From Cloeon dipterum (taxonomy: Eukaryota > Arthropoda > Insecta > Ephemeroptera > Baetidae): DNA of 64,000 nucleotides. This document shows positions 1-64,000 of the stretch, one piece after another. Each line of letters opens with the position of its first letter. Position 1 is the first letter of the stretch. The stretch is taken from positions 7,878,545 to 7,942,544 of the forward strand of contig NC_088790.1 of the NCBI RefSeq assembly GCF_949628265.1, read 5' to 3'. The notes under the pieces are model-generated. The model saw only the letters and a program-made list of their open reading frames with translations, made no database searches and was not told the origin of the DNA. The position numbers and the translations under genes are program-made.

Positions 1-3000
1 AAACGGCCAATTCTGCAATCTAGATGGGAGCTTGTAAAATTGTGGAAAGCTCATTGTCAGAGATTGCTTCCTACAAAGGACCTTTTGAACATGCACCGCA
101 TTCGTAATTTAGGTAATTTAAGGAAATGCCTTCATTTTCTAGATTTTTAGAATAGAGAAACTTGATAAATCCTTGTTTTATTCTTGGAAAAAGTTTGATT
201 GGTATTTTATCGAGCACGGAAGTTGTATAGAACAATGAGAGCAGACAAATTAAATATTCACTGCGTAAAGCCACGTTTGCTGCTTGAGACAAAGTCAAGT
301 TGGGCTAGCTGTGTAAGAGTCATCTTAAAAGGAACTCGGGAATTGTTATGATCCCTTTATCAAAATCTCCAGTCGTTTCGCTAATTCCCTCTGTATCCTG
401 CAATAGGGTATTACGACGCCATGCCCTACTGAGTCCTTAGCGTGTTTAGATTAAATAAAAATAACTCGACTCCTTTGTGAGAACTGATATAGCTTAATGG
501 TTTTTAAAAGTTGGATTGGCGGGGATATTTTTTGCACGTTGAGTTTCTTAAAGAGGTTAATTATTATTTTCAAAAGTGTTCATATTACGACCGACAAAAA
601 TTCTACTATAATTTAAACATAACATTTTTGTACCTGTTAATACCCGTTGTTAATCATAAAGTTGAGAAATTCTCACAAAGCAACGTGTGAGAAAGGGCGA
701 TACCCCTGATAAAAAAAAACTTAATTAGGACTCCACCCATAGGAGGACAAAGCCGGCGTGAGCTTGTACGAAATAAAAAGTTTGCGTGCCACGAAAATCA
801 CAACTTGCTGTCGCCTTGCAGAGGGATGCAAACTGTTCCGCAGTGCAGTACTTCGGTGCGGGTGGCATAACCTTTCACGATACTGAAACTAATGTCTTTA
901 AACTGTATGCAACTCTATTGTTTTAAATTTTACGAGCAGTCCTGTTTCGTTCTTAAGTGTTGTTTATTTTTTTAATTTAAAATTCAGAACGTATGCATTT
1001 CGCGCGTGTTAAATAATGGCTCCCTTCTGATTTTTGTAACCATAATACAGGGGTGTGGAATGTGGAAATACGCTGGGACAATTAGTGAGACTTTTATAAG
1101 CTGGAATGGTGCGTCATTAAATGGTGCGGAAAATAATATGAATTCCTGGGTTTTTTACACGAATGACGTCACTTTGTGAAATCTCCTTCACTTCTACTGT
1201 TTGCTGACTATTATTGAATTCCAAATGTGCTAGTCAAACTTCAAGAAATCGGGCACAGAGCCTGCGATTCTCAATTTTTAACCGTTTTAACTCGTAAGTT
1301 TTACTCGTTTCGTCTCTTTTCGGTGATGCAGATTTTTAATATCAATGGGAAACATAAGTGCTGATTTTTTTGGTGAAAAATAGGACTGGATGGGAAAAGT
1401 TTAAATTTCTTTTGGATTCAAAGGTCTCTACTAAATTTTCCAAATAACTAGTATGAAATAATTGAAATGGTCGCTTTTCCGACGGCATTTTCTTTTCCTC
1501 TTTAAGCTCTAAACTCATCCAAATATAGTATGGGCTGACTTCAGCTTTGTTTTTCTGGACATAGTTTGCTCATATTACTGTACTTGTTTACCGCAAATTC
1601 GGCCTTCCTAAAATACTTTCAACCTGAGATAAATTCATGTATTCTTTAAACAATTTTATTTAAGCAAACATCCATTAATGAAAGGGCCTCTATTTAATTA
1701 CTCCTCTCGCTCTTTATACCTTAAAAAGGATGTTCCGACTCTCGGAAACGTGAATGTTGCATACTTGTTTTTTTTTCATTCACAACAATTTTCCATTTGC
1801 AAATGTCAGCCACCTGCGGCCGCTGATTCCGGTTCACATTGCACGCGTGCGAATCACTTTCTGTTTCTCTCCTGCTCGTTTTTTCTTTCTCCGCTCGCAT
1901 TTTTATTTACAATAAACAATCCGATTCCGCGACTTGTGCGGCTGGATTACATGAATTACGCGGTTTTGCTTCTGGCGCCCGTCGAATCAGCGCAGATCAC
2001 TCGCGATCACTCTTCGGGCGTCAAAAAACAAGAATTATCAGAGCGTGCATGAAATTTTGCGCGCGCGAACCCATTTCTGCAGGCTGTGTTTAGTAATAAT
2101 TGATCAAATCCAGAGCTTCAGCAATTGCCTTTAATTGCACTTGCTAAAATAGTGAATACTAAATGCTTCGTTTTGCGGATTCATTTTAATTTACTATTCG
2201 TGATTACTGGACGATTTAATTAATTTAGAAAGCTTGCTAAATTGATACAAATTAAAGAAATATTTTAAAACGCATCCCTCATATTCTTTAGCTTTCGCCT
2301 GAAATAAAAACAGTATAAAAGAAAGAAGTTAAGGAAATAAACAAATAATGCGGCTCTAAACCTAAAAGTGAACCTTTTGAAATGAAAATTAATATCACAC
2401 GTGTCAATTCTGTACAGCCGGCTGTTTCGTCCTCTCAGGCCTCACCATTGTTCAGTAAAACAGAATAATCCAATGCTGCAGTATTTGGTTGCAAAAAAAT
2501 TGAATAACCGATCGTTAGAAATGATTAATTGTGCTCATTGCTGAATACGATTAAGGAGAAAAAAGAGCGATGAAGTATTATTCAGAAGGTTTCATATCCG
2601 CGTAACCATTTTTTTAAATTAATTTTCCTGCTTTTTTGCTGGTTACAAAAACAAAAAAGAAATTATTTAAATAAACCGGCTGATTTTAACAATTAATTTC
2701 CGCACTCCGCATAAATTTGTGCTATTAATAGCAGCGTTGGACAGATGAATATTAATTTGCTTGTCGGGATGGGGCAATTCGTTCCGTGAGTTACTGCACA
2801 CTGGCGATTTACATTAAAACCCACAAAGCCATTCCGCACGATCGTCATGTCCGAATTTGTGCACGTGAATGGATTTGGAAGCAAAAATTTGCTAATCCCC
2901 TGCCATATCTGGTTGGCCAACAATGAGAGAAATTGACGGGAGTACAAAAGACAGACAGAATCAAGTCCCTTTCAATATACGCGATTACTCAACGAATTGA

Positions 3001-6000
3001 TTTTACTTTCCGATTCATTTCGACGGAGAGCGGCGTGGTCGTGTGTATTATTTTGGCTGATTGCCGTTTTGAAAGCAATTAGATTTATTTATTGTCATGC
3101 CGTGATTTGACAGAGGGAACGCAGCCAGCGTGACTACGCCCCGCGGAGAAGGGCGGCTCTGCTGCAACTAGTTCAGGGCTAGTGGTGCCTGCCTGCCTTT
3201 TGTCCGCGTTTTTCACGGGGTTCGCGTTGATTGCTGCACAGAGAGCAGATTTTCCACACGAGGCCCGCGGCGATTCTTTTAAAAAGTCGGATCGTGACAC
3301 CGACCAAGAACGCGGTGAGCTCTCTCTATTCAAGAATTCGGCCTGCGATTGTTACGTGCACGGCGGACACGCGAGAACACCGAGCAGGGATCCACCGTCG
3401 CTGCTGCTGACCGCACTGATGCGAGCGGGCCGCGTGGTCCTCGTCTGATTAAGAGAGCGTGCACGCGTCGATAATTATAGCCAGATCCTGACATAAATAG
3501 CGAATAACTTTTACTACTTACAAGGAATGTCTTGTTATAAGTGATTATAAAGATTCGAAGTTTTGCCAATTAGCGAGCCTGTAGAGATGTAAGCCTTGTT
3601 TTTTGTCATTTTATTTGGCTCGTTTAAAAAAAAGGAATAAATCTGAAAAATTTAAAAATGGATATAAAAATTATTGCTGATTTTATTCTGGTTCCTACGC
3701 CATTTACTGACAGTATAAATTTATCAAAGGAAAGGAAAGGAATCTGTCAATTTGTCATTTTTTAACTTCCGCGAGAGCTTTTTTCCAAAATCGCTTTTCT
3801 GCTCTGCATTTGTTCTGGAAGTAGACACAATTTCCTGCTTTTTATCATGCTAACCAAATATTTCTTGTATTTATTAAATATTTTCAACAAGAAACAATAA
3901 AGTGTTTTTTTTATATTTTTACCTAAGATTTAAAATGGAGCAAGCAAGGCACCTTGATCGTCAGCTCCAAAAACTTTCTCTATTCGCCATTATTTTAGCT
4001 CAAAGTGAAAAATTACAAACCAAAAATAACAAGAAAGTCGAAACGTGCCCCTATATCGATCCGTCTCGTCAAAGGAAGTCGTAAAAAACTTTAATATTTG
4101 AGCTTAAGATTATTTGCAATATTTTAAATTCTACAACTCAAAATACAGTGCCAATAACAATTTTAATTTTAAATCAATATGGAGGGATTTAACACGTTCT
4201 CTTTTTTTAAACATCTTATTATATCCTACAAGATAGTTAATAGATTCAGCGAGAAAATCGCCAAATCTATTGATGACATATAGAGCTACTCCAAATAATC
4301 TGCATAATCTGATTAGGAGAGAGTTGGACAGGAAACCAGTTATCGGAATATGATTACCTCGGAGAAGAAGTTAGTGACATTTTCAATAAATAAGTCGAGT
4401 CACTTTTGCTCGGATGTGCGGTCGTTAGTAGGAAAGTCTGCAGGCATCAGAAATAGAATTGGAAATTAGCCGCGTGCTGTAAAAAGAGGCGACGTGCATT
4501 TTTGTGCCTTTCTTCTTCCTTCGGCAGCGGCAACAAGCTTGCTGCTTAACCATTCGCTGACCGTAAAAAGGAGGAGAAAAATGTGAGAGTAAAAAGCACG
4601 CCGTGGTACAGAAAGAAACACGTCCTTGATACGCAACCATCACGCAGCACGTCTGTAAAATTGAATTGAAATCAAGGGAAACGCAAAGAAATTGTAATTG
4701 CGCTTTAAGAGGATATTTACAATTATTTCCCACTCTTACTTTCAGTGCAGTGATTTTATTTTATAAATTAAATATGACACAGAAAAAAGAATGCATTACA
4801 GTAAATGTATATATATGTTAATTGATTATAAAATTTCAAAAATATTTCACGGAACCTTAGTTTTAAAAATCTTTATTGGGCAGCAGTGGCTTTTATTGCG
4901 TTACACGATTTTTGTGTGATGAATTCCTTCCTTATTTTATAAATTGGGTTTCACAGAGAGGGTGATTTATGGGGTTACATGATACCTTAAAAGTATCTTT
5001 TCTATTTTTTACTATGAGAATTGAGTGAAGTCGATCTTTTTGACAGTCGCCAGTGATTCAGAATCCCCTGTAGTAAATACTGTGCTACGGATTTTCTCGC
5101 TGGTTGAGTTCTGCAATCCAGTACAAAAACTTTTATCATGAAATTAATATTTTTCATATTATTTTCTTTCGTTCAGGTTAGTTCATATTGAAAATACTAG
5201 ACAAGTTTTTTTGAGCGATATTTTTTATTACAGGTTAAAAGTTAGTGATGTACAAAGAAACGTCAGACGAAAAAAAGGTCAAAATTTTGGTTTATTCATA
5301 GATAACAGATCAAAATTGCTGCCGATCATTGCTGCTGTCGATTACGGAAAATCGACAAAGTCTTAAGTTATACATTCCACCGTTTCCAAATTGTGATAAA
5401 AAATTTGGGTTGTCCTGATGAAACTAATTGGACAAAGAAGAAATGCACCGTTGGAAACAGATTCAAGGTAATTTTGTCTTATTGGTCACAAAAATAGAAA
5501 GTAAAAACTTAAATTGTACTGCAACACCGGATTGAGCTTCCACGTGCACATGAAGATTGTGACAATAGTTTCAGTGTTTTCGTGCGCAACTACAGCTGAG
5601 AAAAAATTTCACTCACAAAGATAGACTACGGACAACAGACATGCTGGTCACTAAAGTCTGCGATAAACTACAGAAGATCTTAAGCAAAAGAAACAAAAGG
5701 TTTTGGCTGAGGCCGGGCGACTGGCTTCTGACCCAACGGAGAGTTGTGTCTTCAAGACAATCGGGCCAGGCAGCCTCAGCCGCGCGCCCTCAGCATCTAA
5801 GCATAAAAACAAGCGTGAAATGTAACGTTAACTTGGCTGGTTTGAACCGCGTTCATGAGTTTCGAAAGCATAAATTAAGTAGGGGAGGCGTCTCCCTGGA
5901 CAAAGTGGCTAAGAGCTACACGAGGTAAATAAAAAATCTGTTCTTGTTATTAAACACAACTTGAACGGTATTAAATACTGTTGATCACTTAACGCGTCTA

Positions 6001-6560
6001 CCGGGATTATGTACATTCACCTCGTTATCAATATCAACGGAAACCGAATTTGAATGTGTTTGGGGGGAAAGCCAAATGACTCGAAAATGATTTAAAAAAC
6101 CTCAGCCTTGCAATGAATGAATGGATAGATGAGATTAAAATTTCAAACTATCTCTAGTTTCCATTTTCTCCTCCAACTATGCTGCATGAAAAATATTAAC
6201 CGTTAATTTCTGACTAGCATAAAAATATTAGTCCCGAAATTTCAGCTTCCAAATATATGACTCGACCGCAACCCCCAAAATAATTTTGTACTCGCCGAAA
6301 AAGTTGCCGTTCGTGCGCGAAAAGACAGCGTTGCCACCGCATAGTGATTACATGGCCAGCAAACTCACTGATACGTCTGGGTGGCAACTCGAAACTTTGG
6401 CAGCATAACTCGCCGTTATCCGTTTGGCAAGGAACTACAACATTAGCAATGCTTGGTTACTTTCGATTACTCTTTTGTACATTGAGAAACCGGAAAAATC
6501 GAAACGTTAGTGCTACCGAGATTGCCCGTTCAAGAAAGCTGCCGAGGAGCGAAAAGTGTA
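1..6560. other. Stretch without a recognisable gene
   Basis: AT-rich DNA with scattered short open frames that have no family resemblance, no convincing splice structure and no repeat structure that I recognise. A somewhat more GC-rich island at about 3100-3450 and another at about 5640-5900 could be regulatory or part of an untranslated exon, but nothing in them is diagnostic. The right end runs into the probable 3' UTR of ash1: a minus-strand AATAAA lies at 6561-6566. Confidence 0.5.
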
Positions 6561-6926
6561 TTTATTTTAATTTATTCAACCAACTTCATCGAAAAATGGG
6601 TACCTAATGCTGTTAGATAGACATCTCTCCCGTCAGTCATGTGTCAAAAATGCGTGATTAAATCGAGGAGAGGTCAGAACTTAATTCATTGCGAGGAGGG
6701 TTCCTTCTGTTTATATATATCACAGCGCATCGTCTCAAAATTTACACTTGAGGGCTTGCAAAGAAGCGCTCGTCTTGATCGGTTTGCGGCTCTTCCTACT
6801 CCTGCGCCTCGCAGAAAGGCGGCTGGATGAAGCCGCCGGCGTCATGCTGTTTGTACTGCTGCCGGCCGCGGCCACATACGTGAAGGCCACTCCTTCACAG
6901 CAACCGCAGACCCGCTTCCGTCGTCC

Positions 6927-9900
6927 TCAAGAGCTCTGCAGCGGCGTCGGTTTCTTGCGCTGCCTCTTATTTGGCTCCAGAAGGTAGGACACGTCCAGCG
7001 GCTGCTTGCACTGCTGCTTGCCCAGCAGCTTTAGCAGCACGCCATTCAATCGGTCAATTTGAGTAGCTCTCTGAAAACAAAAACAAAAAATCGCAATGTT
7101 TTGGAAATAAATAAACAGAGCTGTCTTTCAAAATGTTTATATTAATGATTTCTTATTTCCTAAGAAAAAAGCTGAATAAAAATATAGGAACACAAAAATC
7201 AATAATATAATATTTGGTTTCCAGCCAGAGTTAAACGAATCGCTTCAGAGTTAACTAGTGTTAAATTGCAAACATTTTAGCTGAAAATATTAGTTGTGAT
7301 ACGTCATATTTATTGAACTGTTCATTTGATTCACTCAATAAATCTAGACTCACCCTCACAGCTGGGGGTACTTTGTTGGCAGCAGCATGCATCGATACCC
7401 TTTTGTGACTAGTTTTGTGGCCATCTCCTTTGCCACCACCTTCGTCTTCTCTAGTTTTGCTCTTAGACCTGGGCGCTGGACTGTTTGTTGGATGAGGCTG
7501 CAAATTGTATAATTTTATCTCCCATTCTATAATAAACTCCAGTCCAAACTTACTGTGTAAGATCTGATAGGTTTCAGCTTTGTTTCAAACAGCTCAAAAG
7601 CGTAGGGCTTCATCGAAATTTGCTTCGCACTCTTGATTGGGAGTTTGGCGAACAGGTGCGCCGTTTTGTCCACCCGAAACTCGCAAATGTACACATGCTG
7701 CTCCCGAGCACCAATTGGGCGACCCTTGCAGTAGGTCGGCAAGTCAAGCACCCAGCACTGGTCGAGGATCAGGTCGAAGGAAACCTTCTCGTACAATGGC
7801 ACCCGCATCACCTCATTTGGGAAGAAACGACGCGATGGTTCATGGAAGGTCTCGTGCGGTCGGAGATAGTGGTGACCAAAAGCATACCTCTGACCACTGG
7901 AAATAGCCAAATTTTAGCTAAAAATTCATCCTTTCCAATTTTCATTTTTTGTCTTAAGTGTTTGAAAGAAAAATTCCAGTGCCCTTACTTTTCAATGAAG
8001 AGCCTTTCTATCCTGAAAATGTCGCAATCATCAGGCATGGCGTTTTGCAACGTTTTGTATGTATGCTTCTGAGGCGGCTCTGATGGATCCGTGATGTCGT
8101 CCCTGTCAATGTCGCGGAGAACATAAACAGTGTCTCCTGCAAATTGGGTAGCCGTGAGCACTTAGCAAATCGAGTTTGTGAGACCAAACAAACCGATTCT
8201 AAGCTGCAGCTCTTCCCGCATCAGAGAAATGTAGTAGGTCTCGCCCTCTTCTGCGTATTCAGGCGAGGGGTGCATCACTATATCCCTGTTCACCGTTCGC
8301 GGGTTGCACTGCTCGCACAGGTAGTGCTCCACAGAGCTGTCTGCCTGGACGCAATCACCGTGCTGCCAGACGAGGCAGCGCTCGCATTGTATCATCAGTC
8401 CCTCATCCATGAAGAGGCCGCAGATGCAGCGGATCACATCTTCTTCGCTGTCAACGGCAGTCTTCTTGGCGCCGGGAGCATTTCTGACCCCTAAAAATGA
8501 AAATGACGGTTATTGCAACAGTTTCCCGATCATGAGCACAATCATATTTGCATAAATCTTCTGTAAGCAAAAATTATTGGCAGCTTCAAAGTTTAAAACG
8601 ACACCGTACAGTTATAAAGTTGTATTGGATTTATTTGCTTGTGACCTGCGTATGACGAAATTGGACACATAAACTAGACAGACAGACAAGTAATTTATTT
8701 TAATTTTTGTAATTTATGTTGTACGGCGTGCCAGAATTGATGATTCAGGACAACGCCAAAATTTAACAGAGCACTGAATTTAAGGATTTAGCAAATATAA
8801 TATTTCTTCTTATAAACTTCTCATTATGGTTTCAAACCCCCATTAACTCGCTCTTATGGATTGTGGGTGATATCGCGGTGTATACTGCGACGAAATTACA
8901 AACATTTAAATAAATTACTCGTCTGTCTGAATAATTTACGTGTCAAATTTCGCCACAAGCCAATGAATCCAATACAACGTTATATAATAATACGCTGTAC
9001 TTACCTGAAACAGTTTTCTTTTCAGAGTAGAACGAAGTAGGCGGCAACTCTCCCAAGATGTCCTCCAACTGCGGCATAATAGATTGCTTGGCGTCGTTGT
9101 AAATTTTGCGTAGCCTGGCGGCAACGATTCCGCGCGGCGAGGTTCTCCCGTAAAAGCCGATGTTATTGCTGAAGAGGCGGCTGAAGTCGAGGTCGAACGC
9201 TTCCACCGTTGTGTATGTGCCGCTGGTGATGTTCTTGTCAATAATGCTGAGGTCGATGGGCTCCTGGACCCTCTCGTAGTAGAGCGGCAACTTCTTCTTG
9301 GTCGGCAGGTTGAGGAAGGGCGAACACAGCTGCTCGCCCTGCTCGTTCTTGGCTGTGACCACTGCCTGGTACAGGTCCTTGAACGTGTACGCCAGCCTGG
9401 CCACCTTGTTGAGCTCAGGGTTATCCTCGGCTTGCGCGAGGCGCCGCGTACGCACCGATCGCGGTGTGGAAAGGGCGTTGAGCTGCGCAAGGAAGACGTC
9501 CGCCTTGTTTGAGGCTTGCGTTAGCTTGTTAACGGTGCCCGACGCCTCCTGCTGCTCGGTCGCGTGCTTCTTCAGCTTCTCTCGGAAGCGCTTCAGCTTC
9601 TCCAAGTTGCGGAGGAGGAAGCAGTGGTGTTCCTGCGCGAAGCATCGCTGCTGGTGCGACATGGGCTTCATCGGCGCGAACAGCTGGTTACGCATCTGCG
9701 TGTCGCTCATCTTGCCCGTCCTCTTGTGCCTGGTGCGCTTGCACTTGCGTGACTCCTTCTTCAGCCGCATGCACGAACGCCGGTCGGTCAGTGGCTGGTT
9801 CACACGTTGATACTTGCCGCCAATCACGCCCCGGCAGTTATCACTGCCGCATTTGCACGGCTGGCCTTCTGCAGCGTTGAACAGCGAAAAGTTGTAGTCG

Positions 9901-12900
9901 TAACCAAGCTCCTCGCCAGCCTCGATGTCGCGCAGCGCAAACAGCGCCATTCGGAACAGCCCGTTCACCGACCACTTCTGCATCTCGCAGTTTGGCTCAC
10001 ACGAGTGGTTCACAAAACGGCACTCGCCACCCATGCGGTGCCCGTCTATCACCAGCCCTCCATCCAGATGCAGGCAGTAGTGGTGCGTATCGTTTGCGTA
10101 CCGCGTCTCCATCCGGTTTTTAAATTCCTTCTCGCTAACAACTTCACCGACGTACTCCATAATAAAGTCTCCGTTCTTGATGGTCTTTTTCGTGCGCACG
10201 CCCCAACCTGTGAGTAACAGTAAAAATGATTTTCATAATTATATAATCCATCCCATGTCGAGGAATGTAAAATTTCCTCAAAAAAGGGAAAAGCATTACA
10301 TTTAATGAACATGAGCAAGAGAAATAAATACTACACTTTAGTAGTACTTGTGAATTAATCAACGTAAGGCGCTTCTTTAATTTTACGGTTCAATTACACA
10401 TATTTAAAATCACTAAGCCTAATCCGTAAAATAAGCACTCAATGAGTGTGAAATCTGACTGATAGGAAATTCGCAAAGTTTGCAACGACATATAAACACA
10501 CGTTTGAAGAGGGCATTAACATAACCTAATAATCTAATTCAAAATTTAAGCCAGGCAAATTTAACTTGCAATGTTTGAAAAAGATCAAGCGAAACAGGAA
10601 AAATATAATATAAGTAAATTTGAATAGTGTATTTATTTCTAGTTTCACTTTGGAAAGCAGTGATGGGGGCAATATAATTGTGAATCTTACCCTTTTCCTT
10701 TGTCATGAATTTCTCGACGCCAGGCGCCCATTCGTGCTTCTGGATTCTCTGGTTGGAGCACTTCTCCTGGCAGGGACACAACCTGGGAATGCACTCGGCG
10801 TACACTAGCTTGTTGATGCAGTCATCTCCACATCCAGCCACACCAGTCTTCTCTGGAGGCTTGCAGTTGCACGACTGGTGCGCCTCGTACATGTACGGGA
10901 TCTTCATATCATAATAAATGTTGTTGCGTATCTTCTTGTAGTTCCACGACGGCACCTCAGAGTCTCTTCCGGGCAGTTTGTTGTGCTCGTGCAGCCACCA
11001 CAGATCGTAAGGAAGCTCAAAGTCCAGTTTTCTCACGCGCAAGAACTTTCCGCTGTCGTAAGGTGGCGGTAGGAGGCCGTACTTGTGCTCTTCCTTCTTG
11101 TATGCGCAATTCCGAGCCTTGGAAAGTTCGGCGGGCGTACTCTTCTTGGTCTCTTCGCCTTTATAATACTGAGAGAAGAGACCTGCCACCAGGTACTTTT
11201 TCCTCCATCTCGGTTGTGGTTTACCTTTACTTTCGACTTCTGGTATATCAGTTTCGACACCACCGTCAGCTACGCTAGCCTTGTCGTCTTCCTTGGACGA
11301 GGCTACCACCGACAACTTCATTCGTTTCGCTGCTCGTTGACTAAGAGGCATGTTTTCCGTTGTGCTAACGCTACATGCCGCTGCTTTTCTTTTATTTGTC
11401 TTTCTTGAGGATTCCATCTGCTTTGGTTTAAGATCTTTAACTGGCTCAGGCGCTGGAACTTCCTTCTTGATCTCGGGTTTTGGCAATTCAACTTGGCCAT
11501 CACATTTCTTGGGCTTTTTCTTTTTCTTGACTGGAAAGCCAGTCCTGTTGATGGCTTTTCTTCTCTTGGCTTTTTTCTTCACAGCATTGACGGTTTTCTT
11601 CAAAATTTCTAGCTTAGCTGCCAGTTTGGGCTCCTTGGACATAAGTTTCTTGCTCTTAGTTTTGTTAATGAGGTCTTGAAGAGGCACGTCGTCCAGGTCG
11701 ATGTCCTCCTTCTCACTCTTCATCACTGAGGGGTTAACAGGTTTCTCTGTTTCCTTCTCTTCGCTGTTTGCCGGCGGTGTGTTGGTTACGGTGGCCGTGA
11801 TTTGATTGGTGGCCTTCAGAGCTGCGGCTCTTTTCGACAAGAGCGCGACTACTGGAGTGCTAGCCTGCTTCTTTGTCGACGCTTCCAACTTTTTCTTTTT
11901 GATTTCGTTGAGTGGCACATCATCGTCGTCGTTGAACCTGGATATGCAAGACTCAATAGCGTCGTCTATTGAATTCCTGCTCGATTTGGACGCTGCCGAC
12001 GACTTCTCAACCTTGGACGACGCAACTTGAGACGATGCCTGACTCATCTTGGAATTTGAAGATGGTGATTCAGCACTCTGGTCTTGAGGAGGGTCCGCAT
12101 TTGGCAATTGACTGGGCAGGTGATAATGCCGCTTTTTTAGGGGTAATCTCTGCTCATTTGGTTCAGCCCGCTTTTTAAAGGAATGTGTTAATGCAAATTA
12201 TGAAAATAATTAAAAAGTGAGTTACCTTCGGCACTTCCACTGCGCTCTTTTTTGTTTTCCTCTTGACTTTTTCTTTATTTGATGAATGGGGTGATTTTGG
12301 AGGTGGTGCCTCATTTTCAGATTCTTTATCGCTGTTTTTACTCCTCTCTGTAATTTTCCTTTTCTTGACGATCTTTCTCACTCTGAATATTAAAGGCAGT
12401 TTATTTTCGCCAGGAGCTGGCAACACCAAGTTCCTGTAAGAGTATAAATAATTAGGAATGATTTATAAAATATTCTTAGTAGTTCACATACTTTGATATT
12501 GTACAGCTTTGCAGAGAAAGAATAAGCTTCTCCAAATTCACCAAGTATTTAGGGTCTTCGTGCTTGCTATCATTTCCTTTTACATTCTTCTTTCTCTTGA
12601 ATGCAATGTTCTTTTTGGTTTTATTCAGTTTGCTCTTCTTTGGCTGATCTCTGTTGTGACTGGCTCGGTGTCCACGTTTCCTGAGTTTGCCTTTGTTTTT
12701 CAAACCTTGCAACTTCTTGTGCTTTTTGCCGCTTCTTGATCTTCTCTTAATAGGAATTTGCACTGCATCAGCAAGCGTGCCTTCGATGGTGAACGGGATG
12801 GTAAGCGCCTTTACATTCTTCTGCCTCCATCGCCTCTTTCGCGGCTGAGCATCTTTATCATTGTTCTTTTCCGATTTTTCCTCACAGACCATCTTCTTTT

Positions 12901-15900
12901 CAGTCGTTTTTTTAACAAGCCGCACTTTGCTATCACTTGTTTTAGTGGATCTCTTTTGAGACACGAATTCAGGCGAATCAGCCTTGGCCTTAATCGGCGG
13001 AGCAACTGACTGTTTCTTGGATGCTCCGTCTTCAGTCTTTTTGGGCCGCCCAGGTCCTCGCCGGGCTTGACCGCTTGGTGACTCAGCATCGTTGATGACC
13101 TTTGCAACAGGCAACACTGCGTCGCCTGCGCTCTTGTCCTTCTTAGGCCTACCTCTGCCCTTTTTCTCAACCGACACAACTTTTGTGGGTCTTCCTGGCC
13201 TCTTCTTTGTTTCACAAGCTGGGGAATATTCCTTCGTCGCTGTTGTCTGGATGTAACTTGACTGAGATGAAGCGTGGTGTGGTGACGCGGGTGCCAGATT
13301 AGAAGCGGGAGAGCATGACTGGTGCACGGGCGAACCAGCGACCGACTGAATTCCACTATCTGGAGACACATTAGACTCGCAGCAGTCTAGTGGAATGTAG
13401 GGTTCGATTTCGACGGTATTTTTTGAATTCACCTCCTCTGTATTCCTCTCTTTTTTCTGCTTTGAACGCCTCTGTTTTGGCGCACTCGTCTCAGCTTGCT
13501 CAGATTTTGGTTTAGTCGGGCTGTTGGAGTAGCTGCCTTCCTTTTTGTCATTTTGAGAAAGTAAATTTTGCTCGTATTGCTGGAGGAGCCTACATGAATA
13601 CATCGGAGCGTTCGTGTGGGAGCTCTTTCTGTCCACGTCACTGCCTTCATCCTCGTCATCGCTGACACGACTCCTTCCGCCATCTGTGCAAGCTGTTTAC
13701 ACAATGAGTTAAGTTATGCTGCTGAAATTGCAAAGTGTCAACTTACAAGTGCTGTCTTCTACAACGTCAATACTCAGTATCCTATCATCCACCATTTTAG
13801 ACAAGACTTCGCGGCCCGACTCGCTGTCAGACGAAGAGTGGACGACTGCATTTTGAGCTGGGGCTACATCTGCTGATTTTCCAGCCAAAGTCGTGACGTC
13901 CTCGAATCCAAACGGACCGGCGACATCCTCGTTTGTCACGGACGCAGAAACATCTGGCAAGATAGCTGCTAAGTCTTCTTGGTTTATCTCCTGTTGGTGC
14001 GCGTATTAGGTACAAACCTTAGAAAATAAAATTTCATTTTACCTGTAATGCATCTCCAGAGAGCTCGTGTGCAAGTTGCGATATTGCTGCTTCAGGTTGA
14101 GTCGAGCGAGCCGAAGAGGCCTGGGCCAGCGACTCCTGACCCCGTTTACCCACAGCTCGCTGTGGAGGTTGCTGAATTTGTTGTGATGTGCTTGCAGTCG
14201 CACCCTGAAAAATCAATTTCACAAAATCAGACAGAGAAAAACGGTCGATCTAGGATTTTAACAGAAGGCTACACTGTTTCATTCAAGATTTGAGTCACTT
14301 AAAAAAAACTGTGCTGTCGCCCTTGAAACCATGCGTGACAAACGAATAATTGCAAAATGAATCTATGGCAAATGCTAGGAAACACGCGAAAAATGGCAAG
14401 GTCACATTTAACAAAAATCAGCATTTCTGCTAATTACTTTAATTTAAATTCATGTCCAAGCTGTTTGCACGGGACGTATTCCCCGAGAAATCACTGCACA
14501 TTCCAGCGGAAACCTGTTTGACGAGCAGCCATGAATAAATTTTCCATATTTTCGGATTATACACGAGCGCAAATATGTTTCTTTCAAATCGAGCGAATGC
14601 GTGGAAAAAGCGAGCGAGCGAGTAAGCAACCCTTTTCGATTCTCCCATTCGGGTGCTCTTGACCCGATTTTGTTTCGTCCGTGCTCTCACTTTTGGCGGC
14701 GGGAAGGGCACAGTGACCTCTGACGAAGTCACCGAATGCCTGCTTTGTCCAGACGCATAACTCACTCTTTATTTAGTAGCAGCGGCAACCTTCTCGCGCG
14801 CGCACATTAAATGCGCAAAAATCGAGGCGAATCGGGCTGCCGTTTGCAGAATGCTAAAAAAGCGGCCGGCGTCACCTTGAGCGAGAGCGGCTTCCGTAAA
14901 TTTGCACTTGCCAAATCGACAAACGCGCATTTCAAGGTCGGGCGGCCCATTATATTGTTGGCTTTACGGATCCCATAATAAGTCCCTTAAAAAGAGCGAC
15001 ACACTCGCACACGCATAACGAGTGTCCGTGCGTCCGCTCCGCCGGTGCCCCCTCTAATTAGCTAAAGTCTGCATCTCAGGAAATCGCTCTACCATTGTTT
15101 ACCTGACGGACTGTGAGAAATCACGAGTCGATCAGTGAGTCACTTCAGACGCATCAGGCAAGGTCCGAGAGTGAAAGCGATTGTTATGTCTGCTGGCTGT
15201 TGCAGGCGCAAAAGTGAAACCGATTCGCTGGTCGGTGCGCGACGACCACGCGTTATACATAATTATGCCGGCGCGAGTGCACAATAATTGCTCTTTGCCG
15301 GTTATTACCCTATCAAATAGAGAAATCTTGACTAAACGAACATAAGAGAATGATTGTTTCTCAATTATTTGAAAGTGAAGTGAATTGGTTTTAAGTGACA
15401 GTTAATCTAAAAACGACAGTTCATGTCATTGAAATTAGCAATTGTAATTGCGCGTCAGGGAATAAATCGATTATAATTTTATTGTTGATTTTTCGTCTTG
15501 GAATGTCTAAGTAATTCAACTTTAAAATACAATAAAAAAAACATCATAGAAATAAACTGTCACTTCAAATTTTTAAAAATTAAATTAAAATTATGAGAAT
15601 TATATTTTCTGTGAAAATAATTGACCAGAACTGCAGATAAACAACAGTAAATAAAAAATAAACAACAAACGAAATGGGAAATACATATATGTATGTTTAA
15701 TTCACCTATTAAAACATTGGAATAAAAAATTTAATTATATCGTTGATCGGAGATTAGGAGCGGGTTACCTGTTGACATGCCCTGAGCAGGTGGCTGACCA
15801 GATCCCAATCCCAGGCACTGTCAGAGCCGCCGTCGGAGCCCTCCTTGCTGGCCAGGCTATTTTGTTGCAGGGCGAAAATGAACCATTCGGGCGACACGGG

Positions 15901-17667
15901 GCCCTGCAGTCCGGCGCCGACCGGCAGACTGTTGGTCGGCGGCGGGCCAGCACGCGTAAGCTCGACAATCATTATTCTAGTGCGAGCGTCGAAAAACACG
16001 GCTTTACATTACGAGCGCGTCATGTCGCACCAAGTGCTCGGCACCTTGCTCTGCCGCAGACTAATTTTGCATGACAGGAGTGGGAATTTACACCTCCGAT
16101 GATGGCGATTACGACGTCGGTGAGAGATGACGCTGCCATGCATGAGCACTCCGTCTTCATTCTCAGGAGTGTGGATCTTTTGAAGGTCAAGCCGCCAAGC
16201 ACATGGAGGCAGCGCGTTTTTATTTTTCTCTCTCTCTCAAGCTCGCTCGCTCACTCCCTTCCAGTCGCAACAACTGCTGCTGCGTGGGTAAAGCGAGACT
16301 GAGTTTTTCAGCTGCCACCCAACACAGCTCAAGCCGTTGCAAGACAAGCGCCAAAACTTACAAGACGCGCATTGTAATTCAACGTTAGCACTGCCGCTCT
16401 ATACATATGTATAAATATTTTGATCGCTTGCACCTGCTTGTCTCTATGTTCTTCCCGCCATTTGGAATTCATTCGTTTTTTCTTAATTTAAGTTAGCTGT
16501 TTAAGCTTATTAAAATATCAAGAAAAAACGCCTATAAAATAAAAATAAAAACATTTTATACCATAAGAATAATATAAAATTTAAAATTTCCTACCTTTGA
16601 CTCCTCCTTTTTGCGTGGTCGAAGGCGAGTCACTCTTGAATTCTGAACCTGCTGCTGTTTCTTCTTTTCCTGAGTTTGTTGAGGATTTATTTCGGGTTTT
16701 GACTGAGTTGATTCTGGTTTTGACTGAGGGGGCGGTGCCGGGGGCGAAGGCTCCTTCGCATTAACACTTTTGGGCGGTTCTTTAATTGGAGCTGCTTTCT
16801 GCTCCACTTGCCGGGCGACCGAGGTCGAGATTTTTAGCTTCAACCCTCCCTGCGTTAAAAAATTCAGCATGAATTTTTGCTTACATTACAAACAACTTTA
16901 TAATCAACCTGTTCGAAATTAGTCTCCCTGATAAGGAAAACTTGTTGTGATAAATCAGTAGGAGACGTGGGCCTACTGCAGGATGAGTATGAGGAATTTG
17001 AGCCAGACGATGACGAAGAGTTGCTTTTAGTTTCGCAGCCATCCTCACTTTCGTCTCCATCAGAAGAGTCATTATCATCGGATGAACTACAGCTGGTACC
17101 CTTTACAAAATGCTCATTTTAAACTTCAGTTCACAACAATAAAATTCCCAATTACATCTGCAATCGATCCACTTTCATCACCACACTCCGAACTGCCGCT
17201 TGAAGACTCGTTATCACTCTGCTCGCCACTGTCACTGTCATTGCCATCTCGGTCTCCACCGCTGGTGCTCCAGGGTTCACTCAAAGGATAAGGAACTTTT
17301 GTTGTAGAAGGTGAACCCTGCGTGAATATTAAATTTAGCTGCGCCTAGTAAAAACAAAAAATAATCGCTTACCTTGAAAGCTGACATGTCAACTGTTGAT
17401 GGTTGTTCCTCAGGCTCCGTGTCGTCTGGCGGGCGCAGAAACAAGTTGGACAAAAACGAGTTGCCGCACTGGCTGATCATCGGGTGATCGTCCACCCTCC
17501 GACCATTGCTATCCAGTCCTGGAACCAAGAACTGCATATCGATTTATTACTACACGCGTTTGAACTTTAAAGGTTGATGTAACCTTTTTCTCCTTTGGGG
17601 ATGAAGGCGAGTTCGGCTGGAAAGCTGGTGCCAGTGCCATTGAACCTTTGTCTGTTTGCTGGGACAT
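6927..17667 (-). CDS. ash1: ASH1 histone H3K36 methyltransferase (long isoform)
   Basis: Trithorax-group SET methyltransferase acting on nucleosomal H3K36 in the nucleus. Coding exons, in order: 17584-17667, 17373-17531, 17156-17317, 16909-17100, 16595-16849, 14043-14204, 13747-13990, 12492-13692, 12226-12433, 10691-12170, 9005-10207, 8194-8490, 7989-8136, 7554-7896, 7354-7497, 6927-7070; 2141 aa with all phases agreeing. The early ETNF...GLKLKI motif (end of exon 4, start of exon 5) matches the ASH1L N-terminus. Three AT-hooks (GRP cores) fall at about residues 580-640. A cysteine-rich AWS ends exon 10. SET follows from about residue 1383, with GWGVRT, NHSCEPN and YDYNF, then post-SET ([10 protein letters not shown]). 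A bromodomain lies at about 1660-1770, a PHD at about 1805-1850 (CICGLF...CERC...WQHGDC) and a BAH at about 1875-2030. The C-terminal LLKLLGK...LDVSYLLE motif matches ASH1L. Probable poly(A) signal at 6561-6566. Confidence 0.95.
14205..15768. other. ash1 intron with GC-rich core
   Basis: Intronic in both ash1 isoforms. The portion at about 14560-15300 is markedly richer in CpG and GC than the flanking intron, and it contains GAGCGAGC-type repeats near 14600-14625. No reading frame with coding character was found. It may hold regulatory elements. Confidence 0.3.
15769..15972 (-). CDS. ash1: Alternative first coding exon of ash1
   Basis: An ATG at 15972 opens 68 codons that end with CAG and a GT donor (gtaacc) in phase 0. 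The exon at 14043-14204 begins in phase 0, so the two join in frame and would give a protein of about 1925 aa without the first five exons of the long form. No credible acceptor precedes the ATG: an in-frame stop lies just upstream and there is no pyrimidine tract. It therefore looks like a first exon rather than a cassette. The peptide ([13 protein letters not shown], then a Gly/Ser/Asp-rich stretch) resembles nothing I recognise. The DNA just upstream on this strand (about 16000-16400) is GC-rich with GAGA-type runs, as expected of a promoter. Confidence 0.5.
16000..16330 (-). promoter_or_regulatory. Possible internal ash1 promoter
   Basis: This is a GC-rich, CpG-containing stretch inside an otherwise AT-rich intron, with a run of GAGAGAGA type on the minus strand at about 16230-16245. 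It lies directly upstream of the putative alternative first exon. No TATA box is seen. The assignment rests on position and composition only. Confidence 0.3.
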
Positions 17668-18891
17668 GATTGTTTTGATTGATCAGTCACTTCTGTATCT
17701 GCAGAAATCGAAATAAATATTGTAATTTGTAATAAAATTGTCAACTCAATCTTACGATGATCAATTTCTGCCGAGTTCAGTAGCACAACTTTCTGGGTTG
17801 TTGACCGTAGTAACGTTGACCATCATTCTATCGATGTAACACATTGATTGCTGGAACCAAAAACAATTTTGTTATGTAAAAATACATTCAACTCCGGTAA
17901 AATTGATGAATTAAATGACTTTTCAGTATTTACGTCACAAAATACACACATGTCATGCGTCCCACGAAAATAACAAACACACAAACGGGATTCCAAGGTA
18001 TGATATTGGAAGAAATTAAAAATTTGCCAAAATTTTTCGTTACGCATCTTCCACAATATTACACATTTTAATGCTAAACACTATTCGCGATTGATCGTGT
18101 TACATTTGAACCGCAAAGACGCCTTTTTGTGCATGCATAATTAAGAATCGGATTATTGATGCAATTACGGACGACTTAATTTGATCGACAGGTGCCAATC
18201 GCTTTCTCGAGACAAAATTAAGTCGGTGGCTAAACGATCAAAGCCATTGACAAATTCACAAATAGAATAAATTGTGTAATAATTACGGCATCATGCAAAT
18301 GTTTACCTTCGAGACTATGCACCATCTCCCTCAAAACGGATATAAACACAATACATTACAAAATGGCGGCGATATAATTCTTGACCAAGGAAGTTATCGT
18401 TGGCGAGGGACAGTTTTGCGTGGATGTGCCGTAAGAGGGTAGCACGCAAACAAATTGCACGCGAAGGATCAGTGCAAAAATGCGGCGTAGGGGTTCATGA
18501 TTGTAATATCACGGAACCCGCGGGATTCAAAGCAATTTAGTCGTGGATTTAGCGGATCTAAAACTTTGCGCCTTTTTTCGTTGCATGCATTTAATATGGC
18601 GACTAGTCGTGTCTGCCAAACTGCATAAAGATCTTGTTTCCGCACTTTCCGCAGCACAGGATGGCCAACGAACGATAAACATACAAGCATAGGCACACGA
18701 CCGCAGCCGTGCCGATGCCGATACACAAAAGCGACAAGCAACTACAAAGGGCACAAGTCAGCATAAGTCAAGGCCGGAAACAGCAGGAAAAAGATTGGAA
18801 CCGCAGTGTTTTGAAAACGTGCTCTGAGCTTAGCACAGCAGGACAATAGCGTAATTTAATCATGACAACATGATATGAGCAGCACATTCAG
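17668..18891. promoter_or_regulatory. Divergent intergenic region of ash1 and the sorting nexin
   Basis: Head-to-head spacer of 1.2 kb between the start codons of ash1 (-) and the PX-domain gene (+). It must contain both promoters and 5' UTRs. No TATA box or convincing coding exon is visible. Confidence 0.4.
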
Positions 18892-19543
18892 ATGAGCAGT
18901 TTGAACATAACCCAGTATCGACTAGTCGAGAATGCTAACGTAAAGCCGCACTATGTGTACGTCGTAGAAATTTTATATTACGGGAAGAAGCATTTGGTTG
19001 AGAAAAGATACAGCGCTTTTCACTCCTTGCATCGCGAGGTGAGGCTGAATGAAGTTATGCTTTATTTGCAATAAATTAATTAATTTTTACAGCTTCGAAC
19101 AAATTTCCAAACACCAGTGTTTCCTCCAAAAAGGGTTCGGAACACACAACCAAAAATATTAGAACAGAGACGTTTAGGCTTGGAACGGTATCTCCAGCAA
19201 ATGCTGAGGTCCAGTGCTACAAGAAAGAAGATCCTTACATTTTTCGGTCTTAATCCCTCCCAAGAAAATGAGTACGTTTTTTAAATAATTTTTCTGAAAT
19301 CCCCAACAAGGGTGTTATGCTTTCTCTTAATTTATTATATTATTATTTATTTGTTTACATGTTTCCAGCTCCATTACCGTGGAAGATTTGTCTGAGGAAG
19401 AAATTGATGAGGACGACAAATCTGTAAACCACACTCACATTTTCAAATACAACCAAGACCCTTACCTGGCAATTGAGGGTAACAAATTTGGGGACATTCT
19501 GAGTTCTGGAGTCCTATCAGTGTATTACGGTGATCACCACTAA
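18892..19543 (+). CDS. PX-domain sorting nexin, SNX24/SNX22 type
   Basis: Small sorting nexin expected to bind phosphatidylinositol 3-phosphate on endosomes. Exons 18892-19038, 19093-19271 and 19369-19543 give 166 aa. The first exon encodes the PX start (ITQYRLVE..., then YVYVVEILYYGKKHLVEKRYSAF), with the RYSAFH motif that contains the conserved PX arginine. Exon 2 supplies the PPK...RR.GLE.YLQ motif typical of SNX22/24. The C-terminal tail is acidic (DLSEEEIDEDD). Introns are 54 and 97 nt. The length fits SNX24 (about 170 aa). The next gene starts 62 nt after the stop on the same strand, with an intron in the gap. Confidence 0.88.
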
Positions 19544-19551
19544 ACTTAAAT

Positions 19552-19604
19552 GTGAGTCTGACTCTTTTCGTCTGTTGAAGACGCTCAACAGTTCTCTTTT
19601 CCAG
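19552..19604 (+). other. 53-nt intercistronic intron between the nexin and the transporter
   Basis: Eight bases after the nexin stop codon there is a consensus donor (gtgagt, 19552). A pyrimidine-rich acceptor (ttctcttttccag) ends at 19604, one base before the transporter ATG. The length matches the other minimal introns here (53-57 nt). It implies that the transporter's 5' UTR overlaps the nexin's last exon, or that both frames sit on one mRNA. Confidence 0.55.
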
Positions 19605-19605
19605 A

Positions 19606-21140
19606 ATGGCTTCTCTAAGGTTAAGACAATTAGCAGTATTTTTGCTCATCTGGGTTGTTTATGCTTCCACCTATTTGATGAGGAAGCCATTGGGTGTGAT
19701 CAAGCACCTGATGGCGCAGGACATGCACTTGACCAAGGTGCAACTGGGCTGGATGGACACGGCAATGCTTTTGCCCTACGCCGTGCTTCAGGTGGTCTTT
19801 GGACCAGTTGGAGACCAACTCGGCCCCAGAAAGACTGTTGGCATCTGTCTCTTCATCACTGGGCTGAGTCTTTTGACGTTCAGCTCTTGGGACAACTACT
19901 ACATGCTGCTTGTGCTGTTGTTCATCAGTGGAGCGGGACAAGCACCCTGCTGGCCGGCCTGTTGCAAATGCTTGTCAGCCTGGTTTCCAGTAAGCTTGAT
20001 AATGATAATTTCTGCTGCAAACCATGCAAAACGAAATAAATGGTTTTAATACACTGCAGAATGAAAATATACCTCTATCTGCATGCTAAAAAACTTATTG
20101 TTTCTTAAAGTGGAGAAAATAATTATGAATTTTCACTATTAACCTCTTCTAGGTCAAGAGTATCATAGCCAATTCTAATTTTTAAATAAAATTTAATCCT
20201 CTTTTGATTTTTCTTATAGTTGTTAATCAACTTGATAATTAAAATTAAATTCCAGGATGACGCTCTCAACACAGCCTTCGGAGTGATGTCGACGTCTGCA
20301 TTTGGAGGGAGCATAATTGCCTCAGCCTCTGCGGTCTACCTGCAGAAGATGTATGGCTGGCGTTACGTCTACTTCATGCCGTCATTCCTCGTCCTCTTTT
20401 TGTCAATTTGCGCTTGGCTCTTTATGAGGCTTCCTTCTGAACTGCGCATCACGATCCCTGGCAAGGAAGATAAGACAAAGAAGGCCCAGCATGCTAGCCA
20501 AAGTCTCTTCGAGCTGTGGCGCATCCCGTCCGTGTCCGAAATGGCCACGGCCATGATGTGTCTCAAGCTTGTGCGCTACTCCATGTATTTGTGGCTCCCC
20601 ATTTACCTGTCGCAGTCGCTCAACTATTCACCAGATCAAGCAGGCCTCTTTTCTGTCATATTTGACGTTGGCGCGGTCATCGGCAGCACCATCCTAGGTT
20701 ACATCGTGGACAAGTACTGGCCGAGACACCCGCTTGTGCCGATTCTCATGTCTGGATTCGTCGGCATTGTGTCCTTTGTTTTCTTCACCTGGACTGCACG
20801 CTGGGGCATGAGCTACAACATGATTTTCATGGTCGCTGCTGGAGCCGGCGTTTGCGCCCCTGACGCCCTCCTGGGTGGCTCTGTGTCCATGTCCATTGGT
20901 GAGGCGGACGGGAGAAATGCCGGCGCCTCCGTGACTGGTCTGATTAATGGGTTTGGAAGCTTGGGCGCCGTCGTTGAAGGTCCGCTTGTCGGGCTGATAA
21001 CCGAATGGTTTGGCTGGAACGCTATGTTCCTCTTGATTATAGTGCTCTCCACTTTTGGATCGATGTGCGTTTTCAAAGCCATCATGATACAGAAAAAGCA
21101 AATGCGTAGTAGACAGTCGTTGCTAGATGTTGATATTTAA
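19606..21140 (+). CDS. MFS transporter of the organophosphate antiporter (SLC37/GlpT-like) group
   Basis: Membrane carrier probably exchanging a sugar phosphate or glycerol phosphate for phosphate; the substrate is inferred only from family. Exons 19606-19989 and 20256-21140 join in phase 0 and give 422 aa. About 12 hydrophobic segments are visible. The loop 2-3 signature FGPVGDQLGPRK (MFS motif A) lies near residue 65. The segment GQAPCWPACCKCLSAWF resembles the SLC37 GxGWPPCGK...W motif. The protein is at the short end for SLC37 members and lacks the long central loop of SLC37A1-3. It may instead belong to a related, poorly characterised MFS clade. An AATAAA at 21327-21332 fits its 3' end. 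Confidence 0.8.
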
Positions 21141-21326
21141 GCTGGAGATATTGTATTTTGACTGTCTAGCGTAGAACAAAGCACAAAGTCGTTGTTGTTT
21201 AATTTATCAAGTAAAAAATATTCCAATAACAGATCTCCATTAGCGTTTTATCATTTGACAATGTTACTTTGATGGATGAGCATTAATTGTAGTATGAACT
21301 CCTTGCTTAACTTACTCTTGAGACTT

Positions 21327-21332
21327 AATAAA
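21327..21332 (+). terminator. Poly(A) signal of the MFS transporter gene
   Basis: Canonical AATAAA 187 nt after the transporter stop codon. Confidence 0.5.
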
Positions 21333-21417
21333 TGATATCTACTGAGGAAACCTTGAAGTATTATTTTAAATTAAAAATCAAGGAAGAAAATAAGCAGTTG
21401 TGTTGCAGAGTAGTTTT

Positions 21418-21423
21418 TTTATT
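21418..21423 (-). terminator. Poly(A) signal of the E2F gene
   Basis: Minus-strand AATAAA about 183 nt past the E2F stop. The convergent transporter signal lies about 90 nt away. Confidence 0.5.
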
Positions 21424-21462
21424 GTTTAAGTGCGGGCAATCCAACTAGTGCAGTTACAAAAT

Positions 21463-21474
21463 TTTGGCGCGAAA
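21463..21474. promoter_or_regulatory. Two-sided E2F consensus site in the E2F 3' UTR
   Basis: The 12-mer TTTGGCGCGAAA carries a TTTSSCGC match on both strands. It lies between the E2F stop codon (21606) and its poly(A) signal. Confidence 0.4.
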
Positions 21475-21605
21475 CATCTACCGCCAAGCGTAAGATTTGT
21501 ACCGCAATAGCGCTTTAATGCCAACAAAAACAGCAATGCGACCCAGCAAAGAAAATGATGGTGATTGGTAAAAATACAATATTTTACATAATGATTGAGT
21601 AATGG

Positions 21606-22574
21606 TTAGGCATCTATATCATAAAGGTCTGAAATGCTCTCATTGTCTCCATGACTGAAATGATAGTCATGTGCTGTGGTGGGTGGGCTGAGCCTCTGCA
21701 CTGGCCACTTCTCACAGTCGAGCACCAGATCTTCGTAAATCTGCTCAAAATTTTGTAAAATGAGGGGGTCCGTGTTTTCCTGATCAGACTCGTGCTTCTC
21801 CAGCATGTTCAAGATGTTGTCAATTTCCTCATCTTCACTCTTGGCTCTCTTGGCAGGGCGACCTTTAACTGGTCTTTTGGGTTTGACCTTGTCCTCATCC
21901 TCCTCCTCCTCCTTTTTCCTCTTCAAGCTGCGCTCATTGTGATAGTCAACAGACTTCTGCTGGTCGACAAAAGAAACCTGCATAACATAAACACTGTAAG
22001 TCATACCTTTTATTAATCTAGATTCTGAATTAACCTGAACTGGTCCACCAGTGGACTTGATGCTGAAGCTGAACTTATTTTCGGAGATTGTGCCCATCGC
22101 TAGGGAGGCACCAGGAGGAGCATGAATTGCAAGCAAATTGCCCTCGGAGAAGACTTCAACTAGGTCCATGGGCGCGACATAGCTGAGAGGGACATTAGCT
22201 TTTTCCTCCGTGACATTTTTCATGCTCTGCAGGATCCAACGACGGTGGGTGTCGATTATTTTCTCATAGTCCTCCAAAAGCCTCATTTCTTCCTTGATGA
22301 TTATCAGACTTTCTGCATACTCTGCAGTGTTGGCGCTGGGGCCGCCTCCTTTCCATTGTATACTGTTTTTACTCTTCTTCTCAATTAACCCAATGCCTTC
22401 AAGGACATTGGTGATGTCATAGATACGACGCTTCTGCCGCACTGCCAAAATGTCAGCAGCTACTTTCAGGTCAAGAATGCCCTCTTTCGCTTCTTGAAGC
22501 AGCGTTACAAATCGGGTTGTGAGCAAGCCAAGCGACTTCTCAAAGCGACTCGGTGCCGAAGGTGTGTCACTCAT
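21606..22574 (-). CDS. E2F4/E2F5-type transcription factor
   Basis: DNA-binding regulator of cell-cycle genes that works with a DP partner and RB-family pocket proteins; probably the repressor-class E2F (E2F2 in flies). The chosen start is the ATG at 22574 ([20 protein letters not shown]), which matches the E2F4/5 N-terminus. Upstream in-frame codons look like 5' UTR. The winged helix includes [19 protein letters not shown], followed by a leucine-zipper and marked-box region and an acidic, basic-patched linker. The end [11 protein letters not shown]...DLYDIDA is the pocket-binding box (compare E2F4 DYIYNLDESEG...DLFD). An intron at 21978-22034 (57 nt) interrupts the marked box. Removing it gives GGPVQVSFVDQ, which aligns with E2F4, and a 303-aa protein. 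Confidence 0.92.
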
Positions 22575-22833
22575 ATTTCTCGAATCTCTTGGTTTTTCCT
22601 GCAAGTAAATTGCTATAATACTTGATTCCAAGTTGAGAGCTAATGATTCTGCTCACATGAATGGCAAACAATTCGCACTGACGATAAGAAAAGGCACGGA
22701 TTGCAACTTTAGCGGGTAATTTTCCCTCGTCGCGTTTTGTCAACAAAATATTTTCAAATTGAGCAAGGCGCAACAACTACGCCACCACAAGCGCTACGGG
22801 GGACGTAAAAACTATCAAAATTTCAGCGCTGTG

Positions 22834-22888
22834 ATTGGCGAAAGCGAGAGCGGGAAGCGAGCATTTCAAATATACAAGTGCGGGAAAC
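22834..22888 (-). promoter_or_regulatory. CCAAT box and E2F sites upstream of the E2F gene
   Basis: About 260-315 nt upstream of the E2F ATG are a minus-strand CCAAT (22834-22838), a near-consensus GCGGGAAG (22850-22857) and a perfect GCGGGAAA/TTTCCCGC site (22881-22888). This grouping is typical of cell-cycle promoters and suggests autoregulation. Confidence 0.45.
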
Positions 22889-24332
22889 CATGCTGCTGTC
22901 TTTGATGAACCAGGGGAATTAATCATAAAGGGAAAAGGGGACTTTGCCAAAACAATAACTAATTTTATCGAATTCAAGGAATCTTTTTAAAGAAATCAGC
23001 AAGTTTTAAAGTGGTTTCAGTAGTGAACTTATCGAAGACTTTCGGGGGATGAGGGGCCTGCTGAGGTCAACGGGATACTTATAGCAGAAGTTTCCAATAA
23101 TTGTAAAAAAATTTATATAAAATGTGGTGCATAAAGCAGAAGTGATAATAAAATTGCTATCCCATATATATCATAATAAAATGCATTATATTTTATCATA
23201 GTTCGAAATAGATTATTATTTTTGTTATAAAAAATGTTGAATTCAATAAATACTATTATTAAAACAAAATAATGTAACACAATATATGTGTACCAATAAA
23301 TTTTTGTTACCCTAGCTAAAAAAGAAAATTATTTTATAATGAAGCGTTACGTGTTTACAAAATCTTGATTTCATGGATGTCAAATTATATTGTAATAATA
23401 CTGTGTTTGCATTGCTTATATTATGTCATTTTAATATTTGACTATTTGTAATTGATTTATAATGACATATGAACTGAAAATATTTTTTTATGATTTATTT
23501 ATCCATTATAGTTCAACATACAGTAAATTTTCAAAGGCCAAAATATTATGAAAATGTTTAATACTTTGAAGAAAAATGTTTAAAAATATCCAAAATATTT
23601 CAAAAATCAGCATCCAGCAGTTTTCTATTTTCTATGTGACATTAAAATAATGATACTTTAATCTGATTAAAGGGTAACTTCGGAGGCATCCACCATAATC
23701 AAAATTAATTTAGTGTTGCGCAATCTGTACAGACATACCAAAGATTTTTCGTAACCCCTACTTAAACTTGGCACATCCTGTGAGCAATATTATAAATGCG
23801 AGGTCACCGGGTCCCAATAACACCGGCGAGCGGAAAAAATAAAAATAAAACAGGCCTGACTAGCCGCAGAGGAGCTTAGGCCCTATGTGGCCATCTTTTT
23901 CATCTCCCTGCAAGGGCAGCCGGCAGCCAGTTCCGATATCCTCAAATATCTCCCTTTCTTTTGATACTTTTCTAAAATGCCTTTTACTTTACAGCGAGCC
24001 AATTGGCTAGATAGTTGGCTCGCATTATTATAATAATAATTGCCTGTTACTTTAGGGAAAAAAGGAAACATCTTAAAATACATAATACAATTTTGATAAT
24101 GCATCAACAATTGCAATAATAAACATATTGTTACAGATGGTTATATGTTATATGACCAGTGGCTATTTTTAAATTATAAATTTATGAATCAAAGTCGCTG
24201 TTAGCATCCGTGAAGCACTAGTCAGCACCCAGCGCTGCGCAGTGACAAATATTGTTCCTGCGCATCGCGGTCTCGAACAGAGTGATATAACTGAAGTAAC
24301 ACTTTATTCGACGAGTCATCCAGCTGTTGAAA
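22889..24332. other. Intergenic region of E2F and ubiquilin
   Basis: Head-to-head spacer. Positions 23050-23700 are very AT-rich with no coding signal. A dispersed-repeat copy occupies about 23783-23925. A 9-bp-arm hairpin (GCGAGCCAA and its complement) lies at 23994-24023. The ubiquilin promoter should lie in the last few hundred bases. Confidence 0.4.
23783..23925 (+). repeat. Copy A of a short dispersed repeat
   Basis: Shares a patchy but colinear match with 43655-43790. Common blocks are TCACCGRGTCCCAAWAACACC, then GCCGCAGAGGAGCT, then TGGCCATCTTT. Each copy ends in a small hairpin (CCCTGCAAGGG here, CCTCGCAACGAGG in the other). No open frame is shared. It could be a SINE or an old non-autonomous DNA element; the family is unknown. 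Confidence 0.5.
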
Positions 24333-27300
24333 ATGGCGGAAGGACAAGACGGCCCGAAGAAAATCTCGCTAAATGTTAAAACCACCAAGGAAAAACACAC
24401 GGTTGAGGTAGAGGAAACATCCTCAGTCAAAGACGTAAGTTATCGCTTTTTAAAAATGCATCTGTTTTGGGACCAATGTGGCGAGTTCTGCGCGTTTGGA
24501 CACATGACATCCGCCCCGTGCTTGTCTCGTCGAATTGTTTTGCTGTCGCGTTTATGAGGATTCGCAAAAAATGACCGCAACCCCTGTTTCCTCTAATGGT
24601 ATTCGACTTTGCAATATGACGACCATACTAATTTCTGCCTGATTTGCTCGGTTAAAATGCGGATCCATCGATAAAAGTGACGCAATTAACAAAATCAAAA
24701 CTCGTGATTCACCGCCTGAATTTGACAGTCGTGTTTTTCGTCGGCGTGATATTGCGACGCATTATGCATGAATCAAATTCGCAAATAGAAGATTAAATTA
24801 AGCATTCCGTTCACAGCTGCAACGGGTGGGGAGCGAAAATGCTTAACTTCGCGAAACAATTCATGCAAACAGATATAGTTTTTTCATCCCGGTCTCGTTT
24901 AATTGGTTCAAAGCATGATATGACACTTTCATGTCGAGCGAGTACACAATAATTACGAAAGCTTAAACATCATTTCAGTTCAAAGATGAGTTGGCAAGGA
25001 AATTCAATGCTCCGCCTGAGCAGCTCTGCCTGATCTTCGCTGGCAAGATCATGAAGGATCACGAGACGATGCAGACCCACAACCTCAAAGACGGCTTGAC
25101 TATCCATCTGGTTATCAAGTCACCTCCCACCAACCAGTCTGCATCTTCGTCGTCTGCACCAAGGCCACCAGGTTAATAGTTGTTTTCAGATCTAATTCCT
25201 ATCTAAATAATAAGAAAACTTTTTTGCTATTATTTTCCATACTAAAAAAATATTATTTCTGGCATGATTTGTCAACTAACTAACAACAAAAATACTTCAA
25301 GCTGACATCAGTGCAACACCTTTTGGACTAGGAGGAATGGGAGGGCTTGCTGGGCTTGAAAATCTTGGCCTTGGGTCTCCCAACTTTGTTGAAATGCAGC
25401 AGAGGATGCAGCACGAGCTGCTGTCGAACCCAGACGCCTTGCGGCGTCTCTACGACAATCCGCTTGTCCAGCGATTGATGAACGACCCTGAGAACATGCG
25501 CAACCTCATCACCTCGAACCCGCAGATGCAGGAACTGATGGAGCGCAATCCCGAAATCACCCACATGCTTAACAACCCTGATTTGCTCAGGCAAACCATG
25601 GAACTCGCTAGAAACCCTTCCATGCTTCAGGAGCTGATGCGCAGCCACGATCGCGCCATGTCAAACCTTGAGTCCATTCCAGGTGAGGATTTGCGGCAGA
25701 AAAATTGACTGCCTGATGCTCAAGGCCTTGGTGCCGTTTCGATTAGGATCAGACTCTTTGTTTTCATTCAAAACTTGGCTTGGCCGCCTTAAACTCGTTT
25801 TCAAAATTTCTAAATTCAATCTTTTTTTTCAGGCGGTTACAACGCCCTTCAAAGAATGTACAGAGAAATTCAGGAACCTATGTTGAATGCCGCTAATGAA
25901 AGTTTTGGTCGAAACCCTTTCTCCGCTTCAAGCGGTGCCTCGGGTAAGAATCTATCAGTGGTCAAAACGTTAAAGATCAAAATTAACTTCAAAGAAAGTT
26001 TATTCAATTTTCTGAATTAATAATAATTAAAAAAATTTCAGGCAACATTGCCAACAATCCTCAACAAGGACAACTCAACAGGGATCCCCTACCGAATCCT
26101 TGGTCTCCTAACTCTGGTGAAAACAACCCTGCTGGTGGCGGTGGCGCGAGGCCAGGCCCACCTCGTTCCGTTCCAGGAATGGGAATGCTTAACTCGCCTG
26201 CCATGCAGAGCATGATGCAGCAGATGATGGAGAATCCGCAGCTCATGCAGAACATGATGAACGCGCCATACACACAATCAGTCATGCAGTCCATGATGTC
26301 CAATCCAGACATCGCCAATCAGCTGATGGCCAATGCTGGATTCCTTGGCGACAACCCCGCAATGCAGGTAATCACGATTTCCTTTGAAATTGATCAAATG
26401 CAATTTTAATAATATTTTCTGCATTTGAAACCGTTGACAAGGAATGGGAAATATGTCTTATTTCCCACGATTCTTATTCATTTTTTGTCAGCATTTTCTG
26501 GAAAATTGATGGCGCAGGTTTTAATATAATAGCTTAAATATGCGTTATTTACCATGGAGGTATTATATAATTTCAACCGCGTCCCTGGAAAATTTAAAAA
26601 AAACAATTCAATCAAAATCTGTAGAGGTGGCTAACGTTTACTCTGGTTATGAATATATTAATTTTTTATTCTGAACATGTTGGGGACACTAACAATTTTT
26701 AAAACATTTAATACAAATTTTCAAGGACATTGTATGACATTAATTGACATTAAAATTAAATATTTCAAAATGTGTTGCAGTTATAAAATATTCTTTGTTG
26801 GGAAGATAAATTTTAAATGGCATATTAAAATTAGCATAAAATATCTTTACACAACTAATGCATCAACATAATTGATTGAAGTTATAATATAAACAATATT
26901 TCCTTTTGTCTTGTGCAAAATTGAAACAAAATCAAAATGTTATGTTTTGATTTTTTTTGGTAAATCACGAATTATGTCTTGGCAGTATTTCACGTCTGAG
27001 TTTTATATGATAAGACTGGGGATGTACTATAATATTTTTCAATTATTACATAATTGTTTCCTTTTTATGAAGCATCTCACAAACTATTTTAAATTGTGGG
27101 GGTTTGAGCCAAAGAGAGATGATGATTCATATAAATTCCTCTTGTTTGTCAAGAAGTAATTAACTCCAAACATTGCTTAAAATGGAAAACAACCTTTGGA
27201 AAGAATTTGTTTTTGTGTTAGATAATTGTTATCAGAGATATAAAATAAAAACTTAGATAATTAAAAACATGGATTTTCTTTTAAATTCTAGGAACAGATG

Positions 27301-28000
27301 CGAAACATGATGCCAAATCTCCTGCAGCAGATGCAAAACCCCGAGATGCTCTCTCTGATGTCGAACCCTCAGGCGCTGAACGCCATCATGCAGATCCAGC
27401 AGGGCATGGAGAATCTGCGGGCAGCTGCGCCCGGCTTCGCCGCTAACCTTGGCCTTCCCTCGATGGACAATCCCCTGCTGGCCGGCATGGGCGGTCTTGG
27501 TGGAGTGGCATCGCCCGCCACTGCGAATGCCCCGTCAAATCCCGCAAGCCCGGCCGCCAACGCCGCCCCTACCGGTACCGACACCAACACAACCACCTCC
27601 AGCACAACCACACCCTCCGCCACCCCAGGCGTGCCCAGCTTTGCTAACAATGATCTATTTTCTCAATTCATGGCCCAGATGGTAGGAATATTTATTTTAA
27701 TTATATATTATGTTCTGCTATATTCTGTCAATATCTCAAACAGATTTCCACCATGTCGACGAGTGATCCTTCGAGCAATGCTCCGCCAGAGGAGAGGTAT
27801 CGGGCTCAACTGGAACAGCTTACCTCTATGGGATTCGTGAACAGAGAAGCCAATTTGCAAGGTGAGCCGCTTTAGCCTTTGAATTATTCTTTCATTCTAT
27901 TGACTGATTGAATTTGTTTGCAGCCCTTATTGCAACGTTTGGTGACATAAACGCAGCCGTGGAAAGGTTGTTACAGAGTAGGCAGACATCGCAAAGCTAA
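24333..28000 (+). CDS. Ubqn: Ubiquilin
   Basis: Shuttle factor carrying ubiquitinated or membrane-protein clients to the proteasome. Exons 24333-24434, 24979-25171, 25302-25682, 25833-25943, 26042-26367, 27292-27681, 27744-27861 and 27924-28000 give 565 aa. The N-terminal ubiquitin-like domain (residues about 9-80: [16 protein letters not shown]...[10 protein letters not shown]) is followed by STI1 repeats with [12 protein letters not shown] and [17 protein letters not shown] Met/Gln/Pro-rich middle ([16 protein letters not shown]) and a second STI1 pair come next, then a Ser/Thr/Pro linker. The C-terminal UBA domain ([29 protein letters not shown]) includes the MGF loop. The start was chosen at the first ATG, in the [10 protein letters not shown] context. 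The large intron 26368-27291 is AT-rich and empty. A variant AATATA poly(A) signal lies near 28102. Confidence 0.96.
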
Positions 28001-28139
28001 CGTTGCAGCCTTTGTGTGACTGTATCATACTGTTTGTTGTAAATTTTTGAGCAATTGTAAAACACTCGACACACACACATAATGATGCCTAATGTTTCCA
28101 TAATATAAAGTTATCCGGCAAGTTTGCGTTTCAGATTTG

Positions 28140-28367
28140 TTATCGTTCATTTGGTGGCTCCAGCTGTTTGAATATTGTACGTTGTTTAGGACGGTTCATC
28201 GCTTCTATATCAAACACCGGACTGTAGTGTTTATTTTGTGCAAAGCGACGTATCTCTTGTTCCAGTGGGGAGGTTTCTCGGCGAGAATATAGTGCTCCTC
28301 CATTTTTGGTGCCAGTGTGTTTGCTGATAAATTTTGAACGACGCAATTCATCCATCTCCACTTCCAT
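28140..28367 (-). CDS. Small uncharacterised protein, 75 aa
   Basis: I do not recognise this protein. The frame opens with ATG at 28367 (MEVEMDELRRSKFISKHTG) and is charged, soluble and without membrane segments. A good acceptor (ctgatttttag) lies about 17 nt upstream on the same strand, so a 5' UTR intron is plausible. It is convergent with ubiquilin and ends 140 nt past that gene's stop, so the 3' UTRs overlap or abut. Even codon use and a natural-looking composition favour a real gene, but a chance frame is possible. Confidence 0.4.
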   Translation of the reverse strand: MEVEMDELRRSKFISKHTGTKNGGALYSRRETSPLEQEIRRFAQNKHYSPVFDIEAMNRPKQRTIFKQLEPPNER

Positions 28368-28379
28368 TTTTCTCGTCTC

Positions 28380-29171
28380 GCAATCTAAAAATCAGTGTTG
28401 TAACCGCGCAGAGTTCATTTCCGTTTCGTTTTTCATTCGGCAAGCTTGACGGTTTCGATCAGTGAGCAAATACAAACTACAATTTTGTAGGATGTGTATT
28501 AATTATAACTATTAAAAGGCCTGTCTCTTTAGATGACAGAAATTATGAAATATTATACCTAATTCCCTGACTGCTGTTTTTATTCAACTTCAATAAAACA
28601 AAAAACTGAGATATACACTTAGAAGGTCACTTTTATTTAGAATTAAAGATTGGATGTAAAATATGTCCAGTTAAATTTATTCAATACAAATTCAATGGAG
28701 GAGGAACAAATTAAAGTTGCAGCATATATTTACTTCTGAAGTAAATCCCTCAACTTAAAAAAATATAATTGTATAAGAGCCTTAGGGAATGTTAAATTTG
28801 AAAATTAGTAAGGCGTAATCACCGTTAATAAATTCGTTAATATGGTCAGGGAACAGTTAATCTAATTAATAGGTTCAGGCTCTCATACGACATTCAGTTG
28901 ATTTCACAATAATTAGCTTCATTTCTAGCTACCCAGAGATCATGAACAATTAAGTAGCTACTTACAGTAATGCCAATTAAACACAATCTATGTACAGGCT
29001 GGGTCTCAAAGCCAACCATTAAAATAATTACATATATATGGAGTTAAGAGAGGTACACGCTGATAAAAATAGATGTTTTGCTGCATTTTACCCTTCTCAT
29101 GAGTCACAATGATAAAAATAAGCTGTGCAAGTTATTTCTGTAGATATCACTAAATGTACATCTTGTTAATT
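28380..29171. other. 3' UTR / spacer downstream of the CCPG1-like gene
   Basis: AT-rich. Minus-strand AATAAA motifs at 28632-28637 and 28579-28584 are candidate poly(A) signals for the CCPG1-like gene. Nothing else is seen. Confidence 0.4.
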
Positions 29172-31196
29172 TCAGTGGCCGCGGCTTCTGAACCTTTGCT
29201 CGCCATTCCTATAGTCGTTTCGTTTGTGCTGTCTTCTGTCCGACCAGCTGGAGACGTACTTCTGGCGCCCATTGTCGCGGAACTGCGCCCTCTTGAACTG
29301 CCACCCACCGTCATTCCTCTGGTGCTCGCACTTTCCATTGTAGCAAACATACTTGTTGCTGTCACGATTATAACTTTTCTCTTTTCCATAATACTCCTTT
29401 GTCTTGAACACAGGCCTTTCAGCGTGCTTTTGGAACTTGGTGTTGTTCTTCTTGAAGTTGGAATAACACTCCTGGGAGTCTCCCTGGTTCATCTTGCCCT
29501 TGATGTGGCACCAGCCGTTGACCACGCTCGCCTTCAGCTTGTGCATGCTCTTCCAGAAGTTGCCTTTGGTGCCAAGCTTGCCGCTGGTCAGCTTTTCCGC
29601 TTTGTTCTTCACGTCGCTCACCATCTTTGAGACAGACTTCTTCACTTTCTCTACGACAAACGAGCTGTGCTGCGCCGTGTTCTGCTGCAACATTTTCAAG
29701 CTCTGCTGCAGGTCGGAGACGGTGGCGGTCAGCATTCCAAGGCCTGAAGCCACACTTTGGGGAATGTCTCTATCCTTGACGATGCTTGAGCCGTAGTTGG
29801 ACAATCGCTGCACCAAATTCTGCAATTCAGCCTCTGCCCTTCCATAGAAAGAGTCCATTGGATGGGGCTGTGGCTGTGATCTCTTCTGCTTTGGTTTTGG
29901 TGCTTCTGGCTGCTTAATTTTGAAACTAAAGGAGTGATATAGTTCATTACTCTCAGCTTTTGGCTGCTTAACAAAGCGGGTTTGGAAAATTTCCAGCAGC
30001 TCATCTGAGTAGGGATCAACAGGGTCAAACTCCTGCGGCTTTGTTTCCTGTGGCGCCTCCACAGAGACGGAGCGGGCAGTCTCATTTTCAGGTACATTTT
30101 TGTTTGACTCATTGTCAGCTGCCAATTTTTTATCGCTGTCTTCATTTTTAATTAGAAGTAGCTGCCCACGTTCTTTGCGGCCATCAATAGCTGTTAGCAA
30201 GAAATATAAAATTGCTGAATATTGTGGAATAAAAAAGTACACATACAATCCTGCAGCTCCTCAAGTTGCATCTTTAGAAAGTCATTCTCACGGCTTAGAG
30301 AGTTGAGCAGGTTCCAGGCCTCGTCGCTCAAGTAAGTTTTCGGCACTTCAGCAAATTTCGGGACATGACACTCCTTTTGCAGACCTTGAATTCCCCCAAT
30401 TAAAATTATATTTCGTGGGGGATCAAGAGGATTTTCTTACCCATGAAATGTCCAATGCCGAGGCCGACAACTGAAGCAAACACAACCACCAAGAGGGCGT
30501 TTAGATAGTGGTTCACCTTCGGGCTTGGGTGGTGCACGTAACGCCGTTCCCCCTTTTGTCCAAGGTCAAGAGGCATGTCTTGCAAGGACGAGAGATCAGA
30601 GTAGTCGCTAAGGCTCTTTGAGCCTGGGGAGATGCGGCCATTCTCTGCTGCAGGGGCCACAACAGGCTTTATAGCCTCAGTTTCTTCCTCCAAATCGTCA
30701 ACTTCGCCTTCGCTCTCAGAGAAAGTGGATATGCCATCAGTGTCACTTTCAAGTGGACCTGGAAAAAACCAAGTATATGATTTTACCCATTTCAATTTAA
30801 CTCAAAAGCTTCTGTCCCAAATAAAAAATTGACAATTATTACCTTCGATTGAGCTTTTTTCTTGGTCTTCCACGGAGACATCTTTCAGCGACTCACAGTT
30901 GTCATCAACCTGCTCCTCCTGCGCATCATCTTCAGGGTGAGGAGGAGCGTCCCTTTCCGAATTTTCTGGCTGTTCATTGTCAGCTTCATCGTCGGCCACT
31001 AAAGAAAGGAAATTTATATTAGCCCACTCTGGGCTTGTAGCTTTAAAGGAAGCATTATATTAACATATTTGGACTCATTATCTATACACTCACACAAAGA
31101 TGCATCAAGGGCTTCGTCAGTGTCTACAATTGTCCAATTATCCAGTAGTTCACTGTCACTGCTGCTGTCCCCTCCCTCGTATATTTTAGGATCCAT
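29172..31196 (-). CDS. CCPG1/PBXIP1-like ER membrane protein (putative ER-phagy receptor)
   Basis: Exons 31094-31196, 30843-30998, 30441-30758, 30247-30384 and 29172-30190 give 577 aa. A 5' UTR exon is implied by an acceptor 13 nt before the ATG. The cytosolic N-terminus carries SSSDSELLDNWTIVD: an acidic, Ser-rich stretch followed by W21-T-I-V24, a good LC3-interacting (LIR) motif at the same place as in human CCPG1 (SDSDSSCGWTVI). SDTDGISTF near residues 91-99 resembles its FIP200-binding motif. A single membrane helix follows (about 171-190, ending GIGHFMG; human GFGHFYG). The luminal part has coiled-coil character and a helical block like CCPG1 (VVEKVKKSVSKMVSDVKNKA), then a basic Asn/Arg-rich tail. 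The similarity is to CCPG1 rather than to a curated arthropod family, so function is inferred from family. Confidence 0.78.
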
Positions 31197-31209
31197 TGCG
31201 TTAATGGAT

Positions 31210-32978
31210 CTGCACAATCCAAAGCCTGAAAAATTGAGAAAAAAAACAGGATGGTTTAGTTGTGCAACTGAAAATTTTAAGAAGTGGCGTTCTAGATCTA
31301 ATGTGGTAATTTAAAGCATACTTAATAGCAACTCTAAAGAGATAGTATTATTTTTAAACCAATGCTATGTCATTTAAAAGATAATAAAATCCTGAAATAA
31401 CATGCCTATGCCTTTATTAACTTGTACAGGATTACTGAGAGTCAATAATGTAGTTCAGTATAACATTACAGTATTTTTATATCATAACCTTTTTCGATCG
31501 GTTTACCTCTTTCGAGATGGGCGATCCCTGATAACGAACAACTCGCAAAAACTCCGCGCCTTAATCTATATAATTTTATCGGAATTTAGAGAAAATTGTT
31601 AATTATTGTTATACATACTTTGTTAATGTAATTGCCATAAAACAATAAAAGCAAACACGACACTCCTCGACGATGATAACACACATCATTACATAAATAT
31701 ATTATCATCATCTTATGTATAAATAATATACATACATACGGATTTAATCATAGCAGGCTATGTTATTACTAATTACTATGACACACACACACACATCAGG
31801 TCTTTTATTAACACGCGAAGATTGAAATCACAACTATGACCGACCTGTGTAAAATTGCAATGGGCATTGAATAATTTTAGTTAGGAAATAGAGCGTGAAA
31901 GTGACTTTTTTAGCGTTTTACGTAAAGCGACGCAAACCCACACAAAACAGATGCGCAAAATCATAACAATGGACTTTCGGGGACTTTCTCCCCAATCACT
32001 GTGATCAACTCAATTAATGGCAATGGGATTATGAGATGAAACATATACCCGCGTGGTTGCACTGCTCACACCCAAGAGTTTGCGTCTAGTCTCGATGCAA
32101 TTATAATGAAATGGCGAGAAGCGCGAGGAAACTGATGTTGGGCTGTGATAATATGAACCTCACCAGACCGATTTAGCTGCTGTGCTGTTCTGGGGACTTG
32201 TGATTACAGCTGCGCTGCGCAGAGCATCAAATAAAATAAAAATGTACAAGCACAAGCTACATCATGGTTAAATTAAAAGCGCTAAATTCAAATTTCAGGG
32301 GTTGAAACTTTGTAAATTGAAAATTCTCGCCACTAAAACATAACACCATGGATTTACTATCGTACCCTCTGCAAAAAGTTCATAAGGCTCCACGGTGGAT
32401 ATATCAGGAGATAATTTCCTAAGACAAATTTAATGACGAAATTGATGGTTACTTAAATATTGGATGAAAAGCTATATATTTTATTCTAAAAATTTGAGTT
32501 GAAAGTTTTTTTGCAGTATTAAATGAACGAAAAGGAATGAATAAATATAATGCGCATCTGCATCTCCTCTGACAAACTCTGCCCACATTGCCAACCTTAA
32601 CCATTTTGGAGCTAAAGCCGGAGGCCCGAGGCCCGTTTGTTGATAAATGTAACAAGATCACAATAATAGCGGAGGTTTCAAGATTTAATCCAAATAGCCT
32701 CTGCAAAATAGGTATGCTCAGAAATCTAATTTGATAGATTGTTAATTGAACTTTACTTTCGAACTCTTAAAATTTGCATGAAATTAATGAGTTAAAAGTG
32801 GAAATAATAAAGCTACATTCCGAATGCTTTTAGCAGTCTCCCTTGACAAGCACCAATATTTTGGTTAAATTACTTTATATTAGGCTCTCTCTAGCATGCC
32901 TCTTATCAATTTGCACCCCTGTAATGAATTCAAAAATAATTTTTTTGCAGGAAAAAAGGAAAAAGAAGGAATCTTAAA
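31210..32978. promoter_or_regulatory. Divergent region of the CCPG1-like gene and SUGP1
   Basis: Holds the 5' UTR exons and promoters of both genes. A SUGP1 5' UTR intron is indicated by the acceptor (tttttttgcag) about 29 nt before its ATG. A short CA repeat lies at 31782-31796. No coding exon is seen. Confidence 0.4.
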
Positions 32979-35900
32979 ATGAATAAAAACAACAAACAAA
33001 GTCAACGGAAAGGGTCAGATCCCTTTTCTCAAAGGACGACTAGAAATGAACGATTTGCTCAGATGTCGAAACAGGAAGAATTGATCGAACAGAAGAAGAA
33101 AGAGTTGTTAGCAAAAAGTGCAAGCCAGAAGCCGCAGACGGCAACAACAACTACTACTGCGCCACTTAATGCCGCACCTACGCTAGCAACAGCAACAACA
33201 CTGCCAAAACCCGCTCCCGCTCTCCGAGCTGGCTCACTTGGAAAGAGACCTAACTGGTACTCATTAACAAGCCTTATTTGTTGTCAGACACATTTTATTA
33301 TTATCTTGCATATTTATTAAAGGTGGAAAAGCAGAAACAATGCAAGCTCTTCTTCTGCGAATACATCAGAGACTACCACCATTCCATCATCAACAGCAGC
33401 AACAAAATCGAGCAGTGACAACATTATGTTTAAAAACGACGGCAGTTTTCTGGACAAGTTTAAACAAATTTCTGACGGTTCGTTCTGAAAATGCCGTAAG
33501 TTGTAATTCTGATAGGCGTAATTATTGCAGTGTTACCAAAAGAGGAGCCTATAGACCACGTGGTCTACAGCAACACTTCGCCATACCAAGGACAAAGTTA
33601 CAATGACAGAGGTAAAAACTGGTCGTGACAAGGTTTCGTATTTTCTCACCGGTCCTTCAATCGCAGGATTTTCTCAAGGACAATCAGGTGGCTCTCACTA
33701 CGTCTCGAACGTACCTTCAAACAGGCCAGCGTCGCCATACTCGCCATCGAGGATGTCCCCAGACAGCAGCCCGGTGCACAGACCCCAGTACTCTGCACCG
33801 CCGCCACCCACCCCGGCGCTGCTGCAGATTCCTCCACCAAACATGCTGCAGCAAAATCCGCCTCCGTTTCCATCTCTGCCGATGGTCTCTATGGGGGTGC
33901 CGCCCCCGCAGGTGATGGTGAGCACCTCGGTGCCACCCCCGCCCGTCAACATCCAGCAGCCGCCTCCGCTGATGAGTTTTCCGCCACCACAGCCGCCGCC
34001 AGTGATGAGCCAACCTCCGCCTCCAATCATGAGCATTCCGCCTCCAAACCTCAACACGCCGCCCCCAACGCTAAACCCGCAGTACCCGCCGCCGCTGATG
34101 GCCCAGCACAGCCAGCAAATGACGGTGACCACCGTGACCGTGTCCGTGTCCTCGGGGATCCCCATGATGGCGCAGCAGCCGATGGTCACCTTCGCGGAAG
34201 CCGTGCCAGAAAATATTGGACAACAAGGTGAGAGCCAACGGCCAAACACTTATCTTTTTCGTTTTCGCTCAGTTTTCAGCAGTGGCGAGTATGCTATTAT
34301 CTCTACCGTTCAGTTATCGTTATTTCATATTTTTCCTTTTACCAATTAATGCAATGAACAAAAAATTTGATTCAGCAACCATTATTCTAGAGCACAAACT
34401 TTGACGCACTGTAAAATAAGCAAATCACTAGCGCGATGTCTCTTATGAATATGGCTGCTCAGAATCAAATTTATTCACCCGATTCGCCAATTACTGACTG
34501 GAGTTTCCCAGTTTCTCCCGCAGGAGACGTGACAGCTCTTTTGACCCCAGCAAGTAGGCAACTGGCCGAAATGGTGGCCGAAGGTGGTGACGAAATCGAA
34601 GATATGGCTCGCGAGCGCAACCGAGACGACCCTACCATGTGGTTAGTCCGTCCGACTGACTCGACGCCTCCGACTGGCTTTTCGCTTGTTTAAATGAAAC
34701 GACGAATTAATATTAGTAGCTGTTCGGAACCGATTCTCATTCTGTTGTTTATTTTTGCTATAGGTTCTTGTACCAGCCAGACGGGGACGCCTACAGGCAG
34801 TACAGGGATTTGGTCAACAATTTGCGAGCTGCGAAAGCGATCAAAGTGGAGCAGAAGGCTCACAGTGAGTGTTTAGATGAAATAAGTTAAAGGATACTTT
34901 TGAAATCAATTCAAGCTTTTTCAAAAATAGAATTTACATTTTTCTCATTGTCAGTACTACAAATTTTGCGCAACAGCAAATATTTTCTGACGTGATTTTA
35001 ATTTTCTGCGCCAAAAGCCAGGAATATCTTTGCTGTGAGAAATTGTGGAATGAATAACATCCTGAGGTCAGAAGATAAGAGAGCATAAAAATTTATGGCT
35101 AAACGGTTTGCTGCAAAATCAAACAAATACTTTTTTTTGCAAAGCATGACGTCCCTCAATGAGACAAAGCTGCTTGGTTTAGAAAAGAAATTATTCAAAA
35201 ATTTGTGTGGTTTTAGATAAATTAATTTTATGTTTAGAGCAATTCTTTAATATTCATTCTGTGCACGAAATTATTACCAAAAAGAATACTGAGCTTCACA
35301 AATGTTGATTTAGGTGAATTAATACCTAGGTAATAATTTCGTGCACAGAATGAATATTAAAGAATTGCTCTCCTACGCGTATTTAAAAACCAGGATGAGT
35401 GGCTATAAAAGATTAAATTGAAGAGCGAATAATGCCACACGCTTCTGTACTGTACGGCAACTCGCCAGTAGTAATTTACCTGCAAAGCAAAGCTGTGGGA
35501 AATTTTGAATTCATAATGGTTCATACAGATTGACTGCACTCATACAAAAAATAAAAATTATTTGTTAATTTTGTGCTTGATTTTATGCTTGTTTTTCCAT
35601 TAAGAAATCTAGAAAAAATGGCAAATTAAGAAGACAAAGCCCTCTAATTAAAATAATCAACTATTTTGCGTGCACTTGTGATGCGAGAAAAGTTTGGGGG
35701 TCGAGCGGGCTCATTTGCGCCTAAGTGTGTTTAGTAATTCTTAATTAAAAATAATTAAGAGCGTCATAATTAGTTCAATCTTTGCAAGTGCTAATTGGAT
35801 GCAAGCTAAGCACAAAAGAATTTGTTGAGTTTAAAGGCACAATTGTCTGGGTTAATATTTTGAGCTGCAGTGCTGAACAATCAGGTCTCACACGCTCAAA

Positions 35901-37330
35901 ACATCTGTTGTTTGCACCACGATGTTCTTCAGCCGTGCTCTGATTTCTTCCAACTGGCTCGGGGATCGGAGTTGAAAAGGGGTTGTTATCGAGTTTAGAC
36001 TCTTTTTCATTTAAATTATAAGTTCATTTGAATTTGGGAGGGTTGCGAAAGCTCTCCGACGGGCCACTTACTGGTTTGCACCTCTCCACACAGCGTGAAT
36101 TAATATCACACAGGATGAAAGTCTAGCGTTTCAAGAAAAGACCCCGGTGCTGGGGCAGGAATATGAGATTTCTCACATTTTATATCTGCAGCTGCGAACT
36201 AAGCATAAAAATTAAATTCCAAAATTTATTATTTGCTTTTTATAGGTGAAAATTTAACTAAGGTCGAAAATATTCCTATAATCATTTCAGTTAAAATGGA
36301 GCCGGAATCGAAACAGTCGAGAAAGCGAAAATCACGGTGGGCCCCAGAGGACGAAAAGGTCAACATTGCAGCGCCTGGCGTACTGCCTTCTATTGGCAAA
36401 ATCCCTCTGGGTACCCAAACACAAAAACAATCACATTATGAACATCTCTGATGAGTTGCCCATAAGGTCGCGGCCCTGCACCTATGCTTTCAAAGGTCAC
36501 ACGGACGGACACAAAGCTGCTGGCCTATGCCAAGAGCGCTTACGGCACGGTACACCTGAGTGAGGAAGACTGGAAAAAGTGCGAGGACCACTACAAGGTG
36601 CATTTACTTTACAATGACATGATGCGGAAAAAGGAGCAGCTGGCAAGGCTGGAAAGGGCCGGCAAGCACAAGTACGAGTACGACAGTGATGAGGATGTGG
36701 AGGGCGGCACATGGGAGCACAAGCTGCGCTCGGCTGAGATGGAGGCGACCAACAAGTGGGCTGACGAGCTGACCAAGCAGGCCGAGGGCAAGCACCACAT
36801 AGGAGACTTCCTGCCGCCTGCTGAACTGGAAAAGTTCATGGAGAAGGTGGTTTTTGGTTGCCCAAACGACAGTAATTTAAAAAAAATATTTTAACAGTAC
36901 TCAGCTGCCAAAGAGGGTCGTGAGTTGGACGTCTCAGACTACAAGGAGTTCAAGCTGAAGGAGGACAACATCGGCTTCAAAATGCTGCAGAAGCTTGGTT
37001 GGTCCGAGGGGCAAGGCTTGGGCTCAGACGGACAGGGAATCGTCGACCCGGTGAACAAGTATTTCAGTCTGTCGTTTTAGATAATAAGACTGTTCTAACG
37101 GTCGGATTTTCAGGGGAAATGTGCGGTCTGAAAACCATGGCCTTGGAGTTAAACGACCTGACAACATATGCTCGGAAGATGACGAGTATGATGCTTATAG
37201 AAAGCGCATGATGCTGGCCTACAGATTTCGGCCTAATCCTTTGGTAAACACTAAAGATTGCCCTGGTTAATTGGTCGCTAATTTCCGGCTCTCTTAATTA
37301 CAGAATAACCCCCGACGCAATTATTATTGA
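32979..37330 (+). CDS. Sugp1: SUGP1 (SF4), SURP and G-patch splicing factor
   Basis: Spliceosomal protein known to work with SF3B1 in branch-site recognition; its G-patch activates a DEAH helicase. Exons 32979-33256, 33323-33477, 33531-33611, 33667-34227, 34524-34641, 34764-34864, 36291-36410, 36467-36846, 36898-37058, 37114-37243 and 37304-37330 give 703 aa. The N-terminal [12 protein letters not shown] and NDGSFLDKF motifs match SUGP1. Next comes a Pro/Met-rich region (exon 4). A single SURP domain spans residues about 360-430 (LAEMVAEGG...[17 protein letters not shown]). The [10 protein letters not shown] nuclear motif and [17 protein letters not shown] then lead into the G-patch at about 610-660 ([25 protein letters not shown]). 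The C-terminus [17 protein letters not shown] is near-identical to vertebrate SUGP1. The vertebrate protein has two SURP domains; only one was found here. Confidence 0.93.
34865..36290 (+). other. SUGP1 intron 6 (1.4 kb)
   Basis: The longest intron of SUGP1. It is AT-rich, has no coding frame, and contains the perfect inverted repeat at 35236-35371. Confidence 0.6.
35236..35371. repeat. Perfect 43-bp inverted repeat with 50-bp spacer
   Basis: Arm 35236-35278 is the exact reverse complement of 35329-35371 over 43 bases, and the match breaks immediately on both sides. The spacer (35279-35328) contains an 8-bp palindrome ACCTAGGT. No target-site duplication flanks it. Transcribed with SUGP1 it would form a long perfect RNA hairpin. 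Confidence 0.9.
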
Positions 37331-38045
37331 GGCTTTTACTGATAATTTTAATCGTGACGTTGCATGAAAATTATAAAATTTTTAAGTGTCTCTTACCTTA
37401 CGCACTGCTCTGTTGTTTATAAGTATACAAAACGCCCTCTTTCAAAAGCCTAGCATTTAAAAATATTTTTGAGGCAGATAGATGAAGTGAAGCTTTAGAT
37501 GTCACAATACATTATCTTACAAAATCGGTGTTGGCCAGCTAGTTGAAAGGCGCCAGGACTTCAAAGGAGTTTGGTTAGCGAATTGAGACGATTAAGATGT
37601 AACGCTTAATGTTTTATTTTATTTATTGTATAACATGACAACAGCCCAAATGCTCATTAAGTCTGACTAGGTCTTTAAACATCACACCTCCCTCTCATTA
37701 ACAAGTAAATAAGTTGGTGTTAATGAACGACGTACAAAATCAACACAGTGGCTTTAATTGTTTGCGATTTTATTTCATTAAATTGGCAAGAACGAGAATT
37801 TTGATTCGCTCTGAGATTGCAACCAACATTAAAACAATACTTAACAGTGGCTGAGGTTAAAATATTATAATACATCGAGTTAACATTTGAAGCTGTCCTG
37901 CATTGCGTAATATGAGTGAATACTTTAAGTCTGTACTTTTAGGAGGAAATGAATCGAGACCTGCCTTCAGCCTTTTCGCTTAACCTACTGTTTGATCAGG
38001 GCAGACCTTTACTGCATACTAAGAATCAGATTTTGGAACAGCGAC
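37331..38045. other. Convergent 3' region of SUGP1 and IDH3A
   Basis: Untranslated DNA between two converging genes. A minus-strand AATAAA at 37769-37774 fits the IDH3A 3' end, 272 nt after its stop. No clear plus-strand signal for SUGP1 was found. Confidence 0.4.
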
Positions 38046-39682
38046 TTAACCAGCGATCTTGCGACAGATTTCGTTGGTGAACTCTGAGCACTTGGCCGAT
38101 CCTCCAAGATCTCCTGTTCTGAACTTGCTCTCCTTGATGGTTTCAAAGCAAGCCTTCTGGATCTTCTCAGCGTGCGAGTTAAGGCCCATGTACTGCAGCA
38201 TCATCACGGCTGAGAGCAGCAGCGCGGTCGGGTTGGCCAAGTCCTTGCCAGCAATGTCAGGAGCGGTGCCGTGAACCTTAACACGTTAAAATCAATTAAT
38301 GGAATTTTCTTAATGGTCTCTTATCATCTTATTATTTCTGACAAAATTCAAGGGTTGGGAGAATTTATCAAGAGGACTTACAGATTCAAATAGAGCGCCG
38401 TTCAGGCCAATGTTTCCGCTGGGGGTGAGGCCGAGACCTCCGACAAGTCCGGCGCACATGTCAGACAGAATGTCACCGTACAAGTTGGGCATCACAAGAA
38501 CGTCGTATTGTCTGGGGTCCTGGACCATGCTGAGGCACACGGTGTCAAGGTACTTTTCCTCAAACTTCACGTCAGGGTACTTTTCTGCAACCTCGCGGCA
38601 ACAGTGCAGGAAGAGGCCGTCGGACATTCGCCTGAGAAAAAATTAAATTGAAGGTCACGACGCCCTTGAGAATAAATTGCACTTACATGATGTTGGCTTT
38701 GTGAACTGCAGTCACTTTAGATCTGTTATTTTCTTTGGTGTACTGGAAAGCGAATTCAGCTACTCGGCGGGAAGCGTCTTCAGTGATGAGCTTAATACTC
38801 TGTACAACTCCATCAACAATTTCGTGCTCGATGCCAGAGTATTCGCCCTCAGTGTTTTCTCGGATGGTGATGACGTCAACATCGTCGTACAAGGTTTTGT
38901 AGCCTTCCAGAGATCGGCATGGCCTCACATTCGCGTACAAATTGAACTCCCTTTAAAATGTGGCGAGTTAGAATGGTTCATGAAATTTGTTTGCTATTTT
39001 ACTTTCTGAGGGCCAGGTTGAGGGATCGGTGACCCTTTCCCACGGGGGTCATCAACGGGCCCTTAAGTCCAACCTTATTTTTGTTAACAGAGTCGATGGC
39101 GGCTTGTGGAATTCCAAACATACCGTCAGGGCCTCGGACAGGTGTCACGTCGACCGACTCCCACTGGAGGGGCACCTAATACAAAAATATGGTGTTAATA
39201 ATATTTTTAGATTACTTTGTCTGAAAATTTTTTAATATTTTTGAATTTTATGCAGATGTGCGTCACAATTTACCTCAGCTGCTGCGAAAATCTTCTGCAC
39301 TGCGGCAGAAATTTCAGGTCCAATGCCATCACCAGGAATAAGGGTTACAGTCCGCACTTCGCTGCTGTAGCGACGGGCGAGCGGCACAGCCGTGGAGAAC
39401 TTAAATCAATTTAGCACATCTGATTATGTTATTCTATAGTGATAATATAAAAAGTAATTTGGTAACCTATATAATGGTTTGCGAATTATTTTGTTTTTTG
39501 CCAACGGAAACAAAGTCTTGAAAGAAAAGGTAATGCTAAGGATTCGGAAGGCAACGCTTTTGAATAACTTTGATTCGAATCTTAGACGATCTTATGGGCT
39601 TGACATTTAACGATATTGCATACGAAAATTCGGGAAAATTCCTGAAAAAACTCACCGCTTTGCGGACCAATTGTGCAGCCAT
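38046..39682 (-). CDS. Idh3a: NAD-dependent isocitrate dehydrogenase, catalytic alpha subunit
   Basis: Mitochondrial TCA-cycle enzyme: oxidative decarboxylation of isocitrate to 2-oxoglutarate, as part of an alpha/beta/gamma complex. Exons 39656-39682, 39274-39399, 39003-39175, 38687-38950, 38382-38631 and 38046-38276 give 356 aa. A short basic, Arg/Ser-containing N-terminus ([22 protein letters not shown]) looks like a mitochondrial presequence. Conserved blocks are [39 protein letters not shown], the isocitrate/isopropylmalate dehydrogenase signature ([19 protein letters not shown]) and [12 protein letters not shown]. The C-terminus [19 protein letters not shown] matches IDH3A rather than the beta or gamma subunits. 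It faces BLOC1S2 across 273 nt. Confidence 0.96.
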
Positions 39683-39955
39683 TTTTGACGAAAAAGGGCG
39701 AATGATCGAGAAGTTCTGCTAGTGGCCGCGTGAGGCTCTGTCTTCTTTGCTGCACAGTTTGCGAGAAAAGAGCCATGAGCCATGCGCACCGGGAAAAGGG
39801 GGCGTGTGTTCCCGTGTTTTTATTCACACCCCTCACAGCTGCAGCTCCCGAGTCTCTGTCGCGAACTATTGATTTCACTTTCTTTCCCACTCCTTACTTT
39901 TCCTATTTTCCTCACTTTTCCTTCAGCATTCGCTCAGGAAGGTCGACTCCGTGAT
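39683..39955. promoter_or_regulatory. Bidirectional promoter of IDH3A and BLOC1S2
   Basis: Only 273 nt separate the two divergent start codons, so both promoters and 5' UTRs must be packed here. It is GC-richer than the surroundings and has no TATA box. Confidence 0.55.
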
Positions 39956-40957
39956 ATGGCTGACGAGATGGAAAATGAGGGAGTCACAGACTCGCCAAAA
40001 AAGGGTAAATATAAATTTTATTTAATATCAAAATTTTCATAGATAGCCTCCAAAACTCAATTCAATTTTTGCGCTATGTACGTGATTATTTTGGCAATGC
40101 GATAAATGCAAATATAAAGTTTCAGGCAATTTTAACTGATCTTTTACAAAAAATATTACATACATACCGTCTTTTACTACTTTTCTGTCAAGAAACTCAA
40201 ATTAATTTACTTGAAATTTCCATGGTAACATTTTCACTTGCGTTAAAAAGAACTAGAGCAGATAGTGAGTACGCGTGTGCAGAAAGTGAGTCAAGGGTGG
40301 CTGTGTGTGCCTGCCCTGGGGTTGACCTGGTAACCCATTTGACGAAGCTGCCAGAGCAGCAGCTGCTCCCATGAATAAAGTATAAACATTTACAATAGGA
40401 GCTTGACTTTTAAAATTTTCCTTTTGTTCCAGGGCCAACTCTTTCTACCAGCACAAGCAGCTTTGAAGCTTTAGACCCTCACGACCCTAATTTAAGTCGC
40501 CTAGCGAATACAATGTTCCAAAAGACAGGGGACTATTTGTACGGCGAACTCACTGCCACTCAGGTATGAAAATTTAAACAGCTTTTAACCTTTCTGGCTT
40601 GACATTTTTATTTCATACAGGAGGACTACAAGCTGCTGGAGAACATGAACCATGTCACGGTGAAAAAGTACTCGGACATGCGGCAAATCGCGAGCAATGT
40701 GTCTAAGAGTTTGATCGAGTTGAATGAGAAATGTAAGTGCTTTAAATTTTCCATCTGGCGGCAAAGGGGAACTGCTCGTCTGTTCTCGGTGTGATTGACA
40801 GTTTCTCAATGCCTCCACAGACAAAAGCCTGCAGCCGTACCTGGAGCAGATCGATCAGATTGATGACAGCGTGGCGAAACTGGAGCAGGCAGCTTACAAG
40901 CTGGACGCCTACTCCAAGCGGCTTGAGGCCAAATTCAAGCACTTGGAGAAAAAATAG
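39956..40957 (+). CDS. Blos2: BLOC-1 complex subunit 2
   Basis: Subunit shared by BLOC-1 and BORC, which act in biogenesis and positioning of lysosome-related organelles. Exons 39956-40004, 40433-40563, 40621-40732 and 40821-40957 give 142 aa, the usual length. Nearly the whole family core is recognisable: [20 protein letters not shown], then [23 protein letters not shown], then [20 protein letters not shown]. The protein is predicted to be largely helical coiled coil. The start was chosen at the first ATG of the frame. AATAAA at 41128-41133 fits its 3' end. Confidence 0.95.
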
Positions 40958-41127
40958 TAGTCGCGAGTTGATCTCAACTCTTTTATTCCATTTTAGCTCT
41001 TAAGTTCGAGCCAGTGAGACAAAAGCTGTGCTTAAGTTAAGTGATTGTTTTTCAGATTTTGCATTTTAACACTCTTTGCGATATTTATAAAAATGATACT
41101 ATATTATATATAGGTGTTGATTATCTC

Positions 41128-41133
41128 AATAAA
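41128..41133 (+). terminator. Poly(A) signal of BLOC1S2
   Basis: AATAAA 171 nt after the stop codon. Confidence 0.5.
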
Positions 41134-41209
41134 TCAAGCGAGTCATTAGGCAAACCAAAAACAGACAAGGCTTTTTTCATTTAACATAATTGCAACAACA
41201 AAATTGCTC

Positions 41210-41215
41210 TTTATT
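41210..41215 (-). terminator. Poly(A) signal of myosin XVIII
   Basis: Minus-strand AATAAA 161 nt past the stop. The opposing BLOC1S2 signal is about 80 nt away, so the two convergent transcripts nearly touch or overlap. Confidence 0.5.
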
Positions 41216-41375
41216 CTCTTCCACTCATACTACATATTTTATAGTTCAAGTTGATTGTAGATATATAGTTTTAAGTTTGTAATATACTTGATACTTTATC
41301 ATTGGGGATTTGTCATTCACTCTATCCATGACCAGACATGTACATCATTAAGTGAGGTGCTCGTTGAACTACAGC

Positions 41376-44300
41376 TTAGGCATGAGATTCGTCTTTGGAG
41401 TCAGTCAAATGTCCTACGCCATCTCCAGGGTCACTCTGCCCCTCAGGAGACCTGAAATACCATTAAAAGCCAACAAATCAAAATCAGTCAAGATTTTGAA
41501 CGTCAATTTTATTTATAGTGAGGTGAAAGTAAAAATTCTAGGTGATTTTTTAATTAATTACAAGATGGTATCTTAAAATGAAAAAAAAAAAATAAATTCT
41601 TACAGTTGGGAAACCTTGGCACGTAACCATAGAACCATCACCTCATTTACTAAGGGGTCCTTGGAGAAAGGCTTAATTAATGTCTGATATATTTTTTACA
41701 TCTTAAATCATCGTCTGGGGTGTGAGAAATCAACATCTGGTACCACCATATTTGTCATTCAGTTACTATGAAAAAATGAAGATTGCTAAGGCGATACGAA
41801 TCGCAGAGAAATTCAAGCAAACAATTTTTGAAGCCCCAAACAATGATTTAAAACGGGAATATCACCACACTAATTCTAAATATATTTTGGTTATTTGAAC
41901 ATACCTGCAGGCAAAATCTAGAAATTCGTGTGATTCACCGACCGAGTCGAGCAGTGACTCGATGGAGCCACTCGACTCTGAGCCGAGGTCCTCGGAGTCG
42001 CCAGCCATGGCGGCCTGCAGGTCCTCGATGCGCAGCAGCGCCAGCCTGAGGTCGGCTCTGGCCTGCGCCGCCTCTGCCTCGACTGTTTCCACCCGCAGCT
42101 CGATCTCCTTGCGTTTCCTGATGGCCTCTGCCTCCTTGGCCGCGACGCTGGCCTCGCGTTCACGTGCCTCGCGCAGCAGCCGGGCTGAGCGGCGGGCGGC
42201 GTCGTTGGCCGTCGCCTCGCGCAGCCTGGCCGCCTCGGCCTCCACGGCCATCTTGTCCGCCTGCTCGCGGAAGCGGCCGCTCTGCGTCTCGGCCCGCGCC
42301 CGCGTGGTCGCCTCCAGCTCCAGCCGCGACTCTAGCTCGCGGATCTTGGTCTCGAGGCGGCGCGCCGTCAGCCCGGTGGTCGTGTCGCCCTCAGCCGCCT
42401 CCAGACGCGCCGACATTTCAGCCACCTGCTCTCGCAGTGAGTTCCGCTCCGCCTCCAAGGTTGCCGCTGTGACTGCAAGCTCCGTTGTTGCCGCCTGGAC
42501 ACAAAAAACAAGTTCAATTGTGAGTTTTTCAGTCGTTATTTAATTTCTCATGAAATATTGAAACTAGCTTTCTTCAACCACACTGCCAAATCACAAAAAA
42601 ATTAACACGAGTTATTAAAATTAATTTTCAAGTTTCCGGCATTTTAAAATTACTCTGGATTTGATTTCTTTAGGAGATACATTCTACTTCTCAACTATAC
42701 GATCTCTGAGCTTATCAGAGTAACAGAATTTGCCAGTGTTCTAAAAGGTTAAAAAAACCTTTGAATTAAATTAGGGCTACATGTTAAAAAAACTATATAT
42801 TAATAGATAAGCAAGTTTCATTTTGTGAGCAGAAATTTTTTTACGATTAAGTTGTGGTTGCTATGTTAAGTGTCATTTCATTTTATTATACTATTGAAAT
42901 TAGTGTATATTGAACCATTAATTTAAAATGTTTTCAAACCCTTATTCCTGCGATAGATATTAGCAAAAGTGACAAACCTGTTCGACGCTGATTTGAGCAA
43001 CAGCAGCCTTGTATTTCTTCATGACTTCGGCAAGCTCCTCCTCATTCTCCTCGAGCTGGCCCGCAACCTCTGTTCTGGCTCTGACTGCGGCGGCGGCGCG
43101 GTCTTCGGCCACCGCGCGGCCTCTGCGCTCCTCCTCGAGAACCGCCTGCAGCTCCCTGGCCTCCGCCTCGGCCGTCTGGCGGGCCTTCATGGCCACCGCC
43201 CTGGCCGCCTCGGCGTCCTCCAGCTGGTGCCTCAACGCCCGCAGCTGTCCGCGGCCACCCGTCTCGTCGCGCTGCCTCTCCAGCAGTCCGTGCGCGTCTC
43301 GCAGCAGGGCCTTGGCGTGGCGCAGCTCGCGACGCAGTCTCTGGATCGTCTGCTCATCTTCAGGGGCGCGGCCCCTCGCAACCTCTGCCGCCTCGGCCAA
43401 CCGCCTCTCCAGGTCGTGCTTTTCACGTAGCAGACGCGTTCTCTCCTCGTGCTCCGTCTCTAGCTGACTCTCCAGAGCTGCAGTAATTATTTGATTAGAT
43501 TTATAAAAAAATTACATGTAAAATCTAAGAGAATACTTAAATTAAAAACAAGGATTTTTAAAATCTAATTGAAAAATTTACTGGTCAGTTGTCTCTTGTA
43601 CAAATCGACTCGAAAAATCCGTTCATGCTCAGTTTATTTTAGAACTTCTGCTCAGCACTTCCCGGAGGCTATGAGCTCACCGAGTCCCAAAAACACCGCC
43701 AAGCGAATAATATGGGGCCGCAGAGGAGCTCGCGCCCAATTTGGCCATCTTTACGCCTCCTCGCAACGAGGTATTTTATTGAAGCGCCTGACATTCGTCC
43801 ATAAAGCCACTGGAAAGGTGCGAAAAACTAGCAAGTTGCGAGTCAGCACCGATGCGCCTACCATCTAAAAGAGCATTTCGAGTCGCTAAATTAACCTCCT
43901 GCTACCATCTTTGACACTGAGCAGCCACCCCATTTTCTTTACACTGCTAAGAATGCCTTAACAATGCGAGCCAACGGGTTAAGAGTTAAATTAAAACGTT
44001 AGAGGTACACCACATCATACATTATCACAAAATTTTAAATAAAATTAATTAAAAGAGCACTCTTTCGAAAGGATTTTGTTCAAACACAACGAATGTAATG
44101 TTATTCACACGCAAAAATATCTGATATGGATGCTTCACAGGATTTACGTTAGCGGGTGCTTAAATACGACATTACGATTAATAATCTGAGGGGAACATTA
44201 ATGGTTAATGTATGTTAATTGTGCGTTATGCTCACTCATCTTCGATTATGCCTTATGGTATTGCGATCTGGGGCGCAAATGATGAAGCGTTGCAATCAGT

Positions 44301-47300
44301 GTTTGTCGCTCAGAAGCGTCTAATTTGGGCCTTGGCAGGCGAGAGATATTGGAAAGGGTTGACCCCTTAATGCTCTATGCGACCCCTATTTTAACGGTAT
44401 AATTTGCTTCTAGTTATCTTGAGAAATTTTTCAGTGCGCTAAAAGATTTCTCCTCAAGATATTCTACGATGCTAATGAATATTCATATTCAAACTTTATT
44501 TATTTTATGGCATAGTCACACATGATGTAATTCTTCACCAAAATGCAAGCTATCAATTTATGAATACACACACAATACAAGATTATATAATAATAATTTA
44601 AGATGTTTCTAAGGCAATTTTATATTTTCTTGTGGAAATTGTATTATATCGGGCGTAAATTACACCTATATGTAATACCATGTCATGAGACAGTTAAGTT
44701 TTTCTATTTTAATGATAGATTCATATATTTTCTTAAAAGAATTATTTTAAGTGCTTATTTAATTAATCTCGGTCAAAGTTTTAAAGATAATTTGGTCTAG
44801 TCTTTCCTTTTTTCAGAGGCTCAATGTGGATAAATATTAAAATGTTAAAACAGTTTTAAATGTGAACTTTGAACTTGTTAAGTAAGAATAGGGAAATTTA
44901 AATATTGATATTTAGTATTTATCAATGCAAAATAAAGATGGAAATGTGAATCCACCAACTCAATATTAAAATAATAGTCGGGCGATTTTTATATTAATAT
45001 ATTAAAGGAAATATGATAATCATTATATATTTGACTTTACCTCAAATGGTAGATTTCGATCAAATTTGCTTTACACCCACATCAAAACTTTTCATTCCCC
45101 TGTGCCACATATTTAGATTTTTACAGTTAATCCTCCAGCTTTTGCATAAGCAAGAATGACGAGCCATTAGAAAAACGCTCAACGTATTCCATTAAAACCC
45201 TCCATTAGCATACAATAATAACTGGCATACTTTCTTCAACTGGACAGGGGCTTTTTTGGCCCCCAAATGTTCATGACCACAAAATTAACAGAAAAAAAAT
45301 GTTACCAGATATCAAACTCCAGAACTTCTTGGCGGAAAAGCAAGGGACAAAATTTAGACCGTCATTATGCTCACCGCGGACCTTCTTCTGAGCGTTTCCG
45401 CGGATTTCCTCGAGTTCGTCGTCGCGTTGGCTGTACTCGCGCTTGGACTCCTTGCGCTGCTGCTCAAGGCTCATCTCGAGCCGCACCTTGGCCGCCTCAA
45501 GCAAGCCCACCTGACCGGCCAGCTCGTCCAGCTCCTCTTCCTGCTCCTTGACGCGTCGCTCGAGCGTGTGCTTGGCCTTTCGGAGGGTGGCCACCTCCTC
45601 CTCGGCCACCCCGCCGAACGCCAGTTCTTCGAGCTCGCGCCCCAGAGAGGCCACTTTCTCGTCTCGCATCTCCAGCTCCAGCCGGCACGCCTGAAAGCGA
45701 TCAATCGTCTGGTCAACCAAAACATAGCCACAAGCAAGGCAGCCAACCTCGGAGACTTCAACGCTCAGGAGGCGCCGCGCCACGGTACGGGCGATAACGT
45801 TTGTTTGAGTAACTTAGTTGTGAGGATAGAGATTCGAAATTCTCGGAATTGTCGTTTAGGAGGCGAAAAAAGTATCGGGTATCGATAAGCCGGCGCGGAA
45901 ACGTTAGTCCCCCTTCAGCGTGCGCGCGGGAGAAATACCGCGGCGTGCACCCAGGTGGGGCACGCAGCAGGTGAATGAATCGCGTGTATTGCACTCTTGA
46001 GCTCGCTGCCGCCGCTGTTACTGTTCTTTGGGAATTGTGATTAGCTCGGCAGTAATTATGAATGTTAACGGCGGATTTCGGCAGCAAGCAGGAGAGTGCA
46101 CTCTCCCGATCAGCCGTACCGCGCGCGTTTCGGTAATTAATCAGGAAGGATGCAGATGGAATCAACAACTATGGGAGTTTATGATTGATCGAAACGCAAA
46201 AAAAAGGAACGGAAATGGTGCTTACGGCCAGGTTCTGCTCGGCAGCTGTTTTTTCGGCCGCCATGAGGTCTCTCTCCCGCAGAGCTTTTTCCTTGCCGGA
46301 CTTTTCAAGCCGCAGCGATTCCTGTAGTTGGTGCATTTCACTATCAAACCTGCGATAAGATTTGAAGGTGTCCATCAATATTTGTACACAAGAAAACAGC
46401 AGTGTTAGAAAATACGAATACAAATTAGTGGATTTTTAAAGCTACACACCGCAAAATGGAATTAAATAGATTGTGAAAATGAATTGTTCGTTATCAGGCA
46501 AAATTTATTTTTCCTGTTTCAAAAATAGCTATGAAAAATTGTATTAGTTATCATTTTTTTAACATAGGGATATTTAGTAGAGGTCTCAATGGGGCGGCAA
46601 TCTTTGATTATTTAGTTTAGTTATTTAAATAGGAGTTGCTTCTCTAATAAACTAGAAAAATATCACATTATATCTTATTTTAAGAAGCCGAAAGAATAAA
46701 AAACCGTGCAAACTAAGCTTGATTTACAACTAAGATATAAAGGATGTGTTGAGAAAAAAATGTAAAATTAACTAAATAACAGTAGATATTATATCAGTCT
46801 CTGTAAAGACTTAGCAAAATAAAAATCCGGTTTGCCAAAATCTATGGATTTTTTTTATTTATGTGTATTTTGTCGATTCAATATAAATTCTTTGAAATGA
46901 AACTAAAACAATTCGTACACTGTTAAAATAAAAATAAATCATTAAATAAAAATATTGTTTCACTCTTACTTCTTCTGCCTTTTCTCGAGGATGGCGTTCC
47001 TGGCACTCTGCTCCTCAAGCATCAGCCTGGTGTCGTTGTGCTCGCCGGTGACGCGCTGCGCCTTCCTCTTCATCTGGGCGACGACCTGGCGCTGCTCCTC
47101 GACCTCTTCGAGTGCGTCTGCCACCCTTTTCTCGGTAGCCTTCCGAAGGGCCATCAATTGGTCCTCGTTCGCCTCCTGTTGCTGCTGCAGCTGTCGGCGG
47201 AGTGCGGCCGCCTCCTTCACGGCCCTGTCGAGCCGCTGCTTCAGGTGCTCGTAGCCGGCATCGTCGTCGTCGCCCGACGTGTGGGAGGAGTCGTCCGTGG

Positions 47301-50300
47301 CACGGCACATCAGGATTTCCATCTCCAGCCGCTGGCTCGCCTCTCGTAACGAGCTCTGTTTTTCCTGTGGAACGACCATCAAAATCGGCTCTTTCTCTCT
47401 CGATATGAGCTGTTTAAAAATTAGAGCTATTCAAATTTGATGAAAAATTATAACAATTTCAAAAATCTCAAAAGGGTTTATGAATTAAGTTTTTTAATAG
47501 ACACATGTCCATGAGACACGCTTGTCACTGTACATTAGTAATAAACATACATATCACACAAACGCGAGTGAGGAATTTGTTTGCAAAAACTGTGATAAAT
47601 GAAATAGCTTAAAATATTAAAAATCAAACTTTCTCAAGCCACGAAACTAAATTTTGACTTTTATTGTTTCTAAATTTTACAAATAATATTTAAGGACTCC
47701 CATATTCTTTTGTATTTTAGCGAGCCGAAACTTTTTCTAACTTCTCCTCTTTCTAAAGAGTTCTTACATAATAAGATAATTAAGGATATGTGCAAAAATT
47801 TATCTCCTTTGCACTATGCAACCTGCTCGTTGTTGCGCAACGGCAAGTTGCATAATACATTCTTTCGGAAAAATCAAACAGAAGATGAGAAATTTATTGT
47901 AGCTCAAGCCAAAGGCTCGTTTACTTTACTGAAAACGTAGCAATAATTCACGAAGCATAGCTGGCCGACGATAACCAAGAGCTCGAGTGACGCACGAGGC
48001 GTGCTGGCTCACTTGGAGAAAAGATAACTATGCAACAATAGCAGTCCGAAAATACACACGTCAAAATCGCTCGGCCGACAACGCTTCGTGAATGATAAAA
48101 TAAATAAATGGGGGGCAGAGGCAAACAAATAAATACCTGTGCATTTTGGAGCTCGTGCTGGAGGCGTGACCTCTCGACGGACTCGGTTTTCAGGCGCTCG
48201 GCGGCCAAGTGGGACGCGCTCTGCTCCTCTGCCAGGGCGACGGTCAGCTCGTTCATCTGCGCACGACATTTAGGACGCGTCAAGGCGGCTGTCCTGGCGA
48301 GGAACTGGCCGACCTTGGTGGTCAGGTAGGCCGACGGCGTGCTGGGCTGCTTGTGGGCCGCCGACGGCCGCACCGAATGGGCCAGGCGACGCGGCGGCCC
48401 ATGCACGGGGAAGCGCAGCTCAGCCGAGAACACGACCGGGTCCATCATGGAGAATAGGCTGGACGGCGGCCAAGCTCTCGACAACCCAGCACGCCCGTCG
48501 CCCACGCCACCCGATGACGCGTTTCGCGTGTGCCGAGAGGGTTACGCGAATTTGATAGCCACGCATGGTGGCCCAGGTCAAGATTCGGTAGTTTTCTTTT
48601 TTAATTTGGCGGTCTTCTCAAGTTTATTATTTTGTTTATTTTCGCCTCGGCTCGAGAATAAGTGGGCTGCGAGGGCTACGAACTTCAGAATTAATGGAAC
48701 ATTAATGGCGGGAGGAGAAAGGACACTTTCTGCTCGTCTCTCGTCCAATCTATTAATAAACAATGCGAACCACCACCGCGGCTTTTCGCTTTAATGTTGA
48801 CAAGTGGGGAGAGAAAGGATTATATATCAGCGCGCTTCTTGAAAAATGAACACCGCGGCTGTTATATAAATAATAGCTGCTTTCTGCTTGACTACGCGCG
48901 TAAAATGCTTCGCTTTTAATTTTGATGATTTGCTTCGTTTGCTACAAAGCCATTAACATTTAAAAAATACGATCGCAAAAATATTTTGCTCGCAATATTT
49001 TTCCATTTAGAGTCTAATTAAAACTCGTGATTTGCAAAGTATGAAAGAGATATAAAAAGCAAATAATTTCACTCACCCTCGCTTCAAGTCTTTCATTGTG
49101 CTGTTTGAGCCTTAGTTTCTCAGCCTCCGATTTATCCAAACGCATCTTCAAGCCTTCTAGCTCTTCGGTCTGCTTGCGCAACTCTTCTTCCGCTCTGTGT
49201 ACATTCAGGAGCGGAGCTACGCGCACCAGTAGGCGCCACCAGGGCCAATCCCTCACCTTCAGGAAACGCCTGACATTTCTCTGCACACACCTAACAGCCA
49301 CCTCTTGCACCTGCGCCACAAAATATTGATGATTACTATTACACGTTATAATGATTGCTTTAATTTGAAATAGTGGCGATTCCTTAAGCCATAAAATAAA
49401 AAAATGACGGGATTTTTAACTCATGAACAAATATTTATGAAATAAAAAATAGCACTATACCTTTCGCTTTTCAAAGCGTCTCCTGGCCAAGTAGCCCTTG
49501 CAGCGCGCCTGAAGTCTAGTAACATGGTCCTGGAGTTTTTCGTCTCGTTGCGCCTCCAGTTGTCCAAGCACCCCAGAGCGGAAGAACACCTGAGAGAACA
49601 TGCGGAGGCTTAGACTAAATAATTAAGTTAAGTTAGCCGTTAAAAATTATTTTTAATTGTTTTAAAATAATCTGATTTACTGATGCTTGTTTAATTAAGC
49701 GCGAACAAACTAGTGAATTATGATTTGGTTTATTAAAATTGCTTGGGCTAATCGTTTAATGTGGATTTGGTCGGGATTATTTGTCTGGTTAATTTGTGGT
49801 GCCTGCCTACACGTCCAATCACCTGCATCTCTGTGAGGTAGCGCGTATCACCCACTTTGCGACCAGTGTTGGCCACCACCAACCCGATTCCGCCCCCGTC
49901 AGCCCCGTCCACCGTCATTTTAGCAGCGGCCGCATCCACCAGTTCCGTTTTAGTAGCCGGCTGTCCGTCCACCGCGGAAGGCGTCGTTTCTGGTTCGATA
50001 TTTACTGGATTGCCGCTTTCCTCGGGACGTTCCTTCACCGCCTGAATGCTCTCCAGCCGCTCGGCCACCCTGTCGCACACCGACTCGGGCTTCTTGGCGT
50101 TCTCCGCTTCCTTTTGGCTGCTGCTGCTGGACTGAGCATCCTTGTCCAGTTTTTGGCCGAGCACCAGCTTTCCGCGAACGGTACTTCGATCGATACTCTC
50201 CGTTTGATTTGCTTCATTTGCTGCGGTTTTCGGCTCCACGCTGCTACCTTTTGAAACATTTTTCACCGGGCTTTTGGACGAGCGGCGCACCAGTCTGGTG

Positions 50301-53300
50301 ACTTCCGACGGCTTTTCCGCGCTTTTCCCTACCTCTTTATTGGCTAAAGTTAAGGGAGCGTCTTTTCGCGCCACGCAAGTGGCTTCGCTGCTGCTCACAT
50401 CACGCTTTGTTCCACTCGCTGCGGCCGTTTCTGTGCCAGCTTTGATATTAATTGAGCTCGAATTAGTTTTTTGCGCTTCGCATGCAGTGCTCGTATCTAC
50501 TTCTTTCTTCGCGGCACATAAATCAGGTCTAACAGCGTCGGCGACCGCAGAATTGGCGACTGTTGGTGGAAGTTGATCGCCTGTAGCAACGGCACCGCCG
50601 CTTTCTTTCGAGGTCTTTTCTGCTTGCACTTGACTTGCATTACTTTTCTCTTCCGCGATTTCCGAGTTTGGTCTCGAATCTGCTGCTGGCTCCGTTTTCG
50701 GTATTTCTACCGTCTTTGCTTTGCTTTCCTTCAGAGGCGAAGACTCTCTGGATTTCAATTTCGATTTTTCATCGCCTCTTTTGCTTTCCTGCCCGTTTTT
50801 CAGAGGCGAGGTTTCGCGTGTTTTCGACGGGCTCTTTTCCTTGACTCCGTTCGCCTCTGGCTTCTTTTCTTTGGTCTTTCGCGACCCGGTGCGGCTGACT
50901 TTGCTTTCGGATTTGCTCTTCAATGCACCCTGCTCGCTTTTTCGTTTTTCCTCAGCCTTTCGCAAAACTATTTTGTTAAAGACCTCACTGAGCTCATCCG
51001 ATTTGGGCCGCTGCTGCGGGTCGGAGGTGAAAAACGCGCCACTTTTCGGTCTCGCGGGCCTTAGTACACCGAACCCGATCTTGGGAGCCGGCTGCGTTGG
51101 CTGCTTGCCCGCGCTCGCTGCTAATTTCGTCGCGTCGTCCGTTTTGATTTTCTTATCGGCATTACTATTCACTTTGCCCGATTGAATTCCGTACGACGCG
51201 TCGGCATTTTTGCCACCGTCCCCTTGCGACTCGCACGTGTCCGTCTCCTGCTGGCCGTCCGCCTCCTTCTTGAGCGCCAGTTTGCTGATTTTTTCGCTTC
51301 TCTTCATGCTGCTCACCCTTTTCACTTTGATACAATTGCGAGTGTCTAATTTTACTGCCGCCTCAGACATACTGACGTCGTCGTCCTCGTTGTTCTCGGT
51401 CACCAAGAAGCTTTCAATTTTCTTCATCAAGTGGTCCTCCTCGTCGCCTTCATCAGCGGCACTGGGCACTTGATCGCCTTTCGGCTCGCCGTTACAATGC
51501 GCGGCGTCCACTCGATCAGAGTCCTCCACTTTGAGCGCCTCGATCGGCTTTGATATTTGTGACTCGATAGGTTTCTCCCCTTCTTTCGGCGCACCAAGCG
51601 GCTCGTCGATATTCGGCGCGTCCGTGGAATGCGGCCCCTTTTCCTCTTTTGGCAGTGCCTCGCTTTTAGTCTCTTCCGGCTCTCCTTTTGGCTGAACACA
51701 ATCTATTTCGCTTTGGCGATTTTCTGTTACTTCAATCACAGCTTCCTCTGGGTTACCTTCGACTTTTGCGTCTTGAACTACTATCTCAGCTATCTGATCC
51801 TCTTTTTCTTCAACTGTGGATGCAGTTTCTTCAATATGCTTTGGCCTTTCAAGTTCCTCCTCGGTACTCAACACTTCAGAAATATTTTCAAAGTCAGTAA
51901 CAGTATCAACGGTAGTATTATTTGGTATTAAATCCTCACTTTTCACTGCCTCCGCAGCTGGAGCTTCTAATCTGGGCGCTTGCACTACTTCTACTTGAGC
52001 TTCCGTGCTCGGCTCTTCCGCTACTGTTTCAATTCGTTCCGATGCAGCACCGCTTTTGATTTCAGTCGACGCGGAGATGATGCTTTCCGCGGCTTTTTCT
52101 TCTAATTTTACCGCCGCCACCGCGCAGCCAGAGTCCACTTTAATGTCGCTTTCAGTGGGAGCAAGTTGCACGACAATAGCATTATTTATATCAGACGCCG
52201 CGTTCTGCAACGTCACTTCTTCTACTTCTTCTTTCGCCTCTTGAACTTGTACCTGCGCCGATTCGATTGGTTTGGGTTTTTCCTCGGTTGGATTGTCGCC
52301 TTCAGCTGGCTGCGATTCTAAATTCTGAGTGGGCGCTTCGTTCAACGGACCGGTATTGGGCTCAGACGCCGCCTTCCCACAATTAACAGCCTCGCCGGCG
52401 TTGATTTCGGTTTCGGCAATCTCTTGTTTGCCTTCAGAATTCGACTTTTCAGCTGCAACAGTTATTGAACTCTGTTCTATTTTCGAGTCTGTTAAATTTT
52501 CGACTGCCTCTTGTGATGGTTTTGCGATGTCAGCTGAAGCGACTGTTTCTTTCGACGATTTTTCGGTGGTTGCTTGGCACTCACCTGTGTCTGGGGTTGG
52601 ATTTTCTTGATCAACTAATTTTTCTTCCGTTGTGGATTTTTGGGCTTCATGATGTGAACAATTTTCTACAGTTGCGGATCTTTGCAATTCAGGCTGTGAA
52701 ATGTCTTGTTTTTGCACTAGATTCGCAGCGTGTTGTTGAATAAGAGGTTCTGGCACCGATTTATTCGCTTCAAAAGAGTTTTTCACCAGCGATTTTTCAG
52801 CTTCAAGAAGTAGTTTTGCGTTCTCCACCAGCGCTCTCTCCTTTTTAGGAGATAAACTTATAGTTTTGGCAAGCAATCTCTCCTTCTCTTGCAGCTCTTT
52901 TGCTTTATCCACTGGCAAGTTAACTTTTTGTATTGCAGGTTTTGCAACTTTTACAGCCGATTTTGTTACTTCTGGAGATAACTTGGTTTCATCGGTCGGC
53001 GTTTTTAATGGTTCAGTTGTTATTGCGTACTCACTTTGCACCGCACGAACTTCGACAGGAGCTGAATCGTTACTGTCAACTGCGGTTTGCGTTTCACTTG
53101 GTGTCAAAGTCAGTGCAGCATGAAGCAGCGGACACTCGACACTTTCAGCATCTCCAGTGCTTGGCGACTTGCTAATGCTGGAGACTTCAACGGGAACAAC
53201 CTCCGTTTTCTTCTCCGCAGTGGGAACGGTCGCTGGCTTTTCGGCGGTGATCACCTCGCAACTAACGATCTCCGCTTTCACGCCGACGATCTCTTTGTTC

Positions 53301-56300
53301 AACTGGTTGTTTGTCAAAACAGTGACATCTTTGTTATCAACCTGCTTCGCCGCCTCCACCACGGCCGCCGGACTCGCAGCCTGTCCTTCTTTTGTGCTCG
53401 CGCTCTCCACTCGAACTACAGGTTTATCCTGTGCCGTTGCTTTTTCTCCCACTTGCACGCTGCTTACGCACTTGTCCAGCGGCGCGGCTGCTGCGCCCGG
53501 TGGGATGCAGCCTTGCCCTTGGCCCCGCCGGTCTGCCTCCGCGATTCCCTTATTCGCCCACTGCTGGCAGCTGCCTTCCGCCTTTCCTCGGAACTCGGCG
53601 ATCGCCAACTTGATTTCCGAGCTGATTTTCAGCAGCTTTTCCGTCTGGTCCTCGACCTGTTTGGCACCGACCGCCACCTCCCGTGGTGGCTCGACCGCGA
53701 CTGCAGGTTCGGCTTTTTCAATCAGTATCGACTCGCCGGCTCCCTTCACTTTGTCCACCTCTGAAATAATTTCACTTGGTGCGGCGTGAGACTTTTGCCT
53801 CTCCGCCTCCGTTGTTCTCGCCGGCTCGACTTCCAATTTTGGAAGCTGCTCGGGCGGTTTATGCAAAGCCACCGCCGCCGCACCGTTCGATTTAATTGGC
53901 TCGGCGGGCGGAGGCTTTGGAGGCGCGGGAGCCTGCCGCTTTTTGCCGTGACTGACTCTCGCCGCAGGCTCGCCCGGCTTACTCTTTGCGTCCGCCACTA
54001 CTACTACCGCACCACCACTCGTATCGGCATCGTCCGTCTTTGTCACCTGGTCTACAACGAGCACGCTCTTTCTGATGGCACCGCCGTCCTCCAGCAGTCT
54101 TTTGGGCGGCAGGGGCGGCGTTGCGGCCGGCACGCTTTTGTTGGACTCGGCGTCGTTGCAGTCGTCGGCGGCAGCAGGTCTTTGACTCCTGCGGCGCTCC
54201 TTCTCGTAGCGCGCCTCCACGATCTCACTTATCTTGCAGCTCACCCGCTGACCTTCGTCGGCGCCGCCCACTCTGGTGCTCTCGACGGCGAACACCTCGC
54301 GGATCAGCTCCTTGTTATCAAGGATGATCTGACCGGTGCGCTGCAGCTTGCGCACGTCCGAGTCATCCTCCTCGGGGGCGGCGGTGCCCCGCGCAGGGCC
54401 TAGCAGCGCGCTTAGCCGGCGGAACATGAGCAGGCAGCCTAGGTAGAAGAGCAGCACCGCGGCCAGCAGAGGAGCCGCCTCGTCTGCTGGCTGGCGCGGC
54501 CGGCTCATCACTGATGATCTCGCGACCCGGCACTCGCGCAGGGGGCGACACCATCAAGGCCGTCCACTTTTTCGTCGCCGCCGGCCACCATCAGATGGAC
54601 CAAGCACCATGTGTGCCCACTCGCAGGTCCTGCCGATCTTTGCCGCCGCGACACACTGAATCGTCGGCGCCGAGTGTGTATACTGTGTATGTGAGTGCTC
54701 CTCGCTCGCGGCGGCTTTGCGTAATTGCCGCCCGGGAGGGACGCATCACTCCGTGATTGGAATACGCGGTCACATGAGATGAATAAATAAAAAGGCACCC
54801 TACGCAACAACAACTCTGCTCGTGGCTGGCGTGCCGTGTTTGGCGTAAAGTCAACGAGATACGTGAGCGTGGCAACAACAATTGGAAAAATAAAAATGAG
54901 ATCATTTTACTCCTTCGAATTTATGAGGCTGTAAAACCGCACCGCTACTTGACACTTTAGATGCTACGCACCGCGTGTCTGAATACGCAGGCGTGGGTTC
55001 TTTCTTGTCTTGACGGGGGACAGTGTGCACAGATAAAACTAAAGGGGCCAAATAGTAGCACTGACCGCAGCTTACATAGCGTAAACATTAAAAAAGAAAG
55101 AAAATCGATACTCACTTTGGTAAGCCCGATTCGCCACTGACTTTCTTCCAGCCACTCAATCGCCGTCAAGGTTTCTTGGACGGCCTGCCTCTCTCCGTCG
55201 GTACCCATGGGGCTGGTGGGCCGTTCAACTAAACCCAGCAGACCAAACTGTCTGCGGAATTCAGCAAGAGGCACATTATCTGGGAAGCCCTGCTTGTGAA
55301 GTCGCGCAGCAGGCAGCAATTGACTTCCTCTCAGCTGGGCCCGCAGAAGAGCGACATCGATGTCTTCCTGATCAATGCGGTCCTTGGCCAGCAAGCAAAT
55401 TACGAAACGCGGCCTCGCTCTGCGAAGGGTTTCAATGAGCACGTCCTGAAAGCAAATCAAAAGAGGCGCGTTGTGACTTTTGACCTTTTATAGATTGGCA
55501 ATCAATTCAGAGGAAATTCCGAGAAATCAATTTAAATTAATCTTACCGATTGAGCAAGCATTGTTCGAACAGAATTTAGGCGACCAGGCCTCGTGCGGCG
55601 AACACTAAGCGTACCGTCCATCAAGCCTCCAGGCAACAAAGTTGAAGCTGGCCCAGCAGAACACTTTGCGAAAGAACTCATCTGTCTGATTGTTTCCCTG
55701 TAGATACAGAATAGATATTTGGTTAAAGTGGGGGAAAGTAAGACAGACAGAATTTGACACTGCTTGTGAAGCAAATTTCACTTTCATTTTCACCGGTTTG
55801 TAGCGCAAGTATCATTTTACACACACCTCAAGAGAAGAGCGGGATTAATGATTAGGATTGGATTACAGAGATGTGGCGCAGTAATTGTTTGCATATTCGT
55901 ACTTGTTCGAATCCTGCAGGAGTGTTCCCGCCACTCTGGTTAACTGACTCTCCTTGGCTTGGGTGAGCCATTCACTAGTGTCGTAAGCTACACTGCAGGT
56001 TCCATTCGAGTGGTTGATGGTGACCTCGTTGGTTCCTGTGCTCCAAGCCATTCTTCTCCCATCTAAAATTACAACAAATGCACTCATTAAGCATTTATTA
56101 ATAAAATCGGTAAAAACGTTAAGTTACATCTCTTTTGAGTTAAATATTATGGTAAAATTAAAAATAAAAACCTTTGTCAGTTTCTTTGGTCAATCGCTCA
56201 ATGACAGTAGCCTCACTGGTTGCTGCTTCTTCTAGCTGACCAAATACTGCAGTTTCTAGCAAACCTGCAACGCCTGCAGCTTCAGCTTCTTCATCAATGT

Positions 56301-59300
56301 CAACATTCACTTCCTCATGCTCATACAAATGCATTGGTCCCTGTATGGCAGTTTCGTGCCACAAAAGGTGCAACCTCTCAGCGAGGTAATTGTGACATAA
56401 ACCTGGCCAACCCTGCAGCGAGTTTGTTTGCAAGCCCGGGGCGTCAAGCAATAAAATCGTTGCTGAGGTATTGGTTTGACGGCTGAGGCCTCTATTTATT
56501 AAAGTTGCAACTGCATGAAGAACCTGCAAAAAGTGAAGATTGTGGCAGCAATCAACTTTAAGACAAAGAAAGAAAAACACACACAGGTTTAATATTTAAA
56601 TTTAAGAAAAAATTTAATGACTTTTCTCTCTGTGTTAAATTAATTCTGAACAGTTAGTACTGTTGACGAGGCCTGCGGGGCCAATACAGCTGCTGTACAG
56701 AACGAGAACGTGTAATAAATTTTTTCCTCATATAATTTTCACTATTAGCTAGCCATCCAGAGTTAAATTTCCTCGCTGAGTAGAGCCATCCAGTAATCAA
56801 TTGCTTATTTGAATTAATTTAATTTAGTAATAAATATTTTATGGCTTAAACTCTTCTAGAACTTAAGTTTTAAATATTGATTCTGATAACCAATTATTAT
56901 TAATCAAAGAGGTTTCCATGAAATTACACTATGGTCAATTCAATTTTAGTGTAGGACATTCAAAATTTAAAGGAAAAATATATGTTTCATGATTGTATTG
57001 ACAAAAGAAGGCTAAATTCTTAATTATTGATAATGTTTGGCTAGTTCTGTGCATGCTAATTTTTCAAGTCATAAATGCCTATTTGCTAAGTTATTTATTA
57101 ATATTTTTACCTGTCCATACAGTCCTGCAGAGGCTTGTGTGATAGGACCAACGCAGGGTGCGGCAAACAGGGTACGCTGCAAGTCCTCGAGACTGAGGCC
57201 TAGCAGCTGAGCGGCAATCTGGGCACTTTGAGGTCTGTGGAATCTGGTTGACGCTTCCCCAGCGGCGCCTAAGTGCAAAATTGCAGCCAGCACCGTCCAC
57301 AGCGCGTTTGACTCCTGCTCAGTCACTTCGAGTGCTTTGAGAGCCATGCACAATCGGTTGAAGTCCGCGGCCGCCCGAAGCCGATCGTCAGGTAAGTGTG
57401 TAGGATCGATAAGGATGTTTGGAAGAGCAATCAGGGCGTCGAGGCTGAGCTCCCGACGCAGTGGTCCCTCAGCACCAAGCAAAAGGCGATATAGCACCTG
57501 GAACGCCTGGTCACTTGCGCTTGACGCAGCGATACGAGTTTTTTCAGCAAGAAGAAGCTGTCAATCAATAAATTTTCAATCTTTAATAAATGTTACAAAC
57601 AATACAAGTATGGGCATCTTGAGAAATGAATGGATCGCAACAGATATTTGAAGGAGACATTTGATTACATATCGCAACCTCTGAGAGTGACAGTTAAAAT
57701 TTAATTTGCGAATCCAAAAAACAAGAAAGAGTGCTCACAAATGAAAATTACGAAAAAAATGGTGTTCTCTTCATTTAAAATTCTTGTAAGCTTTTGTTTT
57801 TCTGTTATAATCATATTGGAATGATTTAACAAATATACCAAATATTTTTGTAATATACCATAAGAAAATAGTTGTAAAAAGAATTAATGCAACATAATTA
57901 CTGTAATGCTTGAAATTTTAACTTCCTATTATGTAACAAGATAGCTTTTACCGTAACACAAAAGGGCTAGAAAATCAAATGAAATTTTACTACATGCAAC
58001 CAATACGTAGGAAGGAAGAAGCGGTTAAGCCTTAAAGCAATAATATTTTTTTGTCCAAAACTCTGATGATTTAAATAACCAAAGCAGGTCTTTACTTGTT
58101 TTTCTAAAGACCATAAAGATTGATTATAACAAAAAACTCACAATCTTTTTTTAAAAGAGTAAAGCAGACGAAGACCCGAGGCAACAAGTTAATGATGTGA
58201 ACAACACTATTATAGTTAATTATATTATATTAATATATTATAGTTAATAGATCATCAGGGACGGCAAGATCAATTTTATCTCCTTTAATTTTACATCTCA
58301 AGCTGAATTTTCCATAATATCAAGTTGATTAAATTACCTGAACATTGGCAGAAGCAACCTGTCCACTTTGGTCCACATCCAGACTGTACAAGCATGAGAC
58401 TTTGGTTGCGCTTGCTGTTGGTCCACTTTTCACAGTGCAAAAGGCCTCCACGATCGTGACTGCTGCGATCAGCTTGTCAGCAGTGAGCTGCCCCCCTGAC
58501 GCGGTCCACGCCAGAAAATGCAGAGCATGTCTCAAGCTAGTTGACTTTCCAGCACCTGATCGGCCCATAAAAACAAGAGCCTGGTCCCTTCTTGAAGCCA
58601 GAAGGGCTCTGTATGCAGCCTGCGCAGCACCATAGACGTGAGGAGGCCAATCTTGAAGACTTATGCCCCGGAAGTGGGAGGCCAGCTTGTCAGAGTAGGC
58701 TGCCAGCGGGCCTTGCGGGTTGACAATCAGGATTGCGGGGCCGGCCCTAGTGTGGTGCAGGTGAGCAGCCGCTCTCATTCGGATCACATGCAGGGCAGCA
58801 GCTTCGTTGAGAAACGGCAGGCTGCTCAGCTCTTCAGCCAAATCAAAGTCTGGAGAGTTTGCCTGGAATTCCGGGCAGAAATATTAATTTTTTTATAGAA
58901 ATAAACAGGATAATATAAATCACAAGGGACACATCTACAAAAACAATGATTGTTAGTAGGCTGGGCTGGTTTTAGTTCAAATTGGGCTTTAAAGTCTGGA
59001 GGATTTCAAGAACAATTTCTCACAGGCATGCACTCGTGGGGACTATAAAAAACAATGCACGCTGCTTTGTCTTACAATTAAAATCTTCCCATCACCCTTC
59101 CTAGAACGAAAGACCGGCATTTACGTAGGATTTTTTAGATCAATATTCAAAATTTTACCTTTTCAACATCATCCTCGTCAACCGTAGCTTCTTGTCCTGT
59201 TGCTTGTATTATAACTCTGACCGACGATGAATCGGGAGTAGTTGGAGGTAACCTGGTAACTTTTGTATAGCCATGTCTGTGAACGAGCCAGTCCCAGCTC

Positions 59301-60007
59301 GCTTCATTGCCTCGACTTGTCTGAATGTTTGAAATGTGAGAAATTTACGTGAAGCGAATTAAGTGATCTTACCTGAAGAATTCTTCGACTATTTTCTCTG
59401 TTGCTCAATTCGACCAACTCGGGCACTGGCTGCACCTACAATATTGATTTTTTTAAATTTTAATTATGAAGATGAGAAATTGAGATATAATTACCGTGAC
59501 AGTAACAGCATGGCCACTGCTTTTAATTAATTGTATGACTTCTTCTCTGCTCTTGTCATCCACCCTCTCTGCATTGACTGCCATCAGTCGGTCTCCAGGG
59601 AGGAGCCCGCTTTCGTGACCCCTCGCACCAGGCTCAGCTAAAATCACTGTTCGGCGTCCGGCGGACACGGCCCTCCTCAGAGAAAAACCAAAGTCTCCAG
59701 ACGGCTGTCTGCGGATGACCAAGTTCCTAGGGGCAGGCAGAACTGGCGGAATTGCTTCTGGTAAAGGCCAGTCCGCCTTGGAGGGTGGCGGCGGAGGCGG
59801 GCCGCGAGGGCCTCCTCTGCGTTTCGGTGGCTTCGGTGGAGGTGGCTGATTGAGAGCTGCCAAAAAGTCTGCGCTGTAGTCGGCCGTGATGCCCAGTTTG
59901 GGTCGGGCAGACTTGTTGGGTCGCATTTTAGCCCGCACCTCGTCCAGCCGAAGCAGCTCTTCCGGCGTGAGCCGCTTCTTTTTCTCCTTTTTCATAAAGT
60001 TGAACAT
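41376..60007 (-). CDS. Mhcl: Myosin XVIII heavy chain (full-length PDZ isoform)
   Basis: Unconventional myosin related to MYO18A / fly Mhcl, an actin-binding scaffold. Exons, in order: 59495-60007, 59373-59435, 59159-59320, 58338-58862, 57111-57557, 56172-56523, 55903-56062, 55547-55697, 55116-55445, 49461-49589, 49077-49310, 48137-48256, 46970-47364, 46226-46349, 45375-45690, 42978-43477, 41905-42494, 41376-41451; 1728 aa, all phases consistent. MFNFMKKEKKKR and the PDZ domain (residues about 97-172, DFGFSLRR loop) match MYO18A. The P-loop GRSGAGKS is intact at about 346. Switch I (SATKVSCLYSLD) and switch II (DAPGLQ, about 597) are degenerate, as is known for this class, so little ATPase is expected. 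An IQ segment (LQARCKGYLARRRF) lies near 925, then about 700 residues of coiled-coil tail. The intron between exons 9 and 10 is 5.5 kb and holds another long frame. Confidence 0.95.
43655..43790 (+). repeat. Copy B of the short dispersed repeat
   Basis: Colinear partner of 23783-23925 with the same three conserved blocks. Compared with copy A it lacks a short A-rich insert in the middle and has a different terminal hairpin (CCTCGCAACGAGG). A 99-codon open frame crosses it but is not conserved in copy A, so it is probably fortuitous. Confidence 0.5.
44226..44470 (+). mobile_element. LINE fragment (3' end of a reverse-transcriptase ORF)
   Basis: The plus-strand translation YAHSSSIMPYGIAIWG, followed by VFVAQKRLIWALAG, matches the end of the non-LTR reverse-transcriptase region (fhS..sYGiifWG...if.lQKraiR.iag). 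After a stop, LYATPILTV and SSYLEKFF match the following ILTvpsLYilE block in the same frame. At least two stops are present, so the copy is dead and heavily truncated. It is inserted antisense to myosin XVIII. The clade (Jockey/CR1-like) is not resolved. Confidence 0.65.
46350..46969. other. Myosin XVIII intron 13
   Basis: AT-rich intron of 620 nt. I see nothing else in it. Confidence 0.5.
47365..48136. other. Myosin XVIII intron 12
   Basis: AT-rich. A plus-strand 76-codon frame at 47710-47940 has a fairly natural composition but no recognised relative. It may be a decayed transposon piece or chance. Confidence 0.4.
48137..48448 (-). CDS. Mhcl: Short alternative first coding exon of myosin XVIII
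   Basis: Myosin exon 12 (48137-48256) is extended upstream by an open, in-frame, strongly GC3-biased stretch that begins with a double ATG at 48448 (MMDPVVFSAELRFPVHGPP). It adds 64 residues (Pro-, Arg- and Ser-rich, no domain recognised) before MNELTVALAEEQ. A transcript starting here would encode about 770 aa, essentially the coiled-coil tail. The codon bias continues to within about 20 nt of the exon 12 acceptor, and that acceptor has a poor pyrimidine tract, as expected if the sequence is also coding. A minus-strand TATATAA at 48820-48826 could be its TATA box. Confidence 0.6.
48449..49076. other. Myosin XVIII intron 11 with candidate internal promoter
   Basis: Holds the upstream region of the short alternative start, including the TATA-like element. 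No other feature is seen. Confidence 0.4.
48820..48826 (-). promoter_or_regulatory. TATA box for the short myosin XVIII start
   Basis: TATATAA on the minus strand, about 370 nt before the double ATG at 48448. It predicts transcription starting near 48790. This is a motif match only. Confidence 0.35.
49823..54508 (-). CDS. Giant same-strand ORF in the myosin XVIII intron; probable alternative first exon
   Basis: An ATG at 54508 opens about 1,560 uninterrupted codons; the frame would run to a stop at 49748. I recognise no domain. Residues about 13-36 are a strong membrane segment (LLAAVLLFYLGCLLMFRR). The rest is low-complexity, rich in Glu, Lys, Ala, Pro, Ser and Val, with basic SRE(S/T)SPLK repeats late in the protein. 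Near the end, TEMQ is followed by a phase-0 GT donor (gtgatt at 49822). The next acceptor, myosin exon 10 (VFFRSGVLGQLE), is also phase 0. Splicing would give about 2,389 aa: membrane anchor, disordered stalk, IQ and coiled-coil tail, without the motor. The alternative is an independent intronless nested gene ending at 49748; an AATAAA just after that stop (49729-49734) would suit it. Confidence 0.7.
54512..55115 (-). promoter_or_regulatory. Probable promoter and 5' UTR of the giant intronic ORF
   Basis: GC-rich stretch directly upstream of the giant frame, inside the myosin intron, with CpGs and an Inr-like TCAGT near 54660 on the minus strand. No TATA box is evident. Position and composition are the only support. 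Confidence 0.35.
57558..58337. other. Myosin XVIII intron 4
   Basis: A 780-nt AT-rich intron. A repeated ATAGTTAAT-type motif at about 58212-58250 is the only structure seen. Confidence 0.5.
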
Positions 60008-60792
60008 GACTGGGAGCCGAAAGATCGACACGTCAGACTCGCGCTTGAGGCCCCCTCGGCGGTCCCAGAAAGTGGGCCGCGATGACTGCGAATTTAAGGC
60101 GAGGCTTGCGGAGAACCGTTAGGTTACTGAATGCGAAAAAATGCGAGCAGAAAATTGAGTCCACATTTTCGCAACTCCGGAAAATACATACTTTCTGTTG
60201 CTTGGTCGACTTTAATGCATTTTGAAAATTCGGTCCGAATGTGGCAGCTGGCACCGTCCGAAACCAAAACAAACACACCAACACCAGTGTCAAAATCCTG
60301 GATGCCCCGCCCTCTCTGCACCTGACCGACTGACCGCGCTGATGCTGCCACCTAGGAATGCAATTGTGCCGGTTTTAACGATATCAACGCTGAAGGCGCG
60401 AGACAAACTTAATAAAATTCACTCTCGCTTCAAATTTTAAGTCCGTAATTATAAATATTTAAAAAAATAATATGGCAATTATCTTCTTGTACCTTATTTA
60501 TAATTATATGTATGTAAGTGAAGACTTGAATTTATGAAAACACTATAATATGATGTTTTAATTTCTAATATTGTTCACGAAATAATTATGGCATCGGGAA
60601 TTAAGGCAGAACTTGAAACTTTGAACCATGAAATAAATAAAGGACGAATTTTTATTAAACACCAAAGGTGTACAACAACAGACGAACATTTTAATTTATC
60701 ATAATTATCCCTAATATATTATAGTTTGTATGACTACACGCCGCTATGAAATATTAAATGTAGAAATTGAGAGGTTTCATCCGAGCTTGTAA

Positions 60793-60858
<66 letters not shown>

Positions 60859-61817
60859 GTGTGTGTTTTCCCACTAATCTTGGAAATTCATCATGCGCTA
60901 TCTCTCCTCTCGATTTTTCGTTACCTAATTTCAAGTGGGATGAAACGTAACTCTCATATGAAGATTTGAAAAAAATTTGTTCCTAAAATTCTAACAGTTT
61001 CATTGGAGTCAAACAAATCTCATCAAAATTTAAATAATTTTTCTTCTTTAAGGGTTGTGCTGTATACTGTATATTTTAAAGAATTAACCTACAAAAATCT
61101 CAACTCTACGCAATAGAGCTTCAAATTAGTACACCTGTTAGCTGCCTATAAAGCAATCGCAGTAATAATTATTAATTATAAAAACAAGAATTGCATCATA
61201 TTTTGCGATACTTAAAGAAAAATTGCGTTTTCGCTTCATGAACAGCGGAAAAAATAAAGACTCAAATAAGCTTGACAGTTACTCTCACTAGTCTGGAGTA
61301 CATAATATTTCAAACATGAAGAGATAAATTGATTTTTATATACTTTATCTTATCTCTAGTTAAATATGTACAAATCATTTTTTCTGCTCCGTCCCTTTGA
61401 TAAACTTGGGCGAGCCGCCAAGCGAGATGCAGGCGCCAGTAGTTACTAACAAGCGATCACGTCATAGCTGTTTATTTTATGTCATCTCGTAGATTGTATA
61501 AAAAATGAACGGATCAAGTTAAAATCTAATTAGCCTAAGAATAAACTTGTAAGAGATGAACTGAGTGAACGTGTATTGTGCTATATATGTATTTTGATAA
61601 AGATTTTGGTTGAGTTTATGAAAAGATTACTGGATGCGTATACCCAGAAAGTCAAATGACACAATATTTCCAAATTTACCAACAAAGTTAAAATTTGGAA
61701 TCGACAATTAAAACAACCAGTAAATTCTTTTGTTATATTATCACAAGGATGGGTGATGCATTAGTTTATTAGTTTTGTCATCGGCGTACAAAGAAGCTTG
61801 TACTTTTGGGGGGACGC
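60008..61817. other. Spacer between myosin XVIII and FABP
   Basis: The left 350 nt should hold the myosin 5' UTR and promoter. The right part is the FABP 3' UTR, with minus-strand AATAAA at 61765-61770 and 61471-61476. A TA microsatellite lies between. No gene is seen. Confidence 0.5.
60798..60855. repeat. (TA)29 microsatellite
   Basis: Uninterrupted TA dinucleotide run of about 58 bp. Confidence 0.95.
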
Positions 61818-62562
61818 TTAGGCAACCACCTTGTAGTCCCTGACGCAAACGATGTCACCAACTGTAAGGGTCTGCAACAATAAACAGATATGACACATGA
61901 GTGAATTTATATCTTCGTAGAACTCGGCGTTTATTTTTTCAAAAATGAAATGGCCGACATCTGCACACTTTCGTGCACCCAAGCGCATGACTGTACACTT
62001 CATGACTTCACAAGTCTGTTTTAATTTAGACCGTCTGTCGTATTTTTTGTCAGCACGTGCCGCTTGACCAGCAGCGCTGCTGGGGGACGCTGAAATGGGC
62101 CCTTACAGCATCAATCTTCCAATTTAAAATTCTAATAGGGAAAATTCTTCAAACGTCATGTCTCAAGTACGAATATTAATTTCTAAAGGATTCAAGATTT
62201 TGAAAAAAAAACAACGAACCGTCTTCAATTCATCGGCGCTCCACTCTCTGACGATGACGGTTTCCTTCTCACCCTCCTTGACGTTCCTCTGCACCTGGGT
62301 CAGCTTGTTGCCTTCGAGGGTCAGCAAAGACTGAGAAAACGAGTCAAAATGGCATTATCACCGAATTTTAAATGCGGTGCGCGGCCAACCTTGCACTTGC
62401 GGCCGTCGGCGGTCTCCTCGTCGATCTCCTCGTTGTTCTTGAACTTGATCTCGGTGTTCTTGAAAGTGGAGGTGGTGCGCAGAGTGAACGTGTCGCCTTC
62501 CTGCAGCAGCTCAACCGTCGGCGAGACGGCGTTGCCCATCTTGCGGGTCACCAGACCGACGC
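61818..62562 (-). CDS. Fatty-acid-binding protein, exons 2-4 (first exon outside the window)
   Basis: Intracellular lipocalin-fold carrier of fatty acids or retinoids. Exons 62390-62562 (173 nt), 62220-62330 (111 nt) and 61818-61871 encode GVGLVTRKMGNAVSPTVEL, then FTLRTTSTFKNTEIKFKNNEEIDEETADGRKCK, then the rest of the barrel ending CVRDYKVVA. The TxRK and STFKNTEI.F..g.e.eE.TADgRk motifs are diagnostic. The 173-nt exon with a phase-1 start is the conserved FABP exon 2. The terminal R-x-Y of the family is present (RDYKVV). The expected first exon (about 24 codons ending near MKALG) was not found up to position 64000, so the gene is cut by the window edge. Confidence 0.92.
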
Positions 62563-64000
62563 CTACAACATTCAGGGCCAAAGGTCAGCCGACAGACCAA
62601 GGGGCAATTTGGGCAATCGCATTAGGCGCAATATATTGCCCGCTCGCTCTCGCTAAACGGACTCGATAGGACATTCCATTGAGTGGCCGCAATAATTGCT
62701 ATTGTGAGAGAAGAGAGAGACAGAAAGAGAGCGATGGAAATTGAATCGACGCGGCGGCTGCGGGCCTTGTCATGTGATCCTCTCCTTTATGCTTTCGGTG
62801 CCTGCGTGTGTGTGAGAAAAAATTCCGTCTGGCAGCCGATTAAGTGAAGCTGATTGAGACGTCGCGCGACCAAATGTATCGGGCATAATGACTGGCACCA
62901 ATAATGCCATCATTCATTACAATTGTTCAAATATAATGTTGCTCGACGCGATGTTTGAACATCGGACCAGATAGCGCGCAATCTGGTATAATTGGTTCAA
63001 AATAAACTGAGATAAACGTTGTAATGCTCTCTGCACTGATTGTTTCTAACTCGAGTGCCTCAATTGACGACAAAATGCTCTTAAATTATTTGATGAAGAT
63101 AAATTTACACTACCCTCATCTTAATGTGTTTTCTGGCTTGTCACGAGAAAAGCCAGCATGTTAAAAAAGATAGGGAATTGATAATTCTATATAAACCGTT
63201 ACTTTGGAAACAATAATAAATATTGTTTGAATTTTAAATGATAACCAAAAACTAACAGCATTGCACGTATACAGGATAAGACACTTCCTCAAAGAATAAT
63301 AGCCGCGTGCATCATACTTTCCCCTACTCGACCGGATGAGCGCATCGAACGTTCCTACACAGTTTGTGAATACATAATTTCTGCGTGCGGTTTTAGTCGC
63401 TTGAAATGAAATAACATAGTGTCGTATTACTAATAAGCCAGATTTTTTTACAATCAGTTCAAGCGGACGGTGATGATTCATCATGCGAATGATCGTTGAA
63501 CAAACAAGATTGCACAAAGGGATTGCTAAGTCATCATCCCACTCGTTGTAGCCTAAGTGTCTATTTTATAGCACAAAAAAATGATCTGAAACTTTCTTAA
63601 TTGTTACATAGTTTTTACAGCCGGGAATAGACAATATTTAGGTTAAAATGTGACCAAGAAAATGTTCATACAAAGAGCTCAGTTGAAGATGTGAACAAAT
63701 TTAACGTTCGAGCACTTTTCAGTTGATTCATAAAAACATGAAATTATGTTACTCACGATTGAGCCCAGGTATAAAAAGGGTAAAAATTCCGGCGTGGGCT
63801 GCTTTGGTCATTCTGGATCACGTGAGTAACAGTTTTGAAACGGGAGAGAAGCGACAGAGCCAACAACGTTTTGTTTTTTCCTATTTCACCACGAATACTT
63901 GTGAAGTCAAGCGAGAGAGCTGATCATATGAGCAGAGGATGTGTGAACGTGCTGGCAAACCGCAGCAAACTTGGCTTTGTACGCCAAAGAATCCAATGCA
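62563..64000. other. Probable FABP intron 1 up to the window edge
   Basis: No coding exon was recognised. A plus-strand TATAAAAAGG lies at 63770-63779 but has no recognisable downstream gene inside the window, so its role is unclear. Confidence 0.4.

Follow-up and report, generated by a model that had tools for sequence, protein, structure and literature searches.

An open frame in a myosin XVIII intron of Cloeon dipterum as a candidate first exon of a membrane-anchored, motor-less isoform

Introduction

The myosin rod protein (MRP) of the Drosophila muscle Mhc gene is a motor-less rod that is made from an internal promoter and has its own first exon. It differs from the product considered here in belonging to the class II muscle myosins and in having a short unique N-terminus without a membrane anchor. 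Kinectin and p180 consist of an N-terminal anchor followed by a long cytosolic rod, but they carry no myosin tail and their stalk is less long than the one described below. An earlier, sequence-only reading of the present locus had called its predicted product kinectin-like, a likeness that holds for the layout only (anchor, then long rod) and as kinectin is generally described.

Among vertebrate myosins, headless myosin X (Hdl-Myo10) of mouse brain lacks the motor, is encoded by a transcript that begins at exon 20 and is found at the plasma membrane (PMC6345916). In vertebrates, Myo18A and nonmuscle myosin 2A assemble into mixed bipolar filaments (PMC11112018). The alpha, beta and gamma forms of Myo18A have alternative N-termini and all three keep the motor (PMC7900500), and the alpha and beta forms join nonmuscle myosin 2A in co-filaments (PMC7900500, PMC11112018). 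The transmembrane helix proposed for SP-R210/Myo18A sits in the motor, which one review calls most unlikely (PMC11112018), and it has been suggested that an unknown Myo18A splice variant acts at the Golgi (PMC7900500). The excerpted text of these two myosin-18 reviews describes motor-bearing isoforms only. Among the literature matches listed, headless myosins were represented, none of them with a transmembrane first exon of its own.

Here, we analyzed a window of 64,000 nucleotides of Cloeon dipterum DNA holding a gene of the same family as Myo18A by domain order, the Myo18A gene being one with alternative N-termini. Like Hdl-Myo10, the product considered here would be motor-less and would start inside the gene, in this case as predicted from DNA alone. 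Hdl-Myo10 differs in being of another class and in binding membrane through PH domains of its shared tail, and its excerpted description has no transmembrane first exon (PMC6345916).

Results

The host gene was identified by a PDZ domain at 59492-60007 (Pfam 7.3e-07) and Myosin_head matches in 58338-58856, 57111-57554 and 55116-55445 (Pfam 7.7e-24, 9.4e-11 and 9.3e-11, respectively); by this domain order, an N-terminal PDZ and then the motor, it is a class XVIII myosin. Heptad contrast exceeded that of their own shuffles in four tail exon pieces (z of 1.7, 3.4, 1.9 and 2.5), and a Pfam scan of three neck/tail pieces returned no myosin tail match with E <= 1. The coordinates of all features are collected in Table 1.

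Table 1. Features of the proposed isoform and of its host gene in the window.
Feature	Position	Strand	Basis or remark
PDZ and motor exons, absent from the proposed isoform	55116..60007	-	Pfam
Putative core promoter within the intron: Inr TCAGT (A+1 at 54657), DPE GGACCT at +28 to +33	54625..54659	-	
Alternative first exon as proposed, protein-coding stretch (1,562 codons)	49823..54508	-	Open frame, shuffles
Sole predicted membrane-spanning helix (residues 11-35, with a hydrophobic core at 11-29)	54404..54478	-	Hydropathy and AlphaFold2
Stretch predicted to be helical, following the anchor (residues 49-109)	54182..54364	-	AlphaFold2
Last 24 codons of the frame and its stop, past the donor	49748..49822	-	Coding only if nested gene or donor skipped
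AATAAA, possible polyadenylation signal of a nested gene	49729..49734	-	
Proposed 233-nt intron, CAG/GTGATT to neck acceptor, phase 0 at both ends	49590..49822	-	
Neck exon common to both forms (VFFRSGVLGQLE...), with a stretch judged IQ-like by eye	49461..49589	-	Acceptor, exon probes
Shared tail exons, as one region rather than single exons	41904..49310	-	

An intron of 5,526 nt follows the last of the motor exons and precedes the neck exon; it is bordered by the motor donor at 55115 (ACC AAA/GTGAGT) and the neck exon at 49589 (TCTCTCAG/GTGTTC, protein VFFRSGVLGQLE...), both in phase 0. As the sequence-only reading had claimed, most of this intron is occupied by a 4.7-kb frame on the same, minus strand (54508-49748), which runs from an ATG at 54508-54506 to a stop ending at 49748 and encodes 1,586 residues. 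Its length is far above chance expectation, the longest stop-free run in 300 dinucleotide shuffles (three frames) being 326 codons and the mean 152, and in a codon model its codon use is similar to that of the myosin exons. A search of the animal's own genome (190 Mb) with the frame gave one match, the scoring being confined to the best candidates (4 of 4). At E <= 10 the whole frame matched no Pfam family, comparison with Pfam and PDB sequences gave no accepted match, and Rfam returned nothing at gathering scores. No relatives were found in the viral and prokaryotic contigs scanned (viral contigs were searched with the whole frame and with its first 115 residues), a result that has no bearing on animals. 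When three pieces of the frame were compared with Pfam, the one match below the cut-off was to a cold-shock family (CSD2) in the first 115 residues, with E 0.056 and 14 bits against a cut-off of 26.2; it falls where helix was modelled and was set aside.

The membrane-spanning segment reported at the start of the frame was recovered, with a mean hydropathy of 2.35 (19-residue window) at residues 11-29 and a best value of 0.86 beyond residue 40. AlphaFold2, run without an alignment, predicted a helix at residues 11-35 (block pLDDT 86, 94 and 69). Helices were also modelled at 49-64, 66-79 and 82-109, and these are given low weight because pTM was 0.28. Basic residues come after the hydrophobic core (R30, R31 and R40), whereas the charges before it (R3, R5, D9 and E10) balance. 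By the positive-inside rule, a single-pass anchor with its N-terminus out is predicted, and the stalk and tail would lie in the cytosol. The low complexity ascribed to the rest of the frame is borne out by composition, with A, E, K, S, V, P and T making up 64% of residues; disorder is only marginal, the charge-hydropathy index of residues 111-1480 being -0.027, marginally on the disordered side, and negative in 9 of 15 blocks of 100.

The donor that had been proposed at 49822 (CAG/GTGATT, phase 0) is present, and its join to 49589 is open through the whole neck exon. It ranks first among 133 phase-0 GTs in both matrices used, and third (approximate matrix) or second (own-gene matrix) among all 229; matrices for donors and acceptors other than the own-gene one are approximations. 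Nineteen exon ends were probed for donors, of which 11 entered the own-gene matrix, seven uncertain ones were left out and one was not found. The score of 4.86 for 49822 falls within the range of the 11 located donors (3.47-7.37, scored in-sample), and the seven omitted ends had best sites of <= 3.11 against 4.61 for 49822 in an approximate matrix. The best phase-0 donor thus falls in the last 75 nt of the frame, where 0.016 such sites would be expected. Among the 284 AG sites in 52550-49560 the neck acceptor at 49589 scores highest, and a branch-like CTAAC lies at 49636-49632 in the proposed intron. Two other donors outscore 49822: 53034 in one matrix, and a perfect CAG/GTGAGT at 52584, inside the frame and out of phase. 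Splicing from 52584 to the neck acceptor was rejected: it would break the phase, and the resulting frame runs into a stop after 24 codons.

Coding signal near the donor was followed with a codon model trained on 15 of 16 peptide-bounded myosin pieces (1,525 codons; one was not found). The signal peaks nine codons past 49822 and then declines. The score of the 24 post-donor codons is -7.6, the frame mean being 14.2. Of the overlapping frame windows 2.3% are equally low, and the post-donor codons lie as low as or below all but one of 65 non-overlapping ones. They also fall below all 63 myosin windows (the training set) and are typical of open intron windows. In a model trained on the frame itself, they lie below every pre-donor window, a comparison that is mostly in-sample, and the 25 codons just before the donor are weak (2.4 and -6.2). 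An open run of 25 codons has a probability of 0.21 in the pooled intron sample, at 41% GC.

Upstream of the frame, the pattern TCAKT+RGWYV has two of its four matches on both strands of the 64 kb just before the ATG, where 0.028 would be expected per 630-nt shuffle; this Inr+DPE pattern was chosen only after the site at 54657 had been noticed by eye. The region upstream of the PDZ form gave no match to it. The main ATG has G at -3 and A at +4. Between 54657 and this ATG lie three upstream ATGs with C or T at -3 and G at +4, one of which opens a 63-codon frame overlapping the main start, and together they could reduce initiation at 54508. Starting at the in-frame ATG at 54427 would cost most of the anchor.

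Discussion

The frame is probably an alternative first coding exon, used from an internal promoter to make a motor-less, membrane-anchored myosin XVIII isoform. This reading, advanced earlier from the sequence, gains from the rank of the donor, the loss of coding signal near it and the Inr+DPE matches upstream, and we favour it over an intronless gene nested in the intron in the same orientation, which we judge unlikely while still giving it appreciable weight. Counting against the first-exon reading are the AATAAA past the stop, the stronger out-of-phase donor at 52584, the upstream ATGs, a coding signal that peaks past the donor and is weak just before it in the frame-trained model, and the lack of an Inr+DPE match upstream of the PDZ form. 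A nested gene would encode a 1,586-residue single-pass membrane protein ending at 49748, would be polyadenylated at about 49.71 kb and would have nothing but the intron in common with the myosin. The frame does stay open right to its stop, and an AATAAA begins 13 nt past it, followed by GTTTGTT. However, the last 24 codons are intron-like, an open run of that length is common enough in introns, and the best phase-0 donor lies just within them; the end of the message and the neck acceptor would also have to fit within 158 nt. The AATAAA is not decisive because 49% of shuffles of the AT-rich 135 nt after the stop contain one (15% within the first 40 nt).

With both sets of signals present, one promoter could also serve two ends, a short anchor-stalk protein arising by polyadenylation within the intron (about 49.71 kb) and the anchored tail by splicing, but with a polyadenylation signal at chance level and post-donor codons devoid of coding signal we regard this as quite improbable. 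Still less credence is given to the disfavoured idea that the full-length myosin includes the frame as a giant exon between motor and neck. The motor donor and neck acceptor are both in phase 0 and an in-phase exon would therefore be tolerated, and the best in-phase acceptor (-0.23, at 54046) scores little below the located real acceptor at 48256 (0.35). Two other located acceptors, however, score 3.78 and 2.71 (of the five probes, the one at 46381 met no AG and the one at 55463 fell on no true site), and the best candidate would remove the first 154 codons, membrane helix included. Least probable of all is a mobile-element remnant or a non-coding stretch open by chance; the lack of an accepted domain match would suit it, but the single match in the genome, the excess over the longest shuffled run and the myosin-like codon use all argue against it.

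From the frame, splice geometry and signals observed, we infer the following course of transcription, splicing, membrane insertion and function for the alternative first exon. A promoter in the intron, with a candidate start near 54657, would begin an RNA of its own. Its first exon would encode 1,562 residues: some 10 ahead of a single signal-anchor helix, then a brief helical part and an extended stalk that is probably largely unstructured. Splicing from 49822 to 49589 would fuse anchor and stalk, with the frame kept, to the neck and the predicted coiled-coil tail, omitting the PDZ domain and motor; the total of about 2,389 residues put forward in the sequence-only reading would be plausible. 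The anchored tail would most likely pair with full-length myosin XVIII or join nonmuscle myosin-2 filaments, the latter modelled on vertebrate Myo18A, and myosins would thereby be tied to the membrane. The anchored form may thus serve as a tether or compete with the full-length protein.

More tentatively, and with somewhat more doubt than belief, we suggest that the product could be a dedicated integral-membrane receptor for myosin-18/nonmuscle myosin-2 filaments, in which a motor-less start within an intron attaches an anchor plus some 1,500 residues of stalk to the tail. If so, one gene would encode both a filament component and its membrane dock. Should the anchored isoform be real, deletion of motor exons could leave a large product intact, as in headless myosin X (PMC6345916). 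As far as the excerpted literature goes, the standing of Myo18A as a membrane protein is disputed, and an anchored headless isoform, if true, would settle the matter cleanly, in this lineage at least.

Host gene and coding character of the intronic frame

The exons of the host myosin XVIII gene are collected in the table below, together with neighboring features. The gene is placed in class XVIII by its domain order, in which PDZ, motor, neck and heptad-bearing tail follow one another as do PDZ, motor, neck and coiled coil in Myo18A alpha (PMC7900500). The final motor exon closes with GLTK and a phase-0 donor, GTGAGT, at 55115, and the neck exon starts with VFFRSGVLGQLE, also in phase 0. The intron between them measures 5.53 kb, of which 4.76 kb is occupied by the open frame. 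In the first of the tabulated motor exons the P-loop reads GRSGAGKS, where GESGAGKT is usual, which is in keeping with a motor that may lack ATP hydrolysis.

Features of the myosin XVIII locus and its surroundings (window positions)
Feature	Position	Strand	Remarks
AT dinucleotide repeat	60793-60855		about 32 copies, upstream of PDZ exon
PDZ exon	59492-60007	minus	Pfam PDZ, upstream of frame
Motor exons	58338-58856, 57111-57554, 55116-55445	minus	Myosin_head matches, upstream of frame
Open frame	54508-49748	minus	ATG to end of stop, 1,586 codons
Proline motif PPLPPKR	54090-54125	minus	early in stalk, from translation
Antisense frames	53087-54403	plus	225, 210 and 205 codons, opposite 5' part of frame
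42-nt unit	52620-52700		repeated imperfectly (76% matches), about 1.9 times, within frame; 42 is a multiple of three
Stalk piece with RPKSDELSEVFNKIVLRKAEEK	50801-51220	minus	
Neck exon	49461-49589	minus	downstream of frame
Heptad-bearing tail		minus	downstream of frame
Frames resembling an isocitrate dehydrogenase subunit	38049-39405	minus	by eye; downstream of myosin gene

The frame was found where the sequence-only reading had placed it, and the longest stop-free run in 300 dinucleotide-preserving shuffles reached 326 codons. Its first codon positions are G-rich (42%) and T-poor (9%), a frequent pattern of coding sequence, and its codon use agrees with a model trained on the myosin exons (mean of 14.2 bits per 24 codons vs -14.3 in open intron windows). 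A search of the organism's own genome with the frame (190 Mb, 10 contigs) returned one match. The antisense frames in the table probably just mirror the codon bias of the open frame.

Proposed splicing to the myosin tail

On the favored reading, an internal promoter would make the frame an alternative first exon, spliced from 49822 to the neck acceptor at 49589 to give a headless product without PDZ and motor. The donor, CAG/GTGATT, ranked first among the 133 phase-0 GTs of the frame and third among the 229 over all phases; with a second matrix, built from 11 donors of the host gene, it ranked first and second, respectively, and fell within the range of those 11. Only 0.016 phase-0 sites of this strength are expected in the last 75 nt of the frame. 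Another donor of the same gene (CAG/GTAATT at 58337) is off consensus at the same place. The neck acceptor was the best of 284 AG sites between 52550 and 49560, and the join stays open through the neck exon. The strongest GT of the frame is a perfect consensus donor, CAG/GTGAGT, at 52584 (minus strand, phase 1), which when joined to the neck acceptor is out of phase and reaches a stop after 24 codons.

With the myosin-trained model, the codon signal climbs to the donor, peaks nine codons past it and then drops, the 24 post-donor codons scoring -7.6. Values this low occurred in 2.3% of overlapping frame windows (1 of 65 non-overlapping) and in none of the 63 myosin windows, which constitute the training set; among 641 overlapping windows of open intron, 67% scored no higher. 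A frame-trained model placed the post-donor codons under every pre-donor window; the coding boundary is nevertheless not sharp, because the 25 pre-donor codons were also weak in this model (2.4 vs intron, -6.2 vs frame composition).

The frame could instead be a separate gene nested within the myosin intron and ending at 49748, and an AATAAA at 49734, 13 nt past the stop, speaks for it. The 135 nt past the stop are 24% GC, and the hexamer turned up in 49% of their shuffles (in 15% when only the first 40 nt were counted), so that its support is weak. In a pooled sample of introns (41% GC), 25 consecutive codons stay open with a probability of 0.21. We consider such a gene the less likely reading. 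An internal exon of the full-length myosin is also disfavored: over the first 1.5 kb of the frame, no in-phase acceptor scored above -0.23 (54046), as opposed to 3.78, 2.71 and 0.35 at three located acceptors. The frame and splice geometry noted in the sequence-only reading were upheld, and its headless spliced product, still a prediction, is better supported than the nested gene and rather probable.

Candidate 5' end and translation start

Transcription starts were sought with an Inr+DPE pattern (TCAKT with a DPE, RGWYV, at +28) drawn from fly promoters. Four matches were found on both strands of the whole window, two of them (54657 and 54512) no more than 150 nt ahead of the ATG. Shuffled versions of the 630 nt upstream averaged 0.028 matches, with at least two in 0.04% of 5,000, a count that is not a clean test because the 54657 site was spotted by eye before the pattern was chosen. 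The region before the PDZ form held no such pair, only TCAGTC and a distant TATAAA. At 54512 (minus strand), A+1 lies four bases ahead of the ATG; as this would give almost no leader, 54657 is the favored candidate start, with a predicted leader of about 150 nt.

Three ATGs in this leader (54610, 54591 and 54554) combine C or T at -3 with G at +4; at the main ATG the two positions are G and A, respectively. Leaky scanning to the main ATG is plausible. The 63-codon frame opened at 54554 overlaps the main start and is a real weakness of the headless isoform. The 27-codon frame from 54591 (54508-54593, minus strand) ends in a TGA that shares one base with the main ATG, an overlap that could permit re-initiation.

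Predicted protein

The membrane-spanning segment claimed for the start of the frame was recovered as a prediction at residues 11-29, the single strongly hydrophobic stretch (hydropathy 2.35, vs a maximum of 0.86 past residue 40). AlphaFold2, run with no alignment, gave a helix at 11-35 (block pLDDT 86, 94 and 69) and three more helices up to residue 109, with a pTM of 0.28. The remainder is abundant in A, E, K, S, V, P and T, and the stalk falls only marginally on the disordered side (charge-hydropathy index -0.027). Heptad signal was present in four tail pieces (z 1.7 to 3.4) and residues 36-110 (z 2.1), and none was detected in residues 116-1480 (z -1.3). Pfam gave no family for the whole frame (E <= 10) and none accepted for three pieces, and PDB sequences gave no match at E <= 10. 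The stalk sequence RPKSDELSEVFNKIVLRKAEEK is reminiscent of a WH2-like actin-binding motif; the piece containing it had no Pfam match. The motif PPLPPKR resembles an SH3 ligand.

Known isoforms and proposed function

The myosin rod protein of Drosophila muscle Mhc is one known case for comparison. Headless myosin X, which starts within its gene at exon 20, is localized to the plasma membrane via PH domains (PMC6345916), whereas the proposed isoform would use a predicted transmembrane helix. A figure legend in PMC7900500 gives all known myosin-18A and -18B isoforms a motor, and a membrane-spanning motor of Myo18A is judged most unlikely in PMC11112018. No isoform of the proposed kind appeared among the matches listed in the open-access literature; the exon may already be present in a genome annotation as an unremarked gene model.

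By the positive-inside rule, positive residues flanking a membrane helix face the cytosol. With R30, R31 and R40 after the hydrophobic core and a short N-terminus without net side-chain charge, the rule would place stalk and tail on the cytosolic side. PMC11112018 describes mixed bipolar filaments of Myo18A alpha and beta with nonmuscle myosin 2A, and suggests that the beta form may act as a regulator via heterodimerization. By analogy, an anchored headless tail could dock filaments of the mixed Myo18A/nonmuscle myosin 2A type on a membrane or, alternatively, could compete with full-length chains.
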